This document shows positions 1 through 52,277 of a stretch of DNA of 52,277 nucleotides, one piece after another. The DNA comes from Myxococcales bacterium (GTDB lineage: Bacteria > Myxococcota_A > Polyangia > Polyangiales > Houyiibacteriaceae): assembly GCA_029863605.1 (NCBI GenBank), contig JAOTVB010000022.1, forward strand, positions 1 to 52,277. Reading direction: 5' to 3'. Both the position numbers and the translations under genes were made by a program. The first letter of the stretch is position 1. Each line of letters starts with the position of its first letter. The notes beneath the pieces were generated by a model. The model was not told where the DNA came from. It did not search any database and was given only the letters and a program-made list of their open reading frames with translations.

Positions 1-708
1 GAGCTCTCCCATGTAGAAAAACGCCGTATAGTCGCTGACGCGCGCGGCCTGCTGCATGGAATGGGTCACGATGACGATCGTGTACTGCTCGCGAAGCTCG
101 CGGATGAGCTCTTCGATCTTGGCAGTCGCGATCGGGTCGAGCGCAGAGGCGGGCTCGTCCATCAGGATCACCTCGGGCCACACCGCCAGGCACCGTGCGA
201 TGCACAATCGTTGCTGCTGGCCGCCGGAGAGCCCGAGCGCCGACGCTTGCAGGCGCTCTTTGACCTCGTCCCATAGCGCCGCCCCCTTGAGCGACTCCTC
301 GACGCGTTCAGCGATTAGGTCCTTGTCCTTCTCGCCGCCGATCTGCAGGCCGAATGCGACATTGTCGAAGACCGATTTCGGAAAAGGGTTCGACTTCTGG
401 AAGACCATGCCAACCCTACGCCTAACCTCGACCGGGTCCACCCCGCTGCCGTAGATGTCTTCGCCGTCGAGGAGGATACGCCCTTCGACTCGGGCGCTGT
501 AGATCGTATCGTTCATCCGGTTGAGTGCCCTCAAGTACGTGCTCTTGCCGCACCCCGAGGGGCCAATCAACGAAGTGACACTACGGTCGAGGATATCGAG
601 GTCGACGTCCTTGATCGCATGGTTGTCCGCGTAAAAGACGTTGACGCCACGCGTCTCCATCTTGACGCCTGAGGCATGATCGACATTGGCTTTTTGGGGG
701 TCACTCAT
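1..708 (-). CDS. pstB: Phosphate ABC transporter ATP-binding protein PstB (partial, runs off left edge)
   Basis: ATPase of the PstSCAB high-affinity phosphate importer; it powers the PstCA channel from the cytoplasmic face. From the ATG at 708 the frame stays open to the left edge after 236 codons, so roughly the last 20 residues of a usual ~255-residue PstB are missing. Visible motifs: Walker [10 protein letters not shown] (residues 49-57), signature LSGGQQQR, Walker B VILMDEP followed by ASALDP, and the switch histidine in [13 protein letters not shown]. The ATG overlaps the pstA stop (ATGA), implying translational coupling. Last visible gene of the pstSCAB run; a phoU gene, often next, would lie outside the window. 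The QQQR signature and the pst neighbours separate it from other ABC ATPases. Confidence 0.97.
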
Positions 709-1604
709 ATTCGTAGGGCGGCTCGCGACCGAGCACGAATGATCACCGCCAGCAGATTGAGCGAGAACGTCAGCACGAGCAAGACGAGCACGGTGCCAAA
801 GAGCGTCGGTCGTGCGGCGTCGACATTCGGCGACTGCGTAGCCAGCGCGTAGACGTGGTACCCGAGGTGCATGAACATGTCGCGAAGATCGGTTGGCAAG
901 TAGGGCAGGAAGTTGGCCGCCCCACAAAAGATGATCGGCGCGACCTCGCCGGCGCCACGGCTCACGGCCAAGATCACTCCGGTGAGGATTCCGCCTTTCG
1001 CGTTTGGAAGGACGATCTTGTAGACCGTTTGAAAACGCGTTGCGCCGAGCGCCAAGGAGGCGTCGCGAATCTCGCGTGGCACGGTGCGAAGGGCTTCCTC
1101 GGTGGTGACGATCACGACTGGCAACGTCAGGATCGCGAGGGTCAACGACGCCCAGAGGATCGAAGGCTTCCCCCAGACCGGAGTCGTGTCGTCGTAGAGA
1201 AGCGAGTCGATCCCCCCGCCGACGAAAATGATGAAGAAGCCGAGCCCAAAGAGGCCGAACACGATCGAGGGGACGCCTGCAAGGTTGTTTACGGCGATAC
1301 GCACCAACTTGGCAAGCCGCGAACGTGGCGAGGCGTATTCGCTCAGGAAGATCGCCGTCGCGATGCCGATGGGCACCCCTGCGAGAGTCATGAGCAGAGT
1401 CATGAAGACCGTTCCATAGATCGCGGGCCAAATTCCACCGCTGATCATGTCGGCGCCTGGGCGTTCGGTAAGGAACTCTACGCTGATCACCGGAGCGCCA
1501 TGCCAGACGATCTGACCCAGAAGCACACCTAGCAGCAGCAGGATGACCACCAGGGCAAGCCCCGTCAGTCCTCCGAGCAGCCAGTCTTTCTTCGTGTACT
1601 TCAT
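705..1604 (-). CDS. pstA: Phosphate ABC transporter permease PstA
   Basis: Inner-membrane channel subunit of the Pst phosphate importer, partner of PstC. The protein (299 aa from MKYTKKDW) starts with a hydrophobic helix, has about six membrane segments, and carries the permease EAA-type loop around [20 protein letters not shown], which contacts PstB. The frame extends 37 codons further upstream, but I chose ATG 1602-1604 because it overlaps the pstC stop as ATGA and matches the usual PstA length; the upstream extension is hydrophilic and lies entirely inside pstC. Order pstS-C-A-B is the standard operon order. Confidence 0.95.
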
Positions 1605-2644
1605 GACGATGCGGTCACCCGTTGGTGGAGGCGCTGAATGATCAGGTCCCCCACGAGGTTCAGCACGAAGGTCACCACGAACAGCATCACCCCAAGCAAG
1701 AACAAAATGCGCCAATGGGGATCGCCCTGGGCCACTTCACCGAGCTCGGCTGCGATCGTGGCGGTGATCGTGCGCACGCTCGTCGTGAAGTCGAATAGCT
1801 CCATGATCGCCGCGTTTCCCGAAGCCATCAGCACGATCATCGTCTCGCCTATCGCGCGGCCGAACCCGAGGACGACACCTGCGGCGATTCCAGGGATTGC
1901 CGCGGGAAGGACGACGCGAAGGGCCACTTGGTACTTCCGGGCGCCTAGGGCCAGCGCTGCCTCGGTGAGCGTGCTTGGGACCGCTTGCAAGGCGTCTTCT
2001 GAAATCGTGAAGATCACCGGCACGATCGTGAGGGCGAGGCCGATCGCCGCTACGATGGCATTCAAACGGAAATGGAAACCAAAAGTGGCCTGGGCCCAAG
2101 ACGCGATGACCATGAGCGCGAAAAACCCGAGCACGACCGAAGGAATGCCGGCAAGAAGCTCGATGATCGGCTTCACGATCTCGCGGAATCTCCTCGGCGC
2201 GTACATGGCCGTGAAGATCGCACAACCAATGCCAAGCGGGACGCTCAACAGCATAGCGAGCAGAGTCACTTTGAGAGATCCAACGAAAAGGGGAATCACG
2301 TTGTACTTGGAGGGCTCGCCAACGGGCTGCCAGATGTACACGGGTTCGTCGTAGCCGTGCCACTGCTTCGCAAAGAAGAGGTCTTGGAGCTCGACCTCTT
2401 GTGCGAAATCCGACTCCCAGAACATGGGGACCGCTTCGCGCGCAATGAAAACGAAGATCAGCGCGATGGCGGCGATGGCCGTTAACGCGAGGAGCGCGAT
2501 CGTTTTCTCGGCAACGCGGTGCCACAACGGTGTGCGAAACGAGCTCGCGAGCTTGGACCGCGACTGACGCGGACCAAACGCAACCCGTCTTCCAGCCTCG
2601 ACGGCTTTGGCGCCGTCAGGTCCCTCGACCACGTGTTCAGTCAC
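1601..2644 (-). CDS. pstC: Phosphate ABC transporter permease PstC
   Basis: Second inner-membrane permease of the phosphate importer. A first membrane helix ([16 protein letters not shown]) is followed by a periplasmic stretch with [24 protein letters not shown], then membrane segments and the coupling loop [20 protein letters not shown]. The frame is open up to 2713, which would give 370 aa and a 77-base overlap with pstS. I prefer GTG 2642-2644, which overlaps the pstS stop by only 8 bases and gives 347 aa with a short hydrophilic N-terminus; the exact start is not certain. It ends four bases into pstA (ATGA). The gene follows pstS directly and should share its Pho-box promoter. Confidence 0.92.
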
Positions 2645-3551
2645 TCGATGCCGCGGTTGCTTCCGTCGGAAGCGGATAGTAGCCGACCCCCTCGACAACC
2701 TTTTGGCCATCACTCGATAGGACGAAGTCCAAGTATTCCTTGGCGACTCCGGAAGGCTTGCCCACGCTGTAGACGTTCAGAAAACGTGAGAGCGGGTACT
2801 TTCCGCTTGTGGCGTTTGCCATGTTTGGCTCGACCGGATCGCCACCTGCCGTTGCAACGTTGACCGTGCGAACCCCCTCCGAATAGCCGATTCCGCCGTA
2901 TCCAATGCCGGCCTTGTCCTTGCTCACGGCGTTGATCACCGCTGCGGTGCCTGGGAGGGTCTGTGCGGTCGCCGCGAAGTCTTCGTTGTCGAGAACGTGT
3001 TCTTTGAAGTAGGCGTAAGTCCCCGAGTTGTTTTCGCGGCTGTAGAGGACGATGGCCCGGTCCTCACCGCCGACGTCCTTCCAGTTCGTGGTTTGGCCTC
3101 GGAAGATCTTCTTGAGCTGCGGGATGGTCAGCGATCCGATCGGGTTATCGGCCGACACGTAGACCGCGAGCGCATCGAGCGCGACTCGAAACTCCTTCGC
3201 CTCGCCGCCGCGCCGGTCTCGGAGCTGCTTCCTTTCTTTGTCCTTCATGGGCCTGCTTGCGTTTGCAAGGTCCGCTGTGCCGTTGATCAACGCGGCAACA
3301 CCGGTGCCCGAGCCGCCGCCCGACACTTGAACGACCCTCCCTGGATTCGCCTTCATGAAGGCCTGTGCCCAGTTCTGAGCGAGGATCACCATCGTGTCCG
3401 AGCCCTTGATCGTCAGGGTTGAGCTCGCTTGGGAGGGCACTGCGCTCGTAGCGCGTTCATCGCCCGGCTCGCTTCGGCGCGAAGTGCACGCAGTCGCCAC
3501 GAGCGCGACCGCAATGAAGAGAAACCAATGCTTTTGACTCGCTTTTTTCAA
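2637..3551 (-). CDS. pstS: Periplasmic phosphate-binding lipoprotein PstS
   Basis: Substrate-binding protein that captures inorganic phosphate outside the inner membrane and hands it to PstCA. 304 aa. N-terminal lipoprotein signal with lipobox ATA-C22 after a hydrophobic core, then a low-complexity linker. PstS family motifs: KGSDTMVILAQNWAQAF, VSGGGSGTGVAALINGTADLANASRPM (the phosphate-binding Ser/Gly loop and switch region), and a C-terminal DFVLSSDGQKVVEGVGYYPL. The start is TTG 3549-3551 with a GGAG Shine-Dalgarno eight bases upstream; no ATG or GTG lies better placed. First gene of the pst operon, 35 bases downstream of the Pho box. Processing would use Lgt, encoded at 12586-13590. Confidence 0.95.
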   Translation of the reverse strand: MKKASQKHWFLFIAVALVATACTSRRSEPGDERATSAVPSQASSTLTIKGSDTMVILAQNWAQAFMKANPGRVVQVSGGGSGTGVAALINGTADLANASRPMKDKERKQLRDRRGGEAKEFRVALDALAVYVSADNPIGSLTIPQLKKIFRGQTTNWKDVGGEDRAIVLYSRENNSGTYAYFKEHVLDNEDFAATAQTLPGTAAVINAVSKDKAGIGYGGIGYSEGVRTVNVATAGGDPVEPNMANATSGKYPLSRFLNVYSVGKPSGVAKEYLDFVLSSDGQKVVEGVGYYPLPTEATAASSD

Positions 3552-3586
3552 TGCTTTGCTCCAATCGACCCGACTCTGCGGCCTGG

Positions 3587-3606
3587 ATGTGACAGTCGTG
3601 TGACAG
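3587..3606 (-). promoter_or_regulatory. Pho box (PhoB-type operator) upstream of pstS
   Basis: On the minus strand two CTGTCAC heptamers lie 11 bases apart (CTGTCAC-ACGA-CTGTCAC). This is the PhoB direct-repeat box (CTGTCAT-N4-CTGTCAY) with almost no mismatch outside the AT-rich spacer. It sits 35 bases upstream of the pstS TTG start, in the position where a Pho box normally replaces the -35 element. No clear -10 is visible downstream. Induction under phosphate starvation by a PhoB-like regulator is inferred; no phoB or phoR gene lies in the window. Confidence 0.85.
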
Positions 3607-3675
3607 ACCCGCGACGACCCCGCGTCACAACAGCTAGAGGCTGCCCTGGAAGAAGCGCGAGGCGGCGATCACAGT

Positions 3676-3716
3676 CGACTATAGTCGTTGACTATGGTCA
3701 TATAGGGCGTTAGACT
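3676..3716 (+). promoter_or_regulatory. Promoter and twin palindromic operators of the toxin-antitoxin pair
   Basis: A perfect 12-base palindrome CGACTATAGTCG (3676-3687) and a near-palindrome TGACTATGGTCA (3689-3700) lie 13 bases apart centre to centre and share the core GACTATRGTCR. The second overlaps a -35 hexamer TTGACT (3688-3693), followed after 17 bases by TAGACT (3711-3716). The antitoxin GTG begins six bases after that hexamer, so transcription would start at or next to the start codon, giving a leaderless message. Phd/YefM antitoxins are known to bind paired palindromes over their own promoters, so autorepression is the likely role. Confidence 0.7.
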
Positions 3717-3722
3717 CTGCCC

Positions 3723-3971
3723 GTGAACGACCCGACCGAGACGATTGTGATCTCCGAGTTCAAAGCGAAGTGCTTGGAGATCCTGCGGCGCGTTCACAAG
3801 ACCGGGCGTCCGGTGGTGATCACTCGTCGTGGGGAGCGCATTGCGGAGGTTCATCCTCCTTCACCTGCGAAGGCCGAACCGGACTGGCTCGGGTCTTTCG
3901 CGGGACGGGGGCGCATCACGGGCGACTTGGTCGAGCCGATTGCGGCGGATGACTGGGAGGCGCTTCGTTGA
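3723..3971 (+). CDS. Phd/YefM-family antitoxin
   Basis: DNA-binding antitoxin of a type II toxin-antitoxin pair (82 aa). The N-terminal Phd/YefM fold is recognisable in TIVISEFKAKCLEILRRVHKTGRPVVITRRGERIAEVHP (residues 7-46): an ISEFKAKC strand-helix followed by the conserved 'G-x-x-V-x-I-T-R-x-G-x-x-I-A' strand. The C-terminal half (residues 47-82), rich in Asp, Gly and Trp, is the expected toxin-neutralising tail. Start GTG 3723 is chosen because it lies six bases past a good -10 hexamer; no Shine-Dalgarno is seen. The stop overlaps the toxin start (TTGA). It probably represses its own promoter through the two palindromes just upstream and masks the PIN toxin. Confidence 0.9.
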   Translation: MNDPTETIVISEFKAKCLEILRRVHKTGRPVVITRRGERIAEVHPPSPAKAEPDWLGSFAGRGRITGDLVEPIAADDWEALR

Positions 3972-4366
3972 GCAAAGACTATCTGCTCGACACCCACGTT
4001 TGGTTGTGGAGCCTCCTCGAGCCCGGTCGCCTTCGCAAAAAGACTCGCTCTTCGCTGACGGCGTCCGAAGCGACGCTTTGGCTTTCGCCGATTTCGGTCT
4101 GGGAGACGAGCCTTCTCGTGGAGCGCGGCAGGCTCGAGGTCGACGCCGGCTCGCGTCCTTGGATTCAAGAAGCGCTTGCGGCGAGCGGCATCGGTGAGGC
4201 CGCGCTCAATCACGAAATCGCGCTGCTGTCCCGCGAGGTCGACCTCGAGCACGACGACCCGGCTGACCGGTTCATCGTCGCCACGGCAAGCGTCTATCAA
4301 CTGATTTTGGTGACTGTCGACGAGCGCCTCTTGCGTGGAACAGGCTACGACGCGATTCGGGCGTGA
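3968..4366 (+). CDS. PIN-domain toxin (VapC-like ribonuclease)
   Basis: Predicted Mg-dependent RNase toxin paired with the upstream antitoxin. 132 aa, the whole of it one PIN domain. Acidic metal-binding residues are in place: D8 in LLDTHVW, E46 in SPISVWE, D100 in DPADR and D118 in TVDERL. The LLDTHVWLW opening and SVWE motif are typical of the PIN subfamily coupled to Phd/YefM rather than VapB antitoxins. Start is TTG 3968-3970, overlapping the antitoxin stop (TTGA), so toxin synthesis should depend on antitoxin translation. Cleavage target is unknown (tRNA or rRNA sites are common for the family). Confidence 0.9.
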   Translation: MSKDYLLDTHVWLWSLLEPGRLRKKTRSSLTASEATLWLSPISVWETSLLVERGRLEVDAGSRPWIQEALAASGIGEAALNHEIALLSREVDLEHDDPADRFIVATASVYQLILVTVDERLLRGTGYDAIRA

Positions 4367-4434
4367 AGCACTTCCTTCACGAGGTCATTCAACCGGTCCG
4401 AGACGCAAATCCAACCTCGGTGTATCCTCCCGCC

Positions 4435-4758
4435 ATGGACCAAGACTACGCCCGTTTCCACCAGGACCGAGGCAATATGCTGATCCACATCGTCGCCGTC
4501 CCCGCGTTCATCTATGGCGCGTGGCTCGCGGTGAGCGGGGTGATCGCGGGACGTTGGCTCGGCGCCTTGTTCGGGCTTGGGGCGATCGGGGTGTCGTTGG
4601 TGCTCCAACGCATCGGTCACAATCGAGAGTCGAATCCCTCGCTTCCATTCGACGGCCCGGGGGACTTTGCCAAGCGCATCCTCTCGGAGCAGTTCTACCG
4701 GTTTCCGATGTATGTGCTCACCGGCGGTTGGTTGAAAGCCGTCCGCTCTTCCCGTTGA
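4435..4758 (+). CDS. DUF962/Mpo1-like membrane protein
   Basis: Small membrane protein (107 aa) resembling the DUF962/Mpo1 family, whose yeast member Mpo1 is an Fe-dependent dioxygenase in fatty-acid alpha-oxidation. Family features seen: YARFHQDRGNMLIHIVAVPAFIYGAW near the N-terminus with spaced histidines (HxxxGN...H) that in the family bind metal, a second membrane helix (GALFGLGAIGVSLVLQ), and a further GHN histidine. An in-frame GTG at 4363 would add 24 residues, but ATG 4435 lies six bases after TATCCT and begins right at the family homology, so a leaderless start is likely. It converges on the esterase-like gene with only 13 bases between stops. Substrate unknown. Confidence 0.7.
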   Translation: MDQDYARFHQDRGNMLIHIVAVPAFIYGAWLAVSGVIAGRWLGALFGLGAIGVSLVLQRIGHNRESNPSLPFDGPGDFAKRILSEQFYRFPMYVLTGGWLKAVRSSR

Positions 4759-4771
4759 GCGCTCCGGGCGG

Positions 4772-6571
4772 TTAGAGCTCGCAGGGGAACGCTTCGACCC
4801 CTTCGATGTCGGCGACGAGGGAACCCTCTTCGACCTTGCTTTGGACTTCGTCGGGATCCGAGATCGCGGCGGCCAGCCAGTCGCTCATGACCGTGCCTGC
4901 GACCGATCCGGAGTAGAGCGCCGGGTTCGGCGAGATCACGTGCACGCTCTCCGACACCGTCGTCAGGTAGTAGTTGACCCCGCTCAAGTCCCGCGTGTCG
5001 CAATACGACTGGCGCATAGCATTGATCCACGCGGGCGTGCTCTCGAAAAACGTCGTGCCAACCTGCGTGCTGTCGTTCTGGTTCGACAGAATCAAGAGCT
5101 GCTGCTCGGGCACCGCTTTGAGTCGGGGCGCGGTAGCCTCGAGAAGCTCCGGACCGACCGCGCAATCCCCGGCGAAACAATAGGGAGGCAAATATTCGAG
5201 CGACGCCCAGCCGAGCGGCGGGCCGCCGGCGATCAAGAGGTTACCGAGGGTCCGAACGCTGACTGGGCCGCCGCTATCGAGCGCCAGCCCCGCGTCTGGG
5301 AATCCGGTCGTGCGCGGCCACTGCAGGTCGTCGATCATCCAATGATAGTTGTAGATCGTACCGAAGGCACCGGCCGAAAAGCCTCCAAACATCGCGACGA
5401 TTTGGTCGGGCCGGTAGCCGTCGCCGCCTTCCTCGTCGAGGAGCGCCCACAAGACATCTCGGGTGTACCGGACCGCGGCGCGCACATTGATCGCGCCGAA
5501 GCGATGCACGGTAATGCTATCGAACTCGCTCGTCGCACCCCCACCGATGAAGACATCTTGGTTGCAGTAGGGGAGGAACACCTTGGTCCAGTTGGCAAAC
5601 GGGCTCACAGCTGGGTCATTCGACATGATACCCGACTCGGGGGCCCCGTCGCTGAGCGCCTCGAAGAGGTCGGCCGGACGATTGGCGCAATCGTTTTCGA
5701 ACACACAGACTCCCCCGCCCTCCATCGCGATCAGGATTCTATCGAGAGGCTCACCTTCGGGCGCCAGCCGGATCTGAAACGCAAATGGGCTCCCGTCTCC
5801 ACATCGCGTACCATAGGTTTCCTCGTCGAGGATGACCTGCGCATACTCCCCACGGGGAAGGTTCGGGTCTGCGTTGGTCGGCCCGCAAGAGACGTCGAGT
5901 GGTGCGGTGTCGGCGTAGGTCGTGGCGGTGATGCAATCGATTTGGTGCACGGCGTGCGCGACGTATTTGGACGGGTCGAGAGCGATCAGGTCGCTCAAGC
6001 CAGGGCACGCCCCCTCGACATCGGCAACCGCCGCGGTCGTCATCGCCTCTTCTTCATCGGCAAGCGCGACTGCATTGCAGGTTTCCGCGGCGAGACACTC
6101 TCGTCGCCCGAGTAGGGAGGCATCAACCAAGGCTGTTGCGCGCGTGTGCGCTTGCTCGAGGCACGATCGGCCCGACGGAGACCCGGCCCAAACCGCACCC
6201 TGCGGACCGCCAAACGTTCGCGACGCGAGTGAAACGCTTTCGGACTTGCAGGACGTTTGTAGTCGTCCGAGGAGCGCGTTGACGGTGAGCGCTCCGGTGT
6301 CTTCATCGGTGCAGCTTGCCTGGACCGTTTGCTCGAGGGCGCTGAGGGCACTTGCGGTGGCCGCGTCGTCAGCTGCACATGGGGCGTTGGTCTCGGTGTA
6401 GCAAGAGCGAATCGCTGTGCTGACCTCGGTCGTGCACACCCGGGTCGCTTCCGGTACAGCCTGCTCGCAAGCTTGGGCCGGCGTTGCATCACCGCCATCG
6501 GTTCCGCAACCCGAGAGGCTCGCGACTAAGAATGTCAGGAGAGAAGTGCTTCGAAGCATGAAAGAACGCAT
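4772..6571 (-). CDS. Lipoprotein with pectin acetylesterase/Notum-like hydrolase domain
   Basis: Predicted secreted lipoprotein (599 aa) with an alpha/beta-hydrolase of the pectin acetylesterase/Notum type. Lipobox LSG-C22 follows a hydrophobic core. Residues ~30-225 form a Cys-rich, Ala-rich region of unknown role with regularly spaced Cys. The hydrolase occupies ~240-560: oxyanion region MEGGGVCVFENDC, FLPYCNQDVFIGGG, nucleophile Ser399 in GGFSAGAFG, likely acid Asp in LSNQNDSTQ, and likely His in SESVHVIS. Family members deacylate pectin or, for animal Notum, Wnt; the substrate here cannot be read from sequence. Start ATG 6569-6571; ATG 6557-6559 is an alternative. It diverges from the TonB receptor gene with only 17 bases between them. 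Confidence 0.8.
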   Translation of the reverse strand: MRSFMLRSTSLLTFLVASLSGCGTDGGDATPAQACEQAVPEATRVCTTEVSTAIRSCYTETNAPCAADDAATASALSALEQTVQASCTDEDTGALTVNALLGRLQTSCKSESVSLASRTFGGPQGAVWAGSPSGRSCLEQAHTRATALVDASLLGRRECLAAETCNAVALADEEEAMTTAAVADVEGACPGLSDLIALDPSKYVAHAVHQIDCITATTYADTAPLDVSCGPTNADPNLPRGEYAQVILDEETYGTRCGDGSPFAFQIRLAPEGEPLDRILIAMEGGGVCVFENDCANRPADLFEALSDGAPESGIMSNDPAVSPFANWTKVFLPYCNQDVFIGGGATSEFDSITVHRFGAINVRAAVRYTRDVLWALLDEEGGDGYRPDQIVAMFGGFSAGAFGTIYNYHWMIDDLQWPRTTGFPDAGLALDSGGPVSVRTLGNLLIAGGPPLGWASLEYLPPYCFAGDCAVGPELLEATAPRLKAVPEQQLLILSNQNDSTQVGTTFFESTPAWINAMRQSYCDTRDLSGVNYYLTTVSESVHVISPNPALYSGSVAGTVMSDWLAAAISDPDEVQSKVEEGSLVADIEGVEAFPCEL

Positions 6572-6588
6572 GGCGCCGGGACGCTATC

Positions 6589-9231
6589 ATGATTTTCGCT
6601 CGATTTGTCCGAGTTCTTGGTCTTCCGTATGCTGCAAGCGTGCTTCGCTTCGCGGGTGTGCTGGTCCTGGTAAGTGCGCTCGCGAGTGGAGCGTTGGCGC
6701 AGCGTGCCCGGGAGCCTGAGCCAGAGGCTGAAGAAAAGCCGTTGGTCACCCCGCCGAAGCTGATCCGCTTCGTCGAGGCCGCCTATCCCCCGACGGGTGC
6801 CGAGCCGAGAGAAGAGATCGTCGTCGAGCTGCTTCTCACCATCGACAAAGCCGGTGCGGTCACCGAGGCGTTGGTCGCGAAGTCCGGGGGCGAGGCTTTC
6901 GATGCGGCGGCGCTCTCGGCGGCGCGCCAGTTTCTCTTCGAGCCCGCACGCCAGGATTGGGAGCCGATCGCGTCACGAATTCGCTATCGCTACGTGTTCG
7001 AGATGAAGGTGCCGCCGGTCCCGATCAACCAGGGCTGGCTCTCGGGCACGGTGCGTCTCGCCGAAGACGATAGCCCCGCGGGGCGCGTGGGCGTCGAGGT
7101 CGTCAACGAGGATGGCGAGCTCGTTCGTGAGTTGGTGGCCGGCTCCGATGGCGCCTTCGTGGTTACCGACCTTTTGCCAGGCACGTACACGATCAATATC
7201 CTCGGCGGCGAGTTCGGTGACTTGACTGCCGACGAAGCCATCGCAGCAGGGGAGGTGACCGAGGTCATCTATCGGCTCGGCGGCGCGAAAAGGAAGGCCT
7301 ACGCTGGTTTCGGTGAAACCGCCGTCGTCGATGCTCCACCGCGCGAGGTCGTGCGGCGTACCATCGACAAAGAAGAGCTCACCCGAATCCCCGGCACCCG
7401 AGGCGATGCTCTCCGCGCCGTCGAGCTACTTCCAGGCGTGGCGCGCGCGCCCTTTGGGCTCGGCCTGCTGATCATTCGCGGCTCGGCTCCCACAGACAGC
7501 GAAACCTTCATCGATGGCATTCCGGTTCCGTTGATCTACCACTTCGGCGGTATCATCAGCGTTTACAATTCGTACCTGCTCGAGCAGATCGACTTTTACC
7601 CCGGCAACTTCTCAGCGCGATATGGACGGCGAACCGGCGGCATCCTCGAAGTCACCACCCGCGACCCTACCGTCGACAAGCTTCATGGTGTCGCAGAGTT
7701 CTCGTTCATCGACACCTTCATCACTGCCGAAGGCCCGCTCACCGACAAGCTGAGCATGTCCGGTGGCTTTCGAAGAAGTCTGATCGATCTCGTCTTTCCG
7801 CTCTTCATCCCCGACGACGCCAACGTCGGTGTGCGTCAAGCGCCGGTGTACTACGACTATCAGCTCAAGCTTGTCTACCGGCCTACCAAACGTGACCGCG
7901 TGCGCTTCACTTCCTATGGCTCGAACGATCGGCTCGCGCTCCTCTTCGAAGAGGCCGCGGGCGACGATCCGTCGATCCGAGGCGACGGCAATTTTTCGAC
8001 CCGTTTCTATAACAACCAGATCGACTGGGCCCGCCGCATCAGCGACAAGACCGAACAGTCGATCGCGTTCGAGATCGGACCGGTCAACATCGACTTCGGG
8101 ATCGGCGATGCTTTCCAGCTCCAAGGCCGATTCCTCCAAACCTATTCGCGTGCGGAGTGGCGCTACCAGGTCAACAAGCGCGTACAGCTCATCGCCGGCG
8201 CAGACCTGTCGCTGACCCCGGTCGACCTCTTTTTTCAGGGCCCACCGCCGGGTGGTTCGGAGGGCGCAGGGAGTCAGCAGGGCTCACTGGCGATCGAAGA
8301 TCAAGTGACTGCACTGGTGGACACGGTGGTCTTCCGACCTGGATTGTACCTCGAATCCGGTCTCAACCTCGGCAAGCTCACCCGTCTTGTCCTCGGCGTT
8401 CGCCTCGACTACTTCAGCGAGATCGACGCGTTCTCGTTCGATCCCCGAGCGACCACCATCTTCACCGTGCGCCCCGACATGCGAGTCAAGCTCGGCGTCG
8501 GCATCTACAGTCAGCCGCCAGAGTTTCAGGAGTCGGACGTGACAATCGGCAACCCCACTCTCGAACCGATTCAGTCGGTCCATGTCGGTGCGGGCTGGGA
8601 GTACGACGCATTCCCGGGCGTGACCCTCGACGTCGAAGGCTTCTACAAGTACTTGTGGGACCGACCGGTGCCCACCCAAAACGGGGAAGCACCGTTCTTC
8701 GTCACGGGGGGCATCGGTCGGATCTATGGTGCCGAGCTCTTGATCAGTGTTCGGCCGCCCAAAGGCCGGCAGTATTTCGGTTTCCTCTCGTACACGATCT
8801 CCCGAAGCGAGCGCAAAGACGGCCCGAACGAGCCCTGGCGCCTCTTCGATTTCGATCAGACGCACATCTTGAGCGCCTCTTTCATCTACAAGTTTCGCCG
8901 CAATTGGGAGATCGGCGCCTTGTTTCGACTCGTGAGCGGCAACCCCAACACTCCCGTCGTCGGCTCGGTCTACGATGCGCTGAGCGACCTCTACATCCCG
9001 ATCGACGGGCGGATCAACAGCATTCGAAACCCGCTTTTCAACCAGCTTGACCTCCGGGTGCAAAAAGAGTGGATCTTCAGCAAGTGGAAGGTGGCCCTCT
9101 TTCTCGACATCCGAAACACCTATAATCGACAGAATCAAGAGGGCCTCATCTACAACTACGACTTCAGCCAGAGCACCCCGCTCCTCGGCCTTCCGATCAT
9201 CCCGTCCCTCGGGTTGAGGGGGACACTATGA
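6589..9231 (+). CDS. TonB-dependent outer-membrane receptor with N-terminal TonB-type domain
   Basis: Outer-membrane beta-barrel importer (880 aa). Order: signal peptide ending near ALA-Q; a TonB C-terminal-like domain at ~57-140 (FVEAAYPP, VTIDKAGAVTEALVAKSGG-like core, FDAAALSAARQFLFEPAR); a carboxypeptidase-regulatory-like beta domain ~148-225; the plug (~255-370) with RTIDKEELTRIPGTRGDALRAVELLPGV, LLIIRGSAPTDSETFIDGIPVP and FSARYGRRTGGILEVTTR; then the barrel, ending in aromatic strands. Normally the TonB C-terminal fold belongs to the inner-membrane energiser, so its presence in the receptor is notable. GTG 6640 would give a more ordinary signal peptide than ATG 6589. The stop overlaps the next lipoprotein gene (ATGA). 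Ligand unknown. Confidence 0.9.
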   Translation: MIFARFVRVLGLPYAASVLRFAGVLVLVSALASGALAQRAREPEPEAEEKPLVTPPKLIRFVEAAYPPTGAEPREEIVVELLLTIDKAGAVTEALVAKSGGEAFDAAALSAARQFLFEPARQDWEPIASRIRYRYVFEMKVPPVPINQGWLSGTVRLAEDDSPAGRVGVEVVNEDGELVRELVAGSDGAFVVTDLLPGTYTINILGGEFGDLTADEAIAAGEVTEVIYRLGGAKRKAYAGFGETAVVDAPPREVVRRTIDKEELTRIPGTRGDALRAVELLPGVARAPFGLGLLIIRGSAPTDSETFIDGIPVPLIYHFGGIISVYNSYLLEQIDFYPGNFSARYGRRTGGILEVTTRDPTVDKLHGVAEFSFIDTFITAEGPLTDKLSMSGGFRRSLIDLVFPLFIPDDANVGVRQAPVYYDYQLKLVYRPTKRDRVRFTSYGSNDRLALLFEEAAGDDPSIRGDGNFSTRFYNNQIDWARRISDKTEQSIAFEIGPVNIDFGIGDAFQLQGRFLQTYSRAEWRYQVNKRVQLIAGADLSLTPVDLFFQGPPPGGSEGAGSQQGSLAIEDQVTALVDTVVFRPGLYLESGLNLGKLTRLVLGVRLDYFSEIDAFSFDPRATTIFTVRPDMRVKLGVGIYSQPPEFQESDVTIGNPTLEPIQSVHVGAGWEYDAFPGVTLDVEGFYKYLWDRPVPTQNGEAPFFVTGGIGRIYGAELLISVRPPKGRQYFGFLSYTISRSERKDGPNEPWRLFDFDQTHILSASFIYKFRRNWEIGALFRLVSGNPNTPVVGSVYDALSDLYIPIDGRINSIRNPLFNQLDLRVQKEWIFSKWKVALFLDIRNTYNRQNQEGLIYNYDFSQSTPLLGLPIIPSLGLRGTL

Positions 9232-10238
9232 AGCGCCGTCTGATCTTCGGGCTCTTGCTGATCGGTGCATGTGCGGAGAGCTTCCTTCCGCCTTCGGCGG
9301 TCGTCGATCTCCGGCAGATCGGCGCGCTCGTTGAGATCGACGGAAAGCCGGGCAGGGCCAATCCAGACCCCGGCGACATGGTCCAGGTGTCGAACCTCGT
9401 GATCGACCGCGGCTTCCCGCCCACCGTGCCTCCGGAGCCTCCACCGCTTAGCCCTCCGCCGCTTCAGTGGCGACTCGTCGCCTGCATTCCCGCGCCTTCG
9501 GTGCTGGAAACTCCGATTTGCCAGAACGTGATCCCTTGCGAAGGCTGTGAGGAAGTGCCGCCCGACGATCCGTTGGCGTTCCCGATTGCGCGTTTTCAGA
9601 TTCCGAGCGCCGAAGAGCTCGACGCAGCGGAGGCCACGAGCGTCGTCTTGCAGGGCGCCATCTGTGCGGAGGGGGAGCCGGCCGAGCTCGATGCGATCAT
9701 TCGGTTGGTGCGGGGTGACATCGACGTTCTCGAACCCTGCAAAGATCCCGACGACGAAGGCCGGTTCATCTCGGTGGAGATCCCGATCGAAGATCAGCCT
9801 GAAAACCCAAATCTCAACCCAGCCATCGCGGACGTGACCCTCAACGGCAACCCTTGGCCGCCACCGTTCGATCAGGAGGTGCCACGCGATCAATCCAATA
9901 CCGATTGCGCCGACTTGGTCGAAGATCGCTCCGTCCTGCCTCGCGCCGATGGCTCGATATCGATCATTCAGCTCGAGGCCACCAGCGAGAGCTTTCAGCA
10001 ATACCTCGTCGACGATGTGTTCATCACCGAGGAGATCCAGGTGAGCTGGCTTGCGGACGGGGGCGCGTTCGAGTCCAGTTTCTCCTTCATTTCCGACCCC
10101 GCGCGCTCCGCAATCATCCAGTGGGCGCCCCCGAACTTCCCCAACGACATGGGCCGCGTGGTGCGTTTGAACTTCGTGATCCGCGATGGTCGGGGCGGCA
10201 TTGACCGGGTTGAACGCGGGCTTTGCGTGATTCCCTGA
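9228..10238 (+). CDS. Lipoprotein of unknown function coupled to the TonB receptor
   Basis: Unrecognised lipoprotein of 336 aa. Signal peptide MKRRLIFGLLLIGA with lipobox IGA-C15. The mature part is rich in Pro, Asp and Glu, with short Cys pairs (CIPAPSVLETPICQNVIPCEGC) and a Pro-rich linker (PPEPPPLSPPPLQ). No known domain could be read; the C-terminal 80 residues look like an Ig-like or cohesin-like beta fold, but this is only an impression. The ATG overlaps the receptor stop (ATGA), so the two are co-translated, and a role as surface partner of the receptor is the simplest inference. No further gene follows closely; the next has its own promoter. Confidence 0.75.
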   Translation: MKRRLIFGLLLIGACAESFLPPSAVVDLRQIGALVEIDGKPGRANPDPGDMVQVSNLVIDRGFPPTVPPEPPPLSPPPLQWRLVACIPAPSVLETPICQNVIPCEGCEEVPPDDPLAFPIARFQIPSAEELDAAEATSVVLQGAICAEGEPAELDAIIRLVRGDIDVLEPCKDPDDEGRFISVEIPIEDQPENPNLNPAIADVTLNGNPWPPPFDQEVPRDQSNTDCADLVEDRSVLPRADGSISIIQLEATSESFQQYLVDDVFITEEIQVSWLADGGAFESSFSFISDPARSAIIQWAPPNFPNDMGRVVRLNFVIRDGRGGIDRVERGLCVIP

Positions 10239-10281
10239 TTTCCGCCCTAAGTGTCGGTTTTCGCCGCGGTTTTAGCGCTCG

Positions 10282-10310
10282 TTGACACTACCCCACCCCC
10301 TGCCTAGGCT
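10282..10310 (+). promoter_or_regulatory. Promoter of the PEGA Ser/Thr kinase gene
   Basis: A perfect -35 hexamer TTGACA (10282-10287), a 17-base spacer, and TAGGCT (10305-10310) as -10. Transcription would start near 10317, only about five bases before the ATG at 10322. The -10 form TAGNCT recurs in front of other genes in this window. The 83-base gap that holds it shows no other structure. Confidence 0.7.
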
Positions 10311-10321
10311 GATGGATCGCG

Positions 10322-11647
10322 ATGGTAGAACGCATCGGAACCTGTCGCGTCCTTGGCGAAATTGGAAGTGGCGGCATGGCGGTTGTCTACGAGGCGATCC
10401 AAGAGCCGCTCAATCGTCGGGTTGCGATCAAAGCGCTGAAACCATCGATCGCAATCGACAGCCAGTTCGCCGAACGGTTCGAGCGGGAGGCCAACTTCAT
10501 GGCCTCGCTTCAACACGAGAACATCCTGCATGTCATCGACTTCCTTAAGGACGGCCGCTCGATGTTCATCATCATGGAGTACGTCGACGGGATCGATCTC
10601 TACGACCTTCTCGAGCGTTCACCGCGGCTTCCGCCCGACATCGCAGCGATCATCACGCTGCAACTCGCGCGCGGCCTCGATTACGCGCACTTCCGCGGCA
10701 TCATCCATCGCGACATCAAGCCGGCGAACATCATGGTGTCGATGCAAGGCGACGTAAAGCTCATGGACTTCGGGATCGCGCGCCACGAGCGCTTCGGGGA
10801 TCTCACCGAGACCGGCACCGGGCTCGGTACGCCCAGCTACATGAGCCCGGAGCAGATTCTCGGGGACAAGCTCGATTTCAGGAGTGACATCTTTTCGGTC
10901 GGGATCGTCCTCTACCAGATGCTCACCGGCCGCAAGCCCTTCGTCGAAGACGAATCGCGCACCGTCATGCAGAAGATTCGGCTCGATCGCTACGAGCCGT
11001 TCAAAAAGCTCGGTGTGGAAGTGCCCCGGAAGCTCGAGCGGATCATGGCGCGTTGCCTCCAGAAAATGCCAGCCAATCGCTATCCCACCACTCAAGCTCT
11101 GATCGACGATCTCACTGAATTTCTCGCACCCCGCGTTCCGATGAATCACAGTGCGAGGCTCGTCATGTTCCTTCACGAGATCGGGGTCATGACCGGCGAG
11201 CAGACCGACGAAGTGCTTTCGGCGGTAGCGCCTCGCGTCCTCCGAGCCAGCCGTCGTAACGGGGGCTTCCTCTGGGAAATCGCAAAGAAACAGGCATGGG
11301 TGTTGCTCGCGCTTCTGGCGTCCGGGCTCACGGTGCAAGCGGCGAGCGGTCGGTGGTCGGGTCCTGCGGTGGGCGGCGGTCCGGGCTTCGTCAATCCCGC
11401 CAACGCAGGCTACCTCAAGGTGAGCGCCGATCCATGGGCGCACGTTCACGTGGATGGCGAGCGCGTGCTCACGACGCCGGCAGCACGGGCGATTCCACTC
11501 AAACCCGGTCGCCACTACGTGAAGTACATCAACCCGTACTTCGTGCCGATCGAGCACGAAGTGCTCATCGAAGCCGGGAACACGGTGCACGACCGGGCAA
11601 CATTGACGGAGGAGATCACTACGGGTGAAGGAAGTAGCTCGCCATGA
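10322..11647 (+). CDS. Ser/Thr protein kinase with membrane anchor and PEGA domain
   Basis: Eukaryotic-type protein kinase (441 aa) that phosphorylates Ser/Thr of unknown targets. The kinase domain spans ~8-270: glycine loop GEIGSGGMAVVYEA, ATP-anchoring K37 (VAIKAL), catalytic HRD with D131 (HRDIKPAN), DFG with D149, activation segment GTPSYMSPEQ. After a juxtamembrane stretch a single membrane helix (~322-340, VLLALLASGLTVQAA) leads to a C-terminal PEGA domain (~362-432: YLKVSADPWAHVHVDGE and IPLKPGRHYVKYINP) expected in the periplasm, where PEGA folds are thought to touch the envelope. The stop overlaps the LysM gene start (ATGA), suggesting that the kinase and a peptidoglycan-binding protein work together. 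All catalytic residues are intact. Confidence 0.93.
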   Translation: MVERIGTCRVLGEIGSGGMAVVYEAIQEPLNRRVAIKALKPSIAIDSQFAERFEREANFMASLQHENILHVIDFLKDGRSMFIIMEYVDGIDLYDLLERSPRLPPDIAAIITLQLARGLDYAHFRGIIHRDIKPANIMVSMQGDVKLMDFGIARHERFGDLTETGTGLGTPSYMSPEQILGDKLDFRSDIFSVGIVLYQMLTGRKPFVEDESRTVMQKIRLDRYEPFKKLGVEVPRKLERIMARCLQKMPANRYPTTQALIDDLTEFLAPRVPMNHSARLVMFLHEIGVMTGEQTDEVLSAVAPRVLRASRRNGGFLWEIAKKQAWVLLALLASGLTVQAASGRWSGPAVGGGPGFVNPANAGYLKVSADPWAHVHVDGERVLTTPAARAIPLKPGRHYVKYINPYFVPIEHEVLIEAGNTVHDRATLTEEITTGEGSSSP

Positions 11648-12564
11648 GAGCTGCGCCATTGCCGTTGAGCGTTTTGCTGTGGATCGCGATGGTGTCCGTC
11701 GCGAATGCACAGGCCGTTTACACGCATCCGGTTCAGGAGGGCGACACCCTCGCGTCGATCGCCGAGCGCTACTACGGCGATCCCACGCGTGAAAGCGTGC
11801 TTCGGGAGGCCAATCGGCTGCGGGGAAACGGGTCTGCCGGACTACTTCCGGGGAGCTGGCTTTTCATCCCGACGGTCGCGTTCTATCAGGTGCGTCAGGA
11901 CGACACGTGGAGGTCGATCGCCACCAAGCTCTACGGAAGCGAGGATCGTGCGCAGACCCTAATCGAGGCCAACGATGCAAGCCGTCGTGCCGAGCCCGAT
12001 GAGGGCGCCGAGCTATTGGTGCCCTATCCATTGCGTCACGTCGTCGCTCCGGGCGAGACCCTCGCGAAGATCGCAAATCTTTACCTGGAAGACGACACCC
12101 AAGCGCTGAAGCGTCTCCGCCGATTCAACCCGGGCGCGCGAATCGAACGAGGTCGAGTCGTATTGGTGCCTCTGTTCGACTTGCGGCTCACCGGGGACGG
12201 GCGAAGCGAGGCGAGCGAGGCGTTCTTGCAGGCATCGGGAGGCGGCGCATCTGGCGCCGTGCAACAAGAGGTCGAAACCTTGCTCCCCGATCTCATCGAG
12301 CACGTGCAGACGGGACATTTCGAAGAGGCTGTTTCGCTCGCAAATCGAATGCTCGGGATGCAGCGCCCCACCTCCTCGCAGATCGTAACCATCCAGAAAG
12401 AGCTCGCGGTCGCCTATGTTGCGCTCGAGCGCGCCGACCTGGCTGAAGCCTCTTTCCGGACGGCGCTCTCACTCCAACCCAACCTAGAGCTCGACAGCGT
12501 GCGCACCTCTCCACGAGTGCTCGAAGTCTTCAATCGAGCCAAGCAGCAATTGCCGGAACGATAG
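11644..12564 (+). CDS. Secreted LysM-repeat protein with C-terminal TPR-like region
   Basis: Exported 306-aa protein. Signal peptide ~1-22 with cleavage after ANA. Three LysM-like repeats follow: ~26-70 (HPVQEGDTLASIAERYYGD), ~79-122 (YQVRQDDTWRSIATKLYGS) and ~130-172 (HVVAPGETLAKIANLYLED). LysM folds bind peptidoglycan or chitin. Residues ~215-303 are helical with an alternating pattern suggesting tetratricopeptide repeats (AVAYVALERADLAEASFRTALSLQPN). The gene is translationally coupled to the upstream kinase and is the last gene before the convergent lgt. A role in sensing or organising the cell wall with the kinase is an inference from this coupling. Confidence 0.88.
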   Translation: MRAAPLPLSVLLWIAMVSVANAQAVYTHPVQEGDTLASIAERYYGDPTRESVLREANRLRGNGSAGLLPGSWLFIPTVAFYQVRQDDTWRSIATKLYGSEDRAQTLIEANDASRRAEPDEGAELLVPYPLRHVVAPGETLAKIANLYLEDDTQALKRLRRFNPGARIERGRVVLVPLFDLRLTGDGRSEASEAFLQASGGGASGAVQQEVETLLPDLIEHVQTGHFEEAVSLANRMLGMQRPTSSQIVTIQKELAVAYVALERADLAEASFRTALSLQPNLELDSVRTSPRVLEVFNRAKQQLPER

Positions 12565-12585
12565 GCCCGACCGGGACCCCCGCGG

Positions 12586-13590
12586 CTACTTCCTCTTCTT
12601 GATCTTCTTAGGCCTGTATTTCGCCGGCCTGTCGTCCGTCGCGGCTTCCGTCGGTGCCGCGGGTTGTGGACCGGAATCGAGCGCCCATTCGGGCAGCTGA
12701 ACATCTCCTACCTCAGCCGCTCGCTTCTTGAGGTGTACGTAGGCGATGATGCACACCGGGATCACCGCGAGCGAGATCAGTTGTGAGGTCGAAAAGCCAA
12801 ACGCGAAGCCCCGCTCCGGGTCGTCGCGAAGGTATTCGATGAGGAATCGCCAAAGCGCGTAGAGACCCGCGACAGATAGAAACACCTGCCCGCGGAACCT
12901 GCGATGAAGGAGCAGCCAGACTGCGAAGACGAACAGCAAGAGCCCAGCAGTCGATTCGTAGATCTGCGTTGGGTGGACGGGGAGCGAGGCGACGCGGCCG
13001 ACCATTTCGTCGGGGTAGAGCTCGAGATGGTGTTGGTAGGCCGGAGCGCCCGAGATCGTCCCATCGCAGGCAAACACCGGGAACGCGTCAGTATCCCACT
13101 TTGGAAAGGTTCCGGCGCGTGCGAGCCAACCCGGTGCGTCAGCGCCGAGTGGGCGGCCGTAGTCGCACCCGTACAGGTAGCAACCGATGCGCGTCATCAA
13201 GAGACCCGACCCGAGGGTGGGGACGGCAAGGTCGGCAAATGGCAGAAGCGGGATCTTCTTCATTCGCCAAAAGGCCCAGGCTGTCAGGAAACCGCCGAGA
13301 AAACCGCCATAGGCAACCAAGCCGCCGGAACGAAGGTCAAACCAGGAAACAATGCTGTCGAAGGAGTCGAGATTGGTGAAGACGTAAAGTAGGCGAGCGC
13401 CTGCGATGGCGCCGACAGCGGTCCAGGTGAAGCAGCTCGCGAGGAGCTCGCGATTGAAGTTTTCGACCCGCTTCCCCATGTACATGAGGAAGTACCAAGC
13501 AAAGAGGAGGCTGCTTCCCAACATGACACCGTAGGAGTAGATCGGGATGGCACCCCACGGAGTTGGAATACTGAAGAGTATCGGATGCAT
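12586..13590 (-). CDS. lgt: Prolipoprotein diacylglyceryl transferase Lgt
   Basis: Inner-membrane enzyme that transfers diacylglycerol from phosphatidylglycerol to the lipobox Cys of prelipoproteins, the first step of lipoprotein maturation. 334 aa with about seven membrane segments. Family motifs: IPIYSYGVMLG at the N-terminus, GGLVAYGGFLGG (the position of the E. coli catalytic His is a Tyr here, an accepted variant in some phyla), the Lgt signature RIGCYLYGCDYGRP, and HPTQIYES near the C-terminus. It ends in a basic KKIKKRK tail. Start ATG 13588-13590 matches the family (MHPILFSIP); an upstream open extension to 13710 overlaps the divergent DUF167 gene and is rejected. Many lipoproteins encoded in this window would be its substrates. 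Confidence 0.96.
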   Translation of the reverse strand: MHPILFSIPTPWGAIPIYSYGVMLGSSLLFAWYFLMYMGKRVENFNRELLASCFTWTAVGAIAGARLLYVFTNLDSFDSIVSWFDLRSGGLVAYGGFLGGFLTAWAFWRMKKIPLLPFADLAVPTLGSGLLMTRIGCYLYGCDYGRPLGADAPGWLARAGTFPKWDTDAFPVFACDGTISGAPAYQHHLELYPDEMVGRVASLPVHPTQIYESTAGLLLFVFAVWLLLHRRFRGQVFLSVAGLYALWRFLIEYLRDDPERGFAFGFSTSQLISLAVIPVCIIAYVHLKKRAAEVGDVQLPEWALDSGPQPAAPTEAATDDRPAKYRPKKIKKRK

Positions 13591-13646
13591 CGGGCGGAAT
13601 CTCGCCGGGTTCGCCGGAGGCGTCAAGTCGATTGGGTTTTGCACCG

Positions 13647-13928
13647 ATGAGCGGGTTACGCATTCAAGAAGACGACGATTCGGTGACGTTCGAAGTGCGC
13701 GTAGCGCCAAGAGCCCGCCGAAACGCGATCATCGGTATTCACGAAGGCAAGCTCAAGGTTGCCCTCACCGCACCGCCGGTCGAGGGTGCCGCCAACGACG
13801 CGCTGCGAAAGCTACTCGCCAAGACACTCGGCGTGCCGAAGTCCAACGTTACGATCGTGCGCGGCGAACGCGTGCGAAATAAACTCCTACGCATTCGCGG
13901 CGTGGGCCCTGAAGCCCTGTGTTTCTAA
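13647..13928 (+). CDS. DUF167/YggU-family protein
   Basis: Small conserved protein of 93 aa, family DUF167 (YggU), function unknown. The typical pattern is present: VTFEVRVAPRARRNAIIG, then GKLKVALTAPPVEGAANDALRKLLAKTLGV and VTIVRGERVRNKLLRI, i.e. the conserved PPVEGxAN helix start and 'v-x-G-x-x-x-r-x-K' strand. ATG 13647 is chosen over an in-frame upstream start at 13632 because family members begin near here. It diverges from lgt by 56 bases and its stop overlaps by a few bases the stop of the convergent 143-aa gene. Confidence 0.9.
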   Translation: MSGLRIQEDDDSVTFEVRVAPRARRNAIIGIHEGKLKVALTAPPVEGAANDALRKLLAKTLGVPKSNVTIVRGERVRNKLLRIRGVGPEALCF

Positions 13929-14356
13929 TTGACCGTCACGCGGCGCAACAGCCACTGATCATTTTCGCGCCGCAGATCAAACACCGTGTTGGCGAAACCC
14001 GCGTTGGTCCGAAGTCGGAGCGCGATGCGCGCTCGCTCGCCCTCGAGCGAGATGTTCTCTTGAATCAGGTAGAGCTTCGAGCCCGAGAGGGACGCGAGTG
14101 CCTTCCGCGCGTCCGGCTTGAGGGCGCTCGCGTTCCCGTGATCGTACCGGTGCCGACGGCCGTCGTGCACGAGCTCCATCGTGACCTTCGACGGATCGGC
14201 GTAGCTGAGGGCATTGTCGATTCGGGCGTCGGAGACGCGGCCGGTCACCGACTCGACGAACTCCTCCATTCGCTCGCGGTCGGTGACCACGATGGCATCG
14301 GTAACCACCGCGGCCACGACCACGAGAGAGAGGATGACGAGGATGTGAATACCCAT
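13925..14356 (-). CDS. Small membrane-anchored protein of unknown function behind a sigma-54-type promoter
   Basis: Unrecognised protein of 143 aa. A single N-terminal hydrophobic helix (residues 3-25, ILVILSLVVVAAVVTDAIVV) is followed by a soluble ~115-residue domain with alternating helix and strands (KVTMELVHDGRRHRYDH, LYLIQENISLEGERARIALRLR, TVFDLRRENDQWLLRRVTV), loosely reminiscent of NTF2/SnoaL-like folds. The domain would lie outside the cytoplasm. ATG 14354-14356 is taken as start; a GTG four codons upstream is possible. A sigma-54-type promoter lies just upstream, and the gene follows the pspA-membrane protein pair in the same direction after a 155-base gap, so a role in the same envelope-stress response is plausible but not shown. 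Confidence 0.75.
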   Translation of the reverse strand: MGIHILVILSLVVVAAVVTDAIVVTDRERMEEFVESVTGRVSDARIDNALSYADPSKVTMELVHDGRRHRYDHGNASALKPDARKALASLSGSKLYLIQENISLEGERARIALRLRTNAGFANTVFDLRRENDQWLLRRVTVN

Positions 14357-14380
14357 TCGGCGCACGACATCTGTCGGTAA

Positions 14381-14396
14381 TGCGAAGGTCGTGCCA
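14381..14396 (-). promoter_or_regulatory. Sigma-54-type -24/-12 promoter for the 143-aa gene
   Basis: On the minus strand TGGCACG-ACCT-TCGCA matches the sigma-54 consensus TGGCACR-N4-TTGCW with one mismatch and the required GG-to-GC spacing. Predicted transcription start is near 14370, 14 bases before the ATG at 14356. No TGTACA activator hexamers are seen upstream of it. A sigma-54 activator gene lies 2 kb away. Confidence 0.55.
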
Positions 14397-14511
14397 GGAC
14401 CTCGGCCCGGAATTGACCAGTGATTTCGGGACGTGCGTGGTGCGATTTCCAACCGAAACGTGCCATTGTGACATCCACGCCGCCCGGGCCGCGGACACTT
14501 TGGCACCGAGC

Positions 14512-15720
14512 TCAGCGAGCCTCGGGCGGGGCGACCTGGCGGGCCCGGTGCTCGAGCCAGGCGGTGAGCACCACCAGCCCGAGCCCAAATATCACGAGCG
14601 CGAGCCAGCCACTCGGTCGAAAGACCTCGATCGCGTGGGCGACCTCCGTGATGAACCCGGGCGCTGTGAGCGCGATACCCGAGTAAAGGGCAAGCCGCCG
14701 CCTCAACAGGAAGCCGTAACTCGCCAATCCGAGGCCGAGGGCGATCGCTTCGAACGAAGCCCAAGGACTCGAGGCAAACAGCACCACCAACCCGGCCAAG
14801 GTCGCATTGACGATCGTTGCGGTCGCGATGAAGAAGCTCCTCGAGGACCGGCTCTTCCACGCAAACGCTAACAGCGGCAGGGCGGTCAGAAGCCCGTACA
14901 CGAGGAACCACTCTCCCACCGAAACGGAGAGCTTGGCGTCCGCCCAAAGGAAGCCGACCGATAGGAGGGTTGGCACGACGGTGAACCGACTCAGGGTTCG
15001 GTCACCCGTGTTCTCGCCGAGCGCGAAGAGCGCGACCGCACAGGCTCCCAGCACCGTCCCCCAGAACGCCCACGAAACGTCATAGAACAACACCTGTCGT
15101 GCGACGACGAGGATCGCCGGGGCGACCAACGACCCGACTGCGACCTTGGCTTCGGCCGTTTTTGGCTTCACGCGCAAGCCGCACCAGGTTGCCGCTCCGA
15201 GGATCGGAATCACCACGAGAATCGCGGCTAGCGCGCTTCGATCCGGGATCAACAATAGGCCGTGCGCGAAGAGGCTCGTGGCGGTGAGAACCCTCGCATG
15301 CTCGCGGCCGAGCACGCGGAACGCGCTCCAGATGAACGGCACCAGCACCGCCACGGCGCCAAAGACCAGCAAGATCGCGGCGATGCGGTTTGGCGCGACC
15401 CATTGCGCCACACTTGTCGTTGCTTGGTGCACGGCCCCGAACTGCGAAAATACGAATCCTCCGAGCACCCCGGCATGAATGGGCACCAGGGCGAGGAGCG
15501 TGATCAATAGCGCCCGTGCGCTTCGACTCTCGCGGAGCCGGATGCCGCACAGATACGCCAGCCCGGGAAGGGCTCCGGTCATCGCGAGCAAACAGAGATA
15601 CCGACGGACATCGCCCACCTGATCCCAGCTTTGCACCAAGAAGGTGCCAGCCGCGGCGATGATCATGGCGGCGCCACACAAGCGCAGGCCTTGGAATAGC
15701 TGTTGAAGTCGAGTTTCCAT
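14512..15720 (-). CDS. Polytopic inner-membrane protein in operon with pspA
   Basis: Unrecognised 402-aa membrane protein with about ten to eleven hydrophobic segments separated by short loops, e.g. AAMIIAAAGTFLV, LLITLLALVPIHAGVLGGFVF, IAAILLVFGAVAVLVPFIW, LALVIFGLGLVVLTAWL at the end. No transporter or enzyme motif could be read. It begins eight bases after the pspA stop in the same direction, so both should come from the sigma-54 promoter at 16388-16403. In E. coli the genes after pspA encode the small membrane proteins PspB and PspC; this much larger protein is not related by eye and may be a lineage-specific partner of PspA. Confidence 0.8.
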   Translation of the reverse strand: METRLQQLFQGLRLCGAAMIIAAAGTFLVQSWDQVGDVRRYLCLLAMTGALPGLAYLCGIRLRESRSARALLITLLALVPIHAGVLGGFVFSQFGAVHQATTSVAQWVAPNRIAAILLVFGAVAVLVPFIWSAFRVLGREHARVLTATSLFAHGLLLIPDRSALAAILVVIPILGAATWCGLRVKPKTAEAKVAVGSLVAPAILVVARQVLFYDVSWAFWGTVLGACAVALFALGENTGDRTLSRFTVVPTLLSVGFLWADAKLSVSVGEWFLVYGLLTALPLLAFAWKSRSSRSFFIATATIVNATLAGLVVLFASSPWASFEAIALGLGLASYGFLLRRRLALYSGIALTAPGFITEVAHAIEVFRPSGWLALVIFGLGLVVLTAWLEHRARQVAPPEAR

Positions 15721-15728
15721 GAAGCCCC

Positions 15729-16364
15729 CTATTCCTGTTCCGCGCGAAGCTCGTCGAGCTCGATCTGCAGCGCGCGGCTCTCTTCTTCGTCGTCGATCTC
15801 CGCTTCAAATGCATCGATCGGCTCGACGTAGTCGGTTGCGATCTCGATCTCGCCCACGCGAGACTCCCACCGGTCGAACACTTCCTCGAGGTCTCCAATG
15901 GGGCCCGCGCCACTCGTCATCCCGTGGGCCGCTTCGGCGTGAGACTGTCGCGTGCGCATGATGTTTTTCCGTTCGGTGAGCTCGGAGAGCCTGCCGCGCA
16001 GAAGCTTGATGCCTCCACTCAGCTCCTTCTGCGCGCGCTCTTGTTCGGTCAGCCGCTGTCGCAAGGTGAGGACACGGCGCTCCGCCGCCTTTCGCCGGCG
16101 AAGGCACTCGAGCGCTTTTTCATCGTCGAGGGCCGCCTTGGCACGTCGTCGCCAGGCGAGGACCGCTTCCTCTTCCTTGACGAGCGAGTCCCGAAGCGCC
16201 TGCTGATCTCGCTCGACCCGCCGGAGCTGCACCCGGGCCTGCGCGGTCGACCTTCGGACCCTGGCGATCGCCGAGTTGACCGTGGCCTCGTGGTTTTCGA
16301 CCTGCGCAAGAACCCCATCGACCCAACTCGTCACGCTCATCGTCCAACGCTTCACTCGATTCAT
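15729..16364 (-). CDS. pspA: PspA/IM30-family phage-shock protein
   Basis: Predicted membrane-remodelling stress protein of the PspA/Vipp1 family, which coats damaged inner membrane and in E. coli also restrains the activator PspF. 211 aa against a usual ~220. Residues ~20-150 form long coiled-coil helices with the family pattern: AWRRRAKAALDDEKALECLRRR (matching the PspA 'w-x-x-k-A-x-x-A-l-x-k-x-x-e-x-l-A' stretch) and LSELTERKNIMRTRQSHAEA. The N-terminus (MSVTSWVDGVLAQVENHEATV) could be the amphipathic membrane-binding helix. The acidic C-terminus (EAEIDDEEESRALQIELDEL) is separate. Start ATG 16362-16364 has a perfect AGGAGG five bases upstream. A sigma-54 promoter and a divergent sigma-54 activator support the assignment. 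Confidence 0.82.
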   Translation of the reverse strand: MNRVKRWTMSVTSWVDGVLAQVENHEATVNSAIARVRRSTAQARVQLRRVERDQQALRDSLVKEEEAVLAWRRRAKAALDDEKALECLRRRKAAERRVLTLRQRLTEQERAQKELSGGIKLLRGRLSELTERKNIMRTRQSHAEAAHGMTSGAGPIGDLEEVFDRWESRVGEIEIATDYVEPIDAFEAEIDDEEESRALQIELDELRAEQE

Positions 16365-16369
16365 GGGAA

Positions 16370-16375
16370 CCTCCT
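16370..16375 (-). promoter_or_regulatory. Strong Shine-Dalgarno of pspA
   Basis: AGGAGG on the minus strand, five bases before the ATG at 16364. It fixes the pspA start and lies only a few bases downstream of the predicted sigma-54 transcription start near 16377. Such a perfect site is rare in this window, where many genes lack one. Confidence 0.85.
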
Positions 16376-16387
16376 GAGGACTGCTAG

Positions 16388-16403
16388 AGCAGGGGCCGTG
16401 CCA
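16388..16403 (-). promoter_or_regulatory. Sigma-54-type -24/-12 promoter of the pspA operon
   Basis: On the minus strand TGGCACG-GCCC-CTGCT matches TGGCACR-N4-TTGCW with a single mismatch (first T of the -12 element) and correct spacing. Predicted transcription start near 16377 gives a ~13-base leader containing the AGGAGG site. E. coli pspA is also sigma-54 dependent. The TGTACA repeats at 16466-16493 lie about 90-116 bases upstream of this start, the normal place for enhancer sites. Confidence 0.75.
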
Positions 16404-16465
16404 AGCCGGAACTTGCTGAAATTACTCGATAAAATATGGGCTGCGTCCACGCTTAGGGCATAAAG

Positions 16466-16493
16466 TGTACATATGGTGTACAATCTATGTACA
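16466..16493. promoter_or_regulatory. Triple TGTACA repeat, candidate enhancer/autoregulatory site
   Basis: Three identical self-palindromic hexamers TGTACA start at 16466, 16477 and 16488, separated by TATGG and ATCTA, so the period is exactly 11 bases, one helical turn. The middle copy overlaps a -10-like TACAAT (16479-16484) and the third overlaps the start codons of the divergent sigma-54 activator. The position fits both an upstream activator sequence for pspA and a site for autorepression of the activator, as with PspF in E. coli. The bound protein is inferred to be the activator itself. Confidence 0.65.
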
Positions 16494-18010
16494 TGTTTGA
16501 CTCAAATACCGCCGCGCGGCTCGACGCCATCGGCAAGCTCGGATTCAGCAATCCCTTCGGCCCTGAGCGCCCCGAGCTCGAGGCGATCATCGTCGGGGAG
16601 GAAGCGGCGCGATCGGTCCTTTGGAATCGGCCGATCGACTGGCCACTCGAAGACCCAGTGCTGCCGGTCATTCAAGAGGAAGCGGAGCGTCAAATGGCGC
16701 GCGCACAATCGAGACTCGCAACCGGAGCAAAACCAACTGACCGCGAGCTCGAGTTGATCCGGGGGGTCGCGCTGTACGTTCTCTACTATCGCCACGAAAC
16801 GAGGCTCTTCGATTGGATCACGACGGAGCCTACGCCCACCGGTGTTGCGTTCTACGAAGACTTTCGAGCCGACTTCCACGCGCTATTCGAGCGAGTCGGA
16901 CCGCCGCGTTGGGCGAGCTCTCCCGCAGACCTGTTTGCTATCTTCTTTCAAACACGGCGAGCTTTTCACTTCGTCTTTCACCAAATCCTCGGTACCTCTA
17001 CGGCAGCGGCGAGGCTTCGTGCGAGTGTGTGGGAGTCGCTGTTCACCCATGACGTGTGGCGCTACCTCGGTCACCTCCAAGGCCGCATGCATGAAGTCAG
17101 CACGTTGATCCTCGGCCCATCAGGCACCGGCAAAGAGCTCGTCGCGAGTGCCCTCGGCCTATCGAGCTTCATTCCATTCGACGAGGCACGGCAGCGCTTC
17201 ACCCGAGATTTCCGCTGGACGTTCTATCCGTTGAACCTGGCCGCGATGTCGAAAAATCTCATCGAATCCGAGATCTTTGGTCACAAGAAGGGCGCATTCA
17301 CCGGTGCCAGCACCGACCGAAAAGGCCACTTTGAGGGCAAGGCGGAGTCGGATACGGTGTTTCTAGACGAGGTTGGGGAGCTCGACGGCGAGGTGCAGGT
17401 GAAGCTCCTTCGCGTGCTTCAATCGCGCGCCTTCCATCGTTTGGGAGACACGGAGCCGAGGTCGTTTGGTGGAAAGATCGTCGCCGCGACCAATCGCGAC
17501 CTATCCGAGGAAATGACGGCCGGACGATTTCGTCAGGACCTCTATTACCGGCTTTGCGCCGACATCATTCGGACGCCGTCCCTTTGCGCGCAGCTCTCGA
17601 GCGATGTCGGTGGAGAGCTCGAGCGGCTCGTGACTGTCCTCGTTCAACGCAATCTCGGCGTATCGGACCCCAGCAGTGTCGACGAAGTCATGCACAGCAT
17701 CGAACAAAGCGTCGGATTCGAGTACCTCTGGCCCGGGAACATGCGCGAGCTCGAGCAATGCGTGCGCAACGTGCTCATACATGGCCGTTATGGGCCGCCC
17801 GCGCTTTCGGGCTCATCGGAAGGGCTCGAAGGGCTCTTCGAAAAGATGCGCAACACCGATGCGGCGCTCGACGAGGTGACTGCGGCATACAGCGCCTGGG
17901 CCTATGCGCGGACAGGGAGTTACACGAGCGCCGGCCGTGCCCTCGGCGTCGACCGACGAACCATCGCCAAGCACGTCGAGGGGACACTCTCCACCCCCAC
18001 AATCCCCTAA
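16487..18010 (+). CDS. Sigma-54-dependent activator with unknown N-terminal domain (psp-locus activator)
   Basis: Enhancer-binding ATPase (507 aa) that remodels sigma-54 RNA polymerase. Residues ~1-195 are an unrecognised, mostly helical domain, neither response receiver, GAF, PAS nor FHA. The AAA+ domain follows: Walker A GPSGTGKE (210-217), sigma-54-contacting loop GAFTGA (269-274), Walker B VFLDE with D294, then AATNRDL and FRQDLYYRL. WPGNMRELEQCVRN marks its end. A C-terminal Fis-like helix-turn-helix (~483-503, SAGRALGVDRRTIAKHV) should bind DNA. Start ATG 16487 or ATG 16493, both inside the TGTACA repeat. It is divergent from the pspA operon, as pspF is in E. coli, but much larger than PspF. 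The last codons lie in an inverted repeat. Confidence 0.9.
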   Translation: MYMFDSNTAARLDAIGKLGFSNPFGPERPELEAIIVGEEAARSVLWNRPIDWPLEDPVLPVIQEEAERQMARAQSRLATGAKPTDRELELIRGVALYVLYYRHETRLFDWITTEPTPTGVAFYEDFRADFHALFERVGPPRWASSPADLFAIFFQTRRAFHFVFHQILGTSTAAARLRASVWESLFTHDVWRYLGHLQGRMHEVSTLILGPSGTGKELVASALGLSSFIPFDEARQRFTRDFRWTFYPLNLAAMSKNLIESEIFGHKKGAFTGASTDRKGHFEGKAESDTVFLDEVGELDGEVQVKLLRVLQSRAFHRLGDTEPRSFGGKIVAATNRDLSEEMTAGRFRQDLYYRLCADIIRTPSLCAQLSSDVGGELERLVTVLVQRNLGVSDPSSVDEVMHSIEQSVGFEYLWPGNMRELEQCVRNVLIHGRYGPPALSGSSEGLEGLFEKMRNTDAALDEVTAAYSAWAYARTGSYTSAGRALGVDRRTIAKHVEGTLSTPTIP

Positions 18011-18085
18011 AATCGGGCGGGAGCTCCGATCTTTCTCGCAGGAGTCGTCCAGTATCGGGTATTTAGAGCGCGGAGAGTGTCCCCT
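17979..18085. repeat. 14-base terminal inverted repeats bounding a ~107-base segment
   Basis: AGGGGACACTCTCC (17979-17992) and its exact reverse complement (18072-18085) enclose 79 bases. The left arm codes for the last residues of the sigma-54 activator (EGTLS) and the right arm contains the GTG start used for the next gene. The GGGGAC core recurs at 20930-20952 and 9218-9227. It may be a small REP- or MITE-like element or a long-range hairpin. No transposase is nearby. Confidence 0.6.
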
Positions 18086-18556
18086 TCGAAGAGCACGGTG
18101 AGACTGTTCACGCCCACCGGATGGGTGATCGGGACGTTGCATGTTCCGGAGGGCATGGGGCTCTTGCCATTTTTGAGCGGGGGTGAAGCGTTTTTTCGAA
18201 TGACGAACGTGAGCCTGCCCGAGCAGCCGCGAACGATTCCGTTCTTGGCCCTCCAGCGCAAAGCCGTGTTCGTCGTGGTTCCCGGCGAAGGTGTGACGCT
18301 CGGGATTCAGGAGCCAAGCGAGGAGGTGCGGCATGAGGTCGCTTGTCTCTTCGACGGGGGCCTGGTGATGGGCACCCTCCCGCTTCCCAAAGGCGTCCGT
18401 GTGTCCGACGAGCTCATGCAGTCAGAGCAGTTTTTCGCGATCGAAGACTGCACGCTCGGGATCGATGCGTCACCCGAGCCGATCATGGAAGCAGAAGAGT
18501 TGGTCTTCGTTCATGCCGCCGAGATGTTCGGCGTCGCGGAGCTCGAGGCCGAATGA
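18077..18556 (+). CDS. Unknown protein built of two tandem ~60-residue repeats
   Basis: Unrecognised soluble protein of 159 aa with an internal duplication. Repeat one (about residues 9-70) has GWVIGTLHVPEG, then FFRMTNVSL and KAVFVVVP; repeat two (about 92-152) has GLVMGTLPLPKG, then FFAIEDCTL and ELVFVHAAE. The shared pattern is G-x-V-x-G-T-L-x-x-P-x-G, a pair FF, and a final V-F-V strand, suggesting two copies of a small beta domain. No known function. The GTG at 18077 lies in the inverted repeat; GTG 18098 is an alternative start that leaves both repeats intact. It follows the sigma-54 activator by 66 bases in the same direction and may be co-transcribed with it. Confidence 0.75.
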   Translation: MSPSKSTVRLFTPTGWVIGTLHVPEGMGLLPFLSGGEAFFRMTNVSLPEQPRTIPFLALQRKAVFVVVPGEGVTLGIQEPSEEVRHEVACLFDGGLVMGTLPLPKGVRVSDELMQSEQFFAIEDCTLGIDASPEPIMEAEELVFVHAAEMFGVAELEAE

Positions 18557-18585
18557 TCGTTCTTCGCCGTTGATGTCGACCCCGC

Positions 18586-19428
18586 TCAGTGGCGGAGAGC
18601 CTCACGCATCACTTCGAGAGGCGCCGGCAACCCCGTCCACATCTCGAAGGCGATCGCACCTTGGTAAAGCAGCATGCCCAACCCATCGACGACCTTCAGA
18701 CCGCGTGCCTCCGCGCGCATCAATACCGCCGTCTTGAGCGGCTCGTATACCATGTCCACCACGGCAGCGTCCGGCGGCAAGGCATCGATCGGCAGCATCG
18801 CCGCAAACTCGTTGGCGCGCGGGTTCGATCCGAGGGTCGCGCTCGTCGCTTGAACCACCAGCGTGGCCGAATCGAAATGCCAGTCCGCTTCGCTCAGCGG
18901 CGCTGCTTCGAGGGTGCACTCGACGAAACCCACCAATGACTCGACCAGTGCGTCGCCCTGCTCCGGCCTTCGCGCCAACACTGCGATCTCCGCTGCGCCC
19001 GCATCGGCGAGCCCGACGACCGCAGCTCGCGCCGCGCCCCCTGCGCCGACGATGACCACCCTGGCTTCGTCGATGCGAACCTCGGCCTCTTCGAGCGAGC
19101 GAACGAGCCCCGGCGCATCCGTGTTGTGACCGACGTATCGGTCATCGGTTAGGACCACCGTGTTCACGGCGCCGATGGCCCGTGCGCCAGCTACAACGTC
19201 GTCGAGCAACGTGATCACCGCCTGCTTGTGGGGCACGGTCAGGTTGTACCCGTCGATTCGTTCGTCGTGCTTTGCTTTCACCTCCGTAGCGAGGTCGTCC
19301 GGCCCCACCTCGAAGCGGTCGTACTCGAGTGCAATGCCGAGCGCGCGTGCCGCCGCTCGATGCATTTCCGGCGACTTCGAGTGCGCAACGGGAAAGCCGA
19401 ATATTCCGAGCCGGATCGGATCGGTCAC
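18586..19428 (-). CDS. aroE: Shikimate dehydrogenase AroE
   Basis: NADP-dependent enzyme reducing 3-dehydroshikimate to shikimate in aromatic amino-acid and folate synthesis (cytoplasm). 280 aa, normal length. Substrate site SKSPEMH (17-23), catalytic K68 in NLTVPHKQ and D104 in NTDAPG; Rossmann loop VVIVGAGGAARAAVVGL (~124-140), NADP-selecting LARRPEQ, and QATSATLGSNP plus DMVYEPLKTAVL and GLGMLLYQGAIAFEMWTG near the end. GTG 19426-19428 overlaps the xseA stop (GTGA), so translation is coupled to xseA. The folate gene folK lies just beyond xseA on the other strand. Confidence 0.96.
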   Translation of the reverse strand: MTDPIRLGIFGFPVAHSKSPEMHRAAARALGIALEYDRFEVGPDDLATEVKAKHDERIDGYNLTVPHKQAVITLLDDVVAGARAIGAVNTVVLTDDRYVGHNTDAPGLVRSLEEAEVRIDEARVVIVGAGGAARAAVVGLADAGAAEIAVLARRPEQGDALVESLVGFVECTLEAAPLSEADWHFDSATLVVQATSATLGSNPRANEFAAMLPIDALPPDAAVVDMVYEPLKTAVLMRAEARGLKVVDGLGMLLYQGAIAFEMWTGLPAPLEVMREALRH

Positions 19429-20864
19429 GTCTTACCTTTCACCTCGGCACCGAACTCGCCGTCGGACACCCGGACCCGCACGCGATCTCCGCGCTTCACT
19501 TCGTCGGCGCTCCGGATCGCCCGGCCGGTCTCTTCGTGGAGGGCGATCGCGTAGCCTCGTTCGAGAACCCGCAGCGGAGAGAGCGCGTCGAGCCTCGCGG
19601 AAGCCTCCGAATGCGAAGCTCGCGCCTCCCGCACGAGCGGCCTTCCGCGTCCCTGTAGGGCGACGGTCAAAGCGACGAGCCGTTCGCGCCGTCGCTGGAT
19701 CGGTAACCGGCCCGCGTCCCGGAGCCGCGCCGCCAGAGCGCCGAGCGCCAGTCGATCCTGCCGGAGTGTCGAGCGTGGATCGTGGCGTCCGAGCCGTAGG
19801 CGAAGCTCGGCGAGGTCGCCTTGTCGCCGTCGGATGTTGGCGCGCTCCGCGTGTCCGAGTTGTTCTTGGAGCACCAGAAGTTGTTTTCGGATAGGCGATA
19901 CCGCACGACGCGCACCGTAGAGCGGCCGCAGCAGTCGTTCGAGGCGAAGGCGGAGACCTCCGACCAGGTTGTCGAGCGCCTGACTCAGCCGGCGTTCGAG
20001 CGAGCGTAGATCGCGAACGAGAGCCCCGCGTTCCGGAACGACGATCTCGGCAGCGTTCGACGGAGTCGCTGCCCGAACGTCCGCGACGAGGTCGGCGATC
20101 GTCACGTCGACCTCGTGACCGACTCCGCTCACCACCGGCACGCGGCAGTCGGCGATTGCTCGCGCCACCCCCTCGTCGTTGAACGCCCATAGGTCCTCAG
20201 CAGACCCGCCGCCCCGTGACACGATGACGACATCGAGGTCTTCGACCCGCTGCACCAGCTCGAGAGCCGATACGATCGTTCGCGGCGCGTCATCACCCTG
20301 GACCCGGCAGTCGGCGACGACCAGCCGAACAGGACAACGTTCTGACGCAACCCGAATGATGTCTCGAAGTGCCGCTCCCGTGCGACTCGTGACGACGCCA
20401 ACCACCCGTGGCAGCTGCGGCAAGGAGCGCTTGCGTTCAGGATCGAGCAGTCCTTCGGCGTCCAGCTTGTCTCGAAGCCGCCGAAACTGGGCGGCGAGGT
20501 CGCCTTCCCCCGCGGGCTTCGCCGACCGGGCGATCAGCTGAAACTGACCCCGGGCCAAGTACATTGAAAGCTTTCCTCGAAACCGAACCCGGGCGCCGTC
20601 GTCGAGCGGCGTTTTCGTGCGCCGCACGTCCGACTGGAACATGACGCCCCGTAGTTGGGCTGGCTCCTCCTCGTCGTTGAGCGTGAAGTAGACGTGCCCC
20701 TTGGCCCGCCGCACGTCGGAAAGCTCGCCCTCGATCAGCACGCTCGGCCAGCTGTCCTCGAGCGTGAGGCGCACCGCTCGGTTGATCTCGCTCACCCGAA
20801 AAACGCGCTCGCCGTCACCCGGCTCCTGCTCTTCGAGCCGCTCGAAAAGCGGCATCTCCGACAT
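19425..20864 (-). CDS. xseA: Exodeoxyribonuclease VII large subunit
   Basis: Catalytic subunit of ExoVII, a single-strand DNA exonuclease in repair. 479 aa. N-terminal OB-fold (~20-115: VSEINRAVRLTLEDSWPSVLIEGELSDVRRAKGHVYFTL in segments), then the nuclease domain with PRVVGVVTSRTGAALRDI, VIVSRGGGSAEDLWAFND, and PVVSGVGHEVDVTIADLVADVRAATPSNAAE, the family signature carrying catalytic residues. A long Arg-rich coiled coil (~290-430) leads to the C-terminal strand LERGYAIALHEE. ATG 20862-20864. No xseB small subunit gene is adjacent; it would have to be elsewhere. Coupled to aroE downstream. Confidence 0.96.
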   Translation of the reverse strand: MSEMPLFERLEEQEPGDGERVFRVSEINRAVRLTLEDSWPSVLIEGELSDVRRAKGHVYFTLNDEEEPAQLRGVMFQSDVRRTKTPLDDGARVRFRGKLSMYLARGQFQLIARSAKPAGEGDLAAQFRRLRDKLDAEGLLDPERKRSLPQLPRVVGVVTSRTGAALRDIIRVASERCPVRLVVADCRVQGDDAPRTIVSALELVQRVEDLDVVIVSRGGGSAEDLWAFNDEGVARAIADCRVPVVSGVGHEVDVTIADLVADVRAATPSNAAEIVVPERGALVRDLRSLERRLSQALDNLVGGLRLRLERLLRPLYGARRAVSPIRKQLLVLQEQLGHAERANIRRRQGDLAELRLRLGRHDPRSTLRQDRLALGALAARLRDAGRLPIQRRRERLVALTVALQGRGRPLVREARASHSEASARLDALSPLRVLERGYAIALHEETGRAIRSADEVKRGDRVRVRVSDGEFGAEVKGKT

Positions 20865-20929
20865 GAGCGGAACCTAGCCGTGTTCCCGCACCCCCACAAC
20901 CACGCACTGCCCCAATTGCGCAACCGCCA

Positions 20930-20952
20930 AAAAAGGGGACAGTCCCCTTTTT
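20930..20952. repeat. REP-like palindrome with GGGGAC core
   Basis: Perfect 11-base arms AAAAAGGGGAC and GTCCCCTTTTT around a single central A. It lies between the divergent xseA and folK genes, 13 bases before the folK TTG, so it cannot end either transcript. Its GGGGAC core is shared with the inverted repeats at 17979-18085. Confidence 0.7.
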
Positions 20953-20965
20953 CGAGGGGCGGGAT

Positions 20966-21784
20966 TTGAGCATTGCAGTCGTGGGTGTAGGGTCGAACCT
21001 CGGATCGCGTGAAGCGTCGATTCGAGCCGCACGCGCCTTGCTCGATGCACGCGAGGGGATCGAAGTCACGGCCGTCTCTCCGCTCTACGAGACCGAGCCC
21101 CTTGGCCCGCCGCAGCCACCCTACCTGAACGCCGCGTTTCGTCTCGAGACGGCGCTCGCCCCCATCGAGCTCCTGCGTGTCCTCGTTCGAACGGAACGAC
21201 GCCTCGGTCGTGACCGAAAGAACACCGAACGCTGGGGCGCTCGGAGCCTCGACCTCGATCTCTTGTGGGATGACCGGGGCCCCCACGAAAGCCGCGAGCT
21301 GTGCGTCCCGCACCCCGAGCTCGAAAAGCGGAGCTTTGCGATGACACCTCTGATCGCCGTCGCACCCGAGCTGCAATCAACCTACGGTCCACTGCTCGCC
21401 CAAACCGGCGGCACGCTCATTCCGTGGGATCGCGCCGCACAGGTTTCTTCGCGACGGCGCGCCGGCGTGCTCGAAATCGAAGTCGAAGCCGATGCCCTCG
21501 CAGACGCGTGCACGCTCACGGTCGCGATTCCAGCACCCCTCCGACCACCCCACTCGACGCTTCACCGCATCATCGATTCCAGTGCCAGCGCATTTGCCGA
21601 CGCGCTACGCGAGGTGTTTCGCACCGGTTTTTCCGTCCAGTACGCGACGGTCAGTCACTGCTCCACCAGCCAGTGGATTGCACAATTTCACGGTGTAAAC
21701 CTGGCGATTCCGCTCGACCGCGATGTGCGACTCATGACTACGTCAGGCGCCACTCGCGAATTCCGTGCAGCCTTGTCGCTCTAG
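20966..21784 (+). CDS. folK: FolK-type pyrophosphokinase with unknown C-terminal domain
   Basis: 2-amino-4-hydroxy-6-hydroxymethyldihydropteridine pyrophosphokinase, an enzyme of folate synthesis, in residues ~1-155. Motifs: GSNLG (9-13), VSPLYETEPLG, PYLNAAFRLET, ERRLGRDRKNTERWGARSLD with LDLLW, and VPHPELEKRSFAMTPL. FolK proteins normally end near residue 160; this one is 272 aa. The extra ~105 residues (LEIEVEADALADACTLTVAI to the end) contain a DALREVFRTGF helix and a Cys/His/Trp stretch SHCSTSQWIAQFHG; no family was recognised. There is no stop or frame break between parts. Start TTG 20966-20968 matches the family N-terminus; no Shine-Dalgarno is visible and a REP-like palindrome lies just upstream. 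Confidence 0.88.
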   Translation: MSIAVVGVGSNLGSREASIRAARALLDAREGIEVTAVSPLYETEPLGPPQPPYLNAAFRLETALAPIELLRVLVRTERRLGRDRKNTERWGARSLDLDLLWDDRGPHESRELCVPHPELEKRSFAMTPLIAVAPELQSTYGPLLAQTGGTLIPWDRAAQVSSRRRAGVLEIEVEADALADACTLTVAIPAPLRPPHSTLHRIIDSSASAFADALREVFRTGFSVQYATVSHCSTSQWIAQFHGVNLAIPLDRDVRLMTTSGATREFRAALSL

Positions 21785-21822
21785 CCGACCCCCGAGTGAA
21801 CGTCGTTTTTCCTGCCAAACGT

Positions 21823-21851
21823 TTGTTGCTTTACGAAACGCTCGTTAGTCT
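21823..21851 (+). promoter_or_regulatory. Candidate promoter of the PilZ-PEGA gene
   Basis: TTGTTG (21823-21828), 17 bases, then TAGTCT (21846-21851). The -10 agrees with the TAGNCT form before other genes here; the -35 is partial. A leader of about 20 bases would precede the ATG at 21878. The segment from 21800 to 21845 is more AT-rich than its surroundings. Confidence 0.45.
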
Positions 21852-21877
21852 TGAGATGGGGGCAATAGACGACACGA

Positions 21878-23860
21878 ATGGCAGACGCACGCACCGACAA
21901 GCGCACGCTGCTTTCGCTGAAGATCCGTTACAAGAGCTCTACGCTCCAGGACTTCATCGAACGCTACAGCAGTGACATTTCCCGAGGCGGTGTATTCATC
22001 AAAGCGAAGAAGCCGCTGGCGGTGGGTACTTTGCTCAAATTCGAGTTCTTGCTTCAGGATCAGTCGACCTTGATTCACGGGGTGGGCCGTGTGGTCTGGC
22101 GTCGCGATCCATCTGAGGCGGACGCGCACAACCCATCTGGCATGGGTATCAAGTTCATCAAGATGGACCCCGACTCGCGGGCGCTCGTTCAGCGGATCGC
22201 GGAAGGCCGCGAGAGCCCCGGTGTGTACGAGCAGGGCGAACGAGGACAGCTGATCGACACACCCGTTCCCTCTGCGGCTTCGACCCCGGTTCCAGACGAC
22301 CGGACCAAAGTTCGGCACGTGAGCGAGTTTCTCGCTTCTGCGCTCGAGGAGGGTGGTGCCGGCGAGGCAGCGACCCGGGAGGCGCAAGCGGGTGCACGAC
22401 GAGCGCGCCAACTCAGCCACGACATCGGCGCCAATCGTACTGCGGCAGCACGCGGGGCGCTCGGCAAGAGCCCCGAGCCTTTGACGACGAAGCGGCAAGC
22501 AGCTCCGGAGGCAGCGTCACGACGGGCGATGTCCGCGTTCGGCAACAGCAACGGCAGCGTGAGCCAGGCGATGGCTGAGCCGTTCGAAGAGCTCGATGCC
22601 GAAGAGGATTTTCTCGACAACGAGACGACGCGAATTCACGACTACCCCGAGGCCGACGCGACGGTCGTCGCCGGTGCGAGCGCGGTGCCGTTCATTCCGG
22701 AGCGGCGCCCAACACCCGTGGTGCCGTCCCGAGGATCGGCATCACGCCTCGAAAGCGAAGTTCCCGACTTGTTCGGCCCGGACATGGCCGCATCGCTAGG
22801 TCCATCTCCGGGTCTCGAGGCTGCGCCCGGTGAGTTCCTCGATCCGAGCCTGCTCGACCCAGCGGTGCAAACCGTCCCGCCACCGGCCGGCCTGCCCAAG
22901 GGGATCGGCATCCCCGCCGAGGCATTCAGGCTTCCAACCGAGCCCGTCCCGGGAGGCTCGATCGCGGCAGCTAAGCACCCTGCCAAGGGCCGAATGCGGG
23001 GCTCTAGCTGGCTCTTCCTCGTGATCGTCCTCGCCGTAGTGGCGGGTGCAGGTGTGGCTGGCTGGAAGCTCGGGATCGTCGAGCAGTTGGAAGAGCTTGC
23101 GGCACCCTACATCGGCGACGAGATCGAAGTCTTCGGGGAAACACTCAAGGTTCCCCAGATGGTCGCGCAGAAACAGGGACAAGCCGATCCGGAAGCAGCC
23201 CAGCAGCCGGAAGCAACGGTCGAGGAGGCTCCAGCCGAGCCCGCCGAAGCCGCCGCTGATGCGCTCGCCAAGCTCGTCATCCGGTCACGACCGATGGGTG
23301 CTTTCGTGAGCGTGGACGACAAGCCGGCCGGGCGCACGCCGATCACACTGAAGTTCGAGCCAGGCACTCAGGTTTCGCTTTTGGCAAGAGCCCGCGGGTA
23401 CCTACCAAAGGCTCAGCAGGTCACGGTGCAAGCGGGAAGCTCCACGGTGAGCCTCGCCCTTCCGACCCTCCCGTACTACGTCATGGTCGTCAGCGACCCA
23501 CCCGGAGCGCGCGCGACTGCAGTCGGCGGCGGCGAGGTCACCACGCCCGGCGAGATGCGATTCAAATCGATGCTCAGCGCACGCACGATCACCGTTTCGA
23601 AGGACGGCTATCAAACCGCCTCGAAGAGCTTGAGTCGCCGAGATTTCCGCGAGGAATCCAGTCGCATGGTGACTTCGGTAACCGTGGAGCTTCAGCCGGA
23701 GGTCGCTCCGGCGCCGGTAGCCGAAGAGCCGGCGAACGAGGATCCCGAGCCGGTCGAAGCCGCACCCGCCGAGGCCGAGCCTACTCCCGAGCCAGTCGAA
23801 GCCGAGGCCGCAGAGGCGCCTGACAACACTACCGAAACGACCGCCGCCGACTCGCCTTAG
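21878..23860 (+). CDS. PilZ-domain protein with membrane helix and PEGA domains
   Basis: Possible cyclic-di-GMP-responsive envelope protein (660 aa). An N-terminal PilZ domain (~5-115) of the myxobacterial paralogous type has the ligand motifs RTDKR (RxxxR, residues 5-9) and DISRGG (DxSxxG). A long low-complexity cytoplasmic linker (~120-370) leads to one membrane helix (~373-392, WLFLVIVLAVVAGAGVAGW). Outside the membrane are a PEGA domain (~462-535: LVIRSRPMGAFVSVDDKPAGRTP) and a second PEGA-like unit (~538-612: VMVVSDPPGARATAVGGGEVTTPGEM), then a Glu/Pro/Ala-rich tail. The layout would connect cytoplasmic second-messenger binding to the periplasm; that link is inference. The 3' end overlaps the convergent rhomboid gene by 32 bases. 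Confidence 0.85.
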   Translation: MADARTDKRTLLSLKIRYKSSTLQDFIERYSSDISRGGVFIKAKKPLAVGTLLKFEFLLQDQSTLIHGVGRVVWRRDPSEADAHNPSGMGIKFIKMDPDSRALVQRIAEGRESPGVYEQGERGQLIDTPVPSAASTPVPDDRTKVRHVSEFLASALEEGGAGEAATREAQAGARRARQLSHDIGANRTAAARGALGKSPEPLTTKRQAAPEAASRRAMSAFGNSNGSVSQAMAEPFEELDAEEDFLDNETTRIHDYPEADATVVAGASAVPFIPERRPTPVVPSRGSASRLESEVPDLFGPDMAASLGPSPGLEAAPGEFLDPSLLDPAVQTVPPPAGLPKGIGIPAEAFRLPTEPVPGGSIAAAKHPAKGRMRGSSWLFLVIVLAVVAGAGVAGWKLGIVEQLEELAAPYIGDEIEVFGETLKVPQMVAQKQGQADPEAAQQPEATVEEAPAEPAEAAADALAKLVIRSRPMGAFVSVDDKPAGRTPITLKFEPGTQVSLLARARGYLPKAQQVTVQAGSSTVSLALPTLPYYVMVVSDPPGARATAVGGGEVTTPGEMRFKSMLSARTITVSKDGYQTASKSLSRRDFREESSRMVTSVTVELQPEVAPAPVAEEPANEDPEPVEAAPAEAEPTPEPVEAEAAEAPDNTTETTAADSP

Positions 23861-24542
23861 GCTTTCGGTAGAACAAGCGGATGCAAACCAGCCCGGCTAG
23901 GAAGCCTCCGATGTGGGCAAACCAGGCCACCCCACCGCCACCTTCGGCGAGGATCCCGAGCGACAGGTAGCCGAGAACGAGCTGAAGGACGAACCATAGG
24001 ACGATGAAGATCCCGGCGGGGACCTCGATGAAACGAATGAAGATGAAGATCGGCACCAGGGTGACGATGCGCGCGTGCGGAAACAGCATCAGGTATCCTG
24101 CAAGGACGCCCGAGATCGCTCCTGAGGCGCCGATCATCGGCACCATGCTGCTCGTGTCGACCAGCACTTGCGCAGCCGCCGCACCAAGGCCGCAAAGCGC
24201 ATAAAAAACGAGAAATCGTCCGCGCCCGAGCACGTCTTCTACGTTGTCGCCGAAGACGTGGAGAAAGAGCATGTTGGAGCCGACGTGGAGCAGCCCGCCG
24301 TGCAAGAACATGCTGGTAAAGGGCGTCACCAAGCTCCCGAGCGCACCGCCTTCACTCCGCGAAAGCCCCCAGTCTCCGTGCACCATGACATCGGGGATGA
24401 CCCCGAAGCGCATCACCAGCGTCTCGGCCTCGGGCGCGTCGAAAGCCAGGCTCCAGCCGAAGACGATCACGTTGATGACGATGAGACCCCACGTGACGAT
24501 AGGGGTCCGCCGGGTGTGGTTATGGTCGCGAATCGGGATCAC
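23829..24542 (-). CDS. Rhomboid-family intramembrane serine protease
   Basis: Predicted intramembrane protease (237 aa) with six or seven membrane helices. Family features: N-terminal IPIRDHNHTRRTPIVT before helix 1, a long loop with GALGSLVTPFTSMFLHGGLLHVGSNMLFLHVFGDNVED (HGG..H..NM, the oxyanion helix), nucleophile Ser in GASGAISG, and the catalytic His in WFAHIGGFLAG. Catalytic pair Ser/His complete. GTG 24540-24542 is chosen because rhomboids of this group begin at IPIRD; an in-frame upstream start at 24587 would add 15 residues. It converges on the PilZ-PEGA gene with a 32-base coding overlap and diverges from the helicase gene. Confidence 0.92.
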   Translation of the reverse strand: MIPIRDHNHTRRTPIVTWGLIVINVIVFGWSLAFDAPEAETLVMRFGVIPDVMVHGDWGLSRSEGGALGSLVTPFTSMFLHGGLLHVGSNMLFLHVFGDNVEDVLGRGRFLVFYALCGLGAAAAQVLVDTSSMVPMIGASGAISGVLAGYLMLFPHARIVTLVPIFIFIRFIEVPAGIFIVLWFVLQLVLGYLSLGILAEGGGGVAWFAHIGGFLAGLVCIRLFYRKPKASRRRSFR

Positions 24543-24603
24543 GATCGGGCGTTCTATAGCGCGCCGCCCACGCGGAGGCAGGGTCACGTGCTAGAGGACG
24601 CCC

Positions 24604-26550
24604 ATGGATGCCGGTCATCTGCTTGGACCTACCGGCCCGTTGGCGCGCGGTGTTGCTGGTTATGAGCACCGTCCTGGACAGATTCGAATGGCGCGGGCGG
24701 TGCAAGAAGTGCTTTCGCACGATGGGGTCCTCCTCATCGAAGCCGGGACCGGTACCGGCAAGACCTGGGCGTACTTGATTCCGGCGGTGCTGAGCCAACG
24801 CAGGGTGCTGGTGTCGACCGGCACACGCGCGCTTCAAGACCAAATCATGGAAAAGGACCTTCCAGCCCTGAGGCGTCATCTCGATGTCGACATCGACGCC
24901 GCCTGTGTAAAAGGTCTCGCAAACTACGTCTGTCTTCGGCGATACAATGAGCTCTTACACAGCGCCGATGCTGCCAAACCCCGCTTGGCTCGGTCGCTGC
25001 CGACGCTGCGCACTTGGGTCGAAGCCACCGAAACCGGTGATCGGGCTACGCTTTCGTCGGTAGCCGAAGAAGACCCGATCTGGGCCAAGGTCGTGAGCGG
25101 CTCCGATACCCGCATCGGTGCGCGCTGCGACTACTACGAGGACTGCTTCGTCACCGGGGTACGGCGTCGCGCCGAAGAGGCTCAGCTAGTCGTGGTCAAC
25201 CACCATTTGTTCTTTGCGGACCTCGCCTTGCGCGACACGGGGCATGCTTCGGTGCTTCCCGACTACGATGCCGTGATCTTCGACGAGGCTCATCAGATCG
25301 AGGACACCGCCACGTCGTTCTTCGGCTCTCGCTTGTCGACTGCGATGGTCGAGCGACTGGTGCGCGACGCTGGTGGGGCTCTCGTAGGCCGGGGCAAGCC
25401 CGGTCACGAGTCGAGGATGCTCGATGCGATCTTGGCGCAGACATCGAGCTTTTTCATGGCGCTACCGGGCGATGCCAATGGTGGTCGAGAACCCCTGCCG
25501 GCCGCCGACATCCCCGAAAAGGACCTCTTTGCCCTCGACAACGCGCTCGCCGAGCTCTCGGCGACCTGCCGAAACGCCCGACCGGTCAGGGAAAGCGTCC
25601 TTCAAGTCGCGCGACGTGCCGATAGGATGCGAGACGCGCTCGGTTCGCTCGAAGCTCCGGGCCAGGTGGGCTGGACGCAGGGCAGCGGACGAGCACGCTC
25701 GGTGGGGTCGAGCCCGATCGACGTGGCTCCTTTGTTGCGTGAGCGCCTCCACATTCGCGTGCCCTGCGTGGTGTTCACGAGCGCTACTCTGACCACCGGC
25801 GGGGACTTCAAGTTCTTGAAGCAGCGCCTCGGCATCGAAACCGAAGTCAGCGAAGAGGTCGTCGAATCCCCCTTTCGCTACGGAGAACAGGTCGCGCTCT
25901 ACGCGCCTTCCCATCTTCCAGACCCGCGCTCCTCGGAGTACGTCGACGTGGCAGCCAAAGAAATCCTAGAGCTCATCCGACTCTCCGATGGAGGGGCATT
26001 CGTGTTGTGCACCTCGCTTCGCATGATGCGCCTCTTCGCCAAACGAGTCGGTGACGAGCTCGGCCACGAATGGTTCGTCCAAGGGGATGCGCCCAAGCAG
26101 ACTTTGCTCGATCGTTTTCGTGACCTAGGCAACGCCGTGCTGTTCGCGACCGCGAGCTTTTGGGAGGGCGTCGACGTGCCAGGCTCGGCGCTTCGTTTGG
26201 TGATCATCGACAAGCTCCCATTCGAGGTGCCGAGTGACCCGATCGTGGCGGCTCGCTGCGAGCGTCTCGAGGAGGCGGGAGAGTCGTCGTTCATGCGATA
26301 TCTCGTCCCAGCGGCCGCGTTGTCCCTGAAGCAGGGCTTCGGCCGCCTCATCCGAACGACCCGCGATCGGGGCGTCGTCGCGATTCTCGACTCGCGGATC
26401 CGGCGACGGGGCTATGGCAAAGTCTTTCTCAGGAGCCTACCCCCGGCGCGTGTTTGCGAGTCGATCGACGAAGTCGAGAAGCTCTTGATCTCCAATCGCG
26501 AAGAGCCCACGATATCGGCCCTATCCCCTCTCCCTAGGAGGTCCCCGTGA
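24604..26550 (+). CDS. DinG/YoaA-type superfamily 2 DNA helicase
   Basis: ATP-dependent 5'-3' DNA helicase of the XPD/DinG class (648 aa). Q-motif-like YEHRPGQIRMARAV, Walker A EAGTGTGKTW (46-55), four Cys placed as in iron-sulphur XPD helicases (C101, C110, C175, C181), the VVNHHLFFADL motif, and DEAH box at 227-230. C-terminal motifs: TSATLTTGGDF, CTSLRMMRLFAKR, FATASFWEGVDVPG, and QGFGRLIRTTRDRGVVAILDSRI. The Fe-S layout and length fit YoaA/DinG and argue against RecQ or UvrB. ATG 24604. It ends four bases into the aldehyde dehydrogenase gene (GTGA). Confidence 0.92.
   Translation: MDAGHLLGPTGPLARGVAGYEHRPGQIRMARAVQEVLSHDGVLLIEAGTGTGKTWAYLIPAVLSQRRVLVSTGTRALQDQIMEKDLPALRRHLDVDIDAACVKGLANYVCLRRYNELLHSADAAKPRLARSLPTLRTWVEATETGDRATLSSVAEEDPIWAKVVSGSDTRIGARCDYYEDCFVTGVRRRAEEAQLVVVNHHLFFADLALRDTGHASVLPDYDAVIFDEAHQIEDTATSFFGSRLSTAMVERLVRDAGGALVGRGKPGHESRMLDAILAQTSSFFMALPGDANGGREPLPAADIPEKDLFALDNALAELSATCRNARPVRESVLQVARRADRMRDALGSLEAPGQVGWTQGSGRARSVGSSPIDVAPLLRERLHIRVPCVVFTSATLTTGGDFKFLKQRLGIETEVSEEVVESPFRYGEQVALYAPSHLPDPRSSEYVDVAAKEILELIRLSDGGAFVLCTSLRMMRLFAKRVGDELGHEWFVQGDAPKQTLLDRFRDLGNAVLFATASFWEGVDVPGSALRLVIIDKLPFEVPSDPIVAARCERLEEAGESSFMRYLVPAAALSLKQGFGRLIRTTRDRGVVAILDSRIRRRGYGKVFLRSLPPARVCESIDEVEKLLISNREEPTISALSPLPRRSP
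26536..26541 (+). promoter_or_regulatory. Strong Shine-Dalgarno deciding the aldehyde dehydrogenase start
   Basis: AGGAGG five bases before GTG 26547. It lies inside the helicase coding end and supports GTG as the start, with independent initiation as well as coupling. Confidence 0.85.
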
Positions 26551-28301
26551 CCCAAGTCGCCGTCGCCAAATACGGCTCAGCTGCCATCCCCGAGGCCGAG
26601 CATCGGATCGAACCGACTTCGAAGTCGAAGCTCGATGAGGCCCTCGCGATCCTACAGGACCACAAAAAGGAGTGGGCCGCCCTCGATATCGGCGAGCGTA
26701 TCGATCTTCTCGAAGAGTTGCGCGACGGCGTCGTGAGGGTTGCCGAACGATGGATAGACGCCTCGGTCGAGGCCAAGGGACTCACCGCGGGTAGCGCGCA
26801 GGAAGGTGAGGAATGGCTCGCAGGCGTCTCGCTGGTCGTGCGAAACCTTTCGTTCTTGATCGACTCGCTACGCGATGTGTCCAAACACGGCGCACCCCAG
26901 CTTCCAAAAGACGCTTTCGCTCGGTCCGACGGGCAGGTGGTCGCGCCTGTGTTTCCAACCGACATCTGGGACACGCTTCTCTTCCAAGGGTTCACAGCGG
27001 AGATCTGGATGGACCCCGACGTCAGGCTGGATGACCTTCCGAATCACCAAGCCGCGTTCTACCGAGCGCCGTCTCACCAAGGCCGCGTCGCTCTCGTGCT
27101 CGGAGCGGGGAACGTGTCGTCGATCGGCCCGATGGACGCGCTCTACAAGCTATTCGTCGAGGGCGAGGTCGTCATTTTGAAGATGAACCCCGTCAACGAA
27201 TACCTCGGCCCCATCATCGACGAGGCCTTCGCACCGCTCCGAGAGCGCGGGTACTTTCGTGTGGTTTACGGAGGCGCGGCCGAAGGGGAGTACCTCTGCC
27301 AGCATTCCCAGACGGAGGTCATTCACATCACCGGTTCGGACAAGACACACGATGCGATCGTATTCGGGGTTGGCGAGGAAGGCGCGCGGCGCAAGGCGAG
27401 TCGCGATCCCCGCAACACCAAGCCGATCACGAGCGAGCTTGGCAACGTGAGCCCGATCATCATCGTCCCGGGCCCTTGGTCGAAGGGCGACCTCAGTTTT
27501 CAGGCGCTGAATGTGGCCTCTTCTCTCATCAACAACGCCGGATTTAATTGCACGACCACACGGGTGATCATTCAACATGAGCAGTGGAGCCAAAGGGAGA
27601 CGTTCCTCGGTGCCATCCGGGACGTACTTCAGCAGCAGCCCGACCGAAAGCCCTACTACCCGGGTGCGGAGGAGCGCCAGCAGGCATTCCTCAGGCAGCA
27701 TCCGAACGCCGACCAGTTCGGCAGTAGCGGCCCTGGCAAAGTACCTTGGACGTTGATCCATCATCTGGACCCCGCCAAGACCGACGAGGTTTGCTTCACG
27801 ACTGAAGCGTGGTGCGGGCTCACCGGCGAGGTGGCGCTATCCGCCGACTCGGTCGCCGACTACATCGACAAAGCGGTCGAGTTTGCCAACAACGACTGCT
27901 GGGGTACGTTGAACGCCTCGATCATAGTTCACCCGAAGTCCCTCAAGGACCCGGTGATCGCCGAGGCCGTCGAACGTGCGGTCGCCAATCTGAGATTTGG
28001 GAGCGTGGCGGTGAACCACTGGGCAGCCTTGGCGTACGGCCTGGTCACCCCCACGTGGGGCGCGTTCCCAGGTCACCCGCTCGAGGACATCGGGTCCGGC
28101 CAAGGGGTCGTCCACAACACTTACATGTTCGACAAGCCTCAGAAGGCCGTCGTCCGGGGGCCTTTCAAAGTGTTCCCGAAGCCCGCCTGGTTCGTGAACC
28201 ACAAGACGTCGGCCGAGCTAGGGCGCAAGCTCACGTACTTTTACGCTGACCCCTCAATCACCCGCATCCCAAGCATTCTCGCTTCGGCGCTCAGAGGCTA
28301 G
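26547..28301 (+). CDS. Aldehyde dehydrogenase superfamily protein
   Basis: NAD(P)-dependent aldehyde oxidoreductase (584 aa, longer than the usual ~500). Catalytic Cys335 in NNAGFNCTTTRV and general-base Glu297 in ITSELGNVSP; cofactor-binding VALVLGAGNVSSIGPMDALYKLFVEGEVVILKMNPVNEY (in segments) and ITGSDKTHDAIV. The C-terminal half has TEAWCGLTGEVAL and NDCWGTLNASIIVHP. The N-terminal ~110 residues are helical and less conserved. The GNVSS and long C-terminus place it outside the best-known ALDH classes, so the substrate cannot be named. Start GTG 26547 has a perfect AGGAGG. Converges on the rhodanese gene after nine bases. Confidence 0.88.
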   Translation: MTQVAVAKYGSAAIPEAEHRIEPTSKSKLDEALAILQDHKKEWAALDIGERIDLLEELRDGVVRVAERWIDASVEAKGLTAGSAQEGEEWLAGVSLVVRNLSFLIDSLRDVSKHGAPQLPKDAFARSDGQVVAPVFPTDIWDTLLFQGFTAEIWMDPDVRLDDLPNHQAAFYRAPSHQGRVALVLGAGNVSSIGPMDALYKLFVEGEVVILKMNPVNEYLGPIIDEAFAPLRERGYFRVVYGGAAEGEYLCQHSQTEVIHITGSDKTHDAIVFGVGEEGARRKASRDPRNTKPITSELGNVSPIIIVPGPWSKGDLSFQALNVASSLINNAGFNCTTTRVIIQHEQWSQRETFLGAIRDVLQQQPDRKPYYPGAEERQQAFLRQHPNADQFGSSGPGKVPWTLIHHLDPAKTDEVCFTTEAWCGLTGEVALSADSVADYIDKAVEFANNDCWGTLNASIIVHPKSLKDPVIAEAVERAVANLRFGSVAVNHWAALAYGLVTPTWGAFPGHPLEDIGSGQGVVHNTYMFDKPQKAVVRGPFKVFPKPAWFVNHKTSAELGRKLTYFYADPSITRIPSILASALRG

Positions 28302-28310
28302 CGGTCACGC

Positions 28311-28751
28311 TCAGCCGTCTTTGCGGGAACCGACGAGCTCGTCGTAGCTCCGGCCTGGCGCAGCTTCGAGCGCGACGTCGAATCCAACGCGCTGCCATCC
28401 GGGCTCTTGAAGCTGCCCAAACGGATCCCGCGCGCCGTCAAATCCAGCGCGCTGGTCGACGACGTTTTCGTAGCCGATTTGCGTCAGCGCCTGCGCGGCT
28501 CGGAGTGATCGGCCGCCCATCTTGCAGCCCACGACGAGCTTCGCGTCCTTTGCAAACACCGTCGCTACCTCGGCGAGAAATCCGGCATTCGGGCGCATTC
28601 CGCCGGACGTCATGTGCGCGATCGGAATGTTGTAGGCGCCGGCAGGATGGCCCGCTTCGAATTCGGGGATCGAGCGCACGTCGAGGTAGACGTAGCCTTC
28701 GCTCTCCATCAGCGCCTTTGCCTCTTCGGGCGAAACTCTCTTCACGGACAT
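28311..28751 (-). CDS. Rhodanese-like domain protein
   Basis: Single-domain sulphurtransferase-like protein of 146 aa (cytoplasmic). Rhodanese features: YVYLDVRSIPEFEAGHPAGAYNIP (20-43), then the active loop with Cys76 in VVGCKMGGRSLRAAQAL, and ENVVDQRAGFDGARDP. The catalytic Cys is present, so sulphur transfer is possible. The C-terminal ~40 residues (GQLQEPGWQRVGFDVALEAAPGRSYDEL) resemble those of plant-type single-domain rhodaneses. It lies alone between the aldehyde dehydrogenase (converging) and the ABC ATPase, with a 55-base gap upstream holding no visible promoter hexamers. Confidence 0.9.
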   Translation of the reverse strand: MSVKRVSPEEAKALMESEGYVYLDVRSIPEFEAGHPAGAYNIPIAHMTSGGMRPNAGFLAEVATVFAKDAKLVVGCKMGGRSLRAAQALTQIGYENVVDQRAGFDGARDPFGQLQEPGWQRVGFDVALEAAPGRSYDELVGSRKDG

Positions 28752-28806
28752 GGTGAGGATCTAAGGCCACTGGGGCGGGGTTGCCACCGGGTTAACTGCG
28801 CGCGGC

Positions 28807-29724
28807 CTAGAGGAAGAGGCTCTCGAGGGTTTGTCGTTCCGGAATCATCGCCTCCAATCGAGCCCCAGCGACGTTCGAGATGCGGAGGATTTCGGCTACG
28901 GCCTCATTTCCGTCGGCTCGAAGCGTAATCCTCCCTTCCGCGTCTTCGATGACGGCTCCCTTCGAGCGCAGCGAGTCTTTCAACGCACGCGAAGCGCCGC
29001 TTAGTTGAATCTCGACCCGGCGCCTGGTTGACGCCAGCAAGTCGTGCACCTGACCTTCCGCGGTGATGCGTCCCTTCTGCATGATCACCACACGGTCGCA
29101 TAGCATCTCGACGTCGCTCAGGATGTGGCTCGTGAACAGCAGGGTCTTTCCTCGGTTGCGCTGCTCGAGGAGCACGTCCCTCACTTGCTTGCGGCCGATC
29201 GGATCGAGCCCGCTCATCGGCTCATCCAGCACCAGGAGCTCCGGATCGTGCAACAGCGCTTGCGCCAGGCCGATCCGCTGCATCATGCCCTTCGAGAACT
29301 TTCCGATTGGGCGGTCGATCGCGTCCCGAAGGCCCACCTTGTCGATCATTTCTTCGGCCTGGCGGCTGCGCGCCTTCTTTGGAATTCCGATGAGGCGCCC
29401 ACAAAGGTCGAGAAACTCCATCGGCTTGAGATATTGATAGACGTACGGGTTTTCGGGCATGTATCCGACGCGCTTCGTCGCTTCACGATCGGCGGCATCC
29501 CGTCCGAAGATGCGGATCTCACCCGTGGTTGGAAAGATCAGCCGCAAGATCGACTTGATCGTGGTGGTCTTGCCTGCGCCGTTTGGACCGAGGAGCCCGA
29601 AGATCTCACCGCGATTTACGCGGAAACTTGCACCGTTCACCGCTTCCACGCGTTTGCGAAAGAACCCGATGTGAAACACCTTCCGTAGGTCTTTGACCTC
29701 CAGAACGGTCTCGGCGTCACGCAT
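28807..29724 (-). CDS. ABC transporter ATP-binding protein without adjacent permease
   Basis: ATPase of an ABC-2-type export system (305 aa). Walker A LLGPNGAGKTTT, Q-loop region VGYMPENPYVY, signature FSKGMMQRIGLAQAL, Walker B LLVLDEPMSGLDP, and switch His in LLFTSHILSDVEMLCDR. The C-terminal ~80 residues (HDLLASTRRRVEIQLSGAS onward) are the extension seen in exporters of the NatA/CcmA type. No membrane permease lies next to it; the genes on either side are a rhodanese and a DegT aminotransferase. ATG 29722-29724 lies inside the end of the aminotransferase gene (8-base overlap), so the two are likely co-translated. Confidence 0.92.
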   Translation of the reverse strand: MRDAETVLEVKDLRKVFHIGFFRKRVEAVNGASFRVNRGEIFGLLGPNGAGKTTTIKSILRLIFPTTGEIRIFGRDAADREATKRVGYMPENPYVYQYLKPMEFLDLCGRLIGIPKKARSRQAEEMIDKVGLRDAIDRPIGKFSKGMMQRIGLAQALLHDPELLVLDEPMSGLDPIGRKQVRDVLLEQRNRGKTLLFTSHILSDVEMLCDRVVIMQKGRITAEGQVHDLLASTRRRVEIQLSGASRALKDSLRSKGAVIEDAEGRITLRADGNEAVAEILRISNVAGARLEAMIPERQTLESLFL

Positions 29725-30793
29725 CGAGTACCTCTCGAACGCATCGGATCACTTCTTGAACCTCCGCATTGCGCATCTGTGGGTAGAGCGGAAGCGCGAC
29801 CCCGCGAGCGGCGATGTGCTCGGCAATTGGCAGTGACTCATCGTGTCCCGCGAAGCTGCCGAGCTGGTGAACCGCGTACGAAAGAAGGCCCGCTTCGACC
29901 CCGCGCGCCCGGAGCTCGTCTCGGAAGTCATCGCGGCTGTGCCCTTGGGGGAGGACGATGCCCAGGGTTTGATAGTTGGATTCGGCGCCCTCGGGTGTGG
30001 TTTGCAGATCGACGACGTCGCTCAGGGCGTCGCGATAGAGAGCCGCGATCTCGCGACGCCGTGCGACGATCTCATTGAGCCTTTGAAGTTGTGTGAGCCC
30101 GAGCGCCGCCGCAATCTCGGTCATCCGAAAGTTTCCCGCGGGGACGACGATCTCGGACGCGAGTTGCCCGTGGTTTCGGAGGACGCGAAGTCGCGAGGCG
30201 ATGGCCTCGTCATCGGTAAGACACATCCCACCTTCGCCGGTCGTCAGAATCTTTCGTGGATGAAAGCTGAAACAGGAAATTACACCGAGGCTCCCGCAGG
30301 GGCCTTCGGAAAAGCGGCTGCCAATTGCACAGGCGGCGTCTTCGATGATCGGGAGGGCACCGAGAGCCTCACGGATTTCACGCGATCTCGACGGGTTGCC
30401 AAACTGATCGATCGCGATTGCCGCCTTCGCGTCGGTGGTCCTCGCCGCAGCAAATGCCTCACCCGTGCCGTTCCATTCGTGCGGGTCGACGTCGATGAAT
30501 CGGACGCGCGCGCCCGCTAGTCTCGATGCGTGGGCGGGGCTCGGCCAGGTCAGCGCGGGGCAAATCACCTCGTCGCCCTGACCCACTCCGAGCACTTTGA
30601 GCGCGAGTTGAAGGGCCGCCGTGCCGCTCGATACCGCCACTCCGTGGCTTCTCCCGACCAACGCGGCGACAGCTTGTTCGAAACGCTCCACCAGAGGCCC
30701 CTGTGCCAACCGGCCAGATTCGAGAACGGCGGCGACAGCTCGCTGCTCATCCTCACCAATCCACGGTTTTGCCAGGCGAATCAAGGCGTTCAC
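29717..30793 (-). CDS. DegT/DnrJ/EryC1/StrS-family aminotransferase
   Basis: PLP-dependent sugar aminotransferase (358 aa) of the type that makes amino-sugars for LPS, capsule or secondary metabolites. Motifs: IGEDEQRAVAAVLESGRLAQGP, HGVAVSSGTAALQLAL, ICPALTWPSPAHA, IEDAACAIGS, and PLP-binding Lys181 in FSFHPRKILTTGEGG. FRMTEIAAALGLTQLQRL and a C-terminal LPLYPQM are also typical. Start GTG 30791-30793; no ATG nearby. No other sugar-nucleotide gene lies in the window, so the product is unknown. Translation is coupled to the ABC ATPase, hinting at export of a modified surface glycan. Confidence 0.92.
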   Translation of the reverse strand: MNALIRLAKPWIGEDEQRAVAAVLESGRLAQGPLVERFEQAVAALVGRSHGVAVSSGTAALQLALKVLGVGQGDEVICPALTWPSPAHASRLAGARVRFIDVDPHEWNGTGEAFAAARTTDAKAAIAIDQFGNPSRSREIREALGALPIIEDAACAIGSRFSEGPCGSLGVISCFSFHPRKILTTGEGGMCLTDDEAIASRLRVLRNHGQLASEIVVPAGNFRMTEIAAALGLTQLQRLNEIVARRREIAALYRDALSDVVDLQTTPEGAESNYQTLGIVLPQGHSRDDFRDELRARGVEAGLLSYAVHQLGSFAGHDESLPIAEHIAARGVALPLYPQMRNAEVQEVIRCVREVLDA

Positions 30794-30860
30794 ATCCTAT
30801 CAGCTCGGGCCCCAACTCAACCAGATTGCGGCGGTCTAGCCCAGAGTTCACCCTCAGAGG

Positions 30861-31196
30861 ATGGACCTACAGCGCCAGATCGAAGCGTTGGAGCGAGCCC
30901 TCGGGCGGCTTGGGATTCGCTTTCTCGAGGAGGAGCTCCCACAAGAGGCCCACATCGATGGAGGCCTATGCACCGTCGAAGGCGACCAGGTGCTCTACGT
31001 CTCGCCCGCTGCACCCCCGTGGCGCCGGGCCGAGGTGCTCCTCGATGCGCTTCGTCGGCTTCCACACCATGATATCTGGCTCCCACCCGAGATCCGCCAG
31101 CTCCTGAAGGACCAAAGTTTGGTCGACCGTCCGGTACGGCTGGTAGCCTCCGCCGAGGCATCCCGCAATTCGGGTGCCAGGGAGGGCGATCGTTGA
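30861..31196 (+). CDS. Small protein of unknown function coupled to patatin
   Basis: Unrecognised 111-aa soluble protein. The opening helix MDLQRQIEALERALGRLGI is followed by strands (EEELPQEAHIDGGLCTVEG, DQVLYVSPAAPP) and a helix AEVLLDALRRLPHHD, a pattern like a small alpha/beta domain. No Cys pair or metal motif that defines a family. ATG 30861 has an AGAGG site three bases upstream. The stop overlaps the patatin TTG start (TTGA), so the two are expressed together. It diverges from the aminotransferase with a 67-base gap in which no clear promoter was found. Confidence 0.75.
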   Translation: MDLQRQIEALERALGRLGIRFLEEELPQEAHIDGGLCTVEGDQVLYVSPAAPPWRRAEVLLDALRRLPHHDIWLPPEIRQLLKDQSLVDRPVRLVASAEASRNSGAREGDR

Positions 31197-32437
31197 GTGG
31201 TCTCGGTTTGATCCTTTCGGGAGGCGGCGCCCGTGGTGCATACGAGGTCGGCGTCCTCGACTACATCTTCAGCGAGTTTCTCGACGCTCAAGGGAACCCA
31301 CCCAAAGTCGACCTGATCTCCGGCACTAGCGTTGGGGCGGTCAACGGTGCGTTCGTGGCGTCTCACATCGAGGATGTCCCGAATGCGATGAAGCACATGG
31401 TGGGGCTATGGACGGGGCTCGAGCTCGCCGACGTGTTGGGCTTCGGGCTACGGCAGGCTGCCGGCCTCTATCGAGTCCTGCTCGGAGGTACCGAGTCCCG
31501 CGGCGTGTTCGATCCAACCAACCTTTCTGCGATCGTGGGTCGGAACATCCGTTGGCGTAGGCTCCGGCGAAACATCCGCACCGGCGCGCTCCAGGCGCTG
31601 ACCGTCAGCACGACGCACGTTGGGTCGGGGCAGCCGGTCATCTTCGTCGATGCTGCACCGGGCGTCGGAATCCCAGAGAGCTTGGGCCTCCACGCGCTCG
31701 TTCGAAGAGCGAAGATCGGCCAGCATCATGTATTGGCGTCTGCGGCGATCCCCCTCGTATTTCCGTCGGTGGAGATCGGTGACGAGATTCATTGCGATGG
31801 CGGCCTGCGCCTCAACACCCCGATGGGACCGTCCGTTCACCTCGGGATGAACCGCCTCTTGGTCGTCGGCCTTTCCACGCCTCACGTCGCCGGCCGGCGT
31901 GCCGTACGCGACGGACAGTACCCAGGCGCTCCCTTCATGCTCGGTAAAGTCCTGAACGCGTTCCTTCTCGATCACGTCAACGCCGACCTTCTCGAGGTGC
32001 AGCGCATCAACGACTTCTTGAAAGACGGGATTCGTGCGTATGGCCCCGAGTTTCTCGATCGCATCAACCAAGCTGCGAAAGCGCGCGGCGCCCTCGCGCC
32101 ACGTCGTCTTTTGAGCTCCCTCGTGTTGCGTCCGAGCGTCGACATCGGACAGGTCGCCTCGGACTACCTCGCGTCCAATCGTGTTCGGTTCGGGAAGAGC
32201 CTGGGCCGTGCATTCATCAACGTGCTCGATGTGGGCGCTGGCGCCGACGCTGACTTGGCGAGCTATCTCCTGTTCGACGGCGGTTTCGCCCAGACCCTCG
32301 TCGAAATGGGGCGCCGCGACGCCCATGCACGCCGCTCGGAAATCGAGGCGTTCTTCTTTGAAGACCCCGAGGCGGCCCTATCCACAGGTAAGACTGTGGA
32401 CACGCTGGCACGTTCGGACTCCAACCCCCCGGAATAG
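31193..32437 (+). CDS. Patatin-like phospholipase
   Basis: Lipid acyl hydrolase of the patatin/RssA class (414 aa). Oxyanion loop LSGGGARGAYEVGV (9-22), nucleophile elbow GTSVG with Ser46, and the Asp202 partner in CDGGLRLNTPMGP form the catalytic dyad. VLASAAIPLVFPSVEIG is the conserved stretch before the Asp. The C-terminal ~180 residues are an extension with HVAGRRAVRDGQYPG and a helical end, also found in bacterial patatins. Start TTG 31193-31195 overlaps the previous stop. No signal peptide, so it probably acts in the cytoplasm or is exported by another route. Its last 60 bases carry a DnaA-box-like inverted repeat. Confidence 0.92.
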   Translation: MSGLGLILSGGGARGAYEVGVLDYIFSEFLDAQGNPPKVDLISGTSVGAVNGAFVASHIEDVPNAMKHMVGLWTGLELADVLGFGLRQAAGLYRVLLGGTESRGVFDPTNLSAIVGRNIRWRRLRRNIRTGALQALTVSTTHVGSGQPVIFVDAAPGVGIPESLGLHALVRRAKIGQHHVLASAAIPLVFPSVEIGDEIHCDGGLRLNTPMGPSVHLGMNRLLVVGLSTPHVAGRRAVRDGQYPGAPFMLGKVLNAFLLDHVNADLLEVQRINDFLKDGIRAYGPEFLDRINQAAKARGALAPRRLLSSLVLRPSVDIGQVASDYLASNRVRFGKSLGRAFINVLDVGAGADADLASYLLFDGGFAQTLVEMGRRDAHARRSEIEAFFFEDPEAALSTGKTVDTLARSDSNPPE

Positions 32438-32522
32438 TAACGTGTTCAGCCTCGGTTCGTACTGTGGGTAAAGCGGGGACTCGTGACCTCTTGGTCAACT
32501 ATATTGTAATATTTTACCCACA
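32378..32522. other. Cluster of DnaA-box-like 9-mers around an AT-rich stretch
   Basis: Four sequences near TTATCCACA: CTATCCACA at 32378-32386 (+, one mismatch), TGTGGACAC at 32395-32403 (- strand box, two mismatches), TGTGGGTAA at 32463-32471 (- strand box, one mismatch) and TTACCCACA at 32514-32522 (+, one mismatch). The first two form an inverted repeat TCCACAG-N6-CTGTGGA inside the patatin 3' end. Between the third and fourth lies an AT-rich run with the palindrome ATATT-GT-AATAT (32501-32512). This could be a DnaA-controlled promoter, a titration site or part of an origin. No dnaA, dnaN or other usual origin marker lies in the window. Confidence 0.45.
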
Positions 32523-32541
32523 CTATTCGGTGTGATAGGCT
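32513..32541 (+). promoter_or_regulatory. Promoter of moxR
   Basis: TTTACC (32513-32518), 17 bases, TAGGCT (32536-32541), then six bases and the GTG start at 32548; transcription should begin at about the start codon. The -35 overlaps a DnaA-box-like 9-mer (32514-32522), and the spacer holds CACAC-N6-GTGTG (32519-32534). AT-rich sequence directly upstream could act as an UP element. Confidence 0.6.
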
Positions 32542-32547
32542 CCAAAA

Positions 32548-33513
32548 GTGGCTCAACCCAGCGTCGCGCACATTTCTGAGAACGCGACTCAGCTATCTCA
32601 ACGTCTCGTTCAGAACATCGCGCAGGTGGTTCGAGGTAAAGAAGAAGTCATCAAGCTGGCAGTGGTCTCGCTTTTGGCTCGGGGGCACTTGCTGCTCGAG
32701 GACGTGCCTGGCGTTGGAAAGACGACCCTTGCACGTGCACTCGCAGCGTCGGTCGGCGTCTCATTCCGTCGACTACAATGCACCTCGGACTTGATGCCGA
32801 CCGATGTGCTCGGTGGCAACGTTTTCAACCAGTCGCAGGGCACGTTCGAGTTTCGTCCTGGGCCGGTCTTCACCCAGGTGCTTCTGGCCGACGAAGTCAA
32901 CCGCACGACCCCGAAGACGCAGAGCGCTCTTCTCGAGGCGATGGACGAGCGTCAAGTCTCGATCGACGGCGAAACCCACAACCTCGAGGAACCTTTCTTC
33001 GTGGTCGCGACTCAAAACCCGCAGGAGTTCTACGGCACCTATCCACTGCCCGAGTCCCAGCTGGATCGCTTTCTCGTGCGGCTCAGCATTGGCTACCCAC
33101 CCCCTGGGGTCGAACGCGAGGTTCTCAATCGCCGTGGGGGTGACCCGGTGCAACAGCTCGAGCCCGTCATGACGGCGATGGAGCTCCGACATGTCCAGCA
33201 GGCGGTTGACGCCGTTCGCGTCGACGACTCCGTTCTGGACTATCTTCACCGAATCATCATTGCGACGCGAAACACACCGCTTCTAGCCGTCGGCGTATCG
33301 ACCCGTGGCGCGCTCGGCTTTGAGCGGGCGGTGCGTGCACGAGCCCTCGTCGAAGGCCGTTCGTACGTGCTACCCGACGACGTCAAAGCTCTGGCGGGCC
33401 CAGTCTTGTCGCATAGGGTCAAGGTTAGCGGCGGCGTCGCGGGCACGGCGGTTCGTGACGACGCACAGAGAGTGATTCGCGAGCTACTCACCGTCGTGGC
33501 CGTCCCACTCTAA
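32548..33513 (+). CDS. MoxR-family AAA+ ATPase
   Basis: Chaperone-like ATPase (321 aa) of the MoxR family, which usually helps assemble or activate metal- or VWA-containing partners. Walker A EDVPGVGKTT (51-60), Walker B LLADEVNRTTPKTQSALLEAMDE, sensor 1 FFVVATQNPQEFYGTYPLPESQLDRF, and a C-terminal lid with STRGALGFERAVRARALVEGR and LPDDVKALAGPVLSHRV. These are the family hallmarks. GTG 32548 lies six bases past a promoter -10, so the message is probably leaderless. First gene of a MoxR-DUF58-transglutaminase operon, a widespread trio whose exact role is still unclear. Confidence 0.94.
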   Translation: MAQPSVAHISENATQLSQRLVQNIAQVVRGKEEVIKLAVVSLLARGHLLLEDVPGVGKTTLARALAASVGVSFRRLQCTSDLMPTDVLGGNVFNQSQGTFEFRPGPVFTQVLLADEVNRTTPKTQSALLEAMDERQVSIDGETHNLEEPFFVVATQNPQEFYGTYPLPESQLDRFLVRLSIGYPPPGVEREVLNRRGGDPVQQLEPVMTAMELRHVQQAVDAVRVDDSVLDYLHRIIIATRNTPLLAVGVSTRGALGFERAVRARALVEGRSYVLPDDVKALAGPVLSHRVKVSGGVAGTAVRDDAQRVIRELLTVVAVPL

Positions 33514-33525
33514 TCGGTTCGCCCC

Positions 33526-34515
33526 ATGCGCATCTTTCGACGAAGGCTGGGCAGAAGAAAGTTTCGACTGACGCGCGAGGGCCGCGCGTTCCTGTTCGTC
33601 ACCATCGGTGTGGGGCTCGCGGCAGTGAATACCGCGAACAACCTACTCTACTTGGTGCTCGGTCTTCTCTTGAGCTTGCTCCTCGTCAGCGGAGTTTTGA
33701 GCGATCTCGCCCTTTGGAGGCTTCGGATGCAGCGAAAGCTTCCGGCCAAGATGTTTGCCGGAAAGCGTGCGCTCATCGAGATGACTGCCCGTAACGACAA
33801 GCGCTGGCTCGCGAGCATTTCGGTCGAAGCAGTCGACGAGCTCGATGGAGTTGAAACCCAGCCCGCGCGCTTTCTGCGCGTTCCCCCAGGGGAGTCAGTC
33901 AGCGCCACCTACGGCTTTGAGGCGCCTACGCGAGGGCTCGTCGAGCTCGGCGCCGTGCGTGTCGTCACTCGCTATCCTTTCGGTCTCATAGAGAAGGGAT
34001 ATACGATCTATCTGCCAGACGAAATCGTCGTTTTCCCAAAGCTCCTCGATCACGCTCCCTCACCTCCCTTTGAGCAGATGCCGGGCGATGCGGCGCCCAT
34101 GCACCGCACTGGCCGCGGTAGCGAGTTCGCCGGAAGCGTTCGGTACTACCGTGATGGCGACGAAGCCCGTGAAATCCACTGGAAACGCACCGCTACCCGG
34201 GGTGAGCTAGTCGTCCGTGAGCGCGACCAGGACTTGAGCTTGTTCGTGACCTTGTTCGTAGACAACGTTCGACCAAGCGACGCCGGAAACCTGGAAGCCT
34301 GGAGCGAGCAATTCGAGCAATCGATCTCCGAGGTGGCCACTGCCGCGTTCGCATATCTCAACCAAGGGGTCTCGGTGCAAGTCCGGTCGAGCGACCACGC
34401 ATCGCCGCTCGTTTTGGGCGGAGCGCCTCCCGATCCGATTTGGCATTTTCTCGCAATGCTGCGTCCTGCGCGCGCTGGCTCGCCACCCGAGACTGGAAAG
34501 AGTCGGGCCGCATGA
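33526..34515 (+). CDS. DUF58 membrane protein
   Basis: Member of the DUF58 family (329 aa), regular partner of MoxR ATPases. Two adjacent membrane helices at the N-terminus (~22-62: FLFVTIGVGLAAVNTANNLLYLVLGLLLSLLLVSGVL in segments), then a beta-rich domain and the DUF58 motif SEFAGSVRYYRDGDEAREIHWKRTATRGELVVRE (~200-235) leading into a VWA-like fold (LSLFVTLFVDN). ATG 33526 lies 12 bases after moxR. The stop overlaps the transglutaminase start (ATGA). Probably works on the inner membrane with MoxR and the transglutaminase protein. Confidence 0.92.
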   Translation: MRIFRRRLGRRKFRLTREGRAFLFVTIGVGLAAVNTANNLLYLVLGLLLSLLLVSGVLSDLALWRLRMQRKLPAKMFAGKRALIEMTARNDKRWLASISVEAVDELDGVETQPARFLRVPPGESVSATYGFEAPTRGLVELGAVRVVTRYPFGLIEKGYTIYLPDEIVVFPKLLDHAPSPPFEQMPGDAAPMHRTGRGSEFAGSVRYYRDGDEAREIHWKRTATRGELVVRERDQDLSLFVTLFVDNVRPSDAGNLEAWSEQFEQSISEVATAAFAYLNQGVSVQVRSSDHASPLVLGGAPPDPIWHFLAMLRPARAGSPPETGKSRAA

Positions 34516-36671
34516 AGTTTGGGTTCGCACACAAGATCGTCACCTACCTGTTTGCAGGGCTCGGCCTCGTTGCCCTGATGCTCGGCACTACTTTTGGTCC
34601 CTTCGAAGTCGCGCTCGTGGTCGTGGCTTTCGGAGCGAGCTGGTTTGCTGAGCGTCCCTTGTTGGACAAGCCCGGCTACACTCGTTTTTGGAGTGTCGCC
34701 TCGGTGGTCGTCCTCCTCTTACAGGTCGCGCGGACCGTAGGCGGTGAAGCCGTCCTGACGGTCGGGGTCCAATACGCCGCTTTTCTACAGCTCTCACGCC
34801 TCGCACACCGAAAGACCGCGGCCGATTTTCAACAGATTGCGATCCTTGGATTCTTGCATCTGATCGCGGGCACGGTCATGTCGGCCGGTCTCGACTACGC
34901 GGTTATCTTCTTCGGCTTCGTGATCGTGATGCCTTGGATGCTCGCTTTCACCCACTTGCGCCGCGAGCTCGAGGTTCAATACGGTGCGGGCACCCCGATG
35001 CTACAAGCCGAGCTTGAAAGCCGAGAGCTCGCAACGCCTGCCTTCTTTGGAGGGACGACCCTGCTAGCGGTTCCGCTCTTCATCCTCACCGCAGCGATGT
35101 TCTTTGCGTTTCCGCGCGTCGGTTTTGGGCTGCTCTCGAATCTGGGAGCGCGCGTCCAATCGGTTGCCGGCTTCGGTGATGATGTGGAGCTCGGCGGTTT
35201 CGGAACGATTCGAGACGACCCGACCGTGATCATGCGAGTGAAGATGGGCGAGATGCCACGTCAGCCTCCGCAATCGATCGGTTTGCGACTTCGTGGAACC
35301 TCCTTCGATCGTTACCGAGAGGGTCGCTGGTCACGCACTCAGATCGCCGGGACAGACGTGCAGCGCCTCCAGGATGAGTACGTCGTGCATCGACCTCCGA
35401 AGGTCGACGACGAGCGCTACGAGATCATTCTCGACCCGATGGAGGAGGCGGTCCTCTTCATCCCCGAGGGCACCGTGGCCTTGCAGGTGCCACCGGTCGT
35501 TCGCGCGGGTCGCAATCGGTACCGAAAAATCGTCCATGCCCCGGGCCTGGACCTTCGGTATCGCGAGCACTTCGACGCGCCGCTCACGTACCAGGCCTTT
35601 GCAAGTCCTTCGGAGCGTGCCTTTCCAGAGCGCATCCCCCAGAAGCTCCAAGTACGCTATCTCGAGGTTCCCGATGGTTACGAGCGGATCTCCGCGCTCG
35701 CGCAGTCGATCGCCGGTAATCTCACGAGACCGATCGACAAAGCCCAGCGAATCGAAGGGTTCTTGCGGGGTGGCGGTGGGTATCGCTATTCGCTCGAGCA
35801 GCCAAACACCGAAGGGAGAGATCCCCTTCACGTATTCTTGTTCGAGGCCAAGGCCGGCCATTGTGAATATTTCTCGACCGCCATGGCCATCATGATGCGA
35901 GCCCTCGGGTTGCCTGCTCGAAACGTCACCGGTTTTCTCGGCGCAGACTACAACCCATACGGAGGCTATTACGCCGTCCGCAACGGCAATGCGCATAGTT
36001 GGGTCGAGGTCTTGATCGACGGCAAGTGGGTCACCTTCGATCCCACCCCGGCCTCCCGGCAGGTCTCAATCGTCCCCTCCGGGATGGCGGTGAAGCTTCG
36101 TCAAATGATGGATGCCCTTCGTGTACGTTGGGCCGAGTACGTCGTCGAGTTCAACATCCGGGATCAGGCCCGTGCTCTCCGTGGTTTCGCCGCCTGGTAT
36201 CAGTCGCTCCGCGGCGACCGTCGAGCCGCGAGATTGAGCACCGAAACATCGGATCAGGGCCACGGCGGCTTTCATGTCCCCCTGCGTCCAGACTGGCGGT
36301 GGTTCGTCGCGATCATGAGCATTTTTGGCGTCGGAGTGCTCTTGGTTCGCTGGAATCAAAAACGAAGGCGCCAAACGCGCGCCGGCCGCCAGTTGGATCC
36401 CGATCGAGATCGTGCGGTGCGGCTCTATCTCGCACTCGAAGACAGCCTTCGGCGCACAGGCCAGGCGCGACCGCCCGATGTCACGCCCGCCGAGCATGCC
36501 GAGAAGCTGCGGCGCTCCGGCTTCCCGGCGTTTGACGAGGTGAGTGAGGTCACCCACGCGTACCTCGCGACGCGCTTCGGCGAAAAGCGAATGTCTCCGC
36601 ACGACTATCACCGGCTTCGCCACGTGAGCCGGAGCATTCGCGCCAAGGCGAAGACCCAACCTATTGCGTGA
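34512..36671 (+). CDS. Membrane transglutaminase-like protein (TgpA type)
   Basis: 719-aa protein of the TgpA/DUF3488-transglutaminase type. About six N-terminal membrane helices (to ~200) are followed by an extracytoplasmic region and a transglutaminase-like core with a complete triad: Cys451 (AGHCEYF), His495 (NAHSWVEV), Asp510 (FDPTPA). A final membrane helix (~596-616, RWFVAIMSIFGVGVLLVRW) leads to a cytoplasmic DUF4129-like tail (YLALEDSLRRTGQARPPD). ATG 34512 overlaps the DUF58 stop; an open extension upstream to 34440 is rejected. Members may crosslink or cleave periplasmic proteins; Pseudomonas TgpA is essential. The 3' end overlaps the convergent kinase gene by 11 bases. Confidence 0.93.
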   Translation: MKFGFAHKIVTYLFAGLGLVALMLGTTFGPFEVALVVVAFGASWFAERPLLDKPGYTRFWSVASVVVLLLQVARTVGGEAVLTVGVQYAAFLQLSRLAHRKTAADFQQIAILGFLHLIAGTVMSAGLDYAVIFFGFVIVMPWMLAFTHLRRELEVQYGAGTPMLQAELESRELATPAFFGGTTLLAVPLFILTAAMFFAFPRVGFGLLSNLGARVQSVAGFGDDVELGGFGTIRDDPTVIMRVKMGEMPRQPPQSIGLRLRGTSFDRYREGRWSRTQIAGTDVQRLQDEYVVHRPPKVDDERYEIILDPMEEAVLFIPEGTVALQVPPVVRAGRNRYRKIVHAPGLDLRYREHFDAPLTYQAFASPSERAFPERIPQKLQVRYLEVPDGYERISALAQSIAGNLTRPIDKAQRIEGFLRGGGGYRYSLEQPNTEGRDPLHVFLFEAKAGHCEYFSTAMAIMMRALGLPARNVTGFLGADYNPYGGYYAVRNGNAHSWVEVLIDGKWVTFDPTPASRQVSIVPSGMAVKLRQMMDALRVRWAEYVVEFNIRDQARALRGFAAWYQSLRGDRRAARLSTETSDQGHGGFHVPLRPDWRWFVAIMSIFGVGVLLVRWNQKRRRQTRAGRQLDPDRDRAVRLYLALEDSLRRTGQARPPDVTPAEHAEKLRRSGFPAFDEVSEVTHAYLATRFGEKRMSPHDYHRLRHVSRSIRAKAKTQPIA

Positions 36672-38121
36672 AGAACCAACCGGCGGCGACTCCGGCCGCG
36701 CCCAACAAGACGAGCGCGAGCACGAGCGCCACGACTTTCGATTTACTCGGTTTCATGGCCGGCGCCTGCCCCTGCGCGCCGACGGCGGCCCCTCGCGCCC
36801 CGTTCCTTTCGTCGGCTACGGGTGGTCGAAACGTCTTGACCGGTTCGGCAGCTACTCTCTTTTGCCGCGGTGGCGGGTTGAGCGAGGGCCCCATCGCTCC
36901 TGCCCGGGTGCTCGCGACGCCGATTGCGTCGCTCTTGCCCGTTGCCTCCAACCAGCCCATCGTCGCTCCCGCCGGCGCGCTGTCGCGTACGTTTTCGATT
37001 GCGCTTTCGACATCGAGGTCACCTTCGAACCACTGACTCGGGTCGACGAAGTCCGACGCATCGAGCGGGTTAGCGCCTGGATCATTTGGTCTCGACCCGA
37101 AGGACGCTTCGTCGATAGGAGTCTCGGCCGGACTGTCGAGCGAAGTGAAGCGCGCCAACTCTTCTTGAATCATGTTGTCGATCATCATCGGCCGCGGAGG
37201 CACCGACTTTTGGCGCTCCAGAGTCGCTTTGACCAGGTTCGCGATGTCGTAGGACGTCACCTTCATCTGGTGGTGAAACAGGTACACTGCCAGCGCGTCG
37301 CCGAACTCGCGTGCGGACTCGTAGCGTTGCTCGGGGTCGCGCGCGAGTGATTTCAACAGGATTTTTTCGAACTCGGGCTCGACCTCCGGGTGGTCGCCGA
37401 CGAGCGACGGCACCTGCGCATTCGACACCGCCTGTACCGTTTCGTAGTCGGTGTCTCCGAGAAAGAGACGTCGACCCCCGAGCATTTCCCAGATGCAGAC
37501 TCCGAGCGCGAAGACGTCGGCGCGCTCGGTGACGTCTTGGCCCGTCGCAGCTTCGGGCGAGAGGTAGCTGAACTTACCCTTGACGACACCAGGGTCGGTT
37601 CGCTCCAGCTGCGTCCGCGCCTTGGCGAGGCCGAAGTCGGTCACCTTCACTTCTCCACGCCGGCTGATCAGAATGTTTGGGGGCGACACGTCGCGATGCA
37701 CGAGCTCGAGTGGATTTCCCTCGTCGTCTCTGAGCTCGTGCGCGTAGCTCAGCCCGCGGCAAGCCTCCATCGCGATGTGGATCACGTCTTTCAACGGGAA
37801 CGGCTCGCGCTTGAGCCGCAGTGTCTCCATGATTTTCTTGAGATTCGTCCCGTCGACGAACTCCATGACGATGAAATAGCTGTTGTCGGACGACCCGATG
37901 TCGAAAACGCTGACGATGTTCGCGTGCGAGAGCCGGGCCCCCAAGCGCGCCTCGTCCAAGAACATTCCGATGAAATTCGTGTGCGATGCGAGGTGCGGCA
38001 AAACGCGCTTGATCGCGACGCGTTTCTTGAAGCCTTGAACGCTGGTGGCTTCCGCGAGGAAAACCTCGGCCATGCCCCCTGACTCAAGCTTCTCGATCAG
38101 GCGGTATCTCTGATCGGTCAT
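36661..38121 (-). CDS. Ser/Thr protein kinase with C-terminal membrane helix
   Basis: Eukaryotic-type protein kinase (486 aa). Kinase domain ~6-280: glycine loop KLESGGMAEVFLAE, K38 in VAIKRVL, catalytic Asp144 in VHRDVSPPN, DFG in TDFGLAKA, activation segment KFSYLSPEA. The catalytic loop has Ser where most kinases have Lys (HRDxK), a variant common in myxobacterial kinases; activity cannot be excluded or assumed. A Pro/Ala-rich linker with PSQWFEGDLDVESAIENV leads to a final membrane helix (~464-482, VVALVLALVLLGAAGVAAGWFF) with almost nothing beyond, i.e. a tail anchor without sensor. ATG 38119-38121. Divergent from rpe; a weak TTGACG-N18-GACAAT promoter (38157-38186) may serve it. Confidence 0.93.
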   Translation of the reverse strand: MTDQRYRLIEKLESGGMAEVFLAEATSVQGFKKRVAIKRVLPHLASHTNFIGMFLDEARLGARLSHANIVSVFDIGSSDNSYFIVMEFVDGTNLKKIMETLRLKREPFPLKDVIHIAMEACRGLSYAHELRDDEGNPLELVHRDVSPPNILISRRGEVKVTDFGLAKARTQLERTDPGVVKGKFSYLSPEAATGQDVTERADVFALGVCIWEMLGGRRLFLGDTDYETVQAVSNAQVPSLVGDHPEVEPEFEKILLKSLARDPEQRYESAREFGDALAVYLFHHQMKVTSYDIANLVKATLERQKSVPPRPMMIDNMIQEELARFTSLDSPAETPIDEASFGSRPNDPGANPLDASDFVDPSQWFEGDLDVESAIENVRDSAPAGATMGWLEATGKSDAIGVASTRAGAMGPSLNPPPRQKRVAAEPVKTFRPPVADERNGARGAAVGAQGQAPAMKPSKSKVVALVLALVLLGAAGVAAGWFFTQ

Positions 38122-38199
38122 TCTCGCCCGTATGCCTTCCCTAGAGGCGTCATCCCATTGTCGATTGTGGGGGCTATCAGCGTCAAGACACGGATGTCA

Positions 38200-38228
38200 T
38201 TGACAGGCCCGCTCTGCGGCGCTTGACT
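38200..38228 (+). promoter_or_regulatory. Promoter of rpe
   Basis: Perfect -35 TTGACA (38200-38205), 17-base spacer, then TTGACT (38223-38228), followed after six bases by GTG 38235. The -10 is imperfect (T for A at position two), but the spacing to GTG is identical to the antitoxin and moxR genes, supporting a leaderless message. A divergent TTGACG lies at 38181-38186 on the other strand. Confidence 0.5.
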
Positions 38229-38234
38229 GCTGCC

Positions 38235-38906
38235 GTGCCACGATCGCGGAAGCCCCTCCGAATCGCTCCGTCCGTCCTTTCGGCGGATTTTGGCCGTCTT
38301 GCGGCTGAAGTCCAGGCTGTCGAGGCAGCTGGGGCCGACTGGATCCACGTCGATGTCATGGACGGCCGCTTTGTCCCCAACATCACCATCGGACCGCTCG
38401 TGGTGAAGGCCATCCGAACCGCCACCAAGCGTGTGGTCGACGTGCACTTGATGATCGTCGAGCCCGAGAAATATGTTCAGTCGTTCGCCGCTGCGGGCGC
38501 AGATGTGATCACTGTCCATGCCGAAGCTTGTACGCACCTCCATCGGACGATACAGCAGATCCGGTCCCTCGGAAAAAGAGCCGGAGTTTCCCTGAACCCC
38601 CATACCCCTCCCGATGATCTACGCTACGTCCTACCCGACGTCGACCTCATCCTCGTGATGAGCGTAAATCCAGGCTTTGGCGGACAGAGCTTCATCCCCT
38701 CTACGAACGCGAAGCTCGCACTGCTCCGCGACATGATCGACGACTCCGGGCTCGATATCGACCTTCAGGTCGATGGGGGTGTGAAGCCAGGCGTGGCGCG
38801 TTCGGTGGTCGAAGCCGGAGCAGACGTGTTGGTCGCTGGAAGCGCGATCTTCGGCACCGATGACTACGCGGGTGCGATCGACGCGCTCCGAAAGGATGCC
38901 GAGTGA
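38235..38906 (+). CDS. rpe: Ribulose-phosphate 3-epimerase
   Basis: Interconverts ribulose-5-phosphate and xylulose-5-phosphate in the pentose phosphate pathway. 223 aa, normal length, TIM barrel. Motifs: [13 protein letters not shown], the metal-site [27 protein letters not shown] with the second His, VHAEA, and the phosphate loop [14 protein letters not shown], followed by QVDGGVKPG and [11 protein letters not shown] 38235 starts just before the first strand; an in-frame TTG at 38223 is part of the promoter hexamer and is less likely. The stop overlaps the FHA activator start (GTGA), an unusual partner for a sugar enzyme. Confidence 0.96.
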
Positions 38907-40303
38907 GCGAGGACCCGGCGCTCACGACCATTTTTGTCGATCGCAGGGCGACCAAGCGCAAGCTACGCAAGAGCAGATTGGTCGTCGTCGAGGGACCCGA
39001 ATCGGGACGTCGGCTCGAGATCGCAAGCGAGCGGGTGACCATAGGTCGAAGCTTGATCTGCGACTTGGTGTTGACCGACACCTCGGTGAGCGGGACCCAC
39101 TGCGAAATCGTGGCCAGCGAGGCCGGCTTCCTGCTGCGTGACCTCGGATCGAGCAGCGGGACCTCGGTCGAGGGTGTGCGGGTTCGCGAGGCTTGGCTCG
39201 AGCCAGGGGCTGCGTTGAAGCTCGGCAAGACCGTGGTCAGGTTCGAGGTTGGCTCGGGTACGATCGAGATCGACCTCAGCCGCCAAGAACAGTTCTTCGA
39301 GCTGATCGGACACAGCGTGCGGATGCGCGAGATTTTCGCCGTCCTCGAAAAGGTTGCTGCTGCAGATCTGACTGTCCTGATTCGAGGTGAGACTGGCACT
39401 GGCAAGGAGCTGGTCGCCCGCGCCATCCACCGTGCCTCCAAACGTGCCCAGCGGCCTTTGGTCGTCCAGGATTGCAGCGCGATCGCCGCGAACCTGATCG
39501 AGAGCACGTTGTTCGGACACGAGCGAGGCTCTTTCACCGGCGCGGCCGATCGTCGACGAGGTTGTTTCGAACATGCCGATGGCGGCACCTTGTTCCTGGA
39601 CGAGATCGGCGAGCTCGACATCAGCTTACAACCGAAGCTCTTGCGTGTACTCGAAACACACGAGGTGCAGCGTGTCGGGGGCTCGCGCACCATTCCGGTT
39701 GATGTTCGAGTCGTCGCCGCGACCAACCGCGATTTGCGCCAGATGGTGAACGAGGGCAGCTTCCGCGAAGACCTCTACTATCGTTTGAGCGTCGTTCATG
39801 TGGACTTGCCACCGCTTCGGGAGCGCCCCGAGGACATTCCTACGCTCGTCCAGCAGTTCCTCGAAGAGTCGACCAAGAGGGGCGCTCATCCTGAGGGCGC
39901 ACGATTCACGATCAGCAACGATGCCATGATGAAGCTTCAAGCGTATCCGTGGCCGGGCAATGTCCGTGAGCTCAAGAACACGATCGAGCGCGCGGTTTCC
40001 CTGGCCGATGCCACCGAGCTCGGCATGCAAGACCTGATGCCGGCATCTCAGAAGACCCCGCCCGTCTTTCTTCCGGGTGGCACCGCCGAGCAGTTCGTCG
40101 AGAACGAGACGCCCTTCAAGGATGCCAAGCAAAAGGTCGTCGATGCCTTTGAGGTGCAATACATCAAGGCACTACTCGACAAGCACGGCGACAACATCAG
40201 CCGCAGCGCGCGGGCGGCAGGTTTGACCCGATACCACCTTCGCGAGCTTGCAAAGCGATATGGCCTTCGCGGCGAAACGGGCGGTCATTCCGACGAAGAT
40301 TGA
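38903..40303 (+). CDS. FHA-domain sigma-54-dependent activator
   Basis: Sigma-54 enhancer-binding protein (466 aa) with an FHA input domain, a myxobacterial speciality that links phosphothreonine signals from Ser/Thr kinases to sigma-54 genes. FHA ~24-120: [36 protein letters not shown]. The AAA+ domain (~135-365) has Walker [10 protein letters not shown], the loop GSFTGA (Ser for the usual Ala), Walker [34 protein letters not shown] and [16 protein letters not shown]-terminal Fis-like helix-turn-helix ~430-455 ([22 protein letters not shown]). GTG start overlaps the rpe stop. A Ser/Thr kinase gene lies divergently next to rpe and is a candidate partner. Confidence 0.95.
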
Positions 40304-40336
40304 TGCTTCCCGGGTCGTGATGCCATATTGAGAGTG

Positions 40337-41551
40337 ATGGGTGGGATCGCAATTGCATGCGTGCTCGCGGCGATCATGTCGTCGCCCACCCCTGCCGCCG
40401 CCCAGACCGCGGTCCCAGCCCCCTCATGGGCCAGGTCGATCGAAGTGGTCAACGACGGCGCTCCCGTGATGCTCGCACCGAGCCCAGACGCCCGCCGCCG
40501 CGGCACGATCGGTGCCGGCACACGACTTTCATTCTCCCGTCGCGTCTTCGGCAAGGGGTGTTCGACCGGAGTTTGGTACGAGACCGCCGACAGTCTCTTC
40601 ATTTGCGAGGAGCACGTCAGGGCGTCCACCGCCACGCCGGGTCCCAAAGTCGAGCCGTCGACCGACGGGGGGCGCCTGCCGCAGCGCTATGCGTTCATCC
40701 GCGTCGACGGAACGCGCGCCTATGCCCACCCTAGCGACTACTTCGCGAACGACTACATCGAGGCATTTGGCCGAGGATTCGGGATCGTTGTCACCGGCGA
40801 GCAAGTATATGGGGGCGTCGAGTTCGTGCGGACGCGTCGTCACCTCTGGGTGGAGCGAGCGTCGGTGCGCTTCGTCGACGGAAGCCCGTTCAGGGGCGTG
40901 GCTCTGGAACCCGGTGCGCCGCTCGACGTGGCCTGGGTGTCTCGTCGCCCATCGAAGGTTTACGACAAACCGCACGGTCGCGTCGAACGCCGCCTCGAAC
41001 GCCATGTGCCCATTCGGATCGACACCACCAAAGGCGCCTGGACGAAGCTCCGTGAGGGTGGCTGGATGAGAACCGCGGACCTCGCCCGGGCGCAAGTCGT
41101 CCCGCCGCCCGAGGGTGTTGGCCCGAACGACCGGTGGATCGATGTCGATGTCGCCCAACAAGTTCTGGTGGCCTACGAGGGTCCAACGCCGAGGTTCGCG
41201 ACTCTGGTTTCCTCGGGGAAGGACCGCAAAGCCTCCGAGACACCACTCGGGGTCTTCGAGCTTTGGGTCAAGCTCGACTACACGGACATGGACGACATCG
41301 AGCGGACCGACCTCTCCAGGAACTACTCGATTCAGGACGTCCCTTGGGTCCAGTTCTTCAAGGGCTCCTACGGCTTTCACGCGGCCTTTTGGCATGACGA
41401 CTTCGGTCGACGCCGAAGCCACGGCTGCATCAACCTCTCCCCCGCCGACGCGCGCTACCTCTTCCAGTTCACCGAGCCCGTGCTCCCCGCCGGCTGGAAC
41501 GCGATTCTGTCCATCCCCGAAGATCGGCCGACCGTGGTGCAGGTGCGTTGA
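40337..41551 (+). CDS. L,D-transpeptidase (YkuD family)
   Basis: Exported cell-wall enzyme of the L,D-transpeptidase class (404 aa), which crosslinks peptidoglycan or attaches proteins to it. Signal peptide MGGIAIACVLAAIMSSPTPAAAQ. The middle (~25-260) has SH3-like strands. The YkuD catalytic domain (~260-400) includes WIDVDVAQQVLVAYEG, LVSSGKDRKASETPLGVFEL, FHAAFWHDDFG and the catalytic HGCINLSPADA with Cys364. The triad elements His and Cys are in place. ATG 40337 is preferred; TTG 40328 is in frame three codons upstream. It follows the FHA activator by 33 bases in the same direction and may be in its operon. Confidence 0.92.
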   Translation: MGGIAIACVLAAIMSSPTPAAAQTAVPAPSWARSIEVVNDGAPVMLAPSPDARRRGTIGAGTRLSFSRRVFGKGCSTGVWYETADSLFICEEHVRASTATPGPKVEPSTDGGRLPQRYAFIRVDGTRAYAHPSDYFANDYIEAFGRGFGIVVTGEQVYGGVEFVRTRRHLWVERASVRFVDGSPFRGVALEPGAPLDVAWVSRRPSKVYDKPHGRVERRLERHVPIRIDTTKGAWTKLREGGWMRTADLARAQVVPPPEGVGPNDRWIDVDVAQQVLVAYEGPTPRFATLVSSGKDRKASETPLGVFELWVKLDYTDMDDIERTDLSRNYSIQDVPWVQFFKGSYGFHAAFWHDDFGRRRSHGCINLSPADARYLFQFTEPVLPAGWNAILSIPEDRPTVVQVR

Positions 41552-41602
41552 GGCTCTACCTCAACCGTTGACTCGGACCGGGCATGCCGTGCGCCGCAGT
41601 CC

Positions 41603-41618
41603 GGTTCACCGGTGAACC
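41603..41618. promoter_or_regulatory. Perfect 16-base palindrome upstream of dapF
   Basis: GGTTCACC-GGTGAACC, a perfect dyad without spacer, in the 112-base gap between the transpeptidase and dapF. No T-run follows, so it is more like an operator than a terminator. A shorter palindrome GGCATGCC lies at 41581-41588, and a TTGACG at 41632-41637 has no good -10 partner. The bound protein is unknown. Confidence 0.45.
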
Positions 41619-41663
41619 TCGCGCCTAGCGTTTGACGGGATGCGGCTCTACAACTGGCCCTCA

Positions 41664-42491
41664 GTGACCGTCCGTTTCTACAAGTACGAAGGGCTCGGGA
41701 ACGACTTCCTGATCATCGAGCGGGAGGATTTGGGGGACGTACAGTTGACGACCAAGCAGGCGATCGCGCTTTGCGATCGTCATCTCGGGATTGGGGCTGA
41801 CGGTGTGTTGGTGCTCGACGTGAGCGCGCCGTCGATGCATGTCATCAATTCCGACGGATCGGTGCCCGAAATGTGCGGAAACGGCATCCGCTGTGCGGCG
41901 CTTCATCTCGCGCGTCGCGCCGAGCGACAGAACCTCGAAGTCGACATCGACACCGTAGCCGGTCCACAGCCCTGTCGCGTCGAGAGCCATGGACGCACCG
42001 GGTCGGTCACCGTGCAGATGAGGGGCGCGTCACTCTCGCCTGGCGACATCGGGTTGCGAAGCGAAGCGCCTTGGCTCGACGAGCCGCTCCGAGTGGCGAA
42101 CCACGACCTTCACGTCACGGCGGTCTCGATGGGCAATCCGCACGCGGTGACCTTCGACGATGTCGGAGAAGCTCGCTTCGAGCTTGGCGACGCGCTCCAG
42201 CATGACCCGCGCTTCTCAAACGGCGTCAATGTAGGCTTCGTCTCGGAGCGTGAAGGCAACGCAATGCGCCTCGATGTCCTCGAGCGTGGTGCGGGTTGGA
42301 CCCAAGCTTGCGGAACGGGTGCCGCTGCCGCTGCGGTCGCCGCAGTGGAGACGGGGCGTACCAAACGAGGTGCGCCGCTGAGCATTCGGTTGCCCGGTGG
42401 CGCGCTGACGATCACCTCGCGTGAGATCGGTCAACCGGTGCAAATGGAGGGCCCGGCGCGCTTCGTATTTCAGGGTGAAGTCGAGATCTAG
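41664..42491 (+). CDS. dapF: Diaminopimelate epimerase
   Basis: Converts LL- to meso-diaminopimelate for lysine and peptidoglycan synthesis (cytoplasm). 275 aa. Both catalytic Cys are present: C71 in PEMCGNGIRCAAL and C216 in QACGTGAAAAAVAAV. Other family motifs: FYKYEGLGNDFLIIE at the start, GADGVLVL, NSDGS, SMGNPHAVTF and NVGFVSE. GTG 41664 places the family start motif at residue 5; an ATG at 41640 would add eight residues and cannot be excluded. A nearby L,D-transpeptidase gene upstream also serves peptidoglycan. No lysine-pathway partner gene is adjacent. Confidence 0.96.
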   Translation: MTVRFYKYEGLGNDFLIIEREDLGDVQLTTKQAIALCDRHLGIGADGVLVLDVSAPSMHVINSDGSVPEMCGNGIRCAALHLARRAERQNLEVDIDTVAGPQPCRVESHGRTGSVTVQMRGASLSPGDIGLRSEAPWLDEPLRVANHDLHVTAVSMGNPHAVTFDDVGEARFELGDALQHDPRFSNGVNVGFVSEREGNAMRLDVLERGAGWTQACGTGAAAAAVAAVETGRTKRGAPLSIRLPGGALTITSREIGQPVQMEGPARFVFQGEVEI

Positions 42492-42513
42492 CGTCGATTG
42501 CACTATCGGCGAC

Positions 42514-44655
42514 ATGCGTTACCTTACGCCGATGTCGCGTAGCTTATTTTTCGCCTTGTCGGCCTTCGTTGTCACTTTGATTGCGCTCGGATGCGGAGGC
42601 GACTCTGGAGGACCTGGACCAGACGTGCTCGGCCGGTGCGCCGAGTTCGACGAGCTTCGCCAGCCCTTCTTCGGCGACACTCACATTCATACCGTGCTCT
42701 CCCTCGACGCGAACCTTCAGGGCACGCGCCCAGGGCCGATGGAGGCGTATGCATTCGCGAAGGGCACGCCGATCGGCGTTCAACCTTATGACGCAGACGG
42801 CAATCCCCTGCGGACGGCCACGCCCGATCCCGATCGCCGGCTCGATTTCGTGATGCTGAGCGATCACGCGGAGTATTTGGGGACCATCGCGGTGTGCAAC
42901 GATCCCAACTCGCCCGCCTACGACCGGCCCGCCGATCCGGACGCTAGGCCCGACGACGTCGGCTGCATCGAATACCGAACCACGAACCCAGCTGAGATCA
43001 CCGCCGTCTTTCGCCGACTCAATGCGCTGACCGCCCTCGCCCCCGACGACACCCGCTACCCGGCGCTCTGCGGCGATTCTGGCACCGAATGTATCGAGGC
43101 GGGCATCGACGTTTGGGCTCAGGTGCAAGACGCTGCAGAAGCCGCCTACGACCGCTCCGACAGTTGCGATTTCACCTCTTTCGTCGGCTATGAGTGGAGC
43201 GCCGGGCCATTGACCGCGAACCTTCATCGCAACGTCATGTTCCGCAACGACGTCGTGCCCGAGCTCCCGATCAGTTATTTCGACGAGCCCTATGTCGAGG
43301 ACTTGTGGGCCGGGTTGCGCGACGAATGCATCGACACCGACACGGGCTGCGATGCGCTCGCCATTCCACACAACTCGAACCTGGCGGCCGGCACCTTCTT
43401 CGAAAGGCCCGACAAGAACGGAAACCCCTTCGATGCGAGCTACGCTCAACTTCGGCACGACCTCGAGCCGGTGATCGAGATCTTTCAGCACAAGGGCGCC
43501 TCGGAGTGCCTTCCGGGCCAAGCGATTTCCGACGAGCTTTGTGGCTTCGAAATCCTCCCTTATGCGAACCTCGCCAACGTCAACCTGCAGGACCTGCAGC
43601 TATTCGGCGACGCCGATCCCCGCGATTTCGTTCGTGGGGCCTTGGGTGAGGGCATGAAGCTCGAGCTCGAGCTCGGAGTGAACCCATTTCAACACGGCAT
43701 CATCTCCTCGACCGACACGCACATCGCTGCGCCTGGCTACGACAACGAAAAGACATTCCTTGGTCACGGCGGTGCCGGCCAGCCCAATCGCGAACTTCCT
43801 GCTCCTGAGGGTTTCCCGGACGTCCAATACCTCAACCCGGGTGGCCCGGCGGGGGTTTGGGCCGAGGAGAACTCACGCAATGCCATCTTCGAAGCGTTCC
43901 GCCGAAGAGAGGTGTTTGGCACGAGCGGGCCGCGCATCGTGCCGCGCGTCTTTGGCGGTTGGGATTTGCCTACGGACCTTTGTGACTCCCCAGAGCTCTC
44001 GCGAATCGGTTATGAGCAAGGCGTGCCAATGGGAGGCGAGCTCAGCGATCCCCCTGACGGGTCCATGCCGAAGTTCCTCGTCTCGGCCAAGCAGGATCCG
44101 ATGAGCGCGCCGCTTCAGCGCATTCAGATCATCAAGGGCTGGCTCGAGGGAGGGGATTATCGGGTTCAGGTCTTCGACTACGTCGCCGGCGACCCGAACA
44201 ACACCGCCAGCGTCGACCTCGCGACCTGCGAGCCGCAGGGCACCGGTGCCGCAGACCTGTGTACAGTTTGGGAAGACGAGAGCTTCGACCCCACGCAGCC
44301 CGCTTACTACTACGTACGCGTGATCGAGAACCCGACCTGCCGGTGGACCGCCCAGCAGTGCGTCGACGCCAACTACGACTGCGACAACCCAACGACCCAG
44401 TTCGACTTCGATTGCTGTGACCCGACGGCCGGTCTCAACGTAGCCTTCTGTGACGATGTCGCAGCAGGGCTCACGGGAGGCGAGGCGGCGTGCTGTCGGA
44501 CGGACAACCCAACCTCCTCGACAAGCGTTTCGTTTTGCAATGACGTCGCGGGGACCTTGCCGCCCGCCGACGGACAGTGCTGCCGGCCACGCCTCGAGGG
44601 CGCGATCCAAGAGCGCGCCTGGACCTCGCCGATTTGGTATCAACCCCCTAGTTGA
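42514..44655 (+). CDS. DUF3604-family lipoprotein (PHP-like metal-dependent hydrolase)
   Basis: Predicted surface or periplasmic lipoprotein of 713 aa, family DUF3604, related to the PHP metallophosphoesterase fold. Lipobox ALG-C27. Metal-binding-type motifs: FFGDTHIHTVLS (D55, H57, H59), MLSDHAEYLG, AIPHNSN, IEIFQHKGASEC, and ISSTDTHIAAPG. These spaced His/Asp are the expected multi-metal site. The last ~85 residues are Cys-rich, with two imperfect repeats (NVAFCDDVAAGLTGGEAACC and VSFCNDVAGTLPPADGQCC). ATG 42514 lies 22 bases after dapF; the frame is open further up but within dapF. The stop overlaps the parvulin start (TGATG). Substrate unknown. Confidence 0.88.
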   Translation: MRYLTPMSRSLFFALSAFVVTLIALGCGGDSGGPGPDVLGRCAEFDELRQPFFGDTHIHTVLSLDANLQGTRPGPMEAYAFAKGTPIGVQPYDADGNPLRTATPDPDRRLDFVMLSDHAEYLGTIAVCNDPNSPAYDRPADPDARPDDVGCIEYRTTNPAEITAVFRRLNALTALAPDDTRYPALCGDSGTECIEAGIDVWAQVQDAAEAAYDRSDSCDFTSFVGYEWSAGPLTANLHRNVMFRNDVVPELPISYFDEPYVEDLWAGLRDECIDTDTGCDALAIPHNSNLAAGTFFERPDKNGNPFDASYAQLRHDLEPVIEIFQHKGASECLPGQAISDELCGFEILPYANLANVNLQDLQLFGDADPRDFVRGALGEGMKLELELGVNPFQHGIISSTDTHIAAPGYDNEKTFLGHGGAGQPNRELPAPEGFPDVQYLNPGGPAGVWAEENSRNAIFEAFRRREVFGTSGPRIVPRVFGGWDLPTDLCDSPELSRIGYEQGVPMGGELSDPPDGSMPKFLVSAKQDPMSAPLQRIQIIKGWLEGGDYRVQVFDYVAGDPNNTASVDLATCEPQGTGAADLCTVWEDESFDPTQPAYYYVRVIENPTCRWTAQQCVDANYDCDNPTTQFDFDCCDPTAGLNVAFCDDVAAGLTGGEAACCRTDNPTSSTSVSFCNDVAGTLPPADGQCCRPRLEGAIQERAWTSPIWYQPPS

Positions 44656-45533
44656 TGCTCCGTCCACTCCTTCATTTTTTTCTGATCGGCGCGCTGCTGT
44701 TCGCCGGCAAAATCGTCTTCGAGAGTCGTGATGGGGACCCGCCCGAGATCACCGTTCGGATGCCCGCCGATTCTACCGAGGCTCAGGTCGAAAAGGAGAT
44801 CCGAAATCAGATCCTCCTCAACGAGGCGCGGCGTTACGGGTGGTACCGCACAGACCCAATCGTATTCACTCACCTCGTTCGCAACATGCGATTCATCGAG
44901 CCGGACACCGGCGACGACGACCTCACGCTTTTCAAGCGCGCCCTGCAGATGAACATGCAGGAGCATGACCCGGTCGTACGCGCGCGGCTGCTCTACCGCG
45001 CACGCGAAGCCCTGACGTATGTGCCCGAAGACCGAATGCCTACCCGAGAGGAGCTCGAAGAGCACCGCGCCGCCCATGAAGACCGGTTCGAACGCGAGGG
45101 AAAGGTGCGCTTCGAGCACGTGTTCTTGAGCGGCACCAAACGCGGAGAAGCCCTGGCTTCGGACGCGGTTGCGATGAGCGCGCAGCTAGAAGCCCTCGGC
45201 AACGCGGCTCCGACGGGGCGCGGCGATCCGCTTCCCGGCCTCCGCGCCGTGCAATCGTCGACGGTTTCGCAGATTAGAGCGAGCTATGGAGAAGAGCTCG
45301 CCGGGGTCATCGATGAGGGCGTGGTCGGATCGTGGCGCGGCCCTGTTCCTTCGGTTTATGGAGTCCACTTCGTTCGCGTGCTCGAAAAAGAGCCATCCTC
45401 GGTCCCGGCGTTGACGATCATCGAGGCCGAGGTCCGCGCCGATCTGCTCTCGGAGATCAAGGAAGAGCTCAGCAAAGAGCGGATGGAAGCGCTTCGAAAC
45501 GCCTACGTCGTCCACGTCGAGAGGATCCCTTGA
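44655..45533 (+). CDS. Membrane-anchored parvulin-type peptidyl-prolyl isomerase
   Basis: Predicted PpiC-like folding factor (292 aa) facing the periplasm. N-terminal membrane anchor (MLRPLLHFFLIGALLFAGKIVF). Residues ~30-120 are a SurA-like helical region (QVEKEIRNQILLNEARRYGW, LVRNMRFIEP), then a parvulin-like domain ~125-255 with RFEHVFLSGT, GDPLPGL and GSWRGPVPSVYGVHFVRVLE, the last being the typical parvulin 'G-P-v-x-S-x-x-G-x-H-x-v-x-v' ending. C-terminal helix EIKEELSKERMEALRNAYVVHVE. ATG follows by one-base overlap the DUF3604 stop, and its stop overlaps HupE in the same way. It may fold the metal protein upstream. Confidence 0.85.
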   Translation: MLRPLLHFFLIGALLFAGKIVFESRDGDPPEITVRMPADSTEAQVEKEIRNQILLNEARRYGWYRTDPIVFTHLVRNMRFIEPDTGDDDLTLFKRALQMNMQEHDPVVRARLLYRAREALTYVPEDRMPTREELEEHRAAHEDRFEREGKVRFEHVFLSGTKRGEALASDAVAMSAQLEALGNAAPTGRGDPLPGLRAVQSSTVSQIRASYGEELAGVIDEGVVGSWRGPVPSVYGVHFVRVLEKEPSSVPALTIIEAEVRADLLSEIKEELSKERMEALRNAYVVHVERIP

Positions 45534-46540
45534 TGCGACGCGCCTTACTTTTGATCGCCGTCGCCGCGTTCTTCGTCGTGGGGCTCGGACAAGCGTCGGC
45601 CCATCCCCTTGCTCCCGCAGTGCTTTCATTCACGCCAGGCCCTGACGAAGGGATGATAACCATGACGTGGCGCGCGCCCGTCAAACGACCGAAGGGCCAA
45701 GCCCTCGAGCCCCGCGTTCCCGAAGGTTGCCAGCCGCTCGGACCCACCGAGCGTCGGCTCACCGAGAACAACACCGCCTTCATCGATACGACGCTCCTGC
45801 GTTGCGACCCACCCGATCTCGTCGGCTCCATGATTGGCGTCGATGGCCTCTCCGACTCGACCGTGAACGTCGTCGTGCGCATCGGCAGGCCTGACGGATC
45901 CGTCGATCACTCGATCATCGATGCGCGGGCGCCATCGCTCACCATCGTCGCGCCGGAAGATGAGACCCATTCGTTCTATGACTATCTGACGCTCGGCATC
46001 GCGCACTTGGTGACGGGTTGGGACCACATGACGTTCGTCATCGGTCTTCTCATACTCTTTGGGTGGCATCGTCGGTTGATCGCCGCCGTCACCGCGTTCA
46101 CCCTAGGGCACAGCCTCACGCTCGCGCTCTCGATTCTCGGTATCTTGACCGTGCCCCAGGCGTGGGTGGAAGCCCTGATCGCCATGACGATCGTCGTGCT
46201 CGCGCTCGAGATTCAATCCGGCGAGCACGGACCGGTCTGGAAACACCCGTGGTCGCTGCCCGCAGCCCTCGGCCTGCTTCACGGCCTCGGATTCGCCTCG
46301 GTGCTGTTCGATGCGGGCCTTCCCGCCGACGAGATTCCTCTCGCTCTCTTCGGCTTCAATCTCGGGCTCGAGGTTGGGCAGTTGGGCATTATCGCCGCCG
46401 CGTGGTTGGTCTACAGGGCCTTCCGCGGGGCCATGCCGACGGCGTGGCGCGATGATCGCACCATCCCTGCATACGCGATCGGCTCCCTCGCCGCGTTTTG
46501 GGTGATCGAACGTGCGCTTGCTGCCTTCGGGATCCTATAG
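45533..46540 (+). CDS. HupE/UreJ-family membrane protein
   Basis: Predicted nickel/cobalt-type transporter of the HupE/UreJ family (335 aa). Signal peptide ~1-23 (cleavage after ASA-H). An exposed domain of ~140 residues precedes six membrane helices (from ~150). Family motifs: HLVTGWDHMTF (HX5DH, the metal motif), FTLGHSLTLALS, LEIQSGEH and LLHGLGFASVL. The N-terminal extracytoplasmic domain is larger than in classical HupE. ATG 45533 overlaps the parvulin stop by one base. The three-gene set DUF3604-parvulin-HupE looks like a single functional unit; metal delivery to the DUF3604 protein is an inference. Confidence 0.9.
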   Translation: MRRALLLIAVAAFFVVGLGQASAHPLAPAVLSFTPGPDEGMITMTWRAPVKRPKGQALEPRVPEGCQPLGPTERRLTENNTAFIDTTLLRCDPPDLVGSMIGVDGLSDSTVNVVVRIGRPDGSVDHSIIDARAPSLTIVAPEDETHSFYDYLTLGIAHLVTGWDHMTFVIGLLILFGWHRRLIAAVTAFTLGHSLTLALSILGILTVPQAWVEALIAMTIVVLALEIQSGEHGPVWKHPWSLPAALGLLHGLGFASVLFDAGLPADEIPLALFGFNLGLEVGQLGIIAAAWLVYRAFRGAMPTAWRDDRTIPAYAIGSLAAFWVIERALAAFGIL

Positions 46541-46577
46541 TCGGTTGGTCCCGCCCCACCGTCCCCCACACGAGCGC

Positions 46578-48125
46578 CTAGCCGGCTTCCATCTGGTCGG
46601 GGTCGACTTCGCCGAAGGCGCCGGCGGCGACGCGCTCCGAAACGCTTCGCTCCTTGGCGGCGGATAGATAGCCGCGGAGCTCAGCTGCGGCTTTGTTCTT
46701 GTCGAAAGGCGCGGTGTCCGGCTGAGCACTCTCGAGCTCTTCGAGGGCGATGTCTAGATGCTCGAGAAACAACACACATTCCCGAGCAGCCAAGTTGAGA
46801 CTCGGCCCGCCGATTGCATCGTGCGCCGCGAGGTCGCTCACCGCCCTGGCAAGTGGACCACGACGCGCGTAGTCCGTCCCGCGAACGAGCTGCGGCCCGA
46901 ACACACGGTAGTGCCTGACGAATTCACGGACGAAATCGACGTTGCCGACATCGCCCCAGTAGTCTGCACCCACCGACGCCACCGAAGCCTTGGCCACGAA
47001 CGCTCGGAGAATGAACCGGAACGCCCAGATGTCTTGGTGCAGGTTTTGCTCGAGCCGTTCCGCCTGGCGGTCCGGCGGCCCAGGCCGCGTGATCCTGCGA
47101 AGCTCTTTGGCGGCCTCTTTGGCCGAGGCTCGCAGCTCACGAATGCCATTACGCAGTCGTTCGCCCTCGAGAGCCACGCTGCCTTCGACGTCTAGCTCGG
47201 GCAACGGCCGATCGAGTGCCGTTCGCGCCCTACCGTGAATCCGCATGGCAAGGGCCTCGACCGATTCGCGGAGCTCCTGGAGCTCTCGCGAGGTTTGGGT
47301 GATTCCGGCGCGCGCGCCCGTGATGTGGTGTGCGCCGAGCGACAGAAGCCTCGCCTCGAACTCATCCGCGAGCGTCTCGACCCCCTGCACCAAGAGAAAC
47401 CGAGTCAGCGTGCGAAGCTCGCGCCGAACCGATGCCGCCACGATGTGTGCAAGATAAATCCCATCGTCTTCTTGAATCTGGCGATCGGCGATCCCCAAGA
47501 ATCGATGACTCCGCACCAACGCCAAGAAAGCGATCAAGGTCGTCATCTTTGCCGCGTCGTTCTTCCAACTTTCGAGGGTGGGGCTCAGACTCTCGGCGCG
47601 CACCAGCTCCCTCACGTTGGCGAACTCGAGCGGCTCCGGCGGCCGAAAAAAAACGTTTCGCGACAGGTCTCGGAGGAACAGATCACAGCTCGCTTGAAAC
47701 GAGGCCGCGTCGACCATGGGAAGCTCGAGCAATCGTTGGCTCACACGGACGCCATCGGTCAAGGAGCGCTCGAGCGCGATCAAAGAGGCCTCGGGCTCGG
47801 ACGCGTCTGCGCCCACCGGGTGACCCTGTGGGCCAGAACGGTCCGGTCGCAGCCGACCCGCGAGGTCGAGCGCCCAGTTGAAGGCCACGTTCACGGCGTG
47901 AAGGTGCGGCCGAAAGTCCGACACCGGAACCGAGAGCGGGTGATTCTCCAGATGACGAAACGCCACGAGCCCAGAGAGCGCCGCTTGAAGCGGTAACAGC
48001 ACGTCGCCGCGCTGCTCGCTGCTCAGGGTCTCTCGCCAGCGCCCCCAGCGCTCGGCATCGTCGGGGGCCCACCGCTCTGCCGAGGCAAGAAGGCCCTCGC
48101 CGGCCCGCTGAAAGCCGCTTTGCAT
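46578..48125 (-). CDS. Large helical protein of unknown function
   Basis: Unrecognised 515-aa protein, predicted almost all helical. No signal peptide or membrane helix. It is rich in Arg, Leu, Ala and Glu with heptad-like stretches (LRNGIRELRASAKEAAKELRRI, HLDIALEELESAQ) but no motif of a known enzyme. Other distinctive stretches: LELPMVDAASFQASCDLFLRDLS, LVRSHRFLGIADRQIQEDDGI and HQDIWAFRFILRAFVAKASVASVGADYWGD (each in context). ATG 48123-48125; no Shine-Dalgarno is clear. It lies 56 bases downstream of ruvB on the same strand, so read-through from the ruv operon is possible. It converges with hupE (37-base gap, no terminator seen). Confidence 0.8.
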   Translation of the reverse strand: MQSGFQRAGEGLLASAERWAPDDAERWGRWRETLSSEQRGDVLLPLQAALSGLVAFRHLENHPLSVPVSDFRPHLHAVNVAFNWALDLAGRLRPDRSGPQGHPVGADASEPEASLIALERSLTDGVRVSQRLLELPMVDAASFQASCDLFLRDLSRNVFFRPPEPLEFANVRELVRAESLSPTLESWKNDAAKMTTLIAFLALVRSHRFLGIADRQIQEDDGIYLAHIVAASVRRELRTLTRFLLVQGVETLADEFEARLLSLGAHHITGARAGITQTSRELQELRESVEALAMRIHGRARTALDRPLPELDVEGSVALEGERLRNGIRELRASAKEAAKELRRITRPGPPDRQAERLEQNLHQDIWAFRFILRAFVAKASVASVGADYWGDVGNVDFVREFVRHYRVFGPQLVRGTDYARRGPLARAVSDLAAHDAIGGPSLNLAARECVLFLEHLDIALEELESAQPDTAPFDKNKAAAELRGYLSAAKERSVSERVAAGAFGEVDPDQMEAG

Positions 48126-48181
48126 GGGAACCGGATGACTCTACCAGCGTCCCACGCCAAAGCGCAGATCTTATTCACCCC

Positions 48182-49219
48182 TCAAAACAGGCCTGGTTGG
48201 CGCTCGGTGGGCTGTTCTCTACCGAGGTGCTCGAACGCATGCCGAGTCGCGACCCGGCCCCGAGCCGTGCGCGCCAAGAGGCCCTTTTGCAGGAGGTAGG
48301 GCTCGTAGACGTCTTCGAGCGTATCTCGCGGCTCGCTCAATGCGGCGGCTAGGGTTTCGATGCCGACGGGCCCCCCGTCGTAGTGGTCGATGATGATCGT
48401 GAGGTAACGTCGATCCATCTGGTCGAGCCCCGCCTCGTCGACTTCGAGCCGCAGCAGCGCTTCGTGGGCCGTCTTCCCATCGAGAGTGCCGTCCGATAGC
48501 ACGTCGGCGAAGTCACGTGCCCGCCTCAAGAGTCGGTTGGCGATACGGGGTGTCCCCCGCGAACGTCGTGCCAGCTCCTGCGCAGCTTCGTCCGTAATCG
48601 AAAGCCCGAGGAGGCGTGCGCTCCGTTCGACGATCGCCCGAAGGGCGTCGACCGGATAATAGTCCATCCGCGCCACGTACCCGAAGCGAGACCGCATCGG
48701 ATTCGTTAGGAGCCCCGTCCGTGTAGTCGCCCCGATGAGCGTGAAAGGCTGCAACGGTAGCTGCAGGGTTTGGGCGTACGGCCCGTCGCCGTTGACGATG
48801 TCGATGCGAAAGTCTTCGACCGCCGTATACAAGTTCTCTTCGACCGTCACATTCAGTCGGTGAATCTCATCGATGAACAGCACATCGCACGGCTCGAGTT
48901 TGGTCAGCAGCGCGGCGAGCTGGCCTTTGTGCTCGATGGCGGGACCCGACGCCGAGTGGAGGTTGACTCCGCGCTCCCTTGCGAGGATCAAGGCGAGCGT
49001 GGTCTTTCCGAGCCCGGGCGGCCCGCAAAACAACGTATGATCGACCGGCTCACCGCGACGCCGCGCCGCTTCGACGAAGACACGCAAGTTGTCCTTGAGT
49101 GCCCCTTGGCCGACGAAATCGTCAAAGCGCTCGGGCCGTAGGCTTCGGTCGAGTGTTTGGTCGTCGGCCTGTTCGGCTGCATTCAGGTTCTCGTTGGCGC
49201 GTGCTTCCATTTCGCTCAC
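48182..49219 (-). CDS. ruvB: Holliday junction helicase RuvB
   Basis: AAA+ motor of RuvAB that drives Holliday-junction branch migration. 345 aa, usual length. Motifs: [12 protein letters not shown], Walker [12 protein letters not shown], Walker [13 protein letters not shown], sensor region [20 protein letters not shown], and the C-terminal winged helix with [41 protein letters not shown] (in segments). Start GTG 49217-49219 overlaps the ruvA stop (GTGA); ATG three codons later is possible. Last gene of yebC-ruvC-ruvA-ruvB. Confidence 0.98.
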
Positions 49220-49821
49220 GGTAGGGCTGACAGGGCAGCGCGAAGCAACACTTCGACGCTGTCTTCATCCCGGGCCGCAACATTCCCCACTGCGGCCTCG
49301 GCTTCGCTTCGTTTGTATCCCATCTGAACCAGCGCACCAACAACTGCGACGGTGGTTGAATCGGACCCCCCCGGAATCGCACGAAGCCGCACACCTGTTT
49401 TGGCGTCGGCGGCGAAGTCGAGCTTGTCCTGGAGATCGACGAGGATGCGTTCGATCGTCTTGCGACCAACGCCGGTGATGCCTTTGAAGGCGGCCTTGTC
49501 TTGGCGGGCGATCGCATCGTGGAGCTCGCTCGCATTCATCACGCCCATGATCGCCAACGCGAGCTTTGGCCCGATGCTGCTGACCTTCAGAAGCGCTCGG
49601 AACGCCGCTCGGTCATGGGCGGTGGCAAACCCAAAGAGGGTCATCGCGTCTTCGCGGACGTGCGTGTGGATGTGCAACGTCACCGATTGACCTGGTTCGG
49701 CCGCGGCCAGACCTCCGGAGCCCAGGGGCACAAAGACCTCGTAGCCGACTCCCCCGACATCGACGATGACCGAGCCGTCTGCCTCCCGGTGCTCGATCGT
49801 CCCCTTCAGCCTCCCGATCAC
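49216..49821 (-). CDS. ruvA: Holliday junction DNA-binding protein RuvA
   Basis: Junction-binding partner of RuvB (201 aa). N-terminal OB fold ([29 protein letters not shown] in segments), acidic-pin region, then helix-hairpin-helix motifs [17 protein letters not shown] and [16 protein letters not shown], and the C-terminal RuvB-binding domain from ~150 ([19 protein letters not shown]). GTG 49819-49821, 17 bases after ruvC. Stop overlaps the ruvB start. Confidence 0.97.
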
Positions 49822-49838
49822 GCCGCGAGCCTAGCAGC

Positions 49839-50341
49839 TTACTGAACAGATGTCCCTATTTTGACAGCCCCGGATCGAAACGCCTGGATGTGGGTGATCG
49901 CCACCGCCAACGCGTCCGAGGCGTCGACTTCCGGGGGCTCGCGCAAGCCGAGGAGCGCCGCCACGAGGCGGCCTACCTGCGTCTTGTCTGCCTGGCCGCG
50001 GCCGACCACCGTTCGCTTCACGATCGCCGGCGGGTATTCGTGCACCGAGAGGCTCGACTCGGCCGCCACCAGGAGCGCCACCCCACGTGCGTGACCGAGC
50101 TTGAGTGCTGCGTTGGCGTGCTTGGCGAAAAAGATTTCCTCGACGGCAACAGCTTCGGGGGAATGCTCCGCGATCACCTGCTGAAGCCCTTCGTGAATGA
50201 CCCGAAGGCGATCGGGCAATGGGGCCCCTCGCAAGCACGCGATCGTCCCAGCGGCGACGTGGCGGAGCCGCGTCCCTTCGAGCTGCACGACTCCCCAGCC
50301 GGTCCGTTGGCTGCCTGGGTCGATGCCGAGCACACGCACGG

Positions 50342-50345
<4 letters not shown>
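49839..50345 (-). CDS. ruvC: Holliday junction resolvase RuvC
   Basis: Endonuclease that cuts Holliday junctions (168 aa). Acidic active-site residues: D9 in GIDPGSQRTGWG, E near 69 in AVEEIFF, and D in DASDALAVAITH; NAALKLGHARGV is the family DNA-binding helix. TTG 50343-50345 overlaps the yebC stop (TTGA); a GTG two codons later is possible. The final seven residues (KIGTSVQ) fall in a sequence AATAGGGACATCTGTTC that resembles a dispersed repeat. Confidence 0.96.
49842..49862. repeat. Imperfect palindrome at the ruvC 3' end (REP-like)
   Basis: On the minus strand GGGACA-TC-TGTTC forms a near dyad (one mismatch) flanked by AAAATA. It codes for the last residues of RuvC and has the GGGACA core seen in the palindromes at 20930 and 17979. 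Classification as a mobile REP-like unit is tentative. Confidence 0.35.
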
Positions 50346-51088
<743 letters not shown>

Positions 51089-51100
51089 CCGATTTTTCCT

Positions 51101-51129
51101 CTTATCCGATGCAATTCGAGGTTTTTCAA
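51101..51129 (-). promoter_or_regulatory. Candidate promoter of the yebC-ruvCAB operon
   Basis: On the minus strand TTGAAA (51124-51129), 17 bases, GATAAG (51101-51106), about 12 bases before the yebC ATG. The match is moderate; the position in the 87-base divergent gap is right. Confidence 0.4.
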
Positions 51130-51175
51130 GGCGTCCGGGCATGAATACCGCCCAAGCCGTGGCGTCCAAGCCCTC

Positions 51176-51991
51176 ATGAAACGCCTCGGACTTGTCTCTA
51201 TTGCTTTCCTCGGCCTCCTCGGCTGTAACAACGACTCACGGTACTTTTGCGTCGCGGACGGTCCAATTACCGACCGTGGCTGCTTTATCTGCCGCGGGGA
51301 TGCTTGCGAAGAGCAACCCGCTCCCACGCGTGCCGTCTGCATGGACGACGTCGACTGTGCGGTCGGCGAGCTCTGCTCCGATCTCGGATGCATCCGCGAG
51401 TGCACGGACGAGCAAGAATGTGTGATCGGCACGACGTGTATCGACGGGTTGTGCTTAAACCCGACCGAGCCCGAACCGCAGCTCGTCTCCGAGCCGGACC
51501 CCGATCCTCCCGTCACCCTATGCCAGTTCAACTTCGAGTGCGGCCAATCCCGCATCTGCATCGATGGGCAATGCTTGCTCACGTGCATCGACGAGCCCTG
51601 TCCGGAAACGCAGCAATGCACGAACGGTGCCTGCCGCCCCTGCATGGACGAGACGTGCCTCACGAACTGCAACGATGACACGCAGTGTGCCGATCATGAG
51701 TACTGCTCGCAGTTTCAATGCATCCCGGATACCCGCCCCGCGACTTTCTGCCCCGAGAACGAATGCCAACCGGGGCGTGTTTGCCGTCGCGGCCAATGCC
51801 GGACTCCTTGCGAGACCGACGACCAGTGTGCGCGGATCGACGCCACCATTCGCTTCTGTGCGCCCGTCGAGGGTGAAAACCTGTGCGTCCGGAGCAGCGA
51901 AGTGCTCGCTGAGTGTCAGCTCAACATCGACTGCGGGCTTGGTGACGAATGCGTCGACGGCAGCTGTGTCGACGCTTCGGCGTCGCGATGA
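51176..51991 (+). CDS. Cys-rich surface lipoprotein
   Basis: Lipoprotein of 271 aa with about 35 Cys. Signal peptide MKRLGLVSIAFLGLLG with lipobox LLG-C17. The mature protein is a string of small disulphide-type modules with the pattern C-x4-C-x(3)-x-x-C-x(2)-G-x-C, for example CMDDVDCAVGELCSDLGC, CTDEQECVIGTTCIDGLC, CQFNFECGQSRICIDGQC and CQLNIDCGLGDECVDGSC. Such EGF-like or Dickkopf-like modules are frequent in myxobacterial surface proteins. An acidic Pro-rich linker (NPTEPEPQLVSEPDPDPP) splits the array. ATG 51176; the frame is open much further upstream but inside yebC. Its 3' end overlaps the convergent glycosyltransferase gene by 76 bases. Confidence 0.85.
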   Translation: MKRLGLVSIAFLGLLGCNNDSRYFCVADGPITDRGCFICRGDACEEQPAPTRAVCMDDVDCAVGELCSDLGCIRECTDEQECVIGTTCIDGLCLNPTEPEPQLVSEPDPDPPVTLCQFNFECGQSRICIDGQCLLTCIDEPCPETQQCTNGACRPCMDETCLTNCNDDTQCADHEYCSQFQCIPDTRPATFCPENECQPGRVCRRGQCRTPCETDDQCARIDATIRFCAPVEGENLCVRSSEVLAECQLNIDCGLGDECVDGSCVDASASR

Positions 51992-52277
51992 CGGAACGCG
52001 GCGCCCTCGCCCCGACCGAATGCTTCGGCCTCGCTTCTACGGAATCGAATCCCGAGGGTTTCGTAGAGGCTGACGCACCCCACATACAAGAAGCCCGCCG
52101 AAAACAAGAGCACGAACGGAACGCTCGCCCAGCTCTGCGTGACGAGCGCACTAGTCAAAGTCGCCGTGCAGTAGAGCCCGAATGCGAGCTCGAGGACGTT
52201 GTGCCAGGGCCAGCGTCCTCGGTAACGGGTTGGTTTCGCAGCCTCTCCGTCGATCACCCCACGCTTGGGCGTGCGCA
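51916..52277 (-). CDS. C-terminus of a membrane glycosyltransferase, likely family 2 (partial, cut by right edge)
   Basis: The frame is open to the right edge, so only the C-terminal ~119 residues are visible. TPKRG followed by a short loop and three hydrophobic segments (VLELAFGLYCTATLTSALV, VPFVLLFSAGFLYVGCVSLY) is the end typical of processive family-2 glycosyltransferases with C-terminal membrane helices, where RTPK precedes the last helices. A GTG at 52257 is in frame but probably internal. The hydrophilic tail (RDAEASTQLPSTHSSPSPQ) overlaps the Cys-rich lipoprotein gene on the other strand by 76 bases. The call would need the catalytic domain, outside the window. Confidence 0.55.
   Translation of the reverse strand, partial: RTPKRGVIDGEAAKPTRYRGRWPWHNVLELAFGLYCTATLTSALVTQSWASVPFVLLFSAGFLYVGCVSLYETLGIRFRRSEAEAFGRGEGAAFRHRDAEASTQLPSTHSSPSPQSMLS

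Follow-up and report, generated by a model that had tools for sequence, protein, structure and literature searches.

Three overlapping genes at positions 42514 to 46540 of the window (the whole 52,277-nucleotide stretch of Myxococcales DNA that was analysed) may encode a conserved cell-envelope module. In such a module the helper pair would be made up of a parvulin and a HupE permease, and it would service its usual partner, an exported DUF3604 metallohydrolase of predicted PHP fold. We estimate the probability of this reading at roughly 45%. We observed co-inheritance of the three genes, conserved overlaps between them and invariant ligand positions in the hydrolase, together with the predicted folds. 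Since the trio recurs in many distant bacteria, it is probably one working unit. The genes and their junctions are the following.

42514..44655, + strand: DUF3604 protein, 713 aa, predicted PHP-fold metallohydrolase with C-terminal beta-sandwich (PF12228, AlphaFold2 model, matches to 3e38 and 2anu)
44653..44657, + strand: TGATG overlap DUF3604/parvulin (TGA 44653-44655, ATG 44655-44657)
44655..45533, + strand: membrane-anchored parvulin (Rotamase_2), 292 aa (PF13145 at 26.2 bits, slightly below the cut-off of 27)
45531..45535, + strand: TGATG overlap parvulin/HupE (TGA 45531-45533, ATG 45533-45535)
45533..46540, + strand: HupE_UreJ_2 permease with external anglerase/ZrgA-like domain, 335 aa (PF13795, model)

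Gene junctions and predicted products

The initial annotation had described three genes joined by TGATG, and the coordinates and both junctions proved exact. The dapF gene ends at 42491, 22 bases upstream of DUF3604, and downstream of HupE lies an opposite-strand gene without Pfam match. In relatives, a 1- or 4-base stop/start overlap was available at 65/73 parvulin>HupE junctions, 35/47 DUF3604>parvulin junctions and 5/9 HupE>DUF3604 junctions; the overlaps persist although gene order differs. Judged from the sequence, they likely lead to translational coupling of the trio, and by themselves they are no proof of a fixed product ratio.

The DUF3604 protein of the window matched PF12228 with E 1.1e-163 (Pfam), and its sequence gave no match in the PDB. 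An AlphaFold2 model was built on 29 sequences (mean pLDDT 81.7) and compared with known structures. The best matches were 3e38 (Z 15.6) and 2anu (Z 14.3), followed by the PHP domains of Pol III (Z 8.5) and RNase AM (Z 7.8), while unrelated folds appeared from Z 3.6. On this model the fold is predicted to be of the PHP metallo-phosphoesterase type, and the chemistry would be phosphoester hydrolysis. The following positions were considered.

42592..42594, + strand: C27, possible lipid-attachment cysteine behind the signal sequence (unchanged across 7 aligned DUF3604 proteins; lipobox A-L-G-C, non-canonical)
42682..42690, + strand: H57-x-H59, first PHP metal motif (H in 108/108 + 12/12 aligned rows)
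42862..42867, + strand: D117-H118, second PHP metal motif (invariant, 109 + 12 rows)
43714..43722, + strand: D401-x-H403, last PHP metal motif (invariant, 108 + 12 rows)

We did not observe any change at H57, H59, D117, H118, E227, H238, H286, D401 or H403 in any row of the alignment of 121, the divergent clade included. The order HxH, DH, E, H, H, DxH is presumably that of PHP trinuclear sites, for example YcdX; the ligands were matched by their order. Fold and order of metal motifs are common to DUF3604 and the PHP phosphoesterases compared (3e38 BVU_3505, 2anu TM0559, Pol III PHP, RNase AM). Unlike them, DUF3604 has a C-terminal beta-sandwich, is rich in cysteines, lacks a sequence match in the PDB and appears to be exported, as signal sequences and many conserved cysteines suggest. 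The name lipoprotein, given to it in the initial annotation, is plausible for the copy in the window, where C27 lies behind a hydrophobic stretch; at HupE loci, a crude lipobox test was passed by only 21 of the 43 readable DUF3604 N-termini.

Among the aligned relatives of the parvulin, 25/26 matched PF13145 at E<=0.001 (the rows of L081 and L101 were left out of the parvulin alignment, A5). A profile of the family matched SurA, PrsA and HP_0175 in the PDB. We take the first active-site position to be H or Q in most relatives, on the basis of an earlier alignment (A4) in which the L081 row was in the wrong frame. A probable Rotamase_2 domain and an N-terminal hydrophobic anchor link the window parvulin with parvulins of the SurA/PrsA type; PpiD is presumably a further comparable type. 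Unlike the SurA, PrsA and PpiD types, the window protein is short, has a single putative parvulin domain and is encoded by a gene that overlaps the HupE gene. We infer a role in folding, with the DUF3604 hydrolase as client.

The window HupE matched PF13795 (HupE_UreJ_2) with E 1.6e-39 and 135.5 bits, against a curated cut-off of 24.5. Two of its features were conserved in nearly all of the 116 aligned rows.

45602..45604, + strand: H24, predicted first mature residue (His1) (H in 113/116 rows)
46004..46027, + strand: H158-x5-D164-H165, membrane metal motif (115/116 rows, one gap)

H24 directly follows A-S-A, the cleavage site being predicted by eye, and the pair C66/C91 is widely conserved. 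The HX5DH membrane motif is, we assume, common to the Rhizobium HupE nickel permease, which presumably differs from the window HupE in having no large outer domain and in its hydrogenase context. A model of HupE from 20 sequences (pLDDT 87.1) placed an outer beta-sandwich at residues 24-141. With VIA-align this domain resembled ZrgA (Z 9.2) and PA4063 (Z 8.6), and it was aligned to residues 1-157 of 9gce (Ang-1) over 108 residues (Z 7.4, 3.4 A), a score under the Z 8 that would be decisive alone. This alignment begins at window H24 and Ang-1 His1. The likeness to ZrgA and Ang-1 comes from VIA-align, as Foldseek gave no match of the model below E 0.001; the HupE profile gave weak PsaK matches only among PDB sequences and did not match 9gce.

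Judging from the model, the external domain is of the kind termed anglerase in the available part of PMC12537917. Like the Ang-1/Ang-2 systems with HupE/UreJ-2 permease described there (9gce), the window HupE combines PF13795 with a His-first external beta-sandwich followed by the membrane part. Unlike them, it is joined by a parvulin and a PHP enzyme, and its sequence gave no match to 9gce. The permease neighbours named in that part of the paper are DUF4198, IndA, PfkB or metallophosphatase, and its main text does not contain the words isomerase or DUF3604. The zinc-binding periplasmic proteins ZrgA (Vibrio) and PA4063 share the fold of the outer domain, but are separate proteins and not fused to a permease. 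Families and models bear out the earlier description of the parts as a metalloenzyme, for which we predict a PHP fold, a tethered parvulin and a metal permease with an external domain.

Distribution of the trio and its parts

The source genome contains three HupE_UreJ_2 genes, every one inside a trio, in two gene orders. The window and contig C17 (L050) have DUF3604-parvulin-HupE, and contig C24 (L051) has HupE-DUF3604-parvulin. L050 is a type II trio, whose DUF3604 and SurA_N/Rotamase_2 parvulin are both divergent; PhoD and PhoX-like phosphatases lie on its flanks. The remaining DUF3604 genes of this genome (two on C28, one each on C40 and C22) had neither partner in the stretches examined. 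An initial contig scan queried with the window HupE confirmed nothing.

In 37 related genomes, at least 46/73 HupE places lay within 5 kb of a DUF3604 place, among the DUF3604 matches listed (halves of split matches were merged by hand, and part of the weak DUF3604 tail was omitted). In G014, DUF3604 had 12 places and HupE none. When named genomes were scanned with DUF3604 as the centre, 80 of 585 relatives were kept, and DUF3604-parvulin-HupE was found in this order at 21/80 loci. The carriers include Fontimonas thermophila, two Sinimarinibacterium, Hydrocarboniphaga daqingensis, Algiphilus, Solimonas and many Myxococcota. Many others of the 80 loci, Halieaceae included, had DUF3604 without partners, and L105 was the sole locus with DUF3604 and parvulin and without HupE away from a contig end. 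Further arrangements were parvulin-HupE-DUF3604, HupE-DUF3604-parvulin and a divergent DUF3604 with parvulin-HupE. L070-L074, which are most closely related to the window, share other neighbours too, for example dapF and ruv genes. When a further partner gene was sought by clustering of neighbours, small recurrent sets only were obtained (DUF4331 in 5 loci, SDR, kinases). A search for metal riboswitches in 16 sources gave none at the gathering score, only one tRNA and one SAM riboswitch.

DUF3604 relatives were also found on plasmids, in 79 records, and the S. meliloti parvulin had relatives in 78. Among the matches listed (60 each), 43 records were common to both sets, and in 43/43 the two genes lay at most 5 kb apart. 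The trio was present in 12/14 annotated plasmid regions, namely in S. meliloti (two), Pseudoalteromonas donghaensis, Rhizobium indicum, Sinorhizobium sp. C101, Rhizobium sp. Pop5, two Ruegeria, Rhodobacter sp. CZR27, Neorhizobium petrolearium, Roseibium aggregatum and Rhizobium acidisoli. SC52 carries two DUF3604 alone on one plasmid and the missing parts on another, and Rhodobacteraceae M382 has the parvulin-HupE pair and DUF3604 on separate plasmids. The trio of S. meliloti USDA1021 lies between conjugation genes on a plasmid typed as conjugative. Rarity of the trio in other genomes would have refuted the initial annotation; the trio recurs widely, in Myxococcota, Gammaproteobacteria and rhizobial and roseobacter plasmids.

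For the HupE-centred counts we used two samples. The Myxococcota sample held 57 genomes spread evenly over the phylum, with PF13795 in 40; 68 HupE genes came from 35 of them, a count that leaves out the source genome, G017, G023, G035 and G074. The Gammaproteobacteria sample held 94 genomes, 27 with a match, and gave 37 regions from 25 genomes with 38 HupE genes; its seed genome, G038, is outside the gene count and inside the genome table. Parvulin stood beside 28 of the 68 Myxococcota genes, DUF3604 beside 17 and both beside 16, and the respective numbers for the 38 genes of Gammaproteobacteria were 6, 5 and 5. After pooling (106 HupE genes), both neighbours were found at 21, parvulin only at 13, DUF3604 only at 1 and neither at 71 (Fisher 2e-12; the rows are related, so independence is overstated). 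DUF3604 was near 21/34 parvulin-HupE pairs, as compared with 1/72 HupE genes without parvulin. The single exception, L241, is a DUF3604 on the opposite strand that scored 17.1 bits where the cut-off is 20.4; L311 (Gammaproteobacteria), scored as neither, is actually a DUF3604-HupE chimera. The flank was shorter than 3 kb at contig ends at 14/68 and 14/38 loci, and the 78 loci with full flanks gave 18 with both, 8 with parvulin only, 1 with DUF3604 only and 51 with neither. From the pooled counts, DUF3604 joins HupE practically only where parvulin is present, and at single loci parvulin tracks HupE more closely than DUF3604.

We then consider whole genomes. DUF3604 occurred anywhere in the genome in 20/21 genomes with the pair and in 18/130 without it (both samples together; the split was 14/15 and 12/42 in Myxococcota, 6/6 and 6/88 in Gammaproteobacteria). 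G000 and G017 are in this genome table, in which short stretches of G023 (one of two loci) and G035 are without parvulin. In G075 the pair occurs without any DUF3604 match, and G100 has the pair and DUF3604 on different contigs. Therefore the pair predicts DUF3604 even when it is not adjacent, and DUF3604 is no predictor of the pair. This co-occurrence is a helper-client pattern and not one of independent neighbours. At L235 a pair without DUF3604 overlaps an arginase-family gene, the product of which has a signal-like N-terminus. This hints at other metalloenzyme clients; it is one case among the 13 pairs of the two samples that have no adjacent DUF3604, part of whose neighbours were Pfam-checked.

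Trees were made by a quick method, and L073, which has a stop within its stretch, was left out of alignment A3. In the HupE tree (116 rows) all parvulin-associated rows fell into two clades, each with trios. Clade I, to which the window HupE belongs, has 61 rows (support 99; 43 trios, 10 pairs, 2 doubtful pairs, 5 solo, 1 unscored), and clade II, with the HupE of L050, has 16 (support 100; 6 trios, 6 pairs, 3 solo, 1 unscored). On the DUF3604 tree (121 rows) the trio label requires at least 15 changes, which indicates that the association was repeatedly gained or lost.

Proposed working of the trio and alternative explanations

In the proposed module, the tethered parvulin would fold the cysteine-rich DUF3604 hydrolase on its exit from the Sec translocon, and likewise the disulphide-bearing outer domain of HupE. 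HupE, via the outer domain with its N-terminal histidine, would handle at the inner membrane a transition metal that DUF3604 needs or acts on. The initial annotation had proposed metal loading and folding of the enzyme by dedicated partners. Its model is compatible with our results and partly strengthened, as the pair implies DUF3604 in 20/21 genomes; the strict version fares less well, as parvulin tracks HupE, DUF3604 occurs without HupE in G014 and HupE is described as an importer. We consider it unlikely that parvulin-HupE is a dedicated metallation-and-folding machine for exported metallohydrolases, in which a transition metal is moved or held by the permease on the outer side of the inner membrane and the His domain passes it to a client that the parvulin keeps open, the main clients being DUF3604/PHP enzymes and, in at least one locus, an arginase-family protein. 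Several points speak against servicing. Proteins of the HupE family have been described as importers (PMC12537917, available part, which cites Brito 2010), so that loading of a periplasmic enzyme requires an unproven route. Further, the pair is not generally needed by DUF3604, because 18/130 genomes have DUF3604 without the pair and G014 is without HupE. Also unfavourable are the closer tie of parvulin to HupE at single loci (13 pairs with no DUF3604 beside them, as compared with L105 alone for DUF3604 and parvulin without HupE), the lack of any metal riboswitch in the 16 sources and the pair in G075, a genome that gave no DUF3604 match.

The described import favours scavenging, which is possible, though we regard it as somewhat doubtful. 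The PHP enzyme would cleave an outer phosphoester or metal-binding compound, the His1 domain of HupE would capture and import the freed metal, and the parvulin would only fold the exported parts. According to the available part of PMC12537917, the proposed role of Ang-1/Ang-2 is to supply the permease with metal, and RbAng-1a has a Kd of 74 nM for Cu and of 220 nM for Ni; the likeness of the outer domain to the zinc proteins ZrgA and PA4063, the PhoD and PhoX-like phosphatases at L050, the TonB/ExbB/ExbD genes adjoining the Ruegeria trios and the nickel/peptide ABC transporter adjoining the M382 pair also agree with it. However, an importer should be of use without the hydrolase, yet the pair lacked DUF3604 in just 1/21 genomes, and HupE_UreJ_2 without parvulin is common (72/106) and not linked to DUF3604. 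The helper-client co-occurrence favours servicing.

That the pair is a self-contained metal unit, to which DUF3604 is tied through shared regulation or ecology only, seems quite unlikely: 13/34 pairs have no adjacent DUF3604, and the DUF3604 and HupE trees are patchy and of differing shape, but the overlaps of DUF3604 with its neighbours (35/47, 5/9) and its repeated re-association in varied orders exceed what co-regulation needs. That the genes are neighbours through common descent or by chance, with no functional link, is extremely improbable. The neighbours that L070-L074 have in common would fit it, and against it stand the two distinct clades of HupE, the four or more gene orders, the spread over several phyla and onto plasmids and the Fisher value of 2e-12, obtained from related rows. 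A chance neighbourhood of the trio was rejected on its recurrence in relatives and on the HupE-centred counts.

The permease type with outer domain (in print since 2025) and the PHP fold are already known. The trio and the fold assignment of DUF3604 were not found described in the searched literature, outside of which most subscription papers lie. For DUF3604 the search gave a row of a table in a Chlamydia paper, and for PF12228 nothing. HupE with peptidyl-prolyl or parvulin gave nothing relevant by titles and abstract openings, and HupE with SurA and periplasmic gave nothing.

In summary, these results suggest a first fold, predicted from a model, and a first context for DUF3604, a family nearly absent from the searched literature. 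The supply of the right metal to exported metalloenzymes outside the cytoplasm is poorly understood. As the trio is small, mobile, widespread and partly found in genetically tractable rhizobia, it makes this question of metal supply directly testable.

Genes beside the trio and the pair

We observed that in one locus where the parvulin-HupE pair lacks an adjacent DUF3604 gene (L235), the pair is overlapped by an arginase-family gene, which stands where DUF3604 would be. The N-terminus of the arginase-family protein is signal-like.

L235, 7903-10069 (-): parvulin-HupE pair with the overlapping arginase-family gene

The second-type trio on another contig of the window's own genome (L050) is directly followed by genes of exported phosphatases.

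L050, 1864-4841: PhoX-like and PhoD-like phosphatases

On several plasmids from rhizobia and Ruegeria (L321, L323, L324, L326, L328), adenylate/guanylate cyclase genes were detected close to the trio. TonB/ExbB/ExbD genes also adjoined both Ruegeria plasmid trios.

A fused DUF3604-HupE frame

A single reading frame joining parts of two trio proteins was found in a HupE locus of the Gammaproteobacteria sample (L311).

L311, 5896-6882 (-): N-terminal part of DUF3604, with lipobox, and C-terminal part of HupE_UreJ_2

This frame probably reflects either an internal deletion within an operon that ran from DUF3604 to HupE or an assembly error.

DUF4331-like loci and DUF3604 copy number

DUF4331-like proteins repeatedly adjoin HupE_UreJ_2 genes of another clade (L067, L222, L226, L265, L276), and most of these loci also contain a TPR-like protein. 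They are a HupE neighbourhood distinct from the trio.

DUF3604 was strongly expanded in sampled genomes G048, G052, G056, G064, G078 and G088 and in the window's genus, with up to approximately 20 matched places per expanded genome among the matches listed.
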